Shown: one piece after another, positions 1 to 64,000 of the stretch
Numbering within the stretch: the stretch's first letter is position 1
Layout of the letters: every line of letters begins with the position of its first letter
From: Aquanectria penicillioides
Lineage: Eukaryota; Ascomycota; Sordariomycetes; Hypocreales; Nectriaceae
NCBI GenBank assembly: GCA_003415625.1
Contig: PYIU01000002.1
Span: 3,100,001 to 3,164,000, forward strand
Reading direction: 5' to 3'
DNA: 64,000 nucleotides
Notes under the pieces: model-generated
The model's input: only the letters and a program-made list of their open reading frames with translations
Told to the model about the DNA's origin: nothing
Databases searched by the model: none
Position numbers and translations under genes: made by a program

Positions 1-854
1 GTCGCGATAGCCTAATCTTGTCCACGATCTCAACGATCCGATTTCCTTTGTACTGCATGTAGTTTTTAAAGTTGCGGCGCCTATCCTCTGGCTCGTCGCC
101 CCATTCCTGTTTTGCAAGCCATTTCTCAACGAACTGGGCTTTAACAAGCATGCTGGCGCCATACTTGTTTATCAACTCAAGAATAAACATGAGACAAAAC
201 CTTTCGGCCATGTCCCGAAGATAATACTCGTCCCAGTGGCTGTCGGTGAGCCTTGGGCGCTCGACATCGGTCAAGCTCAGCTCGAGGGACCTGACAAGAG
301 CGGAGTAGGCCCTCGCATTGTTCAATTTCGACAACCCATCGAGGCCTGAATAGTTAGACGGACCCAAAGAGGTTCATGCATTGGAGGGCCATACCAATAG
401 TCTGACCGGTAAGGAGAGCAAGTGCCCGCAGACACCGCATTCGCTCATCGTAATTTGGCCTCGTGATGCCATAGAGGAGACCCTCTGTAGTCTCGGAGTC
501 GTTCACAGCCCTGTCACAGAGAATCTTGATGGCGATTTCTCTGATCGAATAATTTGGATGGTCCAGCAGTTTTTCGAGTGTCTCAAGCTGGAGCGAGTCT
601 TCCGTGTCTTGGGTAATGTACTGGGTCTTTGGCTGGGGTGGGGGTATCTCGTTGTCGTCGCGGATGATGGTGAGTGCCGTGAACACCGTGCTGACGATGC
701 CAAAAGTGGCCAAGCCTAGGCTCACGAGTACGACTCGCTCATCACGGGCAAATGAGAGCAGTGAGTTTGTCCAGCTCATTTTTCTCAATAGCGCTTTCTT
801 AATTTCATGATTGTTGTGTGAAGAAGACTGTGGCACAAATGCGACACCTTCCAC
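1..854 (-). CDS. Membrane-anchored helical-repeat protein, 3' part cut by window edge
   Basis: Two exons are visible on the minus strand: 854-395 and 345-1, continuing past the left edge. The 49-nt intron at 346-394 has a GTATGG donor, a TCTAAC branch motif and a CAG end, and joins in phase, giving ...TGQTIGLDGLSKLNN. The N-terminal third has one hydrophobic segment (about residues 40-62, VVLVSLGLATFGIVSTVF), which suggests a single membrane anchor. After it comes a helical stretch resembling ARM/HEAT-type repeats (LEKLLDHPNYSIREIAIKIL). The visible product is about 268 residues with no stop reached. I do not recognise a named family, and no function is assigned. An internal Met about 25 codons in (MSWTNSLL) could be the real start. 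Intron and frame are well supported; function is unknown. Confidence 0.75.
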
Positions 855-1484
855 GTCCTAGGTGAGGCGAGCTGTTGACAGCTCCTGACGTGATCAGTGT
901 GTCCTGCCGTGTTTCACCGCCCTTGTTAGAGCTAAAGCTGGATTAGCGTGTATTCTGCTCTGACGTGCTTATTTTGACGAGGATAAAGAAATGTCGGTAT
1001 CACCAGGTTGACACCAATCCAATGAAGGGAGTTCTTGTCTCTTTCACATTTCTGGCAACTTTTAGTCTATACTACAGCAAAGTACCATGGCTCCTGGAGT
1101 CTATTCTAGGTTACTGTTTTATCTGTTCCGTGTTGTTCTGGAGTATCAACATCAGCAAGTAGATAAAAAAGGAACATTCATTAGAGTAGAAAGATATACT
1201 CGACTAAATGCTATAGACTGCCGCGATCTTTGGATCCTTTTCCCTCAGTTTTTCCTCCATGTTTGACATCAGAGTTGAACTTTGGTCACATCCCAGATCA
1301 TGTTCCGGGAAGCTGTTTGGCAAAGGTGGGGCACACATTGAACGACCAATGACCAGTGCACAAAGGCCCAATTCGTTACGAAGTCGAGTGCCGATAACGA
1401 TAAGGATTTTCAAAAAAAAAATCCCAGTTCCAGTCGCCATCAACTTTCCAGTCCACAGGCACGACTCCCACAACCAAAGTTGAG
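855..1484. other. Intergenic, divergent promoter region
   Basis: This lies between the divergently transcribed membrane protein and NOP14, so it should hold both promoters. Small open frames here have no protein-like composition. An A9 run is present near 1411-1420. Nothing else is recognised. Confidence 0.5.
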
Positions 1485-4283
1485 ATGGCCGGCTCTCAGC
1501 TCAAGCGCCTCAAGGCGTCTCTAAGGGAACAGGGAATTGTCGGGCCGCAGCAGTCAAAAAAACAAAAACGTCGTATCGCGCAGGATGAGCGCGCCCGCAA
1601 CGAAAAGCGTCTCCAGAGAGGGGTGGTCCTCGAGGGCATTCGCGAACAATTCAACCCTTTCGACCTGAAGCATGCCGCGCGCGGTCCGAAATTTGAGGTC
1701 ACAACCAACAGACCTACCGCTGCCGGTATTGCTGGTGGCATCAAGGGTCGCCCTGGCCAGGCCAAAGCCGCCAGCGAAGAGAGGGTAGCAAACCCCAACC
1801 ATGATGCATTGATGGATCGCTAACAGGATATTGCAGCGCCGAGAAACTCTACTCGTCGAGATGCAGCGCCGTAACAAGGTTGGCGGCATCATCGATCGCC
1901 GATTCGGTGAAAACGACCCTACCATGACACCCGAAGAAAAGATGCTGGAGCGTTTCGCTAGAGAGAAGCAGAAGAGCCACAAGAAGGGTTCCATGTTCGA
2001 CCTAGAGGACGATGAACCCTCAGAAGGGTTGACGCATTTGGGGAAGTCCTTGACTTTTGACGACATGGCGGCCGACGATTTCCAAGAAGAAGACCTCGAA
2101 GATGGCTACGACAGTGATGGGTCGGTTCGCGAAATGCAGAGACTGAAGCGCCTGCGCTCTCTAGCCGGAATGGGCATCGACGGAGAAGAGGACTCAGAGA
2201 ACGAGGAGCCTGAGCGAAAGAAATCAAAGAAGGAGGTCATGGAAGAAGTCATCGCCAAGTCCAAGCTGCACAAGTATGAGCGTCAGGCTGCCAAGGAGCA
2301 AGATGATGATCTACGAGCAGAGTTGGATAAGGAGTTGCCAAATATCCAAATGCTTCTGTCACAAGGCAAAAATGCGTCCAAGACTCAGACTGCTGACCCA
2401 ACTTCTGTCTCAACCATCGCGGGCGTGGAGCGCAGTGCTTTTGAGAGAAATTTCGATCTCGAAGTCAAGAAGTTGGCTCAAGACAGGAGGGCACAGCCTG
2501 CCGATCGCACCAAAACTGACGAGGAGAAAGTCGAAGAGGAATCCAAGAGGCTAAAGGAACTCGAGGACAAGCGACAGAGGCGTATGAGAGGCGAGGAGGT
2601 GACTGATAGCGAGGATGACTCCAAGTCAGAGAAGGGCGGCTCCAACAATCAACTAGACTTTATGGCCATGGATGAAGACGAAGATGAATTTGGCCTCGGA
2701 AGTGGAATTAAAGCTCGACCTACCGCAACGGAGCTTGGATTCGACGACGAAGACGACTTTCTCATCGACGACGACCTTGTCGCAAGCGGGTCTGACCTAG
2801 AACTAGTTGAGAGCGACGAGGACTCTGATATGGACGACTCAGGGGACGAAGAGGCAGAAGATGACGAGGAGGATGAGTTTACCAAGGGTCTGCTCAACGA
2901 AGAGGAGGCTAGAAACCCTGTCTTCGAAGCAGAGTCCTCTACCAAGGCCTCGGCGATCCAAAGGGAGATGATCAGGGCCTACCCTTCACTTTCCCCTGTC
3001 CCAAATCTTGTGATGAGTTTCGGGCCGCCATTGCGCCCTACCCGGCAAAGAGCATCCCTACAATCGTTCAAAGAATTCGAGCGCTGTACCACCCCAAGCT
3101 CGACAGCAAGAATAAGGAGCGCCTGGCAAACTTCTCTGCTGCACTGGTCGACTTTATTGCTTTGCCGTGGGATCCATCCACCTCCCCTTCCTTCTCTGTT
3201 CTGGAGAGCGTTATCCGTCACATTCACTCTCTAGCCAAGATGTTCCCTATCGAAATCAGCACGCAATTCCGGCATAACATTGAGGAGATTGGACAATCAA
3301 GGCCCCTGGCTTTGGAGTCTGGTGATCTGATTCTTCTCACGGCTGTGGGCACCATCTTCCCGACCTCTGACCACTTCCACCAAGTTGTCACACCTGCTGT
3401 ATTGACTATTGGGCGTTACTTGGGCCAAAAGGTTCCTCGGCACTTGTCCGACTTTGCTATTGGCACATATCTCTCAATCCTTGGTGTCAGCTATCAAAAG
3501 CTAGCCAAGAGATATGTCCCAGAGGTGATTAATTTCTCTCTCAACACCCTCCAGGCCCTTTCTCCAGTGGCCAGTTCGAAAGCCATGGGAGGTTTCCCTA
3601 TCCACAATGCCCCGGCCGGTGTTCGTGCTGAGTCTACCAACAAGACTCTTCTGAGAAAGTTGAACTTTTCTGATTGCCGTAGCATCGATGTTTCTGGTGC
3701 ACAGGCCAAATCTCTAAAAGTCGCCCTCTTAGATACCACAGCTCAGGCTCTTGAGGCCGCCGCAGATACATGGACCGGAAAGAGCGCTTTCTCTGAGACG
3801 TTTTCTCAGGCAGTGGACGCTCTAAAGCACCTCAACAACAAAGCCTGCCGAGTACATTTACCCTCCGGTCTCGTTGAACGACTTGAGAAGCTCCAAGTTA
3901 AGCTTGAACGGATGCTCAAGGTCGCACAGCTCTCTCGTCGGCCACTGGAGTTGCATCATCACCGACCCTTGGCCATCAAGACTTACGTGCCTAAGTTCGA
4001 GGAGACATTTGATCCCGACAAGCACTATGATCCTGATCGTGAGCGTGCGGAGCTAGCCAAGTTGAAGGCTGAGCACAAGAAGGAACGCAAGGGCGCTATG
4101 AGAGAGCTGCGGAAGGATGCCAACTTCATGGCAAGAGAGAAGCTGCGCATCAAGAAGGCCAAGGACGAAGCCTATGAGAAGAAGTACAAGAGGTTGGTGG
4201 CCGAGATCCAGAGTGAAGAGGGACGTGAGGCGAATGCGTATGAGAGGGAAAAGGCGGCGCGAAAGCGGAAGAACAATAGGTAA
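1485..4283 (+). CDS. NOP14: Nucleolar complex protein 14 (NOP14), with one apparent -1 frame break
   Basis: NOP14 is a nucleolar factor needed for 18S rRNA maturation and 40S subunit assembly as part of the SSU processome. Exon 1 is 1485-1784 and exon 2 begins at 1837. The 52-nt intron (GTAGCA donor, CTAAC branch, TTGCAG end) joins EER to RRETL in phase. Family features follow in order: a basic N-terminus, the QFNPFDLKHAARGPKFEV segment, NKVGGIIDRRFGEND, long Asp/Glu-rich stretches (about residues 150-470), LPFTFPCPKS, and a basic coiled-coil C-terminus rich in Lys/Arg. Total length is about 915 residues, normal for filamentous fungi. The frame changes by -1 between about 2911 and 2985: NPVFEAESS is in one frame and LPFTFPCPKSCDEFR in the next. 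A one-base loss beside the AAAGGG at 2960-2965 would explain this. A 44-nt intron at 2920-2963 would also restore the frame but has a poor donor and no branch site. Identification is firm; the frame break is unexplained. Confidence 0.93.
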
Positions 4284-5015
4284 AAAGGACATCCTATGCA
4301 TACAATACCAACACTTTTGATTTACTTTCAACCCGTGTTTCCTCCTTACTCATTTCCTACCGGAGTTGGTTCCAGAAACATGCTGCATGATGTTTGGTGG
4401 GTACGCAGTGGTACTTCGACATGAGGCTATGGGAGTTGGTATACAACTAAATGGGCTACTTTCCACAGCATTTCCCGAAGAACCCCCTGGCCTTGCTAGA
4501 CTTCAGTGACCACTCAAGGGGGATACAAATATTCAAGTTTTCCTGTGCTAGGATCTATGGACTACATAAGAAGAAAAAATCGTAAAAACTCTAAAAGATC
4601 GGTTTTATTTCAGCTATCGCGTAAATAAAGAACCAGTTAATTACCCCCTAAAATACCATCCTCTTGAATGGAAGTTTAGACAATCTTTAGACTCGGGTGA
4701 CTTGGTGAAATCTTTGGTATACCAAGTGTACAGTGTCCATTTAGGTTGTACCACTGTCCACGCTCCCGTTGCTGGGGCTGAGAATTCCACCTAGAACACC
4801 CGCTGAAGCCTGCTGTAGCCCCAGCTCCTTGCCCAAACATATATTTTCTCCGAGCTTGCTTGCATCATCAAATTTCTCACTATTGACCACAGAGCACCGG
4901 TCTCGTTCAAAACACCTCCCACGGGTAATGTACGAAGATTGTGCCAAGCTGGTATTTAAGTCGTTTCTGTCGGTCCAGGCGCATTTCTCGCTGCTGAAAG
5001 CGGAGTGTTTATATC
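4284..5015. other. Intergenic, NOP14 3' end and G-patch gene promoter
   Basis: The region is fairly AT-rich near 4560-4680. No RNA gene or protein-like frame was found. It presumably holds the NOP14 terminator and the promoter of the next gene, which is on the same strand. Confidence 0.45.
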
Positions 5016-6029
5016 ATGAGCATGTCACAACACAATGGCGCAAGTGCGCCTGACGACGACGAGGATGACTACATGAACATGGCCTTTGAGGAGCCAGCGG
5101 CTATCAAGGAGACATCTCTTCAACGCACCCAGCGACTTAAACGAGAGTCGCGAGCCAGGGGCATCATAAAATCCAAGGCGCAGATCGCCGAGGAGGAAGA
5201 GGCCGCCCGAGAAAAGGCCCTGTCAACATCCATGCTGGAGGACCCCAAGGCCAAGAAGAGCAAAGGTCTGGCCATGATGGCCAAAATGGGTTTCACCGGA
5301 GGCGGTTTAGGAAGGAAAGGAGAAGATGGCCAGGGCCAGGGGAGAACAGAGCCGATCAGAGCCAGTGTCAAAGAAGACCGTGGCGGGATTGGCCTGGATA
5401 ACGAGAAGAAGAGGAAGTTGAGAGAAGCGGCAGAAGAGAGGGATGCGAAGATGACAAAGATGGATCCGATTGAATATCGAGATCGAGTGAGAAAAGAACG
5501 CGAGGAGGCCCGGATGGAGAAGCAATTTTTCGCTGCCCAGCGCGTTGCCGAGCGCATGGATGATGAGGCGCCAGTCGACCAGATCGCGGCAACAGGCGAC
5601 GCACCATCGAAGGATGACGACGCTGAGGCAACAAAGAAACCGCGATCGATATCTTCTCGCCCTCTCAAGTCTATCCCGGTGCTGTACCGAGGCCTCATCC
5701 GCTATCGTGAAGAGCAGGAGCGTGACAGGCGGATGAGATATGATCTTGAGCAGTCATTGTCCAGATTACCGACATATGAAGACGACCATGAGGATGCGGA
5801 TGACAAAAAGGCTCTAGGCAAAGGACATACGGTCTATGCAGCAGCAGAAGATTTAGACGAGGAAGATGAGGAATTGGACGAATTTAATACATTGGAAATC
5901 GGGGAACGGCTAAAGCAGGTATTGCAATATCTTCGGGATAAGCATCTATACTGCTTCTGGTGCAAGATGGCCTATGAGGACTCGGCGATGGAGGGATGTC
6001 CGGGATTGACGGAGGAAGATCATGATTAA
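5016..6029 (+). CDS. G-patch domain protein, GPATCH11/CCDC75-like
   Basis: This is a single-exon frame of 337 residues. The G-patch (about residues 88-115, GLAMMAKMGFTGGGLGRKGE) follows an acidic, charged N-terminus. G-patch proteins usually bind and activate DEAH/DExH RNA helicases. The middle is highly charged and helical (EYRDRVRKEREEARMEKQF). The C-terminus carries the DUF4187 signature of GPATCH11: YLRDKHLYCFWCKMAY, then a stretch with GCPGLTEEDHD, which includes a possible metal-binding CxxC pair. This domain order and C-terminal ending are those of GPATCH11. The start is the first of two close Met codons (MSMSQ), and the second could also serve. The exact pathway in fungi is not settled; a role in splicing or RNP remodelling is inferred from the family. 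Confidence 0.88.
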   Translation: MSMSQHNGASAPDDDEDDYMNMAFEEPAAIKETSLQRTQRLKRESRARGIIKSKAQIAEEEEAAREKALSTSMLEDPKAKKSKGLAMMAKMGFTGGGLGRKGEDGQGQGRTEPIRASVKEDRGGIGLDNEKKRKLREAAEERDAKMTKMDPIEYRDRVRKEREEARMEKQFFAAQRVAERMDDEAPVDQIAATGDAPSKDDDAEATKKPRSISSRPLKSIPVLYRGLIRYREEQERDRRMRYDLEQSLSRLPTYEDDHEDADDKKALGKGHTVYAAAEDLDEEDEELDEFNTLEIGERLKQVLQYLRDKHLYCFWCKMAYEDSAMEGCPGLTEEDHD

Positions 6030-6667
6030 CAGGATATCGACCACTCCTCCTTGTATGAAGGATAGAGGAGGTTGCTTGTATTTCATGCATGTTTGGATAC
6101 CCGGATGCACCCATTCCCAAAATACTTGCTCAGCAGACGATGGCGAGCCGGACGCTTACAATATTAAATGAAGAACACAAGCCTTGAAATATTTCTTGTT
6201 CTATCGCTTTTCAAAGAAGAAGGGAGTAGCGCACATGTTTGTCGCCCAAATGTCAAAGAACGCAACTCCATTAAAATCAGCCAAGCACTTTGGGGAGTCA
6301 ACGGCCTGAAAGACGCCAGGAAGTTTGGTCAATATGAACCCCTTTTTACAAAGGGCGCCCAAGGTTCTCTTTATGGCGTTCCGACTGTACACTTTCACCC
6401 CGAAAGAACGTGGTTGAACTGTCAAGACCTTCACGTGTGTTCATAAGAAATTATGCGCCCAACCTTTGTCTTATTCACGTGTTCCTCTACAATGGTCTTA
6501 CCATCCTCAAGGTATAACTGTAGCCCTCGTGGCACTAAATGTTATTCGACAAGCTCTTTCACAAAATTATCCGGTTCAAGGTGATCAGCCAATCCTCACT
6601 CAACATTGACAACATTTTATCCATTTTTGTTTTCCTTCGAAGGCCGTATCTGAAACACTCGCCCGCC
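6030..6667. other. Intergenic
   Basis: No RNA gene, repeat or convincing coding frame was recognised. An open frame reaches upstream from the next small gene to 6539, but its composition there is not protein-like. Confidence 0.4.
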
Positions 6668-6934
6668 ATGTGTGTCCTCATAACCTATCACGAATGCTGC
6701 TACAATCCGCAGTGCGGCCGGCCCTTGGAACCCTCGGGCAGAGTGAAGGGCTGTGATCTGGCGTTGAGAAACGGTTCGTTTGGCGACTGCAATCGAGGGC
6801 TCATGGGGACGGATGTGGTTCGATTAAGTACCCGGCTTTGTTCCACTTGTTTGCAGGCTCGCAAGGGAGTTAACCCTTGGAACGAAGGCCAGCGAATGTT
6901 GGAGGAGTGTATGTCGAGGAAGAATCAGCATTGA
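6668..6934 (+). CDS. Small cysteine-rich protein, unknown function
   Basis: This is an 88-codon frame starting MCVLITYHECCYNPQCGR and ending in SRKNQH. It has about nine cysteines in 88 residues, including a CC pair and a CSTC (CxxC) motif near residue 60, so metal binding is plausible. Small proteins beginning Met-Cys with spaced Cys/His occur widely in Pezizomycotina, but I cannot name this family. The frame is open upstream to 6539. The ATG at 6668 is preferred because the Cys pattern begins there and the upstream extension is not protein-like. There is no obvious signal peptide, so it is probably not a secreted effector. The gene could be spurious; the regular Cys spacing argues for it. 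Confidence 0.5.
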   Translation: MCVLITYHECCYNPQCGRPLEPSGRVKGCDLALRNGSFGDCNRGLMGTDVVRLSTRLCSTCLQARKGVNPWNEGQRMLEECMSRKNQH

Positions 6935-7167
6935 GAGGAAGCATCAAAGCGAGTTCTGTTGTTAGCACATTGTAATTCTTCGAGTTCTGGTCCTTAAAAG
7001 TTGGTTCTTTTTGGCGTGACGCATGTGTTTCAGAGACCTTGGCATGGGCAATCTTCACGCTCACATATCAAGTTCATTGTATACCAAGGCATCCGGGATG
7101 TAAGTTCAACTCATTCGCTGTTATTATCATTATCAACTAAAAACGGACGCGTAATTGTTGGACGTAG

Positions 7168-8107
7168 TTATGATTGCCCCGCGGGCGGGTTCTGAACCGG
7201 CTGGACTGGGGGAGTGGGTGTGGTGGGCACCTCAGTCTTGGGTTGAACCTCGGGAATCGACGAGTTCCGGTACGATTGCTGAGCTGGCGGTGCGGGTTGG
7301 AAGAACATAGGTTGCTGGTAGGCTTGAGTCATGGGGAAATTGGTGGGGTAGACCAAGTTTCCGCCAACACCGGCCTGGACGTAGAGAATCTGGCTGCTGC
7401 GGTTTCGGACGTTGGTTTCGTAGCAGGCGATGATGAACAAGATCAGATGAAGGATTCTGAAAAGGTGGAACGTTAGCGATGTCACGGAGAAGGAGACGAA
7501 ACCATATCAGGGTGACTCACATTTCCAGAATTCCAAATGCAAAGATGGCCTGGTACAAGGAACCGCCGTAGACATAGCTGTAAATGCTCGAGTAGGAGTA
7601 GGAGTAGTAGGAATAGTATTCGTCGTTGACAGTGACGCCGTAGATGGCCACAGCGACCACATAGCCCATCCAGAGTAGCAGGTCAAGGGCAACACAGGCA
7701 CCTGGGTGAATGCCTCTGTGGCCTTTCTGCACGCAGAGGCAGATGCTCTCTGCCAAACTCCAGATGAAACCAACACCAGCCTAAGCATTGAGAATGAGTA
7801 AGAAACACAACCACGAGGGGGATCGGGAGAGACGTGGCAGAGGGATCAACTTACAGGAGCGATAAACATAATAAGAGGCCAAACGGTCCAGTTTGCGGCG
7901 AGGGCAGCAACGAGGCCGATGAGGATGAGACAGAATATCATTGACAAAATTCGCAGAGTCAACTTGGATGACCACATTCCCCGAGGTGACATGTGGATAG
8001 CGCGCACGGGTGTGCCCTGAGGTTGAAATACATTTTGCATTTGCTGATACTGCGCTGGGAGTACAAGATGTTGCCGTTGCTGGTTCTGGTTCTGCTGCTG
8101 CTGCTGC

Positions 8108-8138
<31 letters not shown>

Positions 8139-8199
8139 GCTGTTGTTCCTCCTGCTGCCGAGGGGGCTGCTGGTTTTGGGGAGGGTTTGATTCCTCCAT
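7168..8199 (-). CDS. MARVEL-domain membrane protein with N-terminal polyglutamine
   Basis: Three exons are seen: 8199-7855, 7780-7521 and 7456-7168. The introns have GTAAGT and GTGAGT donors, and exon phases agree throughout. The product is 297 residues. Residues about 1-60 are Pro/Gln-rich with 18 consecutive Gln. Four hydrophobic segments follow, in the MARVEL arrangement: LRILSMIFCLILIGLVAAL, a second reaching IMFIAPAGVGFIWSL, LDLLLWMGYVVAVAIYG, and LEIILHLILFIIACYETN. The C-terminal tail is Pro/Gln-rich (PEVQPKTEVPTTPTPP). MARVEL proteins sit in the plasma or vesicle membrane and organise lipid microdomains (NCE102 is the best-known yeast relative). A Tyr/Ser-rich loop (EYYSYYSYSYSS) lies between TM3 and TM4. 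Both N- and C-terminal tails should face the cytosol. The family call is good; the specific role is unknown. Confidence 0.85.
8092..8145 (-). repeat. CAG/CAA microsatellite encoding 18 Gln
   Basis: On the plus strand this is an in-frame tract of CTG and TTG triplets, read on the minus strand as 18 glutamines near the N-terminus of the MARVEL protein. It mixes two codons, which is less slippage-prone than a pure CAG run. Length variation between strains is likely. Confidence 0.95.
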
Positions 8200-10804
8200 G
8201 GTGAGAAGCTCAGCACTTGACGGAAGTTTCCAAGGTCGATATAATTAGTCTCCAAGGTTAAAGAAAGAACCGAAGCGGAAACACGGAATAAGGAAAGAAA
8301 AAAACGAGAGTCGAAGAAAAAGAAGATGATGAACGAGAGTCGGAGAATGGCGGCGCGAGAGAGAGTCAAGCAGAATTAGAGACCAAAGCCGGGGTGCAGC
8401 AGGGCCTGGGTTACGCTCAGTAATTAAGCTACTCGGCTCCTTACAATGCGCAGGCCCTGTCACGGCGAATTGCGGCCGAAGGCACAGAACCGACAGGCCA
8501 TGGCCAAGCCTCCCCCACCACTAAACACGTCGAGGAGCCGATCCCATGTCGCTAATGTCACAGCGGACCAGGGTTTAGCTCAGCCCAAGGGAGGCTGTGG
8601 CGGCCTCGTGCAGGCCTCACCCATGCTACAAAAGGGACGGGCTCGAGGCGGCGCTTGGCAAGAAAGCGATTTCGACGAGCCCTGCGTCATGCATGTGCAC
8701 GAGAGAGCCAGAAAGGAATCAGAGACAAGGGGCGACGAGCCTAATAAAGGACGAGATGCTGTGACTTGCATACAGTTGGCATCGCGAGACGCAAGCTCTT
8801 CATCGTCATTCTCTACGATAGTTGGGAGCTCAACAACAAAGGCGTGGTGGCGTGAAGGATTGGGAGCGCCCACGATCTAAAACTGCGACCCCCTCCCCCT
8901 CCCCCTGGAGGATCGTTGGAGGGTTTCCCCCGGCGCCTGATGGTCAAACAGGCCAGAAGAATGATGGATTCTCGGTTGGAGTCGTGCATTTCCGAGAGCC
9001 GTTGGACATTTTCCGTGTAAACGGTAGGGCTGGATCTGCGCCTCGCAGAGTTTTCGTCAAAGTTGGATGGATGCCTACCGTGCGCATGTGGATCTTTTCG
9101 GGCTACGCCATTGGGGAGCATATGAATCAAGGCCCTCTTGTTGGAAGAGGCAACAAGAGTCACCGCCTTGTGTAGTGAGGGTTCTTCTATCTGGCTGGTT
9201 TTGGAAATGGCCGAGCTTCGCGTGTGACCAAGAGGAGTTCACGATGCCTAATTAGACAGGGTCGTATTTTTTTTTTCCTCCTTCGCCAAGACACGCCTTG
9301 AGACGGTGGCCCCTGGAATCGATCCCAATGGGCCGGCCTAGGCAGAAGTGCCTCCAGAGCAACCCAACAACTGCCCAATCGAATTCGATGAGACAAGACG
9401 TGTTGTGTGAACGAGGAGGGAGAGGATGTGTCTTGTCATTCACGCAGCCAGCAATAAGGTTCTTATTTTTATTCCTTCTCCAATCTTCTAGGTATTGGGT
9501 CCGATTTGGCGAAATGCGCCACTCTTGTCTCGGATCCTAGATCCTTATTTGACGCATCCGAGCAGCCAATTTTCGCTTAGGATGCAGCAATGCTAGGTTG
9601 GTGCAATTGGTTTGACAAGTTCCTCCCGTTTCTGAGAATTGCATGATCTCAAGAACATGGATATTCCAACCTAAAGAATAAATAAAGGAGTAAATAATTA
9701 TAAATTACAATGCATTTGTTTATTTGTTTGTTTGTTTACTTATTTTACCTACTTGATGATTATTCGTCCATAATACATTCCCTTACGTTATCGTAGAAAT
9801 TGCATAGCAATTTGGATACAGACGACCAGGCGACACTTGTCACACCCACCGTACCACTGATTCGTCAAAGCAGAGAAAGAAATAATACATATACATGTGG
9901 CTACAGATCTCTGTGGTTGGAAGGAATCAAAGTCAACCACGGCGGTTTTATTTTTTTTTTTGGCCCGTGTTCCAGGAGGAAGGTAGCAGCTCCCCCCAAG
10001 TCAAGACTAGATTTCCTATTTCATTACTCGAATCACAATTGTGTAGCCAAAAATGGAGTGCTTTGGTTGAATCTGGCGCAGAGAAACAAAGAGGACAAGT
10101 GATATATAATGTTACAATAATTTTTCTACAGACAAGATTTGATATCCGAAAATTCTAGAGCATAACGTGGTGACCAACCCGTATCCAGCCACTAGCGCGC
10201 TGTGGGTCATGAAATCAGCATCCATAATCTTCTCCAACTCCACCAACTCCTTTTAGCCAGGCGAGGCAAGATACACATTGCCGCTACTCCAACAACACCA
10301 ACAAAACGTCATCTAGCCAATAGGAACCTCCTCCTCGGGCTCCTCTTCTTATCCCCGCAATGTCCGTTGCAAAGCCGGCCGTCTCTCTCACAAAACAACC
10401 ATACACAGACCTTCATAACCTCCCAACCTATGCAAGCATGGACCCGCCCAACACATCTCTCTTCTGCATGGCGCGACGACGTTATCAACCAATAACACGA
10501 CTAATCTAATTATGCTGGGAAAGGCAAAGTCTCCATTTGGCCCGGGTCCGAATCGGAATCGATGTTGCAATTCCGACCACTTGCTTGCTAATCCAGAAAA
10601 AAAAAATCCCCCAAAGTAACATCCTCTCAGTGTCGGGACTCTGCCTCATCATCAATCATGTCTTGAGGCCTGCTATTTTTTTTTTAAATCGACTGTTCCA
10701 AGGTTCATCATTTTGTATAAACTTTCGCCGTAATTCCTTCATCCCCAAGTAATGGTTCATCCATCCTCTCCTCTCTAATAGACGTCAATTGAGGATCAGC
10801 CACC
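8200..10804. other. Gene-free stretch of 2.6 kb
   Basis: This lies between the MARVEL gene and the MFS gene, which are divergent, so it holds both promoters. It contains AT-rich low-complexity DNA around 9670-9760 (repeated TTTG units near 9717-9740) and several T or A runs. The open frames on both strands are compositionally unconvincing, and no tRNA, rRNA or repeat element was recognised. Confidence 0.5.
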
Positions 10805-12500
10805 ATGGCGCCCCCCGCGCCCATTGCCGAAAAGTCCTCGGCTCTACAGGCAGATGACGAGAAGATGAAGACTCCACAAGAATCCTCAACAAGTCAAGTC
10901 TCTTTAGAGCCAACGCTGGCCGTCGACTCAGATAACTCGCCCACGTCGGGCGACGAGGCCGATTGCGCCTCTCCCCCAATCCTCTCCAAGTATGACTCCA
11001 GTTGGATCCGTAGAGTGACGACACCCAAGAATTGTCGATGGGATCCTAAGAACCCTCCGCCTCTCACATTCGCCCTTTGCGTGCTTTATGCCATGGTAAG
11101 CACGGATGTCTCTCTCTCGGTTTTAACTACAACTAAGATTTCCAAGGCCTCAACTTTTACCGTCGCCAATCTCTACTATAATCAACCAATTTTGAACAAA
11201 GTTGCTTTATATTTTGACGTTTCCTACGAGCAGTCTTCACAAGTCGCAACCCTGTTGCAATCTGGTTACGCTGCGGGATTGATCTTTGTCCTGCCCCTCG
11301 GCGATATCCTTGAGAGACGGCCCTTTATCATTTCTCTCATCCTTGCAACAGCCACAATGGTTAGCCGATTGTATTATCCATTCCCCGGGGTTAAAAAAAG
11401 ATTCTAACAAAAGATTGTAGTGGATCGGGCTCTGCGTAACTGACAGTTTCGTCGCCTTTCGTGCCCTCTCATTCGTTGTCGGAGCCACGACAGTCACGCC
11501 GCAACTAATGATCCCCTTGGTGGGAGACTTTGCTCCTGCTCATCGCAAGTCATCTTTGTTGTCAATTGTCGTATCCGGTTTGATGCTTGGTATCCTCGTT
11601 GCAAGGCTCCTATCTGGAGTAGTTGCGAACTTTACCAGCTGGCGAAACATTTACTGGCTTGCGTGTGGCGCCCAATACTTGCTCGCAGCTATGCTCTTCT
11701 TTTACATGCCAGACTATCCCTCGACAAACCCAGACGGCCTCAACTACGTACGGGCCCTCGGATCAATTCCATACATGATGGTGACAGAGCCAGTGCTGAT
11801 CCAGGCCTGCCTCATCGCATTCTCTCTCTCGTGCATCTTTACCTCATTCTGGACTACTTTGACCTTTCTCTTGGCTTCTGCCCCTTTCAACTACTCATCG
11901 CTTCAAATCGGGTTGTTCTCATTGACCGGTCTTGTTACGATTATTACCATTCCTATTATTGGAAGGGTCATTGACCGGTTCGTGCCACTGTTGTCAACCT
12001 TGTCTGGCCAGTTCATAGCCCTCGTCGGTACAATCACCGGCACCTTCATCGGCACCTTCACAGTAGCAGGGCCAATCGTTCAGGCAATCGGAATCGATAT
12101 CGGCGTGCAAACGGCCCAAGTTGCAAACCGTGCAGCCATATTCAACATTAACCCAAAGGCTCGAAACCGAGTCAACACTGCCTACATGGCTTGTGCGTTT
12201 GTTGGACAATTGACGGGAACAGCCGTGGGGAACAGGCTTTATGCGCAAGGAGGTTGGAGACATAGCGGCGCATGCAGCAGTACGTGGTTCCAGTTCTTCA
12301 TCTCCGTGTTTGTTCTTCAAGCTAACTAAAACATAGTTGGATTTGTTGGGGCATCGATTATATTTGCCCTTCTTAGGGGTCCTAGGGAAACTGGGTGGGT
12401 TGGGTGGAAAGGAGGCTGGAGTCCTCGTAAAGACTCGCCTCCTCCTGCTCGACAACAGGAGAATGTCGAGTCAGGGGCGCAGACAAACTCAAGCCAATAG
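10805..12500 (+). CDS. Major facilitator superfamily transporter
   Basis: Four exons are inferred: 10805-11095, 11147-11359, 11421-12279 and 12337-12500, giving 508 residues. The third intron is canonical (GTACGT donor, CTAAC branch, CATAG end). The second has a GTTAGC donor, TTCTAAC branch and TTGTAG end. The first ends in CCAAG; an earlier end after CTAAG at 11137 would also keep the frame. A hydrophilic N-terminus of about 85 residues precedes about 12 hydrophobic segments. Recognisable are TFTVANLYYNQPILN, the loop motif GDILERRPFI, and FNINPKARNRVNTAYM in the C-terminal half, all typical of a fungal MFS group related to bacterial multidrug permeases. Substrate cannot be deduced, and no biosynthetic genes lie nearby. 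The transporter class is certain and direction (probably export) is inferred. Confidence 0.87.
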
Positions 12501-12703
12501 AAATGTTACATAGAAGTGTTTGAAAAACTATTGTTACCATTGAAGTTTTCGCTGATCCGTTTGCTGTGGTTGTGGATCACTCTCGCCTCACTCTGTATTT
12601 AAAGCACCGCAACCACGAACACTCACAACTCTCCTTTCGCCATCTGCACCTCCCTTCCGCACCGAATCCCCAGCACCCGCAGTAGGTGCGAGAGAGGCCC
12701 AAA

Positions 12704-14950
12704 ATGAGTTCCCGGGATGAAGGCAAGCCGGGAATTATCGTCGGCCTGGACTTTGGCACCACGTCAGTGCACTCGACTACCCTCGAGCGAGCGAGGCATC
12801 GCTAACAACAAACAGTTTCTCCGGCGTTGCCTGGGCTCGATCGACTTCGGATCCAGGGAAGATTGCTCCCGTCACAAGCTGGAAGTCCGACGACGGTCAC
12901 AATTCTGACAAGGAGAAGGCGCCTACCATCATCTCGTACAGGCATGAAAGCGATGGAAGACTCCCTTGGGGATACGAGGCGACCATGGAGCAAGATTGCC
13001 TCCGCTGGTTCAAGCTCCTGCTGATCGACAACAAGGACATTCCAGAGTCCTTGCAAGGGTCAGCTCTATTGGCTGCTGCCAAGGACCACCTGATCAGGAA
13101 AAATAAGACGGCTATCGAAGTCATCTCGGATTTCCTCCGCCAGCTTTGGCACCACACCTTGGTCAGCATCAAGCGCGCTGTCGGGAGTCACATGTTAAAC
13201 ATCTCGACTCTCGATGTAGTCGTTACTGTCCCAGCCATTTGGCCTCATTACGCCCGGCTTCGTATGAGATCTGCGATTGAAAGTGCTGGAATCCTCGAAG
13301 CACGCAGTGCTGGCGAGACCACGCTCAGTTTCATATCGGAACCTGAGGCAGCAGCGCTTGCAACTTTGGAGGATATGAGAGATCGTCCAGATATCGAGGT
13401 ATGCTTTCTCACTCCTCTGGTCTTTTCCAGGTTTTCTTTTTTTTCTTTTTTTTTTTTTTCTGTTCGATACTTATTTGCTTAGGTTGGCGATCATTTCGTT
13501 GTCTGCGATGCGGGAGGTGGGACCGTGGTATGCTAGCCATAAACTTCTGCATTGCCTCTCTTACACAAATGTAGGACCTCATCACCTACATGGTTACAAA
13601 CCTTGATCCTTTCACGGTCAGAGAAAGTGTGCAGGGGGACGGTAAGATGCCATGATTTCCAGAAACCCGGCTCCTTTTGACAAACTTTAGGCGAAATATG
13701 CGGCGCCATCCTGCTAGATGATTCATTCACTGGCTTGTTGGAATCTCTCATCCCCAACAACATTCTGGTCAAGCTCGGTCACTACGGCATGAGGCAAATT
13801 ATCAAAACTGAATGGGACAACTGGATCAAAGGATCATTTTCAACACAAAGCACGGGTTGGAATATTCAACTACCGTACGGGGCGACCATGGATAGTTACT
13901 CCCGCCCCCCTGTGTTAAATATATCCAAGTAAGCAACCTGGACGAACAACCCCAACCTCAACTTTCCAGTTACTTACAAGTTTCCAAGAGCCCAGGTAGA
14001 AGGAATCTATAGCCCTGTCGTCGGAAAAATCGAAGCTCTTGTGAAACGCCAGATTCAGCAAGTGAGGACGAGATATTCCACATTGCCCAGAGTATGTCTC
14101 CTTGTAACGTCTTTGAGATAACCTATACTCATTTATGTGCTATCTTAGTTTGTCATTCTAGTGGGCGGATTCGGGAAGTCGAAGTACCTATACGAGCGCC
14201 TTTCGAAGGCTGTCGGAAGAAAGATGGGCGGGAGAAAGATCGAGGTTCTTCAAGGATCCGGCGAGCGACCGTAAGTCTATCCAAGGTTGAACTCGGCGTC
14301 ATTACTTAACAAAATTCTTCATAGATGGACTGCAATCTGTCGAGGTGCCGTCATCAAGGGTTAACAAAACGCTGCTTGGGCAACTCAATTGCCGTGGCCG
14401 TTGATGCTCGTATTGCTCGAGCCAGTTACGGAACCCTCTACAACGTCTTGCCTTTTGAGACTCAAATTCATGATCCAGCCGATCGAGTATTTTGCGAAAT
14501 AAACCAAGAATTCCTTGCAGTCGAACAGACAAAGTGGTTTCTCGAGATTGTAGGCTCTGAGTCTCCAGTGGGGAAAGGTGACACTGACCAAAGCCATAGG
14601 GACATCAAATCCATGCAGGAAGGCCTATTTGCAATACCTTCTGGCAGGATGTGACCGGCCCAGAAGATGAAATCACTGTTGATATTGTGATTTCAGAATC
14701 GAACCCTCCTCCTCGCCGCAAAGACTCTTCCGTTACGTCCCTCTGCGTGATTCAACTTTCCAAGCTCCCAAACTGGCACAAGCTGCCTACTTTCGTCAAC
14801 ACGGAAGGGAAAAAATATCGACGGTTTCAGTATGAACTGAGGATGGTCACTGATGGCGCGTCGCTTGAATTCTACGTCTATCACAAGGATAAACAGTTGG
14901 GTTGCCAGAATGTCGACATCAAGTTCATGGATGCCTGCGACATGGCATGA
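12704..14950 (+). CDS. Hsp70-like ATPase (divergent fungal family), one frame break near 14360
   Basis: Exons inferred from phase: 12704-12762, 12816-13398, 13483-13527, 13575-13641, 13691-13928, 13989-14091, 14149-14270, 14325-14549 and 14600-14950. All three Hsp70/actin-fold nucleotide-binding motifs are present: GLDFGTTFSGVAWA at the N-terminus, VVCDAGGGTVDLITY, and FVILVGGFGKSKYLYERL. They are followed by WTAICRGAVIKGL and RIARASYGTLYNV. The substrate-binding part is not a canonical Hsp70 domain. It ends with FWQDVTGPEDEITVDIV, typical of the many divergent Hsp70-like proteins of Pezizomycotina. In exon 8 the frame runs into TAA at 14362, while homologous sequence (LTKRCLGNSIAVAVDARIAR) continues in the -1 frame. 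A missing G in the AAGGG at 14356-14360 would restore it. The intron at 13929-13988 ends AAG rather than CAG. Either a sequence error or a decaying copy; function (chaperone or signalling) is unknown. Confidence 0.8.
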
Positions 14951-15293
14951 AATGATAGGAGGAATGGGTGCATGGTTCAACCGAGAATCTCTTGCTATTT
15001 CCACAACGATGATCAACCCCCGAGTTATGCTGAAAACAAAAGGCTTTGCGCTACACTTATCTAGTCAAGGGAAGCAGGAACTAAGGGATATTATGACTTT
15101 GCTAGTAGGGTTTATTTAAAATCTTGTCTCTTAGCTACACGGATTTAGGGCTGTGACCTTGAAAATGAGCATTTTCCTTGAAAGGCCCTATTGAACTTCC
15201 CTAATCCCTAACATGATCGTGTCTGGGGCCCCTCGTAATTTTTGAAGCAGCCCGCCCGCTGGTGGGCTTTGTTCGCCATCCTGAATGCCCTCC
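14951..15293. other. Short intergenic stretch between convergent genes
   Basis: The Hsp70-like gene and the coiled-coil gene converge here. Nothing is recognised beyond expected 3' ends. Confidence 0.5.
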
Positions 15294-16711
15294 TTATGAC
15301 TCTATAGCAGTTACCAGAGCCTTGCAAACAATCATCCGAGAGCCAAAATTGTATCCGTCGGCGTTTCCAATCTTCTCAATCATGGGAGATATGACCACTT
15401 CCAACTTGCGCTGCCCAGCACAATCGGAACTTCGGGTGTATCGTATCTCCATCTCAGTAGCACAGATGATTCTTTTGCCTTTGGGGACTAATCTTGGAAT
15501 AAAAAAAGCCCTTGATTTCATGAATATCACTTGAAGCTCAAGCGCCTTTTCGAGTATGCCCAATATCCAACTGCGAAGTTTCTCCTCTTTCTGATCAGGG
15601 CTGGTGAAAATCCGCAGGCCTTGCAAGATACTTTTGCCAATCGCATCCAGGACCTCGTTGGCTTCCGGGCGCTTGCTCACCAACATTTGAGCATCTCGAG
15701 ATTTGGAAACGCTAAAATGGTCTTTGCCATCGAGGTCAGCGTCTGCATTGTGTTAGTGACAGGCTCGTTTCGGAGAGAAAGCGAAGCACCATTACCACCA
15801 ATGAAATTGTAAAATTTTTGAAAGGAGACGCCTACAGGATGTCCCCAGGCCGCAGCTCCTTTGCTGAGTATTTCCTCGTAGATTCGAGTCCAAATGAATT
15901 GCTGGAAGCGGAATGTGTTGAGCTCAGGTGGATGATTAAATTTCGCTCTGAGGGCTTTTACCTGATCTCCGTTTGCTCCAGGAGGCCGGCGAACCCCCTG
16001 AGGGTCCTGAGTGAGGACTTGTGAAACGAAGTCGGAAATTTCAAACCCGATTATTCGCCACTTGGTTTTGATGGTGTCGTCCGAAACCTTGTCGCTGATG
16101 CCTTGGTCTTGGATTCTCTCCTCTGACAGTTCAACCACACTCCTTCTCAAGTCCTTACACTCAGCTAGAAGCTTTTTGCGCTCTTCTCGAAGTCCATGGT
16201 TGCTCTTTTCGCTGGCGGCCAGCTCGAGTTTCAACTGTTTCATGGCCTTTGACTCGGTGGGCACTGTCATTAGATGGCGCTTGAGGTTGGCATTTTCTTC
16301 CCGCAGAGCACACATGTCCCGTTCCTGGTCCTCGAATTCTTTGATAGCAGTTGAAAAGGTTGATTTGATGCGCTCTGCAGTTGAAACACCTCGGTTACCT
16401 TGGTGCTTTTTTGACAAATTGCCTGCTTCAAATGACACGGAATCTGCAGCCCGTTTGCTCCCGATAGGAGTCTTCGCATCTCGAGCTATGCTCCCTGTGG
16501 AATCATCGCTCGACTCGGCGACTTGAAGTTCTTGCATGAATTTGTCCTCATTCTCCAAAGTGTTGCGAGTTGGCAATGAGTCTTGTTGCTGGGATGTGAC
16601 CCTGAGCCTCATAGATGTTGCCTTGCTTGTCGATCCTGTGGGGTTGAGCTTGAGTTTGCACCTTTTGTAACTTCCTGGCGGCGCCTTCGTGGCCTCAGCT
16701 TCAAGCGCCAT
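15294..16711 (-). CDS. Coiled-coil protein of unknown function
   Basis: Two exons, 16711-15796 and 15742-15294, encode 454 residues. The 53-nt intron at 15743-15795 has a GTAATG donor, CACTAAC branch and ATGCAG end. It joins FYNFIG to GDADLDGKD in phase; without it the frame would stop soon afterwards. The first ~120 residues are Ser/Thr/Lys-rich and probably disordered. Residues about 125-210 form a predicted coiled coil (ALREENANLKRHL, LKLELAASEKSNHGLREE, LLAECKDLRRSVVELSEE). The C-terminal half is globular, with RFQQFIWTRIYEEILSKG and RSWILGILEKALELQVIFM. I recognise no named domain. Proteins built this way (disordered N-terminus, coiled coil, fungal-specific C-terminus) are common and often lineage-restricted. 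It converges on the Hsp70-like gene. Gene structure is well supported; function is unknown. Confidence 0.75.
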
Positions 16712-17476
16712 GTTGAAATATCTAAAGGTTGAAAGATTGAAGTTTTGGGTTCTGAGAGAAGGGGGCGCTTGTGAGAAGGATCAATAGAAACCACTACACG
16801 AAGGTGAGGTGAGAGTAAGCACCATTGAACAATCACTTCGCGTTGAACTCTGAATCAAAGCAGCACTCTCCCCTGCCGCACGTGTCAAGTGATCTTGGAC
16901 AACATAATTTCTAATAACTAAAAAAGCGGATTTTATTTGATAGCTGAAAGACGGAGTTTATGTTCCTGTCGATTATCTAGAACCATCGAGCCCGTTGATC
17001 GCCTTCACTTTGAATGTGCCTCGTCGCAAAGCCAACATATCCCAATGTATAATTAGACGGAAAATTTTAGACTTCACCGAGCAGGGATTAGGGAAATCTT
17101 CCAAGGTCAAAACCATACTGTGATTCAGAGGCTTCTCCTATCACTTTTCTCCTTTATACAATCTCGACTCAAGACTCATGCATCCATTCATAAAAATATT
17201 GATTTTATTTATTTTCGTAAAGATAACTTTCAGTATTTAACCATACTTTCTTTTCTCAAACACAGTTATATAAACACTATGTTCGCACAAGGGAAGGTAT
17301 TTCCAAGGGGAATTGAGAGATTTTCGTCCCTAGGCTTCATGTGAGACACAAGACAATAGACAGGCGTGGAAGAACTCAGAGCGTCGCTTGACAAGTTCGT
17401 CTATTTTTTTTTTCCTGTCAGTAACATCTAGCAAGGCGACTGTCTACGGATGATGTGCCCACACAACTCTCTTGGT
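16712..17476. other. Intergenic between two minus-strand genes
   Basis: It holds the coiled-coil gene promoter and the 3' end of the J-protein gene. AT-rich sequence lies near 17150-17280. No RNA gene was recognised. Confidence 0.45.
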
Positions 17477-18826
17477 TTATTTCTTCTTTCCCTTTCTCTT
17501 GTTGGCCTTGCCTCCCTGTTGGGCACCAGATGTCTTGGCCTTGTTCAGCGAGTCGGTGCTCTTATCGAGGATTTCGTAGTCCTCGGCAGCAGAGTCGGTG
17601 CTAGGGGTGGGCTGGGCAGCATCCGACTCGTCGTCGTCGACAAATTCCTCAATCTCGAGGTCCTCAGACTTCTTTGGGAGGAAGCGACCGACGGTCAAGC
17701 TGAAAAACCAAATAGGGGCGCGGAAAACGGCTGTGTCCTTAAAGGTGGGCTGAGCGATCTCATTGGGCTATGAAACGTTAGTGCTCCAGTTGCAAACATG
17801 AGAATTTTAGTAAAACTTACATCAAGGAGAAACTCGTGTACGTTTCCTTCCTCATCTTCCTCCTCCAGATAGACGTCTCCCAGAGAGTCAACGACGAGAA
17901 TCTTGCCATTCTCAGCGACAACGCGCTTTCGAGCACCAGAAGGACCAGCGGGACCAGTAGACTCCTCTCGCGACGGCGGCTGAGGCTTACGGGCCTTCTT
18001 TCCGGTGGATCGCGCGCCCTCACGCTTCGACTCCTTCTCTTGCATTCTCCTTTGCCTTCGGTTCATGGGCTGGGCAGGGGCATCTTCATCATCCGAAGGG
18101 GGAGCTGGCGCGGGCGCGGGCGCAGCCTCAACGCTAGGGATGTTGAGACCTCCGCCCCAAGCAGTATCCCTCGCGAACTTGATGTAGCGCTCGACAAATT
18201 CCTTCTGTCGCTTCCAGCTCATGAACATGATGAAGTAGTGAATACCTCCTCCAACGACGAGGAACAGGCCGATCATGACAGTTCCCAGACCAGGGCGGTA
18301 TCGGTTGTAGTAGTAGTCGGTACCCTTCCAGCGAGGGAAGCCATGGCCAAGGAAGTGGTCGTATCGATCACGCTCGGGCCCGCGCAGGATGTTAACAATG
18401 AGGGAGAGGCGAGCCTGGGCCTCGCTGGCCTTCTTGACAGCCGTCTTGATCTCAGCAGGAGTAGGAGGCTTGACGTTGACGCCCGACTTCTTCTTATTGT
18501 TGCGGTCGGCCCGGAGCTTCTGCTTGACCTTGTCAGGGTGGAGCGAGCGACTCATCTTACGGTAGGCCTTGGTGATATCATCCATGTTAGCAGAAGGAGA
18601 GATTCCGAGGATGTCGTAGAAGGTCGCGGAGGAGTCGGTCTCGTGGGCCATGATCTCATCTCGAATGCGAAAGATTTCACGGTCTGGTTGGAAGGCAAAG
18701 TTAGCACAACGATCTGTGATCAAGAATCGACATGTTCCTGTTGCCCAACGAACCTTCTTTGGACCATGCTGCCGTGAGAGGGCTCAGGAGGGCCAAAAGG
18801 CCGATGGAGAGGAACGAAAACTTCAT
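17477..18826 (-). CDS. ERJ5: ER membrane J-domain protein, ERJ5-like
   Basis: Three exons, 18826-18754, 18683-17821 and 17767-17477, encode 408 residues. Exon 1 encodes a signal peptide (MKFSFLSIGLLALLSPLTAA) and its 70-nt intron joins in phase to EDREIFRIRDE. A J domain follows at about residues 40-110 (TFYDILGISPSANMDDITKA), with the essential HPD motif in RSLHPDKVK. A transmembrane segment (GTVMIGLFLVVGGGIHYFIM) lies at about residue 145. The long charged cytosolic region is Pro/Ala/Lys-rich, and the C-terminus is acidic then basic (KRKGKKK). This is the plan of yeast Erj5p, an ER J-protein that helps Hsp70 (Kar2/BiP) keep protein folding capacity. The J domain would be lumenal. The second intron (17768-17820, GTAAGT donor, CACTAAC branch, CATAG end) is canonical. 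Confidence 0.88.
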
Positions 18827-20164
18827 CTTGGCATGATATGTCAAACTGCGCCGAGTGGTGTCCTAGGAGGCAAGTTTCGCCAAGGTTGCCGAGAGGATGC
18901 GAAAATGCTGTGGGAGAGGAGACCGGCCGGACGATGCCACAAGCTTTGGCGGGTGCGCAGTCGTCAAACGCAAAGCCAATGGGCCAATGCGAACGAAAGG
19001 AGTCGTGGAAAAGTCAGACAGCGTTGGGCAAATTTGAAGGAAAAGACTTGCGACTTGAATGTCGTGGCCACTTGGAAGAGACCCCTTGCGTTCCATTTAA
19101 GCATTTGCGACAGGGGTGCCAGGTGTAAGAAAAGGCCAGCGTGGGGCCAAGCGGAGAGCTGCCCTGAAGCTTTACCAGCCACACGAGGCGTTGCACAGCC
19201 ATGTTTCCAAGGGGCCAGTCACAACGGTACGTTTGATGGAATCAAGCGTGCTTGGGATTCACGTAAAAAGTGAGGAGGCGGATGATGAAATGGCGTACGT
19301 GGCATTTGTGAGGAGCATCAAGTCGTGGGAGTTGCGCTCTCTCGCTTCAGTAACGACGATGATATCACGGGCAACATGCTCGACGAAATGAATATACCTT
19401 ACATGAAGAGTGAGAATAAAATAATACAACAAGATAAAGGATGTAAAATCAATGTGAAATAATCCAGATAATATAAATGAAATAAATTAGAATAGGCAAG
19501 TGTCATCCCTAACATGTGTGGAACAATATGCCCAGTCTTGGTGCTATCCGTCAATTCTTTCCAGATCTATCATACCGTCTCAAACCAAGCAGTTGACCCA
19601 AAATCAATGCGTGCCCCCGTCTCCATTCTGTACATATATCATCGCCGCCAGTAGTCGAATTATACCTTTATATGCTTTCAAACTAGCCATCTGTTCCGCC
19701 AAGACGTCCAAGCCCAGTCGCTGCCAAGACCCAGTTGACCAAGGTTCTTGAGATAGATCTCACCATGTGAAGTACCCGAATACTTCAATTGGGAGTTCCG
19801 GGTTGGCCGAAACTCTGAGGCGATTCCACGGGCCTGGACTAATCAGCCTCAATGGGCGACACTAGATGGCGCCGCAAGACAGCCATGTGGAGTGCAAGGC
19901 AGAGTTTTTTTTTTTCTTACAAGCAAACTGCCTCCACGCTTTAACTATGCATGGATCAATCCTCCGTTTAGCGGAGCGTCAGGGGCAATGCAGCGTTGGG
20001 ACTGCAGCTCATAGAACGCACGAGACGTAGCAGTTACACAGATCCCTGCATATTAAACTATTTCAAGTCGAAAGGTTGTTTATCGGATATTCCATCCCGC
20101 ACTGATTTGCGTCCTAGGAGCCAGCCTGGTGGGGTCGAGATTGGTTAGCCAGATTTTACCATCG
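18827..20164. other. Intergenic, AT-rich in part
   Basis: Open frames up to 200 codons at 18650-19273 overlap the J-protein 5' end on the opposite strand and lack protein-like composition. AT-rich DNA lies near 19395-19490. No RNA gene was recognised. Confidence 0.4.
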
Positions 20165-20482
20165 CTAGTTTTCCGATGTTAGCTCAGCCACTTGGACATT
20201 TATCGTCGGAATTGGAGATGTGCAATGGACAGCTGTCAACATGTGAGTAACAAGATTTATTTGCCGTAGAAAAACAGGGAGTACCAATCCGCCTCGTCCT
20301 TGCTTACCTAGACAGCGCAAAATCTTGGCATGGTTCTTCACAGCCACTTCAAGAGATCCCGCCATTTCTTTTTCCCACTTCAGGAAGCACATCATCGCCC
20401 AGGCATAAAATCGCACTTGTCTTGGAAGACGACAGCTGCTGGAACGTCTATGTGGGCCTGCCAGAGACCCGAGGGCAGTCAT
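20165..20482 (-). CDS. Possible small two-exon gene, or the end of a larger decayed gene
   Basis: A reading from ATG at 20482 to 20308, then 20232-20165, gives 80 residues with matching phase. The 75-nt intron has a GTAAGC donor and TTGACAG end. The product contains YAWAMMCFLKWEKEMAGSLE, which looks like a real helical protein segment. I do not recognise it. An in-frame stop lies 12 bases upstream of the ATG. Upstream sequence to about 20694 contains another protein-like frame with a possible intron, but I could not join the two in phase. It may be a gene remnant. Confidence 0.3.
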   Translation of the reverse strand: MTALGSLAGPHRRSSSCRLPRQVRFYAWAMMCFLKWEKEMAGSLEVAVKNHAKILRCLGKQGRGGLVLPVFLRQINLVTHMLTAVHCTSPIPTINVQVAELTSEN

Positions 20483-20964
20483 AGAATGTTGTCACAATGC
20501 TGATCGGTGGGGACCTGGCGTTCCACGAAAGACTTTGAATATCTTCGGGCTTTCTGGTCAAGATTCGCTATCCGGATGGTTAGAATAACAAAAATAAAAA
20601 AAATAAAAAAAAAACACACACAAGCTACGCCAATGCATATCAGAGTGGTGATGGAATCTGCCAAGGACGGGATGCCTCCGGACCAGATTGTCATGACTTC
20701 TGTCTACCAATCTTCGACATCAGTCAATCTTTAACTTTCCATAGCATGTGGATTCTAAATACAGCCACCTTACGCGGCAGCGCCCTTAGCATACCTAAAG
20801 TCTAGACCACCCGAACGGCAATAAGACACCCCCCCCCACTATTCAGCTCCAGCCAACTATTGTGTGTGAGGAATGCTACGCGGAAACTGGACCCGACATA
20901 GGCTGGTCTGGAATGAATCAGCACCTGGTCAACCCATTGTTAAGCCAAGAGTAGGTCTCCTGAG

Positions 20965-20971
20965 TATAAAA
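20965..20971 (+). promoter_or_regulatory. Candidate TATA box of the GH6 gene
   Basis: TATAAAA lies about 150 bases upstream of the GH6 start codon, a normal distance for an inducible fungal gene with a short leader. This is a motif match only. Confidence 0.4.
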
Positions 20972-21115
20972 TGCGCAAGTTGCAAGATCAGCTTATATAC
21001 CGACACCAAGTTCGACATATGATGCCCAAGGAACTCGACTGTCTGGGTGATCTATCATTGCGTAGACCCTAGTCCCATTGGTTTTTCTTGGGCCTCAAAT
21101 TGTTCAAGCATCAAT

Positions 21116-22478
21116 ATGAAATATTCAGCGTTGCTCTTGCTCTCTATTCTTTTCTCCATCCAAATCCTACGGTCAACAGCTGGACACCCGAGTGAGTGGT
21201 TGACGTCCCTCAGACTATGATCGATCTTTCAGAAGCTTACAATTGCCCAACTTGTCAGACATTCCTCATGTTAGAATCGATGGTTCAAAGATACCGGCAA
21301 TCCGCGGGCGCTTGCAACATGACCGATCATCCAGGGCAAGCATAAAAGGCATAAAAGGTCCCACTAACACGACTCGATTAAACGCCAATCCGTGGGACGG
21401 CAAGAAGTTATTCCCAAACCCCCAGTGGTCCCTGAAGCTCGAATCAGTACATGCAGCATTCACCCAGGTTGGCGATGGGGAGAGCGCAGCAAAAGTCAGG
21501 GTCCTTCAGAAAACAGGCACCTTCGTCTGGATCTCGTCTATGGGGAATGTCCCGGATATCGATTCAGCAATCACCAGCGCTCGCGCTCTGCAAAAATCTA
21601 CAGGCGTCCAACAAATGGTTGGCCTAGTCCTATACGATATCCCTGGTAGAGATTGGGACGGCAAAATGAGCGCCGGGGAAATCCAACCAACCGACGCAGG
21701 ATTCAACGTCTACAAAACCAACTTTATCAAGCCCTTTGCGGACAAAGTCAGCGCTGCCAAGGACCTGACTTTTGCCATCATCGTGGAGCCAGATGCTATC
21801 GGAAATCTTGTCACCAATACCGATGCCCAATTTCGCAACCAAGTTGCTTCATTTTACGAAAAGGGGGTCGCATATGCGATCCAAGCGCTACAGTTCCCCA
21901 ACGTCAATCTATACGTTGACGTGGCCAACGGCGGTTGGCTAGGTTGGGACAGCACTCTTCAGCCAAGTAATCATCCTCCCATAGCCCCTCTAAGCAGTTT
22001 GTTAACAAAGTCTACAGCCGCCGACATGGTAGCCAAGATTCTCAAGATGGCCCGGCAGCAATCATCAAACAGTACCAGCATTCGTGGTCTAGTGACCAAC
22101 GTGTCCAACTTCAACCAGCTCATCTCCAACCCTCGAGAAGACTTCACCCACGGGTCCAAGTCCTGGGATGAATCACATTACATTGCTGCGCTCGTTCCCC
22201 ATCTGCAACGAGCGGGAGTCCCTCAACGTTTCATCGTCGACCAAGGTCGAGTTGCTCTCCCAGGCGCCAGAAAGGCTTGGACTGACTGGGCAAATGTCTC
22301 CCCTGCCGCATTTGGGATGGTCCCTGGTTCAATAGTGAACAATAGCCACATCGATAGCATTGTGTGGGTCAAGCCCGCGGGTGAGAGTGATGGCCCAGCG
22401 GGGTATCCTGGGGCCCCCCAGGCTGGAGCTTGGTTTCCTCAATATGTTCAGATGATGGTTAAAAATAGCAAGTTATGA
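21116..22478 (+). CDS. Secreted glycoside hydrolase family 6 enzyme (cysteine-free Cel6 type)
   Basis: Exons 21116-21191 and 21259-22478 encode 431 residues. Exon 1 supplies a signal peptide (MKYSALLLLSILFSIQILRS). The 67-nt intron has a GTGAGT donor and TTGTCAG end and keeps the frame. There is no cellulose-binding module. GH6 enzymes cleave beta-1,4-glucan with inversion, as cellobiohydrolases or endoglucanases. Family blocks are all present: LVLYDIPGRDWDG (Asp after Arg), IIVEPDAIGNLVTN (the catalytic-acid Asp in EPD), YVDVANGGWLGW, TNVSNFNQL, a DESHYIAALVPHL block, FIVDQGR, and WVKPAGESDG near the C-terminus with APQAGAWFPQY. The predicted protein has no cysteine, whereas classical fungal Cel6A has two disulfides in this domain. 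The region around 21300-21360 (Ser/Lys/Arg-rich) is a short linker-like N-terminal extension. Whether it acts exo or endo cannot be told from the loops by eye. Confidence 0.9.
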
Positions 22479-24844
22479 TGTACGGTTTCATAACGTTCTC
22501 AGGGGGGTTACCATTTTCAGGGTTGCATTTGTTTACATCACTACTCCCCTTCATCTTTAAGACAGCAGTCGGCTGCTGCTTCTTAAAATTGATGATTCGC
22601 GACACCCCCTTCTCTCAATCATGCCATCTCAATATACCATGGGGTAACCATTCTTGATTATATGCGGATGGGTACACATCGCCTTTGATGCTCACCTCAA
22701 TTCGCTACATAGAGCCATTATCTCACCACGCACGCACTAGTCTAGTATCTAAGAGGAAATTCTCATCTCACTAAAGCGTATAGCCTTATTGAAAGAAATA
22801 AGCATCTCATTCTTGGCGGATATCAGGGCGCTAGTTACGGACAAAGCAGAGAGCTACAGATCCTGCAAGGCTAGACGTGAGAAAAATGCACAGGGCCCAG
22901 TCGAATGCGACAGATCAAACTTGAGCACGATCATCATTGATATTATTGCACCGGACAACTCCAAGGGATATCTCCTGAGCTAATCAATTGTGATGGCATC
23001 AAATCATGTTTCCCCCTTTCAAAAACACACAAATGAGGTCTATCTAGTATAGGATGTCTTCTTCCACACGCCTAGAGGCTGAGATACACACGTCAGTGCG
23101 AACCACGAGTCTTAATCTCAAGCTCCGGGTCTATTCCAGAGTCCAGTACAGATTCTGAACATCGAAAGCCCGCACGTTTAGGGGTCCAGTCAGTATAAGG
23201 CCTCTCAATTATTTTTCTACTCGTGGACCCAGTTATATAGTTGAGTAGGTCGACAAGTCGGGCCGCCGGCGACGAATCTTGGGAGCCAGGGCTATCAACC
23301 ACTGCACCAATGTCTTTGAGGGGAAATTGGCTGTATCGAATCACATTTGGGGCTGTGGAAGAGTCGGTATCGGATTCTGGGAATCGTTTCGGAACGACAT
23401 ATATTATGCGAATGGCCAGATCTAAATGCTCACTTCGGAGCCATGCAAGACTCTAGACAATTAATACTTAAGCCATCAATACCGATCGTAAGCAGCTCAA
23501 CCCCAGTAGATGAGGGACCTTTATCTGCGGCCTTCAAAAGGCAGCGGACGTCTTAGATGTAGCCTTCCTTGGAACCTAAATACCACACAGCTAGGAACCC
23601 TAGCTCTTGTGAGTACAACTAACTCATAAGAACCTCGTCTTCAGCTCGAAGTTTGACCTATGCTTTAGCCGGTGCTGTCGCTGTTGAACCATACCTTCGC
23701 GACCGTACGTCGGTGACACGTTGCTCAATCGCACGAATGATACAACGATTCGGGACTATCCAGGTGGATTGATTACAAGATTGCACCGAACTGCTTTACC
23801 GAAGAGAATGCACCATAGGAGCCCGTCTTTGTTTGGAATCGTGCGGTCTTCGTTCTGGACATTTCGAGTGGTACCAGCAAGATGGCGAAACAACAAGGTC
23901 CATGCCCCATTTTTTGTCCAGACGGCAGGGTATAGTGCATTAAGAACTTTGATGGAGAGCTGTTGAAATAGGTTGATCAGACTCTCATCTGTTGGGATTC
24001 CAGACAGCTGGATAGCCTCTCGATCCGGGTTGAGGTCGATGAGTAAAAGATCTATTCTCGAATAACAAGAACCCGACAATTCTTCAGAAGGAGTTGTACG
24101 AGTGAAGGGCACCGAGGCACATTCCTATTCTACTCGGGTTGCCCCGACCACTCGGCGGTCAGGGTCGGTCCCAATTGGGACTGTAGATGATACGCCGATT
24201 GCCTCAGGTGAGTCCCCGATCGTCAATGGTGTCACTGGGGAGACTGAAATTTCACGAAAAGGCCTTTTGCGAGTCGTTCTGAACGACAGGGCGACTATAG
24301 GCTGGGCGCCTTCATGGACAAGCCTCGATGAAATTAGAGGTTCAATGCCAGTTAGCCAAGCAGGACATACGATTATAAGGCACGGGACCAAGGTGACCGC
24401 ACTATTTATGAACTGTCTGCAGAAATACCGCATACCCGAGCGGATAGATATCAATCGTTCCAAAACCTCCAGGTCATCTTCCTCCGGATCAAAGAGCTCA
24501 AGACAGATGAGCGTCGCTTTCCCCATGATCCAGGCGAAAGGCGACAATTGCTGTCGTGTATTGTAACAAACTTGAGGGACAAGTTGAAGGCAGAGAAAAA
24601 GAAGCAAATTAGAATACTCGGACAGTGATATTGCAAGTCCTGTGGGCTAGTAACACAAAATAGAGCAAGAGCAGCCGCCTGTTATGGGAGGCGTGTTGTT
24701 TGCCTTGGTGTCGTGCCCCACCCCCCACTTGGTCACTCAGATACTCCAACACCCCCAACCCCACCACCCACCCACAACATGCACCACGCCAGGACAACCC
24801 AGGTTTAAGAGGTGAGGTTAATGCAGGCACCTCTAACGCTTGAA
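22479..24844. other. Long stretch without a firm gene; possible decayed frame
   Basis: On the minus strand, 24607 to 23756 is one reading frame of 284 codons interrupted by a single TAG near 24124. It contains AWIMGKATLICLELFDPEE and IDLLLIDLNPDREAIQLSG. This could be a decayed gene or chance, because the opposite strand is also open over much of it. No homology was recognised. Elsewhere the stretch holds nothing I can support. Confidence 0.25.
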
Positions 24845-25022
24845 AGCAATTTGGCGCAGTGGAAGCGCGGTACGTTCTTTCATCCACACGCATATTCTGG
24901 ACATTCAACTAACTTTGCTCAGCCGGGCTCATAACCCGGAGGGTACGTCTCATGTTCGATCCCCGAACACAGCAGAATCTAACAATATGAAATAGTCGCA
25001 CGATCGAAACGTGCAATTGCTA
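24845..25022 (+). tRNA. tRNA-iMet(CAT): Initiator tRNA-Met (CAT), copy 1, interrupted by two GT-AG introns
   Basis: Exons: 24845-24869 (25 nt), 24923-24942 (20 nt) and 24996-25022 (27 nt). Joined, they form a perfect 72-nt cloverleaf: acceptor AGCAATT with AATTGCT, D stem GCGC/GCGC, anticodon stem CCGGG/CCCGG with loop CTCATAA, variable AGGTC, T stem GCACG/CGTGC with loop ATCGAAA, and discriminator A. Initiator marks seen are the A1-T72 pair, three G-C pairs beside the anticodon loop, and A54 plus A60 in the T loop. Intron 1 (24870-24922, 53 nt) lies between tRNA positions 26 and 27: donor GTACGT, CAACTAAC branch, end GCTCAG. Intron 2 (24943-24995, 53 nt) lies between positions 46 and 47: donor GTACGT, ATCTAAC branch, end AATAG. 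The A box TGGCGCAGTGG is intact at 24852-24862. The introns are not at the canonical 37/38 site. Confidence 0.93.
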
Positions 25023-25025
25023 CTC

Positions 25026-25034
25026 TTTTTTTTT
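25026..25034 (+). terminator. Pol III-type T run after initiator tRNA copy 1
   Basis: Nine T residues begin four bases after the last tRNA base. This is the normal position and form of a Pol III terminator, and argues that the whole split gene is a Pol III transcript. Confidence 0.8.
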
Positions 25035-25443
25035 GGTCATAGAGGACCTCTCCCTCTCTCTCTCTCTTTTTTTTTTTTTACGTGGGGTGTATCAGCGAAG
25101 GAATCCGTGGGGGTTGGAAAAGAAGAGGTAGAAACCGCTTGTGTGTGGTACAAATGAAGATGAGCCTCAGACAGAAACTGACATCAATGGCGTGTACATG
25201 CTCTGCCAGCCAAAGCCCTTTTGTTTTGTTTTTTACAATATCCTCTTGATGGAAACTCGCATTCCCATTCCACCGCTCCTAGTTAAGCTAGATTAATTAA
25301 ATTCTACAGAAATGTGTGCTGGGGGAGGTTTGACAAGAAATCGCGAATCTACAACCCCACTCTGCCCCGCCACACAGCAAACGGCACCACCCCAGCCGAA
25401 AAGCTAGATACAAAAATAAGAGAGCGCAAAACAACATCGACAA
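25035..25443. other. Spacer between initiator tRNA copies 1 and 2
   Basis: It contains a TCTC repeat and T12 run near 25050-25079 and a TTTTG repeat near 25220. No gene was seen, and no clear similarity to the spacer after copy 2. Confidence 0.5.
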
Positions 25444-25621
25444 AGCAATTTGGCGCAGTGGAAGCGCGGTATGTCTATATGATATCTTGAGGCACCATGT
25501 TCGATTGCTAACTTACTCCAGCCGGGCTCATAACCCGGAGGGTAAGCCTCATCATCGATTCCTCCTCAGGAAAGTCGACTAACTTGCAATTCAGTCGCAC
25601 GATCGAAACGTGCAATTGCTA
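25444..25621 (+). tRNA. tRNA-iMet(CAT): Initiator tRNA-Met (CAT), copy 2, interrupted by two GT-AG introns
   Basis: Exons: 25444-25468, 25522-25541 and 25595-25621, each identical in sequence to the matching exon of copy 1, giving the same 72-nt initiator tRNA. Intron 1 (25469-25521, 53 nt) has donor GTATGT, branch TTGCTAAC and end CTCCAG. Intron 2 (25542-25594, 53 nt) has donor GTAAGC, branch CGACTAAC and end ATTCAG. The introns sit at the same tRNA positions (26/27 and 46/47) as in copy 1 but have mostly different sequence, apart from splice-like signals and a short CATGTTCGAT or ATCGATTCC-type string. The A box is intact. Copy 2 is in the same orientation as copy 1, about 420 bases downstream. 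Identical exons with diverged introns imply selection or conversion acting on the mature tRNA. Confidence 0.93.
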
Positions 25622-25625
25622 CTCC

Positions 25626-25634
25626 TTTTTTTTT
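25626..25634 (+). terminator. Pol III-type T run after initiator tRNA copy 2
   Basis: Nine T residues begin five bases after the tRNA 3' end, in the same place as in copy 1. Confidence 0.8.
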
Positions 25635-26254
25635 GGGCCTCCTTTCTTTTTTACGCAGTAATTTCCATTATTATGCATAGCATGGTGGATATTTGCACCC
25701 GTATTTCTGCTACATACCAACAGTGCCCAGAACACGAGCATAACGAGGGTAGGACAGAGATGACATCAACTGGATCTCAACTTAAATCATGTCATGAACG
25801 GCACGATTCTATGTTCTGGAAGACCGTTGAAAGAGCTCATGATAAGCGGAAACAATCATGCCCCAAGCTATAAGACGATTGTTCATACATGCATCAGCGC
25901 TAATGAGTTCTTTTGTTTATATTTTTTTTAACAAAGTTGTTCGGATTTCCACGTCTCCCCTGTGGCATCACGACAGCTGACTTGTTACATCTTCTGCCTC
26001 GCTTACCTCGTAAGTTGTGATTAGCATCCATTCGGCGCCTTCTGTTTTCGTAGGTTCGTGATTTTCCTTCGTAGAAAAGGGAAATATGGGTGAGTCACGC
26101 TGAGGGTGAGCATGTGTCATGCAGCCGGAAGGTTCATCATGCGAGACTTGCAGATATATCGAGAGTCTACTGAAGATTACCCAACGGACGGGATTCCTGG
26201 AGAGCCTCAGATTCAATTCATTTTGAAAATAAAATAAAAAAGTTTTAGAAGAAC
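25635..26254. other. Spacer between initiator tRNA copies 2 and 3
   Basis: No protein-like frame or other RNA gene was recognised. An open frame on the minus strand at 25968-26471 runs through tRNA copy 3 and is spurious. Confidence 0.5.
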
Positions 26255-26264
26255 AAAAAAAAAA
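26255..26264 (-). terminator. Pol III-type T run downstream of initiator tRNA copy 3
   Basis: Ten A residues on the plus strand read as T10 on the minus strand, 27 bases beyond the 3' end of copy 3. The distance is longer than in copies 1 and 2 but within the range of fungal tRNA trailers. Confidence 0.6.
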
Positions 26265-26291
26265 GAGAACATCCGAGGATGGATGGTATTT

Positions 26292-26477
26292 TAGCAATTG
26301 CACGTTTCGATCGTGCGACTGTATTATGTGTGAGTTAACACTGATCATCGGATCGGAGTTGAACTGGTGAGGCTTACCCTCCGGGTTATGAGCCCGGCTG
26401 AGGTGAGTTAGCCAAAGATTGTTAACTTGTGATTGACGTGTTTTAGACATACCGCGCTTCCACTGCGCCAAATTGCT
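26292..26477 (-). tRNA. tRNA-iMet(CAT): Initiator tRNA-Met (CAT), copy 3 (inverted), interrupted by two GT-AG introns
   Basis: Minus-strand exons: 26477-26453, 26397-26378 and 26318-26292, identical in sequence to those of copies 1 and 2. Intron 1 (26452-26398, 55 nt) has donor GTATGT, branch TGGCTAAC and end CCTCAG. Intron 2 (26377-26319, 59 nt) has donor GTAAGC, a TGTTAAC branch-like motif and end ATACAG. Their lengths differ from the 53 nt of the other copies, so length is not fixed, but positions and signals are. Orientation is opposite to copies 1 and 2. The anticodon is CAT, and the full set of initiator marks (A1-T72, GGG/CCC in the anticodon stem, A54, A60) is present. Confidence 0.93.
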
Positions 26478-28091
26478 TTCTTGGATGCTGTGTTGGCATC
26501 AAATATTCATTATCAACATGTCCGCTGCCCTAGCCCTGGCGGAGATTGGTCCCCATTATCTGTGGGTCTTGGCTGCGGCTCACGCGATCAACGACGTGCG
26601 ACAGCTGGTGAGTCACAAGATTGAGGTTGGCTTGCCGAATCCCATCAGAGTGGTCTGTGGATCGAGGGATTCCTAGGCTCCGTCTGCATGTTCATTTTTA
26701 AGTGATACGTGCAATTGGCGTCGTCGAATCAAGTTCCTCCATGGTCTGTGTGCTCGACACAGAGCTACCCTGGAGCGATGGGCAATGGAATATCACAATG
26801 CTAAATGAATGGTATTGCTATGCGCACGTTACCTTTTTCGATTGTTCAAATTCGTAGCCCAGTCTTATCTAGTCCTTTATGTTATCCGTATCCATTTGGT
26901 GTTGTGTGGTAGCACAGCTAGCTGATTCCGTGAACTAATTCCACTGTTCATGGTATCTTGATCAAGGCATAGGTTTACAAGCGACGAGTGGACGACCCAG
27001 AGAACCGGAAATCATTGGTAATGAGATATAAAAAGCCCCAGGAGAAAAACATTACAGAAGAAACTTAGAATATTAATATTGGCACAGTCCAAGACAATAT
27101 CTATGCGGCATTCTGTCCAAAGTTGTGAAGCATCTACCGGTACGATAGGCGACCATCACACCCGAACGTTAGAGCGGATGAATGGAGGCTCTGGTGAGCG
27201 ATTGGCCCTAATTTAGCACTGGCCCACAGCGCTCCGCGCCGCCTGCAAGGAATGTCTCTAGTTCCCCACCAAGCGTCGGGGCCTCTAAATGCCGCCACAG
27301 GCGCAACTGGAGTAGAGCGCGTTGGCCACTTTAGAAGGTGGTGTAATTAGATCACGAAGCAGAACCGAGCGAGGTTGGCCAGAGTAGTAGCAAAGGGGGC
27401 CGCGATGCCAGGCCGGCCAGAGACGCAATGGGACCAGCCGTTGTCCATTATCCATTATCCATTGCCCATTGTAATTATCGCACCGTTAATGGCGTGGAGC
27501 TGGAGTCAAGGTCGGCGACATGTCCAATCCTGAGCTTCGTGCTGCGCTTCGTAGAGTGGTTACGTACCAGAGGCCGCAGTGCAGTGGCCCGCAGTGGGCG
27601 CTGTACCTCGCGAGCCCACTGGAGACGAGACCCCTTGCGCCCCCCCTTACCCCCGCATGTCTGTGCTCGGCCCTCCAATGAGCTCCCCCAACCCCACCAA
27701 GGACTCCCCTCCAGCCACTCGAATTTACGGTGAAGGGAACCAAAAGCCCACCAAACCCAAAACCTGCAGCACAATCGCCTGCTCTTTATTGACCTGCTTG
27801 CATTTTGTCGTGCATATCCTCGCCATACCGCACTTTACGACGGCGAAACCGCCAGCCTCCCCCCTCTCCCTTCATCTCACCCGAGCAATCGCCACGAGAA
27901 GGAGAGAGAAGTCACTCGGACGGGCGACTCTGGCGATTGCGCTGCTCTCATCTCACCAATTGGCCCGACTCCACTCCTGTGGCGAGCCGCAAATCGAGCT
28001 TCTCGCCTCTCCTTCGTTTTCGTCGTCTTACCTCACCCGCAACACTTGAAACTTGACACTCGCAGCTTCGCGATCGCCAAAAACCGCAACC
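26478..28091. other. Intergenic between the tRNA cluster and the next protein gene
   Basis: A 52-codon frame at 26518-26676 begins MSAALALAEIGPHYLWVLAAA and is mildly hydrophobic; it may be a gene fragment. A short tandem repeat (CATTATC and CCATTGCC-type units) lies near 27440-27475. The rest is GC-rich promoter or leader of the next gene. Confidence 0.4.
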
Positions 28092-28896
28092 ATGGGCTTC
28101 CTCGACTCTTTCAACGACGGCGCCTCCATCATATCGGGACGTTCGTCCCATCGCCGCTCTCGTCACAAGAAGCGCCGCTCGCGCTCGCGGTCTCGATCGC
28201 GTTCCAGCTCTCGCAACCGTCGCAGCAGCGGTCGCTCCATTGCCGGCTCCATCTTCGGCGGCGACCGCCACCATGACCGACACAACTCTTCGCGCTCTTC
28301 ATTCTTCGGCCTCGGAGGCAACACCAGCCGCTCCAGCTTTTTCGGCACCAGTAGGTTACCTTCCCTCTATCCCCCACCAGTTTCCCGCTCGCCCACTGTG
28401 GGATTCCCAACCCCCCTCCCAACGTGGCACCACGAACAATGAGACATGAACGCAATGGCTGATTACTGGGGAATGTCTAGGCCGCTCATCCTACTACAAG
28501 CGCTCTCCTCGCCAAGGCTTCATTGAAAAGTCTCTCAAGCAGGTGAAGCGTCTCTTCCGCGACCTCGTCCACTGGGCCAAGCGCCACCCTTGGAAGGTCT
28601 TCTTCCTCGTCATCATGCCCCTCATCACCGGCGGCTTCCTGACAGCCCTGCTGGCCCGCTTCGGCTTGCGCATTCCTCCATTCCTCGAGCGCATGTTGAA
28701 CACGGCTTCCAAGGCCGCTGCCGGCGATTCGATCGGCCTTGTCGGCGATGCTGTTCGCATGGCCTCTGGTGGTCTGAACAGCGGTTCTTCCGTTCGCGTA
28801 GAGCGTGAGGAGCGAAGCTTTGGTTTCGGCAGCAGCAGCGGCGGCGATGATAGCTGGGGAGAGGGATTGGTCGGCATGGCTAAGAAGTTTATGTAA
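28092..28896 (+). CDS. Arg/Ser-rich single-pass membrane protein, conserved, unknown function
   Basis: Exons 28092-28350 and 28481-28896 encode 224 residues. The 130-nt intron has a GTAGGT donor and GTCTAG end, and joins SFFGT to RSSYYKRS in phase. The N-terminus MGFLDSFNDGASIISGR is followed by a strongly basic Arg/Ser region (about residues 20-55). Next come Ser/Phe/Gly repeats (SRSSFFG twice) and a basic amphipathic part (KSLKQVKRLFRDLVHWAKRH). One hydrophobic segment follows (WKVFFLVIMPLITGGFLTAL, about residues 125-145), and the C-terminus is Ser/Gly-rich. I recall this N-terminus as conserved among sordariomycetes without an assigned function. The topology (cytosolic basic N-terminus, one membrane anchor) is inferred. 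Confidence 0.8.
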
Positions 28897-30209
28897 GGGA
28901 CCGAGCCGTTCGTAGACGACACCAGGGGCTAGAGAAGGATGAGTATGGAAACCACAGGCGTTATGGATGGGATCTGTCTAGGCTCTTTTTTTTTTCTTCT
29001 CTCCCACATTAGCCATCACTTCACACACTAGGATCCTTCGAGACATTTTTTTTTGTTACTGCTTCAGATAAACAGGGGAGACCCAATACGGAATTGACGA
29101 TGCTTTATGAATCAAGACGCAAGTTTCCCTGTATGCCCGATCCATTCCCATGAGCAAACGTTCGATTTGATGTTCCTCGTAACGGTCAAGTGGTGACATT
29201 CCGTACAGTTCACCCAAGGATTGAGTGTGCGTGTCATGTGGTTTCATCAGGAAAACCAGAGCCTCTAGGGGCATGCGTGATACCTTTCGATGATCAGCGG
29301 TGTCACTCAGCACCCTAGTATTTTCTAAATGTTCAAACATGTGAGGGAACAGTTCTACTCTTTACTTCCTGGCTAAAACAAAAGGAAATAAAACAATGCA
29401 AATACCTCTAATCTTTCCCTGCAGGTAGATAGTGCTGCTAGAGATGACATTCTGATTGAAGCCTTGTGAGAATCAACGTAGTCAGGTATGAACCGTTTTC
29501 CCCAACCAAGTGACAAGTCATTCTTACATAAATCTATCGAGAAGATATGGCACGGAATAAAGTTGTACACAACGTGGATTTATAGTGAATAGTAATAACT
29601 CTTCCTGAATTTATTTAGATTGCAAGTAACCGAATTCCCATCAGTATGAAACCTGACACCAGGCACCCATGACATGGGTGAGAAGCCTTGTTTCAGTACT
29701 ATGTTCATTAATAGTCTGTATCAACCAACCCAACTATCTACCCTTGCCACTCAAGTACCAGATCTACCCTGACCCTTCTCAAACAGCCACCGACAAGGGC
29801 ATGCCATCCAATTTCCATCCCTATTGTCGCTTGCTGGAGTAGTCAACTTCTCCCTGTCCACGGACCCCGACTCAACCACAGCCGTCAGGCCAGGGAGCCA
29901 GGGCCCGCCTGTACCGAGTACCAAATGCTGATCATGCTATCATTAAAAAACGCTGCGCCCTATCCCTAGAAATAAATACTGGACTTCTCAATCGGCCCGT
30001 GGTGCAATTCTGCTGGCCACGTTTCCTTAAGACTGGAGCACTCGTTCGAACCCGCCAACTTGCAGATGAAGCTATTCGAGGTGCTAGATCTCTTGCGAGC
30101 GCAAATATGAAAAATGTGCTGTACATAATAATATCCATATACAATCGTTAAGACACGGTCTCGAAATGACCGATGCCTCGTGGTGTGCTGTACCTCTCCG
30201 TGGCACGCT
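28897..30209. other. Intergenic with two protein-like minus-strand frames that do not join
   Basis: Minus-strand frames at 29570-29373 (contains KRFIPDYVDSHKASIRMSS) and 29340-29056 (contains SPLDRYEEHQIERLLMGMD) look like pieces of one protein. A GTATTT donor and CATTTAG acceptor lie between them, but the phases do not match, so this may be a broken gene. I cannot name it. The remainder shows nothing. Confidence 0.3.
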
Positions 30210-33049
30210 CTATTTGGAAGTGTGTTCCTTGTGGGGTTTCCAAAACTGCATCATACGGCTCAATCGCTTGGTGCGACTGCTCTTGCCCTTTTTCGTTGCT
30301 GGCTCATTGTCCAATGTCACTTCCATGGAGAGCTTGCTGCGCTCACCGTGCGAGCTGCTGATGAGCCTGCTTAGGCTCGCGAGGCTCGATCGTCGTCGTC
30401 CAAAAGCAGCCGACGAGACCGACACTGGACGCGGCTCGCGCATGGATGGTTGTGACATACGCTGGCCAGGAATGAACATGCTGTCGCGGGTCATGGTTGA
30501 GTTGCTGGAAGTCAAGGAGGGGATGTCATAGTCAACCGAGATCCGAACCTCGGGCCCCGGTTCGCCCATCAACAGCAGCGACTGAAAGTTGTTCTCGTCG
30601 GTGACCGATGAAGGGGCTGTGGAAATTCGCTGAACCTCCACAGACATAGGTGACCTCGGGGAAGGGAACGATGATGCGTGGCTGATGGCGTAAGGACTGT
30701 TGGGCACATTGGCCGGCGCAGGGAGGTGGAGAGGGCCAACGTCGACGGGTGCGAGGTCCTTGTTGCCCGAGAACCTTCGAAGAGACGGCGTTGCCGACTC
30801 GGGCGCATCAGTCTGGTCCATGAACACGTTAGGGGACCTGAAGATGACGCTTGGCATCTCCTCGATGATAATGCTGTCGTGCAAGGACGACCTTGACCGT
30901 TCGGCTCGGACGGAGCCGACGGTTGACTGTTCTTTATCACTGAGGCTTGAGTTAGTGCGCCTCACGCTCTGTGCTGAGCTGTGCGTCGACATTGTGTCTT
31001 GGATATCGAGTAATGGGTCTTTGACAATGGCTGCAGGTGGCGTCGCATCGCTGTCAGACTCAAAATCTTCCTCTGATTTGGCTTTGTTTCCTTTCGTCTT
31101 ATTGCCTTCGTCGTCTTCCTCATCTTCCTCAAACACATCAGCCATCGTAGAGCTGCTGTTGAAACGATGAATTCCCGACCTGCCAGGGTCAAAAGGCGGC
31201 AGGTCAGGGGCAGACTCGGCACGTCGATGGTAGTGCATGCCTGGTCCGCTGAAACCCTTCATTCCCTGTGCGCTGTGAAGTCGTCGCTTGCTGGTGATAT
31301 TGCCCGCTGCACGCTGGGCTGCCTCCCACTCCGGATTGAGGGGTAGAGGTGTGTTGAAGGGACCAAGAGCTGCGTCCAAATCAATCATGGGGTATGCGGA
31401 TTCTTCCTCACGACGTTTTTCAGGCAAATCTGGGGACTCGGTTACCGTGACAGTTGGCATCGACGGCTCTAGCAATTCCGGGTCTTCCATAAGCACATTT
31501 TCTTCTTCATCATGCGCGACTTCCGGTGCTGGTGGGGTCGTAGGGCGAACAACATCCGACTTGGACTTCTTAGTGTGGCCCTTGGGCTTCTTTGGCAAAA
31601 TTGCGCCTGCCCAACCCTTCACCTTCTTCTTCTTCTTATTCTTTTTCCCAGATTTCTTTGACTTGGCGGGTGCGACAGATTGTGCTTCACTTGCGGACTC
31701 AGAACCATGTTCAGAAGATGAAGCTTTCGCACCCGAATCTGAGGAGCTGGAGCTGTGAGGCCGTGCTCTAATAGGGGAGGAGATGGCAGTTGAAGGTTCG
31801 CGGGTGAAGAAGGACCACCTCTTCGGTGTCTTGAGAGGACTGGGTTCAGGTTGCTCGGCACGTGAAGCTTCAGCCAGGTGGATGAGGGTAGGGATGGAAT
31901 TTCGACGCCTTGGGGATGAGTTGACGGTGGGGAGATCCTGAGTCCGCTCGAGGATTGCGCCCGCAGTGCTTGGTCTTGAATCGGTGGGGTCACGAGTTGA
32001 GGTTCTTGAGAGAGGGAGACCTTCGATAGGTGCAGGACTACCTCGACCACTGGGAGACGCTGCGGATACAACCGAGGAGATGCTGCCGGAGAGGGAGTGT
32101 CCGGGTCGAGCGGTCACGGTGCTCGAGGTCTCGTTTGAGACTAAAGACAAGGGCCGGGGGATGAATTCTAGGGTATCAGAGAATCCAACTCGAGCCTTGG
32201 GGCCGAATTTGCTTTGTTTCGGGCTCCCTTGCGGGAAGGTTGTGGAGAGGCTTTCGGTGCTTCCTTGGGTTCCTCTGGTTTGACGACGGGGACTGGCTCT
32301 ATAGGCTTTGGAGGCTCGAGGTTTGAGGCCATTGAGCCTTCACCTGCTTGACCTAATGTGGTGGGACTGGTAGGTGCGCTGCTGCCGCGGGTGAGAGAGC
32401 TATCGAACACAGGTGGCTGGAGGATAGGCAAATCGTTGGTTGAAATAGCGCCTGAAATTCCTCGTCGGTGGCCTCTTCGCGGAGGCTGCAGAGTAGGTGT
32501 GTTGAAGCCGCTCTCGGATTTGGTTGGACTCGTGCTCATGACCGCGATCGAGTTACCTTCGCGGATACGGCCACCCACGAACTCGCTTCCACCGCGTCGG
32601 TGGCCATGTCCGGTTGGTCGCGAAGCAGAAGGGATATTCCGGGGAGAAGCAGGAGACAGAGGTGGGCTCAAAAGGAAACCGGCTTGGGGATCTGCAGGAA
32701 GTAAGGCACCAGGGTTGAAAGTGAAATCGGGAAGAGCCGATCTTGATGGCCCATCAACATTCTCATCAGACAGACCGAAGGGTCTATTTGGTGTTTCGAT
32801 GGCAGACATTGGTCGCCTGCCAGTGGCGCGAGAGAAGGTTGAGGGCGCCGACGAGGGAGATGGAGGTTGAGCGGGAAAGACGAATGGGGGGTTCGGAGGA
32901 GGATGTTCAGTACGTGGTGAGGGCTCCGGTCTGAGGGAAGCAGAGTCGGCGAAAGCGCCCATCGAGGCAACGAGGTGGTCCGAATTGTTGTCGAAAGCCA
33001 GGCCTGGAGAGGGCCGAACAAACGGCTCTGGCCCAACGGCGGTTGCCAT
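30210..33049 (-). CDS. Large Ser/Pro-rich protein ('cell wall proline-rich protein' type), one frame break
   Basis: The reading begins at ATG 33049 (MATAVGPEPFVRPSPGLAFD) and ends at 30210, about 946 residues. It is largely low-complexity: many SP/TP sites, poly-Ser, a Lys-rich stretch (KSKKSGKKNKKKKKVKGWAG), and an acidic stretch (VFEEDEEDDEGNK). More ordered islands include VGFSDTLEFIPRPLSLVS, a region with WEAAQRAAGNITSKRRLHSA, and the C-terminal RTKRLSRMMQFWKPHKEH. It lacks a signal peptide, so the database name for such proteins is doubtful; the many SP/TP and RxxS sites suggest a phosphorylated cytoplasmic or cortical protein. The frame changes by -1 near 32230-32240: upstream PQPSRKGA reads in one frame and SPKQSKFGPKARVGFSD in the other. 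A missing base in the CCC run there would join them. Function is unknown. Confidence 0.75.
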
Positions 33050-36000
33050 CTTTTCCCAGCCGCGCAGCGGCAACAGATCGATGGGAAGCTAGAGGATTCG
33101 GAGGATCATAGGAGAAATGAAGCAAGGGTCTGACGGAAATAGATACCGCGTTGCTGTATCCTGTTGCAAGTCGAGAGGGCGAGCTTTGTCGGAGGCGGGA
33201 GCAAGTTTTCGGGGGGGACGAGGCAAAATACTAAGATCAAATTCTGGAGGCAAAGACCATCAGTCCGCGGTTCAATCGGTTTGGCGAATGCACGAAAGAC
33301 AGAGAGAAACACGGGTTGAATTGCAAAGCAGACGAGAACGCTGGTACGAGAGCGTACCGGTGGACGAGTGATGGGAGCGGGAGGACGGACCAGATGGGAA
33401 TGGTAACAAGGCGTTGTGGGATGAAATCGCTGGTGAAGAACAGACAGAGCAGGTCTAGCTGGGCAAGATTAAGATGAAGAAAAAGGAGTGGACGGACAAG
33501 ACCAGCGCAACTCTGTGGAGAGAATAGCGACTGGAATTGCACCAACAGAGTTATGGCGCTCGCGAGAGGCGGCGATGGGGGATGGGAACGGAGAAGGAGG
33601 AGGAGGGAAGTCCTTTTTGGGAGGATGGGTGAAGAAAAGACGGGGGACAGGACGACGACAGACGAGACGGGGAGCGAGACTGGGAGGGGGTAAGGGCGGT
33701 TTCGAGATGGAGAGATGGAGGGAAAGGCAAAAATGGGTACCTGACCGGGGTTTGGGGGGTGGTTTGGGGGGGTTCAGCCACCTAACGCCCACTGCGAGCG
33801 AGAGAGACCAGGGCGCCAGGGCGCTGGAGGCGCTCCACTGTGCCCACTGTGATCACTGTGCTCCGAGGTACCTGGAAGGTACGTACCGTCCCTACCAGTC
33901 GTGCCCCAGCAAAGGCCTCATGAGAGGTACCTTGCATACGAACTCGCGACCTCTGAGCGGACTTGGGTCTGAGCCGGGCTCGGGCTTTGGTTCGCACCTA
34001 CTAACATACAGACTTCGACCATGTACCGAGAGACACTGGTTCAGCATCTCTACCACGGCACCGCGTCGCACTCCCGTTCGACGGCCATGCTGTCCTTCGC
34101 ATAGTGTCTGACCCGCAAGCGTCAGTTGTCATGGTTCAGCCGGTGCACAGTGCCGCTTGGAAAGCGTGGCGACAGCCATTTTGCCTTTGGCGATACTTTG
34201 GCTGGTTTGTCGTCCTGCCCTGGCTAGGTACCGTTGCACTGCCCATCCAAAAACAGCCAGCCTAAAGCCAGGGCCCCGCGAGGGATGAAGGAGGGATGAG
34301 AGGGGATGCAGGACCACCCTCAAGACCCTGGTCAGGGCAAGGTTGAGGCGCCGTACCGTACCGTGCCTGGACATAGCGTGGGGTACGTACCTACCTGCCT
34401 ACTGAAGTGCCCAGACACCCAAAACTCCGTAATCTGGAAGGGCAGGTACCTTCTCAGTACTCCGTGCTCCCTGAAGGACGGAGTACGCTCCCTTCTTTGT
34501 TCAGTAAAGGCAGGTACGAATCCCCTACTATACCTGACTTGGTCCTCCACCCTTGCCACACCCTCCCTCACCCACCCATCCCTCCTCCATCTTGTCCTAT
34601 CCAATCCCTCCAATCCATTTGATCCCTCGCATCCACGGCCCATGTAATTCATCGGCCTCTTGGCACCTCGGGTGCACTGTGCTTGCGACCCTTCCTTCTT
34701 CTCCTTTGCGCTGCTTTTGCTTTGTGCGGTGTTTCCCTGGAGGTCAAAGTTAACTACCTACCTCCGTATTGTGATTGCTCCTGCTTGCTGTCTTGCCTGA
34801 TCCTCTCCCATCAATCAATCAATCTCCTCTCCCACCCTATCCCTTTTGATTGTTCGAAGGCTTTTGGGGCACGAACAAACCAATAGGATGTTCCGCATAC
34901 ACGTGACCAGTCAAAGGTACTTATGAGTCCTCCTAGACTTGCTTGAGGATGAAGTATGGCTTTGCTTTTGGGAAATCGTCGCGCCCCACAAGCCTTCGTA
35001 CACATAAAGGGATAATTCGCCCCTTCCCTTTTCCCCACCGCAGGCGATCGATTGATTAATTCATCCATTTGCTCTGTTGATTGATTGGGTGTCTGCCAGT
35101 TGGTTTGCGCTGTCTGCATAGAAACAGAACTGAGCAATGCAGGGTTTGTGTGTGCAATGTCGCTCATGGTCGCTGGGCCTTACTCCCCCGTTGGCTTGTT
35201 GCCTGACGCAAGTCATGAGGATCCATATTAGAGGGATGCGTCTAACCATCCCGCTATTAACTGGTTCCATCCTTAGTGAGGACGGACGCCCCGTGGTGCG
35301 TTGTCGGTGGTTGATGGTGGCCGCCATGGCCGCCCCGGCCGCTGCAGCCGGCGCCGACTCTAGGCCTCTAGATTTGCACTCACAACACCCACCATCACAA
35401 CAAAAATGGATTGATATCCAACAACTCGGGTTTTCCCCCTCCTAAAGTGTGCACACTGTGTTGGAACTGGGTCGCCCCCCCTGCTCCCTTTAGCCTGCGT
35501 CTCTCCGAACACTGGCTGCTTGTCGAGGCTCTGGGATTCGCTCGCTGTTTCTTTGGACCACCTGCGAAGCCTGCACCCGCGTCGACCCCGGCCCATGTCT
35601 CCCTCTCGCGCGACCGTGTACCTGCACCTGAAAGGCACTTGTGCATGCATGGAGCAATACAGCGGCGCGCCGGTGGACGGACGAACGAGCCAGCCAGCCT
35701 GCAAGCGAGTCATCAATCCAGCGCAGCCGGGGCAACCACCCAGTCTATTTCTGAAGATCCAGTCGCCCAGCGGGAGCCACGGAAGACGAGCGGGGGAGGC
35801 GAATGAGACAGTGGAGAGTTGACGGATGCGGCGGACTGCACGATGTCGTGCTTCACGTTTGCTGCGACTCAGCTGCCTTATACACGCATATTCCTGCATA
35901 CGCTTCGCGCTTCTCTGTGCTCTATCCACGTTCTGTCATGCTTGTACATACGCACAGGCTGTACATACACTGTATATGCAGCACAGTTGCAGTTGCATCC

Positions 36001-39000
36001 GCTGTCGCTGGCGCTTCTAGCAGTGGCTGTCGCCGTCACCAGACCCAAGAGATCGTCCACCACTCACAGTTGCATTTGATGCGTGGACGAAGGCACAGAA
36101 GCAATCATAGCATGCCTGCCATAACCATTCGCCTGGAGACCCCATTCGGGCTGACGCGGAGATGCAATCGCAGATCCAGTAGGAGGTGGTGAAAAAAAAA
36201 GGAAATAAAGACAGCAAGAAAACAAGACTTTGTTATCGCCCACAATGAATCTACGACCAACACACAGTGCACGCTAAGCAAGACCGAGGTCTATAATTGT
36301 CCAGGCGAGCCCAGTCTGGGCTATCAGATGGCTCGGCGATTTATTTGCTTGGGGCTAGTATCATGCATGCTGGAGTTGGACCCATCAAGGCCCCCTTCGA
36401 CTGGGACAAGGACACCCACACCATAAGACATGGCTTGGATGATTGACTCGGGGACCATGATACACCATAAAGAGTAAAGGACGAAAAAAGGATGACATGG
36501 TCCTCATGAAATGCTTCTTCTATTTTGCTTTTCCCCCCTCGTCTCGATCCACCAGATCTGTCTGGGATGAGCTGCCCTCGCTATTGTGCAAAAGCCTAGC
36601 TCTCACAACACGGCAAGGAGAGAGATTATGAACACAGGCCGAGAAAACAACCTGGCGGCCAGGCAGCCAGCTCGAGCGGAGGCTATCCGTATTACGTACC
36701 GTACCGCTAGTCGCATCCCCGTAACAGCTTGTTCGGCAAGCCATCGAATTGTGTCGATTTGCCTGTCTTGGCTGGCATGATATGGCTCTGATTCTGTGCT
36801 CGCCTTGTTCTTCTGTCCCCGCCCACCTCGCCCGCCAAGGTTGGCTCCTCTTTGGCTCTGCCGTCTCTGGCGCCTTTGGCAGAACTGGGGCCCCGGCACC
36901 GTTCCTGGTCGTTCGCCATGGCCCCTTGTAGGGGGAATTGATGATGATGCAGCAGATGACGGGTGCAATCGAGGCTTGGGCTTCTTAATCTGGACTTGCA
37001 GAGCAGCCTCTTCCTAGTTTGGCAACGGATGGATGCTATCAGGCATACCAAACGGCCGTCGGGATGTGATTGGCGCTTCAACGCCCGTCTCGCAACAGAC
37101 AATTGACAGATCCGGCGTCCAGAATGGCATGTTTCATTCACGCAGCTCTATCTATGTGCTTACCAACCTCGATGCCGATACTGACGGGGCAACAGGCGGC
37201 GATGGACAGCGGATGAGGGGCTACAGCGCCTCTCCCGCTTTCTAACCCGGATGTTTCTTTGGGGATGAGCAGCCTTTTTGCCCTAGGTCTCACCCAAATG
37301 TGAGCACTGGATGATCAGATCCGACGCCCGATGACAGCCGCGAATAGTGCACAGACGAGAGCATCCTTCTTGGCACGTTGGTAATGTCGCCCAATTTAGG
37401 CCGAGGGGGAGGCATCCCGACCCTGTAAATCACTAGCCAAACAAGACAGACACGCCGATGGGCCCTCAACAATGAATGTTCTTGCAGTCGGTTGTCGTGA
37501 CGATTGGGCCTTAGCGCCTATTTGCGCAACCGCCCTCACCCTCGCTCTCGTGCTCGTGACGGGACCGTTTTTCAAGGGCTCCCATGAGCCATCCCCACTC
37601 GCCAAGCCTCTTCAGGGATCCTCCCTCATTCAAGAGCCCGGTTCGTTGTCTCGCTTGGATCCACCTCGAGCAGGGCAATTTCATCATGTCCCAATTGTGA
37701 TGGAAGGGCTGAAATCTCACTTCGGGGTTTCTAGGCTGTCCGCCAGCTTACCGGTGCACGCTTCATCCGCGAATTGCCTCTTGGAGATGCATCTCATAGC
37801 TCGGGCATACAGACATGCGTTCCTTGCATGCCATGCCAGGCCAATTTCCCCAGTGCACAAGACGCTCACCACCATCGCTGTCCCTTCGGACATTTGCCTA
37901 TAACAACCTGTAATAAGCCAATTTGCCAACTAATTACTTCTTCCTCATAATGCGCAATGTTCATTACAGCGCGTCGCCCTAGATGGTTCAACCCGGATGA
38001 CGGAACCGAAAATATCTTGCAGTGATCGTGACGGCTTGGTGCCAATAGTTTGTTGGTCCCTAACTTAGGAACTGGCATCCCTGGCGGCAAAACATATCCA
38101 GGGGTGCCACATTCATTCAATACGATGTTCAGTTCGGACGAGGTGAACCTTCATTACAGGGGCGGATCCGATTGCCCTGGCTTATTGTCACGTCTGCGTT
38201 CGTGTTCCCCGTCAAGACCACGTACAGCACTAAAAGAGCTGGCCCGTACTGTACGGAGCCATCTACGTCAGTGAAAACCACCACATTTCGTAACCCATAT
38301 ATTACGGCGGCCATAGCCGTCATGGCCGTACGCGCGTTGGCAATACGAACAAGATGGCTACCGTCATGCGGTGCTCCTGGGAACCGTCCATGCGCGACGA
38401 GAAAACCCGAAGGCTCAGTAACCGTGGGAGGCCGCTCGCCGCTGTTAGGCCAGAGCTGAACAGCTCATTTCAACATAATAAGAAGCAAATTTCGGGAATC
38501 GATGCTCTTGACGTTTCCATTCTTTGATGCCAATCATCGTTCACGAACGCCGTGTTCGCGAGATGCGCTGAACCTGGGCGTTCATCCCATACAGCCTCTT
38601 CATGCATCCGAGGGGAGCTCATGCTACGCATAAACGGAGACCAATACGGCTCTCTGATTGAATAGAAAAAAAAACATGTCTCTTGCTTAAATGAACCGTA
38701 ATTACCGGTACTCGATGGGCGCTGGTATTGATCGTGAAACCAAGGGGCTGCGATGTGACAAGCCTCGAATGAGCCCCTGAACTTGAAGTCTCGTCGTGTG
38801 GGGTGAGGACCCTGAATTTCAGCCACATGTTGCGTGGGGTTTGGGTGACACAGCCACAGTTGGGTTTCTCTTCACCGCCTTGGAGAAGTCCCTGATGTGA
38901 CTTTTTTTGACGGCAGAAATTTTGTAGGTCGAAATTGGTGGCGGGTAATACAGACGACAGTCTCTTCCTAGAACTTCAACTTGACAACGTGGCGGTTGAA

Positions 39001-39011
39001 CACAGAGCAAA
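33050..39011. other. Gene-poor stretch of about 6 kb
   Basis: This lies upstream of the proline-rich gene and of CGR1, which are divergent. Many overlapping frames exist on both strands, but none has conserved-looking protein sequence or consistent splice structure. Short GGTAC/GTACC and TACCTACC-type motifs recur at about 33860-34520, as is common in sordariomycete intergenic DNA. A long leader of the proline-rich gene (about 33050-33800) is likely. No RNA gene was recognised. Confidence 0.45.
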
Positions 39012-39478
39012 ATGTCAGAAGATGCTGGAGCCGCACCTGCGGTCGTGTCGCAAACTGCGAAACCCCTAGGCATGCGCAAGAACGGTACTGAGTCCCACAC
39101 ACTCGGCAAAGCGTGCTTATACTGACAGGCCAAGGCAAGCAATGGCACCCCCCTAAGAAGGCATTCCGACCGACCGCCGGATTAAAGTCCTATGAGAAAA
39201 GAACTTTGGAGAGAGCACTTATGGCGCAGGTGAAGGCCAAGGAGAAGGAGATGAAAGAAGAGAAGGAACAAGCGCGTCAGGTACTGATTCGCCCAAACCC
39301 ACAGCTCTTCTAGCCCATTCCTGACCATGACATGCAGCAACGAATTCAAGCAATTAGGGATAAGCGCGCACGAAAGGAGGAGAAGGAGAGATACGAACAG
39401 ATGGCTGAGAAGATGCACAAGAAGAGGGTCGAGCGTCTGAAGCGCAAAGAGAAACGAAACAAGCTGATCAACTCCTGA
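39012..39478 (+). CDS. CGR1: rRNA-processing protein CGR1
   Basis: Exons 39012-39084, 39129-39280 and 39338-39478 encode 121 residues. The introns are 44 nt (GTACTG donor, ACTGAC branch just before a CAG end) and 57 nt (GTACTG donor, CTGAC branch, GCAG end). The family core is unmistakable: [20 protein letters not shown], then [20 protein letters not shown] and a long Lys/Arg/Glu helix ending [15 protein letters not shown]1 is a small nucleolar coiled-coil protein needed for 60S subunit (5.8S/25S rRNA) processing. Length matches yeast Cgr1p (120 residues). This window also carries NOP14, but the two lie 35 kb apart, so no linkage is implied. Confidence 0.95.
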
Positions 39479-40343
39479 TCCGGCTCCATGCATCACCATG
39501 ATGAAAGATTCAACAATCCTTCGGGTTACTATTCGACAATACCTTATCACGGGTGAATTAGAGAAATGTGTCTGGCTATTAAGGTTCACGCAGCACTTGC
39601 ATATGTTGAGACAGGAGCTGAAAAGGCGACGACGGAAAGTGCTTGCGATGCGAGACACATGGGTGATCCTCTCGGCCCTTTTTTTTTTTTTTTTTTTTAC
39701 AAAAAAAAAAAAAAACAGAGGACAAAGAAAAGAGAGAACCCTCAGACTTTCTATGTGTACTTTCGAGAAGTTGGTTCTGTCTCATCGTTCGAGTCAGGCG
39801 TTCGGTTAACGTCCTAAGATTGATGTAGAGGAACAATGAGCAAAAACGAGACCGGTCTGGATGGGCGGGGAAGAGACCTCGGCGTGCTCAGAGGAGAGCA
39901 TCTAGTTTAATAAAGAATACATTTGAAGTCACAACCAATTACCCCATTTTCTTTGCAAACGGTCCACCTTGGCCCTTGGGCCAAAGTAATTATTAAGTGC
40001 CTTGTCTTGACGACTGGAATTCATCTGAAGACATGAAAGGCGGCTCAGAAGTTGCATGTGAAACCTGGGTGGTCCAGTGGCCAATGGCAGCGCACGGTCC
40101 CCACCCGCTCCAGCTCGGCCATTTGCCCACTGAACTGATGCAAGGCCGCAAGCTGCTGACATTGGATCGACTCTCTCGCATCAGGCCCCCCTTGCGTCAC
40201 ACAGCCTCGCGTCATTCCCACGGGCACAAGCAGAGTCGCCCAACGGAGACTCTAGTGCATGGGTGTGCTTTGCAGAGCGACGAATCGGGACAAATCAGAT
40301 CAGACACACCGAACGCACACAGGCCACCCAACACCCAGAAACC
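39479..40343. other. Intergenic with T20/A15 tract
   Basis: It holds the 3' end of CGR1 and the promoter of the next gene. Apart from the homopolymer pair at 39679-39715, nothing is recognised. Confidence 0.45.
39679..39715. repeat. Paired T20 and A15 tracts separated by AC
   Basis: A run of 20 T is followed by A-C and then 15 A. The two arms are self-complementary and could form a hairpin in RNA or DNA. It lies 200 bases past the CGR1 stop codon. Confidence 0.9.
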
Positions 40344-41453
40344 ATGGCCAGCTTCAGCCCGCGGCACTCATCCGAGTCCATTTCCCGGACCAAGTCTGTC
40401 AATCGCCATCAGCTCAAGCGCTCCATCACCGAGCTCACATCGCCCGTGAAGCTCTCTCGCCAGCACCGCAAGGACCGAGACCGCGATCGCTATCATGACG
40501 ACAGGGCCACGCCCATGTCCGCGAGCCCGTTTCTCTGGAGTCGAACGTCCGTCGATATGCCTCGCTCCGAGGGCATCACGCCCATAATCAGCCCAGAACA
40601 AAGCCGTCGACCCAGCATCATGTTACAGCGTGAGGAGGAGAGCCGGGCCCCGAATCCCGTGGCGGCGGCACCACCGCATGAGCCCAGCGTCAACAAGGAG
40701 GAGAGGTTGAGGGAGGAACGTGAGAAAGCGTCAGTGCAGGTCGAGTGAGTTGTTCCATTTATCTGGTGTCATCGTGAAATCACGTCTTGCTAATGACTGC
40801 TCTCCTCCTAGGGGTTTGAAACAGTCTCTCGTGGACCTCCACGGGTTTTCAATATCCGCATCGCATCGACTTGACGAAACATACTATGCCGTCCTGGAGA
40901 AAATGAGCACCCTTCAAAACACCGTTGCTGCCCTCAAAGACTTGGCCGAGACTTCGCGTAACATCCATCTTGATTTTGACAGGGACTCCAAGGAAATCGA
41001 GAACGACATTACCACCCAGATCGCTGCTCTGGGCCAATTTGAAGAACAGCAAGCGAGTATTGAGTCCCTCCAGACCCGTGTCCAGGACGGCCGGGCCAAG
41101 ATCCGATCGCTCAGCGACCGAGTCGATGTCGTTCGCCGACGTGTGGAAGGCTGGGATCGCCTTGACAAAGAATCTCAAGAGAAGACTCGCCGGCGACTCA
41201 AGGCTATCACAATCTGCATGTCCATCGTCACACTGACGTTGATTCTCATCTTCTTCTTTGGGGCTCAGTATACTTCGCCAAGCGCCTCATTCATGGTACG
41301 GAAACCCGTGTAGCTGAGTCTATCATTGAATCTCGCAAGGAGGCTGGGCATACCGAAATCCCGGTTGAGAGCCACGAAGACGATGATGTGACATATTTAC
41401 GGAAGAGGCCCATCGATGCTGGCGAGAGGTTACGTGTATTTGACGAGCTATGA
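40344..41453 (+). CDS. Coiled-coil protein with C-terminal membrane segment, one frame break
   Basis: Exon 1 is 40344-40744 and exon 2 starts at 40812 (GTGAGT donor, CCTAG end, in phase). The N-terminus MASFSPRHSSESISRTKSVN is basic and Ser-rich. After the intron comes a helical region (LVDLHGFSISASHRLDETYY, then coiled coil through SLSDRVDVVRRRVEGW). A hydrophobic segment follows near residue 310 (ITICMSIVTLTLILIFFF). The first frame stops at 41313, soon after this segment. The -1 frame, from 41268 to 41453, continues with VYFAKRLIHGTETRVAESI and ends LRVFDEL. A base missing at TTTGGGG (41257-41263) would join them, giving about 345 residues. The conserved-looking tail makes the longer product more likely. 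The arrangement resembles a nuclear-envelope or ER anchored coiled-coil protein; no named family was recognised. Confidence 0.72.
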
Positions 41454-44420
41454 CGCATCCCCTTCTTTGCATGAGTGTTCGCTCTCGACGTCTATCCAAG
41501 TTGTTTGACATATATTTTGAGATACCCAAATAGCAGTATTCCAAATTGACTTACTCTTTCTTCCCTGAATGTCAAGATTACGTTGACAGTGGTATAAACA
41601 AGCCCGTGCTAAAACAACGAGAAAAAAATAATACAAACAATAACAGGCCCTATTTCGCCTTGTTACGCAATGTCTCCATGCACCTCACTACGCCGAGCCG
41701 CCATCTTCGGCGCGGCCGGTTGGTCAACGCACAATCCCCACCTCCGACATGGCCGCAATTCCGAATTTCCTCCCACCACGGTCTCTCCGGTGCACGTTTG
41801 CGTAACTGGACGACAGGAGAGACGACGGGTGTTTGGCTTTTGCACTGTAGGGATGCACGCACAAGGCTGAGTCTCGGCGGCTTCTCGTCCTGGGGAAAAG
41901 CCGCGTGTGTGATTGAGGAAAAGCCACAATCGGCCGAGCCTCGTGCTGACGTAGTGGTAGGCAGGTACGCACTCGGGATGCAGGTCGAATGAAGGAGCGG
42001 GACGATTTAAAAGCAAAATGTAGGAAAGGCCCATGCGAAGTGGAGATGGCGTCGGCTGGTGTTGATGCTGTGGAGGAAGAAATACGGGAGTCATGCAGCA
42101 CTCACGGCACTTGGTACGTAGAATTTGCGTAGACAGGTAGACACCCGAGATCCTCCCATTTTCAACCATAGCCTGAGCGTGATGGATGTTACGGCTGTTC
42201 AATGATTTATTAGCCAACATAACACATACCCTTTGGAACTTCAAATGATATTTTGCCTCAAGGTAGAGAGATAAATTTGGCTACATGGTGATTCAAAGAA
42301 AACTTGGGAGAACTAGGGACCGTGTACTGTGTGCCTGGGTCTTATTTGCTTTTGTTCGTGTTCATGTTGTTTTTTGCTGGCCCCAACAAGGGCGGCGGCT
42401 ACAGCCTTGGGTCCGAGTGCACGCTACCGAAATGGTGTCCTCCAGTATCACCACCAGTCACATAATCGAGGCGCCACGGCGGCGGGAAAAGGGCTGGAGC
42501 TGAGGTTTGAAGGGTTCGCTTTCGACACGGGGCGTTATCGCACAGGGCTGGAACAGGCCGTTGTCCTGGGCCATTGCATTGGGAACCTTCAGAATACTTT
42601 GGGGGAGAGGTCAGGTGGAGGCAGGTCTGCGGCCACAACGTCTTGGGCCAAGGAACCTTACGGATCCTAGGTCCTGAAAGGTCGCCAGATGTGGGATACC
42701 GCTTCTACTTCTGTTTGATATTCTGGAAACTAGTTTTTGCGATGCTAGGTTCGAGAGCTTTGGTTTGAGGCTGTGGGGACGCGTGCATCGTTGCGAGTGA
42801 GGACGCCTCCCACAAGAAAAACGGAATCCAAGTACACCAAGACAGTCAAGTGGATGTCCATCGCAGTCGACTCTGGCTCAGCTCCAAGGCGAGCTGCCCA
42901 TGGGCGTTTTAATCCAGACGTAAGTCAAATTGAACTATGAGTTCAACACTTGCGAGCTCCGAAGTAGACAAAGAAGGATAGACTCCCCGTGGTCTCGAGT
43001 CTGCTCGCTAGAAGCGGGTTCTCGAAGACCCCGACTTACACGACGCTGCCCATGTTGTATTAGGGCCTTTATATATATGTATATATATTGGAAAGGAATA
43101 TGCCCACTTTCCACATGGCGCCGATCCTTGCGAGAAAGCGATTGGAATGCTGACTTCTCCTATGGAGCCTTGACCCATCGATCCGTCTGACATTGAGGTA
43201 TCATCGTTTGAAAGATTCCGTGCGCGTCTAGGCACGATGATGCGTGTGGGAACATTGTCACAATCTAAAGATACCGGGTGCGTGGGGATGAATACTAGGC
43301 CAGGATAGACCTGTTTCTACGACAGCATCGACTTGGGACCCTGCCTGCAGGGCCTTGAACAGCCACGACCTCACAGCTGAATGAGTGGATGTCGTCTAGG
43401 CTGACTAGCCGGGACACTTTCCAAGCCCGGAAACATTTCGCGATCAAGATTTCTGACGCGGCAGCTACTTCCGTTGGGTGGTATGACATGATTGATTGAA
43501 TGCAGCAGGCATGGCAAGTGACGATGCATGAAGCACTGCACTGGAGGAGCGAAACTATCGTGCATGTAAAACAAGACAAATGTACATTACCAGGTGATGA
43601 TTTGCACGCTTGGGGGGGGGGGGGGTTTCGTCCTCGTACTGTAGGCCATGGCATGGCAAATCTGAGATGATGGCATTTTTGCCAATGCTGCCTTGCTGCC
43701 CACCAGTGGACGGCATTTTGATCCCGAGTAAGCAGGGCTGGGGCAGTCTGGGCGGGTGGCTTGGGACTTGGCAGCACACGTCATGCCCCTCACTCACCCT
43801 TAGCGCTTCTCACACGCGCCAGCGCTCAGATGGCCTGGGCGACTCATGACTACATAATACAGGAGGAGATGGAGGGTACAGAAGGAGGGAAATAAAGCAT
43901 CATGCGCCGCTAGATGGGAGGTTTGCCGTGACCCGAAAAACCCGTCAGCCGCGAATATTACCACCGACCGCCACCAGCTCCTTTCCAACAACCGGAGGGC
44001 GCTGAGTGGTTGCCAAGATCCTGTGCCTACAGTACTGGTACATCGCACTACGCCCGGATATTCGTCCTTTAGTGGAGCGGCGAGACTGACGTCGTTGGGT
44101 TTGTTGACCCCCAGTGCCTCATACGGCCTGGCGAACTGCAGCTGCAGCAGCTACGCGCGCGCTGGGGTCCAGACTGGAGCCACTGAAGGCTGACGGTCGC
44201 TGCCCCGCCAAGCTCAACCACCAAACCCGACGCTTGAACTCTGAGGTGCTACCACCACCGACCGACGACCAACGGAGACCAAACGTCGAGCCGTGGCTGG
44301 GGAAGTATAACTTAGGTTCGCAAAACCTCAAAAGGACATTGGCGTCCACCCCGAACCTCGACTTCCTCTCCGAAGGCCACCGCCTGCTCCCGCCCCTCTC
44401 ACCGTCGCATCGCATCGTTC
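41454..44420. other. Gene-poor stretch of about 3 kb
   Basis: Frames of up to 193 codons on the minus strand (41663-42244) lack supporting features. A G14 tract lies at 43612-43625 and a short TATATATG repeat near 43070-43090. No RNA gene was recognised. Confidence 0.4.
43612..43625. repeat. G14 homopolymer
   Basis: Fourteen consecutive G residues in a region without a recognised gene. True length is uncertain in any assembly. Confidence 0.9.
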
Positions 44421-47400
44421 ATGGCTGCTGGACCGGGGAAAAGCCCGCGGATGCTGGCACCGCTGGCGCCGCTGGCGCTTGCGCTGCCTCTATCTCAGAC
44501 TCCGCTGTTGAGCTTCCCATCCGCTCGCCCAAGGCAGATGATGGGCCGCCGCCGGGCCAGACACTGACAGGAAAGCAAGAACACTGTAGGTGGTGTCGCT
44601 GTTGTATTTGGCATGCGCTTGCGCCGTCGACGGAAGCTGATGATGTGCGACTCTAGATCTCAAGCGAGAGCTCATGTCGGAGCAGGTCTCTTGGGAGATC
44701 AACGAGCTGAACTCCACCACCGCCCTCCAACGATTCGGCGCGCCATTCCGGTCTGACCACGGCGAAGTCTCCCCGCAAGAATCCGAACTGCCTATTCTGC
44801 GATACATATTCGTTCATCATGTGCGCGACTTCCCATTCTTGGACAAGGCCAAAGAAAAGGAGTTTTGGCAGGACAAACTCCAGGTGGTGAGTGATGGCAT
44901 CCCCGCGCGGGCTGGCTTGGCGCAATGCATGGCTGACCAACTTTGCGACAGTTTCTTGAATCCTTTGCCGGGAAGCAAATCTCATCGTCGGAAGACCGCC
45001 TTGAAGAGACGAAACGTCGCAAGCTGGCCATTAAGGCCAAGAAGCTTGTTGAGCTCATGATGGTATCTGGAATCGGTACCTCGTCAGGCTTCGAGGAGCG
45101 CATTAGGTTCTCCGAGATTGAAATTGTCGACAGCAGTGCTATCGACACCGGCGTGATGCATACGCTTCCAGAAGGCAACTACATCAACGGATGGGACGTC
45201 AACGTTGCCGGTGTTCGCGTCACTACCATCAAGCATACCATCAGGCACCACAAGCACGCGGAATTTCTGCTGCGGGTGAAGAAGAGGGGCGAGTTGGAGT
45301 ATTTCGTCGGCCGGAGATACAGCGACTTCGCAAAGCTTCACAAGAGGCTGCGAACCGAGCTTCCTGGCCGAATTTTGTCTGAAATGCCCAGGAAGAACAA
45401 GAGCGATACTACGACAACCACTCTAATCGGAGCAATGAGCAATGGAAATGACTCGGATGCTTCATCGATTTCATCAGTCTCGACTCGATTCGCCGGCCTG
45501 GCCCCTGGGAGTGATAGGTCCTCCATGTTGAACCCCGCGGGTAAGATGCTAGATTTCCGTGTCTCAAAAAATAGATTCCATGCTTATTAGAACCAAGGTC
45601 ACCACAGAGCTGGTTCCTCCGCTTCTATACGATCCAGAGGTTTGCCCTCACCAAACCTCCCTTCTCCTCGAGCTTCCACCGAAGGTGGAAGACTCAGTCC
45701 GCTCGTCCCATCCCCAGACAAACAAGAGGTTCGTGCGACCAGGGCTATTATCACATGTTGGAACATGCTAACCTCCTGATCAGCCCCTTGTACTTTGGCG
45801 TGAGAACCAGCGTATCTCTCTCCGGGCATTCCTCAGATCGCTGCTGCACAACCCTCAGGTTGCCAACACCCAAGCCATGCAAGAGTTTTTGACTGGCCAG
45901 CCTATGACTCCGACCGATGACGATGTTGAGGATATTATTCGAAGAAAGATGCTCGACGAGAAGCGAATGGAGGAACAGAAACAATTTTACGAGATTGCTA
46001 GAAAGCGGGCCGCAGAGCTAGATGAGTATATGGAACAGTATGTGACCCTGTCTCCAAGTACGTTTGACTTGACTGACTTTGTTGCCCCCCCCTTTTCAGA
46101 TTCCGACGCGACATTGTGGAACGTAATGGACTCACAATGCTGTTCAAAGAGATCAAAGAAAAGGAAACAATCCAAGACCTCAGCATTCAATACAGGAAGT
46201 TTGCCGAATGGCTTCGAATCGAGATCGCCGCCGTAATCTATCATCTTTTCTTAGCTGAGGATAACTCTCCTGAGCTGTTTGCTCAAGCACGACGTATCCA
46301 CTCTCTCATCCCCTACTCGGTGATCAAGAACGTCATTCGAATCGCAAACCCTGCCGCCGTGATGTCGGGTGTTCTGGACATCTTCCTCGCGCAGCCTTTT
46401 GGAGCCCGGTCTCTCATGCAGCGGATCTTTTCTCTCACCCTAAACGACGGCATCAAGAGCTTCCAGCGGTCTATTGACTCGCTGAGCGCCAAGATTGCGG
46501 ACCCTGTCTTCACGGATAAGCTACTCAAGTATACCCAAGCCGAAGAGTACATTAAGATCGCGCTCAGGGAAGAATCCGAAGCAGAAAATGTGGACTTGAT
46601 TGTGGTGGCGCTCCGGTCCGAGTTCATCGAGCCTGAGCTCGGTGGAGAGCAAATCCAGAGGCTATTCAATGCCTATGTTGCCTTCAACAGTGCGGTCGAA
46701 AACGTCGATGAGGAGCTGCGCCAGGGAGCCGAGTTGTTCTCATACTTGAAGCAATTTCTGAAGCTCTGCACTCGCCAGCGAGACAAGCAAATGATGCTCG
46801 AGTTAATCGAAGAACCAGTCACGCTTCAGCTTTTCCGAGATCTGTTCACCATCTTCTACGAACCACTTGTGCGAGTATACAAATCAGCAAACGTCTATAA
46901 TAGCGTTACTGACTTTGCTGTATTTATTGACGACATGATTCAGGTATGACTTCAAGATGACTTGGAGAAAAAAAAAGAAATGGTGGTTAACTCTTCACAG
47001 GTTGTCGACAAGTGTAGAGAACAGGATGCTTCAGCAGATCCAAACCAAACGGTGCAAGCATTTATTGATTTATGTCAAAGACACGAACACAACTTTTACA
47101 AGTTTGTGCATGAAGTACATACACACGATAACGGGCTTTTCACTCAGCTTATGGAATGGATTGAGGGTATTCTCGAGTTTTTGCGCAAGGGGCCGAAGAA
47201 CGGAACGCTCAACGTCAATGCATTGTTCGAAGGGGGCATCAGCGCGGGGGTTCTGAGCAAGGAAAAGGCTATCCAAGAGATCAATTCTCTCATCGCATGG
47301 CAAGAGGCGCGAAAGAAGTGGCACAACGATAAGACGCGACAAAAGATGGCGGCTGAAGGACATGCTGGTAGCGACATGATGCCGGTGGGGATAAATTTCA

Positions 47401-47648
47401 AATCGTCCGACTTTGGACTTGACGAAGAGGACCTGGAGGATATGGCGTACGATGATGGATCCGAGGATGAGCAAGAGGCAGAGGCCGAGGATGAACTGGA
47501 CCCCATTGAGGCGGAGAGGAGACGCAGAGCAAAGAAACAGGATCGCTTGCGCCGAAGCGCGGGAGAGCCAGAGAAACCTCCGATTAGTGAGGTGCACAAA
47601 CTAAAGGACAATTTCTTGGTCATGCTGCGGGAGGTATTGGCTGATTAG
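44421..47648 (+). CDS. PX domain protein with PX-associated DUF3818 region (Ypr097w-like)
   Basis: Exons inferred: first exon to 44585, then 44657-44886, 44952-45540, 45591-45728, 45784-46037, 46100-46943 and 47001-47648. Introns have good signals, for example GTATGT...TTTTCAG at 46038-46099. An N-terminal PX-associated helical region (YLKRELMSEQVSWEINELNS) is followed by a PX domain (about 45180-45400, with FVGRRYSDFAKLHKRL) that should bind phosphoinositides. After a Ser/Pro linker comes the large DUF3818 part (MLDEKRMEEQKQFYEIARKR, IAAVIYHLFLAEDNSPELFA, LNDGIKSFQRSIDSLSAKIA), with an acidic then basic C-terminus. The family relates to yeast Ypr097w, linked to membrane and lipid transport. 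Two problems remain. The first exon has no in-frame ATG unless a base is added near the GGGG at 44436-44439 (start then 44421). The phase from exon 44952-45540 into 45591 is off by one beside the GCGGG at 45537-45541. Confidence 0.82.
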
Positions 47649-50044
47649 GAACGATCAGAGGCGCGGAAGATATCCTTGAATTGAAGGAGCGAGAGAAAGG
47701 AGGAGGAGTTGTTTTTTTTCTATTCCCTAGGGAGCCTTTGGGCAGTGTCTTCATTTCGTTCCTGATTAGCATTATTACCCTAGACTTAGAGATATAGGGA
47801 TAGCAAATCTTTTACTTGGAGGCAATGGGGTTACGCCTGCCATCAAGATTACATATACTCTGGAATTTGTTATTCCCTTTGATGTCTCAGCCCAGCTCAT
47901 GTGGCCTTGAGAATACGCAATGTCTTTAGAAACATGCCCAAACTGTTACATACCAGAGTATTGAGCGTTAAGACCCTAGGTATAACAGATCTCATCTGCT
48001 AGTGGTAATAGCGACAGGTGTGTCTATGATAAGTTGCGGTGCTGGCATGGTTCTGGTTGCTCGCTTTGAGGAACCCCACTCATCCAATCTGCTGTACTCT
48101 AGATATGGATTCACCTGGGATCCACTGTTGCACCCACGACCTAGTAATCGGGATTGGCAACTATAGACCACCTTGGTCTCGTTTCCGTACGTCGGATCTA
48201 GGTAATGCGCCAGTACTGTTCTGATGGGATACAGCAAGCTTGCCCCCATTGCGTGGCTTAGATGCGTTAGGACCAAGTATGAAAGATCCGCATTTTCATT
48301 TTATGTCCCAGCATCGCATATTAAAGAGGACGAGTTGCTTCATGTAGTTGCTCGTGGTTGCGAGCAGGTCAAGCGTTGCACATGGTCGATTGACAATGTG
48401 GAACACGAGTCATTGGCTGAGAGAATGCCGACCAATTTTGAAATGGATTATGGAACGATGGATGAAGAGCTCTCAGTGGGAGCTTACTTGTATTATAATG
48501 TTTATTCACAATAGGCCAGGGAAGACAAGAGGTATATTGCCAATGATAGCCATTGAACATAGCAGTGTAAGCAAGGCAGCATGTACTAATTGCATACTTG
48601 ATACATAAGTGAGCAATGCATCATCACAAGGTTTGAGAGCTTGGGTAGACTCGTCATAGACCAAGGTTTTCGGCAATGGGTCCTGGTGAATGAAGTCTAG
48701 TCGCGTTGGGCAAAGTTCAAAGTCAGAGTGAGACCAACTCGGTCTGGAAAAGACATGAATTAAGGACGAAAGCCAATCAGAAGTAGTGATGGAAGATCAA
48801 TTGACCCATTTTTGATTGATTTTTACAGCTTCCCTTGAAAATATGCACCGCTTGAATGCTGATGGCGGAGAGGTGAGCGGGGGAATCAGTGCCGAGGACT
48901 ATGCCGATCCCCTTGCTTGTTGCATCCTGTGACATTCAGAAAGGGCCCCACTGCAAGCCCAAGAGCAAATGAGATGCAGCCAGATATAATCAGCTCCTAA
49001 TTGTGTATTTCTGTGTGACAGTGGAAGCGGAATGGATTGGATAGTCTTGTGCAGCCATGTGCAGACACCCAAGCAAGTGGCGGGCGGGTACGCAGACAGA
49101 CATTACAAACAATTGTAACCGGAGAGGGGGGAGAGACATAATACACACGTGCACACAACACACACACAACAGGGTCACAGTCAGGGATACGGAAAGATTG
49201 CCCTGGGATCTCGGCTTTGTGTCCGTGGGTATGAGTGGGGTCGGAGAAGGGCGAGAAAAAGGGCTAGCACAGAGCGATGGAACTGCGAAGGGGACAGAGT
49301 TGGAGAAGTTGGACGGGCGATTGGCTTTGGGCTGGGGATTGATGATTTCGCGAGTTGCGGGGAGTGGAGCCGGTGGATGAAAGGCTTTCCGGTTCGGCAC
49401 GTGATGGAAGCTTGGTCCGCAGTGTGCTAGGCCCTTGGATGCATTCATTTTTCCCGAGGTGTGTGTGTGTGTGTGTGAGGGAGTCAACCAGAGGGGGATG
49501 GTTCCGGGAGAGACGATCGGCGTATTCCGCCATGTGCCAGAGCAATGCTGGGTGAAAGGAAACAAGCCGGAGGGTATCATTGGACGCGGTCCATTGCGTC
49601 CTTTAGTAATTGCACTGAGAGCGAGGTCCATATCTGCGGCATCGCCATGTCCAGTATGCACCTCGGCCGGCATTCAATGTCCAGCAGGGCAATTGGAAAA
49701 AAAAAAAACTTACAGTGAAGACAGGCTTCTGTCTCCCGGATTGCTCCTCTGCTTGCAGTGGACCATGCACATAGCACAGCCAGTAGTGAGGGTCTGTAAA
49801 GGTCTCGGAGCTGCTAATAAGCGCTTGCTGATTGGCCGGATCAACCGAGGAGCCGAGAGAATCCGTACCGACCAGAGCCTCGCAGCGCATGCGCCCAAAA
49901 AAACGTCAGAAATTCGGCCATTGGCCAGGGCAGGCGACCAAGCATACTTCCCGAATCCCCCCCAGAAACCAAACCCAAACCCGTCAACTTCCAGCTTCGA
50001 GTGTCTCCCCCTCGGATGCAGCCTGGCGATACAGTCTTGAGTTG
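47649..50044. other. Gene-free stretch of 2.4 kb upstream of SDH1
   Basis: It contains (GT)9-like repeat near 49457-49477, an ACACAC stretch near 49145-49170 and an A12 run near 49700. Open frames near 49000-50000 are low-complexity and not supported. No RNA gene was recognised. Confidence 0.45.
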
Positions 50045-52442
50045 ATGATGGCTTCTTCTATGGCATTGAGGCGGTTCGCCGCCGGCCCTTCGGTACGTTT
50101 TGCCTCTCCCCCATTGCCCTGTTCGTCTTCGCCGCCACTGTCACTGTCGCTGTCGTCGTCGAATCCTCCTTGCGTGCTGGGGGACCGGCCCGGTCGCCAC
50201 CCATGCCCCATCACCACCAGCTTCACTTCGAAAGCACTTGCCCCCTCGTCTGCCTTTGCGTCGCTAACCCTCGCAAAACAGTTCACTCGGGCCCCCAGGC
50301 TCTCCGCCAGGGCTTTCTCTACCACCAGACCTGCCGGTGAGCTCCCTTGCATCGCCAGCCTCGGCTCAATTGCCATCAATGCTAACCACCTCCTCCGCCA
50401 GCCCGCGTCATCGCCAACGGCCCTCTGCGTGCCAAGGAGGCTTCGCCTTTCGTGAGCACCAAGTACGCCGTCATCGTATGTCGACCTTTTATTTGCTCCC
50501 CCTTCGACCGATCTACCGCTCGTGGAACATGATCAATTGACCCCATTCTCCAGGACCACGAGTACGATGCTCTCGTTGTTGGCGCCGGTGGCTCCGGCCT
50601 TCGTGCTGCCTTCGGTCTCGCTGAGGCCGGCTTCAACACTGCCTGTATCTCTAAGCTGTTCCCGACCCGAAGTCACACCGTCGCTGCCCAGGGCGGTATC
50701 AATGCCGCCCTCGGTAACATGCACGAGGATGACTGGCGATGGCACATGTACGATACCGTCAAGGGCTCCGACTGGCTTGGTGACCAGGACGCTATCCACT
50801 ACATGACCCGTGAGGCTCCCGCTTCCATCATTGAGCTTGAGAACTACGGCTGCCCCTTCTCTCGAACCGAGGACGGCAAGATGTGAGTAGTTGTGATCCA
50901 TCCCGCCCTGCGCCCAATGTTAACACAGGTCTCAACAGCTACCAGCGAGCTTTCGGTGGTCAATCGCAAAAGTACGGCAAGGGTGGCCAGGCCTACCGAT
51001 GCTGCGCTGCCGCTGATCGAACTGGTCACGCCCTTCTTCACACTCTCTACGGCCAGTCTCTCCGCCACAAGACCAACTACTTCATCGAGTACTTCGCCCT
51101 TGACCTGATCATGCAGGATGGTGAGTGCCGCGGTGTCCTCGCCTACAACCAGGAGGACGGCACCCTCCACCGATTCCTCTCCAACCACACCGTCCTGGCC
51201 ACCGGTGGTTACGGCCGAGCCTACTTCAGCTGCACTTCCGCCCACACCTGTACCGGTGACGGTATGGCCATGGTCGCCCGTGCCGGTCTCCCCAACCAGG
51301 ATCTCGAGTTCGTCCAGTTCCACCCCTCTGGTATCTACGGCTCCGGCTGCCTGATCACCGAGGGTGCTCGTGGTGAGGGTGGTTACCTCCTCAACTCCGA
51401 GGGTGAGCGTTTCATGGAGCGATATGCCCCTACCGCCAAGGATCTTGCCTCGCGAGACGTCGTCTCCCGATCCATGACCATGGAGATCCGTGAGGGACGT
51501 GGTGTCGGTCCCGAGAAGGATCACATCTACCTCCAGCTGAGCCATCTTCCCGCTGAGATTCTTGCTGAGCGCCTGCCCGGTATTTCCGAGACTGCTGGCA
51601 TTTTCGCCGGTGTCGATGTCCGCAAGGAGCCCATCCCCGTCCTGCCCACTGTCCACTACAACATGGGTGGTATTCCCACTCGATACACTGGCGAGGTCCT
51701 CACCGTTGACGAGACTGGAAACGACAAGGTTGTCCCTGGTCTGTACGCTTGCGGCGAGGCTGCTTGCGTGTCTGTCCACGGCGCTAACCGTCTCGGTGCC
51801 AACTCTCTGCTGGATCTTGTCGTCTTCGGTCGTGCTGTCTCCCACACTATCCGAGACAAGTTCAACCCCGGCGACAAACTGAAGCCCACCGCTGCTGACG
51901 CCGCTGCCGACCACATCGAGACACTCGACAAGGTCCGAACTGCCGACGGCCCCAAGAGCACCGCCGAGATCCGCCTGGCCATGCAGAAGGCCATGCAGAC
52001 CGAGGTCAGCGTCTTCCGAACCCAGGAGAGCTTGGACGAGGGTGTCCGCAAGATGACCGAGATCGATGCTATGTACCACCAGGTCGGCATGAAGGACCGC
52101 AGCATGATCTGGAACTCTGATCTTGTTGAGACTCTGGAGCTCCGCAACCTCCTCACCTGCGCGTAAGTTGCCTATGCCATTATTCACATAATTGTGTTCA
52201 TTGAGACTAACAATTCCAACAGTATCCAAACCGCCACCTCCGCCGCCAACCGAAAGGAGTCGCGTGGTGCCCACGCTCGCGAGGATTACCCCGACCGAGA
52301 CGACGAGAAATGGATGAAGCACACTCTCTCGTGGCAGAAGGAGCCTCACGGACCTGTCGAGCTGAACTACCGAAAGGTCATCTCCACCACGCTGGACGAG
52401 AATGAGTGCAAGCCCGTGCCTCCCTTCAAGCGTGTATACTAA
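50045..52442 (+). CDS. SDH1: Succinate dehydrogenase flavoprotein subunit, mitochondrial
   Basis: Exons 50045-50092, 50282-50336, 50402-50475, 50554-50882, 50939-52162 and 52223-52442 encode 649 residues, the usual length. All phases agree. The subunit oxidises succinate to fumarate in complex II of the inner mitochondrial membrane, passing electrons through covalently bound FAD. The N-terminus is a mitochondrial targeting sequence ([10 protein letters not shown], then [16 protein letters not shown]). The FAD-binding loop [14 protein letters not shown] is at about residue 66. The His-linked FAD site [16 protein letters not shown] follows, then [20 protein letters not shown], the substrate-site block [30 protein letters not shown], and the C-terminal [20 protein letters not shown]. 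Intron positions crowd the 5' end, with four introns in the first third. Codon use is strongly C-biased, as expected for a highly expressed gene. Confidence 0.97.
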
Positions 52443-53910
52443 GCGAGGATTCTGGGGCGACTGGGTGGAAGGAGTTTTATAGATTGTTGGGACTTGGTAC
52501 GATTACACGCGAGGCAGCGTCCTTTTTGTGCTAAGATGTGCGATATATCCGTGAAGACGATGCTGAGGAGTGGGATCAGAGGAAGAAGAAATGGGGAGGC
52601 AGGGAGTCTTTAGGTCAAGACGAAAACTCTAGCCATATGTATTTGTCGACTTTGTAGTTGAAAAGAAACATTACTTCCAATCTTGGGATCCGGCGTGATT
52701 CAATGTGATTATGTCTCATGCGCATCCGAGCTGGAGACAGTTGTTAATGCTCCAGTTTCGACAAGAAACCGAAAGGCTGAGATATCTTACTCGGCACTTT
52801 TAACTCACTCCTCTCCACCGCATTCCCACTCTTGTTCTTTGCCAAACATGTGAAGATCGATCGATGTGAGGGATACATGGGCCGATGGCCACACCCACAC
52901 TTCACCCACCATCAATCACACTCAGATCGACGCACGCATGTTACACCCGGAGTTCCCAACCATCGGGTTCCTGCATGGAGACGATTCGATTAAGAAACGA
53001 TTGGTATAAATGACTAGTCTGGGTTGTGAATCACATGTCCCATCACTACATCTACGGTGTGAGGAGGGGTCAGATACCCGGCATAATGAGATGAAGGAAG
53101 CGAAACCCGACAGTCGTAAGCCAGCGCCAGATACACCATTCAGCTCTATCTCGTCGTGGGACGGGGGGCGGCGGCGATGTCAAAAACTTTACTGTATTTC
53201 ATGTATTAGAAGAAGATATCTTGTGACGACTCCGCCGTGAAATATGGACGGATAAACCACGAGAAATCCTGACATTGGTCACCAATCAGTTGTTTAGCGC
53301 AGCATCTCATATAACGTTCTTGGGGAGCTTGATTCTGGGATCTAGTGGAGACGGAAACCATGGCGAGGCCTTTGAATGGCGTGCGACCCGTATGGGAGTG
53401 ATGTTGGCACTCTGCTCGCCGAGCACGGGGACGAACGGGAGAGCAGACGGCGTGAAAGATAGCAATGGGATAAAACTCTTGGGACAAAACTACGAGCATC
53501 GGACAGTGGGAAGCTCGGCCACAATAATGATGACGAGTTTGAGAGTGAGAAGGAAGGTGTTCAGGGAGTGTGTCATCAACTAGACGACTATAAAGAGTGG
53601 TTTTGCCAAATGTCACCCCAATATTAGTAGAAAGTGGTAAACTAAAGAAAACACACTGTGGTTTGTGATTTACATCCTTTTAAAAGGGATCGAAAGGGGG
53701 TATATGCATATCTATCATCCAGTGCTCACAATTATCATTACCTAGGAGTGGGCCAGCCACTACCATTCGTTCGTTGTTCTCAGATCGGTATTCCAATTCC
53801 TTCAACTTCTTCTTGGTGTTCAAAAATATGACCCAAAAGAAATACAGAGAGAAGAGGGAAGAAAAAAAAAACCAAAGCTCCTGCCGTTCTTCGTGCCGTT
53901 CTTCCTCCGT
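52443..53910. other. Intergenic between convergent SDH1 and the GRF gene
   Basis: No supported gene. Frames around 53206-53616 on both strands overlap each other and look like chance. It should hold the 3' ends of both flanking genes. Confidence 0.45.
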
Positions 53911-55134
53911 TCAATTATCCTCGTACATCTTCATCAGGTTGGCCTTGATGTTGGTCACCTGGTTTCGGTACATCTTCTCACGATTCTCTAGAGACACAAT
54001 GCGTTCCTGGAGATCTGCAATCTTTTTTTCTCGAGTCCTAAGCGCAGTCTTGGCGGACTCTCGCCCCAAGGCAAAGCCCTTAGCTCGGCGTGCGGCGGTG
54101 GTCAAGACAGTTTTAACGGAGCGTAGCACCTGGGACTGATGTTTTGTTCACGAAGGAGGCCCATAACCTGGTCAGTGATATCGTAAGTCTCGTCCGGGGG
54201 TGTGCTTGGAGGAGTGGCCTGAGACCGGCTAGGTGTGATTGCAGGAGTGTCTCCTCCAGGCGTGATGGGGGTGGCGAGCCTGGAAGATCCAGGATCCTCA
54301 AAAGACACCTGCTTCTGTCGCTTGGCCTCAGGCCCGGGTCCTGGGAACAGAGTGCGAGCGACCGACGGTGTTGGTAAGCCGTCAATCACATCAGCGGACC
54401 TATTGTTGGAGGGCGTGGTGAATCGCTTCTGGGCGCTTAATTTCTCGGCACTCTTGTCGGTGATCTCAATCAAGGCTCGTTCCTCGTCCGACTCAAGGTC
54501 GCTAAACTCATCGTCTTGGAAAACGTTCCTCTTCCTCTTAGAAGTGGACGGGCAAGGCGTCTCCATGCGGGCACTGGAAGGTGCCACAGATGCTTCTGCT
54601 GCGTTGCCTGGACCTAGATCCTCATCCGAGTCGGTGAGGTCAGGGATACTGGCGTCACTCTGACGCCGACCGGGCGTAACCTGGTATCCGTACGCCTTCA
54701 GCGACTTCTGTGTCAACGACGGTGTCCTGGGATTCGGCTGTTCGGTGGTGTGCTTGGAGGGAGATTCCAGCCCGATCTCGCGGGCCCTAGCCGCTTCCCA
54801 CCACAAGAATAGGTCGCATTCGAAGCATTTGTAAAAGAACTTGCCCTTGTTGGGGCCTTCTTTCTTGGTTTCGAGCAGCATCATCTCCTTGCGGGGCTCA
54901 CAGTTGCCTAGGATGGAAGAGTCAGTGACAGGTAGTAAGTAGCACATCATGTGTAGAGCTTCACGGCCATTTCTCTTTCTCTTGTTCGTCGGGAAAACTA
55001 AGGAAGGGATACATACACCACCATTGCCCATCACTAAAGAGGCCCTTGTTTGGCCGTTTTTTCTGTGAAGTAGGAGTCCCCAGCCCTGGCTGTTCCTGTT
55101 GCGGGCGGAACCTCTTGTGCGGCGTGGTTGCCAT
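53911..55134 (-). CDS. GRF-type zinc-finger protein, one frame break
   Basis: Exon 1 is 55134-55017 (MATTPHKRFRPQQEQPGLGT...) and exon 2 runs from 54907. The 109-nt intron has a GTATGT donor and CCTAG end and joins QWW to CNCEPRKEM in phase. The GRF zinc finger is at about residues 38-80: CNCEPRKEMMLLETKKEGPN, then KGKFFYKCFECDLFLWW. GRF fingers bind single-stranded nucleic acid and occur in DNA repair enzymes (topoisomerase III, APE2, NEIL3). The middle is Ser/Pro/Thr-rich and acidic (DLTDSDEDLG, DDEFSDLESDEER). The C-terminus is a coiled coil (REKKIADLQERIVSLENREK) ending MKMYEDN. The frame shifts by -1 near 54125-54130, between REQNISP and QVLRSVKTVLTTAARR. A missing base in the CCC run would join them, giving about 408 residues. 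A DNA-damage role is inferred only from the finger type. Confidence 0.8.
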
Positions 55135-55899
55135 CGTCAAAAGCCAAGGGTATAAGCGCGATTCTAGTTCGCCCGGGGATTCAAGTCGGAAATGTAGCGC
55201 CTTCGCCTACCAGTGAAAAGCCAAGATAGGAGATGCAACCCGTCTTGACCAAGTGAAGTGCAGCAAGCGGATGCAGAAGTGACGTTGGAGGTAGAATGTG
55301 GAAACGAGGAGGGGCGGGAGCTTCCGTGAGCGGGACCAAAAATACGTAGGTAGGTAGTTTGCGGGATGAAATGTGAGGGGCTGGGGGACGATAACTGCTG
55401 TGGCTTGGGACAGAATTAGATCTAATATTGCTACAACCGCCCTTGAGTGTTTGATTCACGATAATTTGCGAGTGTTGCAATTCTTTGGTTTTTTTTTCTT
55501 GTTCCTTGAATTTTTTTTTCTTCTTCTAATTCGATCTTCGATTTTTCTCTGGTACAGGGAAACTGTGCCTGTCGTCAAAAAGCGCACGCACACACAAGAT
55601 TTGGTCACCAATATCAATAGCCCTCAGCCCCCCCTCTCGGTCAACAGTCTTTGGAAGTGATTCGTTCACTGTTTGATTCTATTTACCGAGAAGAGTGCCT
55701 TCACTACACCCCTCTCCCATCTCAATGCTGGGGGGAATAGAAGACCATAGATGCTAAAACCGGCTACGCCATTCGCAACCCTCGTTTTTCGTCAGATTTC
55801 TTTTGCCCCAACCATGTTATTAACACAGAGCGGTATCAATGTACCCCGTTCCCAAACCCCATCCCCTCCAGTTTGCCATTCTCTTTTGTGTCGTAAATC
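55135..55899. other. Intergenic between GRF gene and eIF3m
   Basis: T-rich runs lie near 55485-55530. It holds the GRF gene promoter and the eIF3m 3' end. No RNA gene was recognised. Confidence 0.45.
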
Positions 55900-57343
55900 T
55901 TAATCGTCATTGTCGGTTCGCTCGCGCTGCTGACGGCGACCGCCCTGACCACCGGTCTGGCCGCTGCCGGATCCAGCATTGGCTACCTTTCGCTCCAGCT
56001 CCTGCTGCTCTCGCTCCTTCTGGGCCTTGGCGTTGGTCTGCTCCTGGCGCAAGACGCCCAGGACGTTCTGGAGTGTCGACCGCCAGTGATCCACGCGGGT
56101 GGAGAGCTCCTGGTACTGCTTCTGGCCGAAAACTCGGTAGGTCACCTTGTGGACGAGGAACATGCGGCGCTGTTGAGACAGCTTGCCCTCGACCAGGCCG
56201 GCGCGGATAACATCGATAGCCCACATCTCAATCTCCTCTTGGGGGATCTGGAGCGCCTTGGTGATCTTGGCGTACTCAATCTCGCGGCTGGGGGTGGCAG
56301 CCGCCAGACTGGCAAAGGTAAGAAGCCGCATCTTGCGGTGGAGCCTCTCGTGGTCCAGCTTCTCCTTGTCAACCCAGCCATCATGCTCCTCGTTGAAGTC
56401 GTTGTAGTCCTCAAGGTCCTGCTCCGCAAAGATATCCAGCAGTTGAGAGTAGACGGGTTGGGTATCGCTAAGGGCCTGCACACTTGGGATGGCTCGCAGG
56501 TCTTGGAAGAGGAAGTAGGTGTTAGAAAGGAGAGCCATCTTGACGGCACGGAGGGATAATCGCTGCGCCTCCTCGGAAGAGACATCGTCGCCATCAAATG
56601 TTCGAAGGGCCTTGAGGATGTACTGGTAGGCTTGCCTAGGGGGACAGTTAGCAAAGATGATCCAATCACGAACGCCGAAATTTGACATTGGCTCAATGCT
56701 GGCCTCGCTCTTTTTTTCCTTGAAAGACAAAAGGCCTGCATCTCGCAATGCCATATCTGATGAAAGGTCCAACTCACGATTCCTCGCCAGCCTCCAGGGC
56801 CACTTCGGCAACCTCCTCGTAAATCTTGCGCTGGTAGTCGGCAGCGGTGCCCCAGGCCTCAAGCCACCCAGGAAGCCTCTCGAGGTACGATCGCAGGCTC
56901 TCGTACATGCCGTGGGCTCGGAGGAATTTGAGGATCTCCATGAAGACACGGGCGCGGATGGGGTCGGCAGGCTCGAGCAGGTTGAAGACAGTGGTCAGGG
57001 CGTTAAGAGACAGACCAACACCGTGAACGGGAGAGTTCATCAAGGGCTTGGCGAAGGTGCTGCATAGTGTGGGCAGGAACTTCTTGGGGTCGGAGGACTG
57101 CAGGACCAGGTGGATCATGAGGTTGGAGGCAGCAGTGTACTCCTTCTCGGGGACGGTGTTGAGAGCGTTGGAGGCGGCGATGAGCTTGGTCAGAACATCC
57201 TCGGTTGAGGGCTTCTTGTCCTGGCTCAGCAGTTGCTTGGCATCCTCAGCCTTGAGATAGTCGGCCATCTCGACGGCAAGGTCGTCGAAGGATCCATCGA
57301 CGAAGAGGAGCTGGGGCTGGCCAGCAGGCTTGGGGGCGGCCAT
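55900..57343 (-). CDS. eIF3m: Eukaryotic translation initiation factor 3 subunit M
   Basis: Exons 57343-56778 and 56635-55900 encode 433 residues. The 142-nt intron (GTGAGT donor, CCTAG end) joins LEAGEES to [13 protein letters not shown] in phase. eIF3m is a PCI-domain subunit of the eIF3 complex that assembles on the 40S ribosome with initiator tRNA and mRNA. The N-terminal half is helical ([20 protein letters not shown], then [20 protein letters not shown]). The PCI domain (about residues 210-370) contains [40 protein letters not shown] and [20 protein letters not shown]. The C-terminus is a basic, Gln/Gly-rich tail ([19 protein letters not shown]). Start is the MAAPKPAG methionine at 57343. 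The frame is open further upstream but crosses a C13 tract and is probably leader. PCI domains mediate subunit contacts in eIF3. Confidence 0.94.
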
Positions 57344-57360
57344 GATGCCTTTTACCTCTC

Positions 57361-57373
57361 GGGGGGGGGGGGG
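57361..57373 (-). repeat. C13 tract in the eIF3m leader
   Basis: Thirteen G on the plus strand, so C13 in the message, end 17 bases before the eIF3m start codon. The tract sits in the presumed 5' leader. Confidence 0.9.
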
Positions 57374-58161
57374 TAAATCGATCTCGGTCAGTCGGTCGGC
57401 CGGTCGGATCACGGTAATCGAGTCGATGGCGATCTCGAAAGCGTCGGGGGAGGGGCGTGCAACGTCGACGAGCGGAATAATGTGAATGTGAGCGTCCCGT
57501 TCGAGCAGGGTCGGCGCCCGAATAGCCCTCTGGTGGGGCTTGGATTGTGCCACCCCGCCAAATTTTCTGCCGCGCTCATTGTGTGGGCGCTAAGCGAGGG
57601 CGGTGACGCGGAGGAACTTTCGGGCCGTTATCTCTTATCGCCAACATGAACATGTGTCGGTACCTAGGTATGTATCCCTGGACGTAGGTTCCCATCTACA
57701 CCAATTGTATGTGCCCTTCTAGCTAAATTGGTTGATGCTCGCCAGGACTCTCAAAAATCCCTAGATACTGTTGGTAGGTATGAAAACAAGAATTGATAAG
57801 GTAAAGAGGTAGGTAGAAAGATAGGAAATGCCATTGCCAATGATCCCTCGCAATCTTCAGCCATCCCATCTTTTTTTTTTGTCGTCACAGCGGGCAGTCA
57901 GACCACCCCCAAGATCCGAACCCACAGCGCCTGCATAAAAAATAAAATAATAGTCCAAATCAAATGAGTCCCTTACACATCCATCCCTAAAGTGCGGCCT
58001 GTATCCGCCATCTATAAGATAACCGTTTCCACCAAAGATAAAACGGACCAAAACCCCGTAACACATAATACGAAACACATCCTAATGCAGGATGTCAGGG
58101 CCCACGCTACCAGTTCGCACAAAATTTCACGTCATCTCTCATCGACCCTTAGTCTTGCCCA
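57374..58161. other. Intergenic between eIF3m and the RAD53-type gene
   Basis: Both flanking genes are on the minus strand. AT-rich DNA lies near 57930-57960 and CTAGGTA/TAGGTAG motifs near 57660-57820. No RNA gene was recognised. Confidence 0.45.
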
Positions 58162-60441
58162 CTATGTTCTTCGCCTTGCCGGCTGCATCCGTGGGGGGTA
58201 AATGCTCGAATCTTCATTTGCGAAAAGCTCTTGGTCCCCCTTGCCACCAAGCTCCATAAACACTTCTGGGGCCCGTTGATGAGCGGGTCCCGCTTCCTTG
58301 GGCGCGTTGGTCACGCGGCCCTTGTTTTTCGAGAACACCTTGACCGGGTTCTTATCCTTACCCACCTCCAACTGAGCCGTAACTTGGACCGTGTTGAGGG
58401 ATGAGAGTAGTGTGCGCTCGCGGGCTGGAGCGCGGCGGTTGACCTCAAGGCCGGCAATGCCTCCAACGAGGCCACCAGTGCTGTCGTTTACATTTGGTGT
58501 CGTCTGGTTGAGCCAAGGGTGCGCCAAACACTGGTCAATAGTATATCTCTTGTCAGCATCGACAATCAGCATAGAGTCGATGAGTTCAACTATTATCAGT
58601 TAGCCCCATGGCCTGCAACAGAGAGAAGCCGGGATTCTTACGAGCGGGATCTCCAACAGAGTCCCAGTATGGGGAAGGGTAGTCAAATCGACCACTCTTG
58701 ATCTGCTGAGACAGGGTGAAGGGAAAATCGCGGGAGTAGAGCTCATCGGAAAATGGTGGGAAACCGCAAAGGCAGATGTACAACACGACACCAAGTGACC
58801 AGATGTCTACAGCCTTGGTGTACTTGCGCTGCTTTGAGTCGGCGAGAATCTCCGGAGCAACATAGCTGGGTGTTCCACAAAGAGTGGTCGTGAAAGACTC
58901 CTCTCCGATGATCTTAGCCAAGCCAAAGTCCGCGAGCTTAACGTGCAAGTTCTTGTCAACTAGCAAGATATTCTCGGGTTTGATATCACGGTGGACAATA
59001 TTGCGCTCATGCTAAGTACCAGGAATGTCAGCCAAGGGGCCCAATCTACAATGCTCGGGCAGTTAGGAAAGCTTACAAGATACTTGATGCCCTGGAAAAG
59101 TTGTACAAACAGTTTACGGGTCTCATCTTCGCTGAGCTTCTGCTTCATAACGATATAGTTGAAAAGTTCACCCTCCGGGGCAAGCTCTAAGACCAGGTAG
59201 ACCCGGTCACGTTCGTAGAACGTATCCTTGAGGCAGAGAACATTAGGGTGGCTGACGCCCATGAGGACGCCAATCTCCTGTTGCAGACCCTCTGTCTTGG
59301 ACCGATCCTCGATTCCAGGGTGCTTGGTGAAGATCTTGACGGCGTATCGCTGGCCGGTAGACTTCTCCACGCAGAGGTAAACTTCGGCGAAGTGGCCCTT
59401 GCCAAGTTTCTCGAGAAGTGTGTATTGTTGCTTGAAGGCGCTTGTTTGACGGCTCTTGGGGTATCGGAAAACGAAGCGCGCCTTGCCATGCACAGCAATC
59501 TCGTCCTGCTCCTCTAGTTCGCGTCGCTGGTTTCGGCCTACAATGGCCTCATTGACGTAAGTACCATTACTTGAGAGGTCCTCTACAATCGCCACGGCAT
59601 CTGTGCCCTTATTCTCGGTGAAGATCAAGCAGTGTCGGTTCGAAACGATGCCGTCGTTAACCACAATGTCTACAAGGAAAGCAATTAGAGATATCCCGAG
59701 GCGCATACACGAGGTTACTTACCACACTCGGGATGTCGGCCGATTAGGTAGCCGCCCGAAGAAGTACCCTTGCTCTTCTTCTTCTCGTAGGCTTCCTCTT
59801 CCCTCAGGGAGGGCGCCTTCCCCTTGGAGTACTTGGGGTCAGTCTTTGCTGCATCCGCGACGGGATCGGGAAGTGCGCAGGCGCTGCGCTTCTTGAGAAC
59901 TATGGGTTTTTCGCCATACTTGGGGTCTAAGGGGACGAGATATCCCCAGACGCCCTCGCCAACCTCATCTTCAATGTCTTCGGAAATGGCAGGATGGCGA
60001 TCGACGAACTGGCTGAGTGGCTGAGTGTCCTGAGGCGGCGATGACAAGGCCTGGCCTTGGGAGAAGGCCTCCTCAGTCTTTTTGGGTGTGACCTCCTCGA
60101 GTCTGCGGCCAGGAGGAGTCGCAGTAGGCTCTTTGTAAGCCTCACTCGACTCCTCGGTGGTGAGATGTGTGACTGGCGAAGGGAGGTGCTGCTTGTTGGC
60201 GACGGGGGTTTTGTTGGCAGAATCAGGCGACAGAGGATCAGAGCGGCGGGCCTTTTTCGTGTCTGTTTCGTCTTCTGGCAAGGAGTTCTGAAGGATTTAG
60301 ATCAAGTCAGCGAAAACGGCCAAGATGGATGATTTGCGGCGACGGCTGTGGCGACAGCGATGGCAGTTCGGGAGACATGGTACGGGAGGAAAGACTAACG
60401 CGCGGGCGCTTCAATTGGCTCTTTTCGGTCTGCGGAGCCAT
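58162..60441 (-). CDS. RAD53: DNA-damage checkpoint kinase, FHA plus Ser/Thr kinase (RAD53/Chk2, Neurospora PRD-4 type)
   Basis: Exons 60441-60400, 60287-59723, 59669-59077, 59011-58642 and 58589-58162 encode 665 residues, with all phases consistent. The N-terminus holds SQ/TQ sites (PPQDTQPLSQF), targets of ATM/ATR kinases. A single FHA domain spans about residues 190-275 (YLIGRHPECGDIVVNDGIVS, NRHCLIF, EDLSSNGTYVN), which binds phosphothreonine. The kinase domain runs from about 285 to 565: Gly loop LGKGHFAEVYL, catalytic Lys in YAVKIF, IVHRDIKPEN (residues 407-409 HRD), DFG at 428-430, GTPSYVAPE, and AVDIWSLGVVLYICLCGFPP. It ends AHPWLNQTT and a basic, disordered C-terminus (about 100 residues). 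One FHA domain rather than the two of yeast Rad53 matches filamentous-fungal Chk2 orthologues, which also reset the circadian clock in Neurospora. All catalytic motifs are intact. Confidence 0.95.
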
Positions 60442-62576
60442 ATCGGCCACGGCGAAGCTCGATGGGAGCTTGAGAGAAGCAACGAGAAGACGAGCACAAG
60501 AGTTTGCAAAACGAAAAGCGGAGGTGGTTGAGGGGGGATGTTGCCTGGTGAGAAAGGAAGTATGTGCCGTGAAGAAGTCCCCGGGGCCGGACTGTTGTAC
60601 GTGAGCGTGAGTGGAGGAGGGAGCCTAGAGTGCTACAGGACTAGAGGCTAGAGGCTCGAGCTAGGGTCCTGGGTAGAGGGAGGTCAAGCCACACTGGCTG
60701 GACTCGTGGGACTGGGCCCCCCCGGAAAAAAAAAAAGCGTCGAGGAAAAGCAGGCACGCACGACAGAGACACAGCCAAGTACCGTGGCACCTCGCTGTTC
60801 ATACGGGCTGGACCTGTTGGCCTGTTGGTGCAGGTGGAAACGGCAGGGGGACTAAGGAGAGACACCTGGATCATCACACATGTAAGGCTGAATTTCTCCA
60901 GGCCAGGTCATACATACATGATACATCCCGTACACGCGCACACACATTCTTACAACGCTTCCAACCGCGTACCGCTGGGAGGTGCCGTCAATATCAATGT
61001 GCACAGCCCATTTGGAAAAGTGGAGGGGCCCGGGAGCGGCAGCTTACAGCCCCAAAATGACATACTGAATGTACTCCGTATCCTGCTTCTTGACATCTGC
61101 CTGTGGCTTAGACGGGTCCGTCCTCCCACCCAGGGATTCCACCATCATCATCTGGGCACCCGCGGGAGCGCCGTAGCGAATCGCTACAGTGGATGCAGCA
61201 GCGGATACCCGCTAAATTGCCCACTGAGACCAAGCGCGACGTGTGTGTCACTCCCGCTACGCCAGTGACTCGATGCGCACACGCGAAGAATGTTCGGCTG
61301 TGCTCCAGTCCAACAGATGCCAGTGGATGATGGATGTCAGGTAAGTTACCAAAGCTTGCATCTTCCGTCATGTCTGCAGGGAAAGCTGCATCCGTCCCCG
61401 CCATGCCTCCTCCAACGGCCGCCGCTCCATGAACGCTTTCCGTCTCAGTCACAAATGATGCTATTCCAGTTGGTCATCAGTCACCCTCCACCCCCCCCCC
61501 CCCCCCCCCCCCGGTCATTCACATGGAAGCATCAGTTGCTACCTACTACTGCTTCATCAGCACCTTCTCTTTGCTTGGGCACCTGTCACTGATCAATGTC
61601 TTACATCCCTCGTCTTTGACCACAAGCCACTGCCATCACCTGCCCAGCCCATCTGCCGTCTAACTATTCCGTAGTCCGCCCTAGCCCATCCTGAACTGTC
61701 CATCATCCCACATTGTCAAATGGGTCGCTCGACCAGTCACGTTCAACGCCAGTATGCGCCCTGTCCGTTTCCCTGCACACGAGTTTCGTCACGCGTCATG
61801 ACTCAATGGGGGAACCACCGAGTAGCATAAAATTTTCAAGGAAACTAAAAAAAAAAATCGGCAAACGCGCCACATCCGCCTGTTGTCCGTACCCTGTTCT
61901 GATGTTCATGTCCAATAAAATCATAAAGGGAAAGAAAAAAAAAAGCCAGGCACGACTACTAAATGATAAGTGAATTGGCTATATACGTATTCACAGCTAG
62001 TGTGAAACTCATTACTCCTATCTTATGCAGCTCCAAGCACTACGGTGTGCTGCGTGTCATGAATTATGAGAGCGTCCTCGAGTATCGGCATTACCATTAT
62101 TCAATATCCATGCCTTCCGCTGCTACTTCACAACGGACAACAACAAACAGCCTATCCAAACCCTCGCTCGTCAAGCCAGATCTATTTTGCCTAGGTCGAC
62201 TCGTCGTGCCGACTTGTAGGCACTTTAGACCCTCCATTCCGGGTCTCAAAAGGAGAAAATAGCCATGGGTTTCCCTCCTCTCCCTCGTCCCTCTCACATC
62301 CAGATGCGTGTGCGGCATCTCTCTGATATCGCTGTCACTTTGCAAGATTGGTCTCTCCGTTGACAGCAAAACGGACATGCATTCGTCTCAACGCCATAAA
62401 ACTCCCTGTGTCCATCCTTCCCCGATCAATAATTCCGCCCATGCGTCGTTGTGATGAAAATTGCCGTCATTGCCCAAAGTTCAAAGTCATTCGCCCTCCC
62501 AGCTCCTTAACCGAGATAATTCGTACAGGTGGTAGCAGAGTCCGAAGCCTGCCAGTCGATCCTAGAATCCGGGCTC
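60442..62576. other. Gene-free stretch of 2.1 kb
   Basis: It lies between the kinase promoter and the 3' end of the ArfGAP gene. It contains a C22 tract and scattered A runs. Frames up to 147 codons lack support. No RNA gene was recognised. Confidence 0.45.
61491..61512. repeat. C22 homopolymer
   Basis: Twenty-two consecutive C residues in intergenic DNA. The exact length is unreliable in assemblies. Confidence 0.9.
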
Positions 62577-64000
62577 CTATTTCTCGGGGATTGCAGTTCT
62601 AGCTAGTCTACCCCCTGTGCTCACTCGCTTCTGTAGGCGGGCCTCTTTCTCACGTCGCAGTTTCTCAGCTGCGCTCATGTTAGCAGGCAATGAGGGCACT
62701 GCGTCGCTCGAACCAGCGCTCCGTCCTCGCTTCTGTTCCACATACAACTGCGCAAATCGGCCCAAGGGGAACGCAGGCATAGTAGTAGGGATTTCAGCTC
62801 CATTCTGAACCAGCAATTCAGCCACAGGGAATGGCACGGGTTTTCCGTCAGAATCTGACCCTGGTTGTCCTGGAGCTGCTGAAGGCGCTGCCGGGTCGGC
62901 CGCGGCCAGGGCCAGCCAGACAGCATGAGTCCCTCTCATTTTGTCAACAGTGTTGGGATTGGCCTTTAATGCCAAAGCATAGAGAACTTGCTGGATCTCG
63001 TTCTTCTTAATAGCTGCCAAAAGCGTCTCATCTGCAGTAGCATATCGCGATAGTGTTGGTGAGATCGGCTCAACAAAGACCCTGTCCACATATTTTGCCG
63101 TGATAAACCGGAGTCGTTGCTCCCGGGTCGCTTGAGCCGTGGGTTTCAAAGACTGGTCCAACCTAGCTTCCCACACCATGTTTGACACTCGGTTGCCAAT
63201 GAGCAGGAGGATCTCGACAATATCGACGGTGAACGACTTGATATCAAGGGTGAGGGATCGCACTTTACTGATGTGAGTGCCTAGTGACCGGTGGATCCCG
63301 CTGCACTCGATACAAAGGATAATTCCCAAATTAATCGATACCCATTCCACCTTGGAACCAGAACCGCAATCTGCGCACCATAAATTACCTTGATCATTGT
63401 CTCGAACCATTTGAAGCAGCCTATCAGGATTCTCATCATATCCAGAGCTCGGCGTTCGGACTGCGGTCGGTCGAGCGCCCACCGTGATGCGACGGCTCGG
63501 AATTCCACTATTGGAACTGCTGTTGTGATTTCCGTGACTCAATGATTGTGTCTTTCCAGTAAGCACAGAACCGATATCCCTCTTAAGGGATGAGTCACCG
63601 TTGGACGAAGTTGGTTTGTCCTGGTATGCCCGACCCTCCATTGCGCTTTGGAGAGCATTGTTGATGGACATAATCCAACTGTTCATGTCCTCTTCAGATG
63701 TCGCTTGGTACACACGCTTGAAGTTAGGGGTAATGACCTCGAAACAAAATCGCCGTTCGGCGTTCCGAGCTTCTCGAACTGATGCCATTCGAAGGTCGAT
63801 TGGGTCGATGTGAAGATCTAATTTCTGCTTCCAATTGCTGTACTCTGAGAGCTTGCCTTGGTCCAATACGATCCAGAATCTATGCGTGATTAGCAGAGCC
63901 AAATGGTTTTTAAAACGTCCGAACTCACTTATGCCAGCCCTGTTTGTTCAGGTTGCGGGGATCCACGTGTCCTCCTGGTCGATTGAGGGCCCAAAGGAGT
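62577..64000 (-). CDS. PH and ArfGAP domain protein, 5' end cut by window edge
   Basis: Exon 63879-62577 and the tail of an upstream exon (from 63929 past the edge) are visible. The 49-nt intron has a GTGAGT donor and GCATAG end and joins KQGWHK to FWIVLDQGK in phase. The upstream part belongs to a PH domain that ends near ERRFCFEVITPNFKRVYQAT and NSWIMSINNAL. A Ser-rich linker follows. The ArfGAP zinc finger WCADCGSGSKVEWVSINLG, then ILCIECSGIHRSLGTHISKV, has the C-x2-C-x16-C-x2-C pattern and the conserved Arg of the catalytic finger (IHRSLG). This class activates GTP hydrolysis by Arf GTPases in Golgi and endosomal traffic. C-terminal ankyrin-like helices may follow (AIKKNEIQQVLYALALKANP). 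A BAR domain is expected before the PH domain, outside the window. About 458 residues are visible. Confidence 0.92.

Follow-up and report, generated by a model that had tools for sequence, protein, structure and literature searches.

Introns of the mRNA type are a known feature of U6 snRNA genes in fungi such as Schizosaccharomyces pombe and Rhodotorula. For tRNA genes, a review of their introns calls non-canonical introns rare in eukaryotes and names nucleomorphs and Cyanidioschyzon merolae as cases; in the available main text of that review, the word stem "spliceosom" is absent (PMC4090602). Among the matches listed by a search of titles and the starts of abstracts in open-licence PubMed Central, a collection that mostly leaves out the subscription literature, there was no report of spliceosomal introns in nuclear tRNA genes.

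We analysed a 64,000-nt stretch of the genome of Aquanectria penicillioides (contig PYIU01000002.1, positions 3,100,001 to 3,164,000), called the window here. Direct reading and an exact pattern revealed three initiator tRNA-Met genes in the window, each with two introns. Common to all three loci are the exon pieces AGCAATTTGGCGCAGTGGAAGCGCG, CCGGGCTCATAACCCGGAGG, and TCGCACGATCGAAACGTGCAATTGCTA, of 25, 20, and 27 nt. A sequence-only reading of this DNA had described these exon lengths, introns of 53-59 nt that start with GTACGT, GTATGT, or GTAAGC and end with CAG or TAG, and a TAAC-type branch motif in all six introns. It had placed the insertion points at 26/27 and 46/47, unlike the canonical 37/38. 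The exact pattern reproduced these lengths, starts, ends, and borders (intron lengths 53, 53, 53, 53, 55, and 59 nt), and YTAAC was found in six of six introns with its A 10-16 nt upstream of the intron end. Since the interruptions fall at 26/27 and 46/47, the middle exon consists of the anticodon arm plus three bases. The anatomy of the genes, which is certain, is as follows.

24845-25022, plus strand: gene 1 (exact pattern)
24845-24869, plus strand: gene 1 exon 1, with acceptor 5′ strand, D arm, and A box, 25 nt
24870-24922, plus strand: gene 1 intron 1 (26/27), GTACGT...CTAAC...CAG, 53 nt
24923-24942, plus strand: gene 1 exon 2, anticodon arm with CAT, 20 nt
24943-24995, plus strand: gene 1 intron 2 (46/47), GTACGT...CTAAC...TAG, 53 nt
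24954-24962, plus strand: B-box-like GTTCGATCC within gene 1 intron 2 (motif comparison)
24996-25022, plus strand: gene 1 exon 3, with T arm, acceptor 3′ strand, and its own B box GATCGAAAC, 27 nt
25026-25034, plus strand: gene 1 Pol III-type terminator, T9 run
25444-25621, plus strand: gene 2 (exact pattern)
25444-25468, plus strand: gene 2 exon 1 (exact pattern)
25469-25521, plus strand: gene 2 intron 1, GTATGT...CTAAC...CAG, 53 nt
25522-25541, plus strand: gene 2 exon 2 (exact pattern)
25542-25594, plus strand: gene 2 intron 2, GTAAGC...CTAAC...CAG, 53 nt
25553-25561, plus strand: B-box-like CATCGATTC, one mismatch, within gene 2 intron 2
25595-25621, plus strand: gene 2 exon 3 (exact pattern)
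25626-25634, plus strand: gene 2 Pol III-type terminator, T9 run
26292-26477, minus strand: gene 3 (exact pattern)
26453-26477, minus strand: gene 3 exon 1 (exact pattern)
26398-26452, minus strand: gene 3 intron 1, GTATGT...CTAAC...CAG, 55 nt
26378-26397, minus strand: gene 3 exon 2 (exact pattern)
26319-26377, minus strand: gene 3 intron 2, GTAAGC...TTAAC...CAG, 59 nt
26356-26364, minus strand: B-box-like GTTCAACTC within gene 3 intron 2
26292-26318, minus strand: gene 3 exon 3 (exact pattern)
26255-26264, minus strand: gene 3 Pol III-type terminator, T10 run, starting 28 nt past the gene

Joined, the exons give a 72-nt RNA in which all 21 cloverleaf pairs are formed and all are Watson-Crick, bearing out the earlier description of an initiator cloverleaf. 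The joined exons contain A1:U72, a GGG/CCC anticodon stem around CAU, and an AUCGAAA T loop; we take A1:U72, three G:C pairs before the CAU loop, and this T loop to be marks of eukaryotic cytosolic initiator tRNA. The minimum-energy fold of the unmodified RNA (-27 kcal/mol) differs from the textbook cloverleaf in that the acceptor and T stems are present and the D/anticodon part is paired differently, and 18 of 200 shuffled 72-mers folded at least as well. Because fold predictions that omit modifications often depart from the cloverleaf, we did not count this result against tRNA identity.

We scanned the 53.8-Mb genome, in 13 contigs, with near-exact patterns and found six split initiator genes on three contigs: the three window genes with a further one on C6, and single genes on contigs C1 and C7. 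All six are interrupted at both 26/27 and 46/47. When up to three mismatches were allowed, a 25-nt segment of the T arm had six matches in the genome, all exact, with none for the reversed control, and the anticodon-arm exon recovered the same six genes plus one three-mismatch match, again with none for the control. The additional match (C7:265019, L083) has no surrounding tRNA and was rejected as an initiator. The initiator-typical GGGCTCATAACCC was present in exactly the same six genes, and its reversed control gave four chance matches. A DNA search of the genome with the joined 72 nt yielded zero matches. Since the same search with tRNA-Asp, used as a positive control, returned 11 full unsplit copies and one relic, it is able to detect unsplit tRNA genes. 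The sequence-only reading had set, as a check beforehand, a search for an intronless initiator gene elsewhere in the genome; at the sensitivity tested, the three patterns and the DNA search found none in the 53.8 Mb. Pattern scans of two contig collections that contain no fungi, viral_contigs and genome_contigs, gave no match, as would be expected. Conservation across the six loci is strong, with exon bases identical at 72 of 72 positions in all copies.

The 12 introns of the six genes are 52-60 nt long. All 12 begin with GTANGY at the exact exon border and end with YAG at the exact 3′ border, and 11 contain a YTRAY branch sequence in the right zone, its A being 10-16 nt upstream of the intron end. 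Only intron 2 of the C1 gene (L009) departs from this: it has no YTRAY near its end and carries only CTTAC and CTCAA, rare branch forms in Fusarium introns according to the available part of a Fusarium study (PMC5677156). The full set of three signals appeared in two of the 200,000 shuffled introns drawn, compared to 11 of the 12 real introns. For 2022 Fusarium introns, the same part of that study gives A at +3 in 74%, G at +5 in 93%, T at +6 in 66%, and a CTRAY branch in 91% (PMC5677156), and the tRNA introns agree with this profile at +3, +5, +6, the branch, and YAG. They depart from it after the 3′ splice site: the next base is C for every intron 1 and T for every intron 2, and a purine is preferred there in the Fusarium table (PMC5677156).

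The tRNA introns also resemble, in style and size, the mRNA introns of the one protein gene of the window that we spliced, which encodes succinate dehydrogenase and contains four introns of 56, 60, 65, and 78 nt. Its protein is identical to that of Fusarium anthophilum at 599 of 645 aligned residues; for a GH6 protein, the closest named matches were Cylindrodendrum (60%), Thelonectria (58%), Neonectria and Ilyonectria (both 57%), and Paramyrothecium (54%). We read these similarities as those of a member of the Hypocreales close to the Nectriaceae. At 52-60 nt, the tRNA introns fall short of a group I or group II catalytic core, which takes hundreds of nucleotides, and no group I, group II, or other family reached the gathering score when the window was scanned with Rfam.

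We compared intron interiors, minus the first six and last three bases, against a benchmark of the best of 100 shuffles. For intron 1, 14 of 15 pairs were no more alike than the benchmark and one exceeded it. For intron 2, nine of 15 pairs were at or below the benchmark and six exceeded it, so part of the conservation there may reflect recent descent. The closest pair of interiors was 0.82 identical. As read from the sequences, the features kept in all introns are those that a spliceosome reads.

Intron 2 also keeps CTCA after the 5′ splice site, its start being GTAAGCCTCA in five genes and GTACGTCTCA in one. Base pairing of the CTC with the GAG in exon 2 could enclose the splice site in the loop of a hairpin; neither side varies among the six genes. 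The branch region of gene 2, like that of the C1 gene, contains an ATTGCT that could pair with the acceptor 5′ strand. Folding of the precursors, which we did not use as evidence, gave the anticodon arm a mean probability of at least 0.94 in five genes and of 0.21 in L010; values for the acceptor stem were 0.63-0.93 and those for the D stem 0.01-0.99 across the six genes.

Signals for RNA polymerase III (Pol III) are present in all six genes. Direct reading identified two intact boxes, one in exon 1 and one in exon 3, that we take to be the Pol III A and B boxes from their consensus, and T-runs of 6-13 start 4-28 nt downstream of every gene. The sequence thus contains the elements of a Pol III gene with an internal promoter: A and B boxes and a T-run terminator. 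TTTT occurs in none of the 12 introns versus 2.3 expected, a difference that is not significant and only suggestive (P 0.067). Intron 2 contains, in all six genes (L009, L010, and L014 included), a B-box-like block of the GWTCRANNC type that starts 12-14 nt into the intron, without mismatch in three genes and with one mismatch in three. The summed mismatches were 3 compared to 11.4 expected, a value reached by none of 2000 shuffles, and for intron 1 of the six genes the excess was absent (P 0.18). Part of this conservation could stem from shared descent of the introns. Possibly, the block serves as a second internal promoter element.

Could the tRNA splicing endonuclease account for these introns? 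The Sen complex could cut them at non-canonical sites and tRNA ligase could rejoin the exons, as in C. merolae, and this genome has two genes of the Sen type (tRNA_int_endo) as well as tRNAs with ordinary anticodon-loop introns. We searched for the bulge-helix-bulge (BHB) motif, defined as 3-nt bulges and a 4-bp helix, in every register that gives an identical product, and used as controls eight introns hand-picked from the 21 longer tRNA matches (L042-L062), with borders placed by eye. A 4-bp central helix was found in none of the 12 introns in any register, compared to four of the eight controls; the other controls had three of four central pairs (three introns) or one of four (Asn). Intron 2 had 0-2 of the four central pairs and scored like its shuffles (P 0.53-0.82). 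Intron 1 fitted better: with the register shifted by one base, three of three outer pairs and one to three of four central pairs formed in all six genes. The seven of 10 pairs in intron 1 of the C1 gene (P 0.03) are the main point in favour of an endonuclease, and gene 3 had six of 10 (P 0.05). Since three elongator Met controls, whose introns are real, also have no full central helix, its absence from the initiator introns is compatible with an endonuclease. Moreover, the negative result is weak because seven of the eight real control introns did not score above their shuffles at P 0.05, the exception being Ile (L051). All 12 introns thus appear to lack a strict BHB motif, in a test with little power, and intron 1 may carry a relaxed form of it. 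What counts more against this explanation is that an endonuclease gives no reason for GTANGY, YTRAY, and YAG to be kept at exact borders. Further, in the available parts of two papers, the known non-canonical tRNA introns of eukaryotes are either 3-24 nt long (nucleomorph) or of the BHB type (C. merolae) (PMC3978253, PMC4090602). We consider removal by the endonuclease unlikely.

Two other explanations strike us as less probable still, each with only a very slim chance of being right. One is that the split loci are relics and that a normal initiator gene outside the assembly supplies the tRNA. It gains from the near-exact nature of the genome-wide patterns and from an assembly that may be incomplete. 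Relics decay, however, as in the partial tRNA-Asp at C10:3000169-3000209 (L097) in the same genome, a 3′ half that has lost its 5′ half and that we rejected as a split gene, whereas the six initiator copies keep every exon base identical while introns and flanks drift. The genome scan also returned split genes only for all three initiator patterns. The other explanation accepts that the spliceosome removes the introns but has RNA polymerase II (Pol II) transcribe the genes as small non-coding transcripts. Splicing of the mRNA type normally rides on Pol II. Transcription by Pol II is at odds with the intact A and B boxes in the exons (by their consensus), the B-box-like block in every intron 2, and the T-runs that follow all six genes while TTTT is in no intron.

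The spliceosome offers the best explanation: with a probability of roughly 0.84, it would excise the mRNA-type introns of the six initiator genes from Pol III precursors. The sequence-only reading had proposed the spliceosome as the likely agent, and this prediction is supported by the conserved signals and by three further genes with diverged introns. Because the BHB test is weak, the conserved splice signals carry more of the case than that test does, and the weak BHB control and the pyrimidine after YAG slightly reduce our confidence. A further point against this explanation is that Pol III transcripts have neither the cap nor the Pol II tail, both of which help splicing. Pol III would transcribe a precursor of ~180 nt using the A box of exon 1 and the B box of exon 3, possibly with a contribution from the second B box inside intron 2. 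U1, U2, and U6 would recognise both introns, and two rounds of splicing would join the acceptor/D arm, anticodon arm, and T arm/acceptor pieces into the 72-nt initiator. A gene for Prp8 (PROCT) is present in the genome.

The other tRNA and small-RNA genes provide context. We scored 63 of 2343 first-look candidates and re-read the Rfam matches with ARAGORN, keeping predictions under 160 nt. Each of the 62 tRNA matches examined is either unsplit or interrupted by an ordinary intron in the anticodon loop, these introns being 7-31 nt according to ARAGORN, and no initiator is among them. Ala, Glu, Lys, Phe, His, Trp, Tyr, and other isoacceptors are also absent from these 62, probably because only 63 candidates were scored. 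In the elongator tRNA-Met(CAT) genes (L045-L047), the introns are ordinary ones that follow the anticodon. We saw no excess of split elongators with a pattern that combined a branch site, YAG, and an elongator B box: it matched 10 places, of which two are plain Gln tRNAs, and its reversed control matched 20. All 47 scored 5S rRNA matches are full length. A covariance model of the genome's tRNAs gave weak matches (25.8, 21.1, 16.7, and 15.5 bits) in four of the six initiator genes, each covering exon 1 and part of intron 1, at 25444-25510 and 26409-26477 in the window and in the same part of L009 and L014. As real tRNAs score 52-82 bits with this model, we took these matches, which consist of exon 1 and the first ~42 nt of intron 1, to be chance folds and rejected them as whole tRNAs.

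We found two U6 snRNA genes, of which L073 is intronless and L074 carries a 54-nt GT-AG intron directly before ACAGAGA (L074:1474-1527, contig C1 near 3831993). Within this intron lie a B-box-like stretch and a CTAAC branch. The precedent of U6 introns named in the sequence-only reading therefore has an example in the same genome.

Standard tRNA annotation can miss initiators in such genomes, if our reading is true. ARAGORN with default settings found no tRNA in the window, and Rfam found none in L009, L010, L013, or L014 even at E 0.1. When long introns were allowed, ARAGORN mistook window genes for Phe and Asp tRNAs and assigned L010 to Glu; it reported nothing for L009 and L014. According to the available part of an Aspergillus niger study, 14 ARAGORN tRNA models with introns of >100 nt were discarded (PMC6108506). 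Such a filter could lose split initiators, so the trait may hide in other genomes.

We also think it likely, with a little less assurance than for the removal of the introns, that this fungal lineage has handed its whole initiator supply to the spliceosome through three-exon Pol III genes with a 20-nt anticodon-arm micro-exon and a B box recruited in intron 2. These introns would then form a fourth class of tRNA intron, beside those of the endonuclease, group I, and group II. If so, the spliceosome acts on tRNA, and the tRNA and mRNA intron worlds, taught as separate, meet; Pol III transcripts can hold two spliceosomal introns each. With both introns removed by the spliceosome, initiator supply and translation initiation would depend on it, and through one essential tRNA the rate at which translation starts would be inherently coupled to splicing capacity.

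Among known systems, fungal U6 is similar in being a small RNA gene of Pol III with a short GT-AG intron and a YTRAY branch; here the host is a tRNA, for which a splicing pathway already exists, all copies found are split, and each gene has two introns. Canonical tRNA introns, removed by the Sen endonuclease and Trl1 ligase, likewise interrupt nuclear tRNA genes. They lie at 37/38, whereas the initiator introns lie at 26/27 and 46/47, number two per gene, measure 52-60 nt, and carry GT-AG and branch signals. Several ectopic introns in eukaryotic tRNA genes also occur in C. merolae and the Guillardia theta nucleomorph, although, in the available parts of the reports, those of C. merolae are bulge-helix-bulge introns and those of G. 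theta are 3-24 nt long, many with no defined BHB motif (PMC3978253, PMC4090602). Finally, archaeal non-canonical introns at 25/26, 45/46, and other sites occupy nearly the same places in tRNA as the introns described here; in the available part of the review, they are cut by the endonuclease of archaea at BHB motifs or relaxed forms of them (PMC4090602), unlike the initiator introns, on which the spliceosome is predicted to act.
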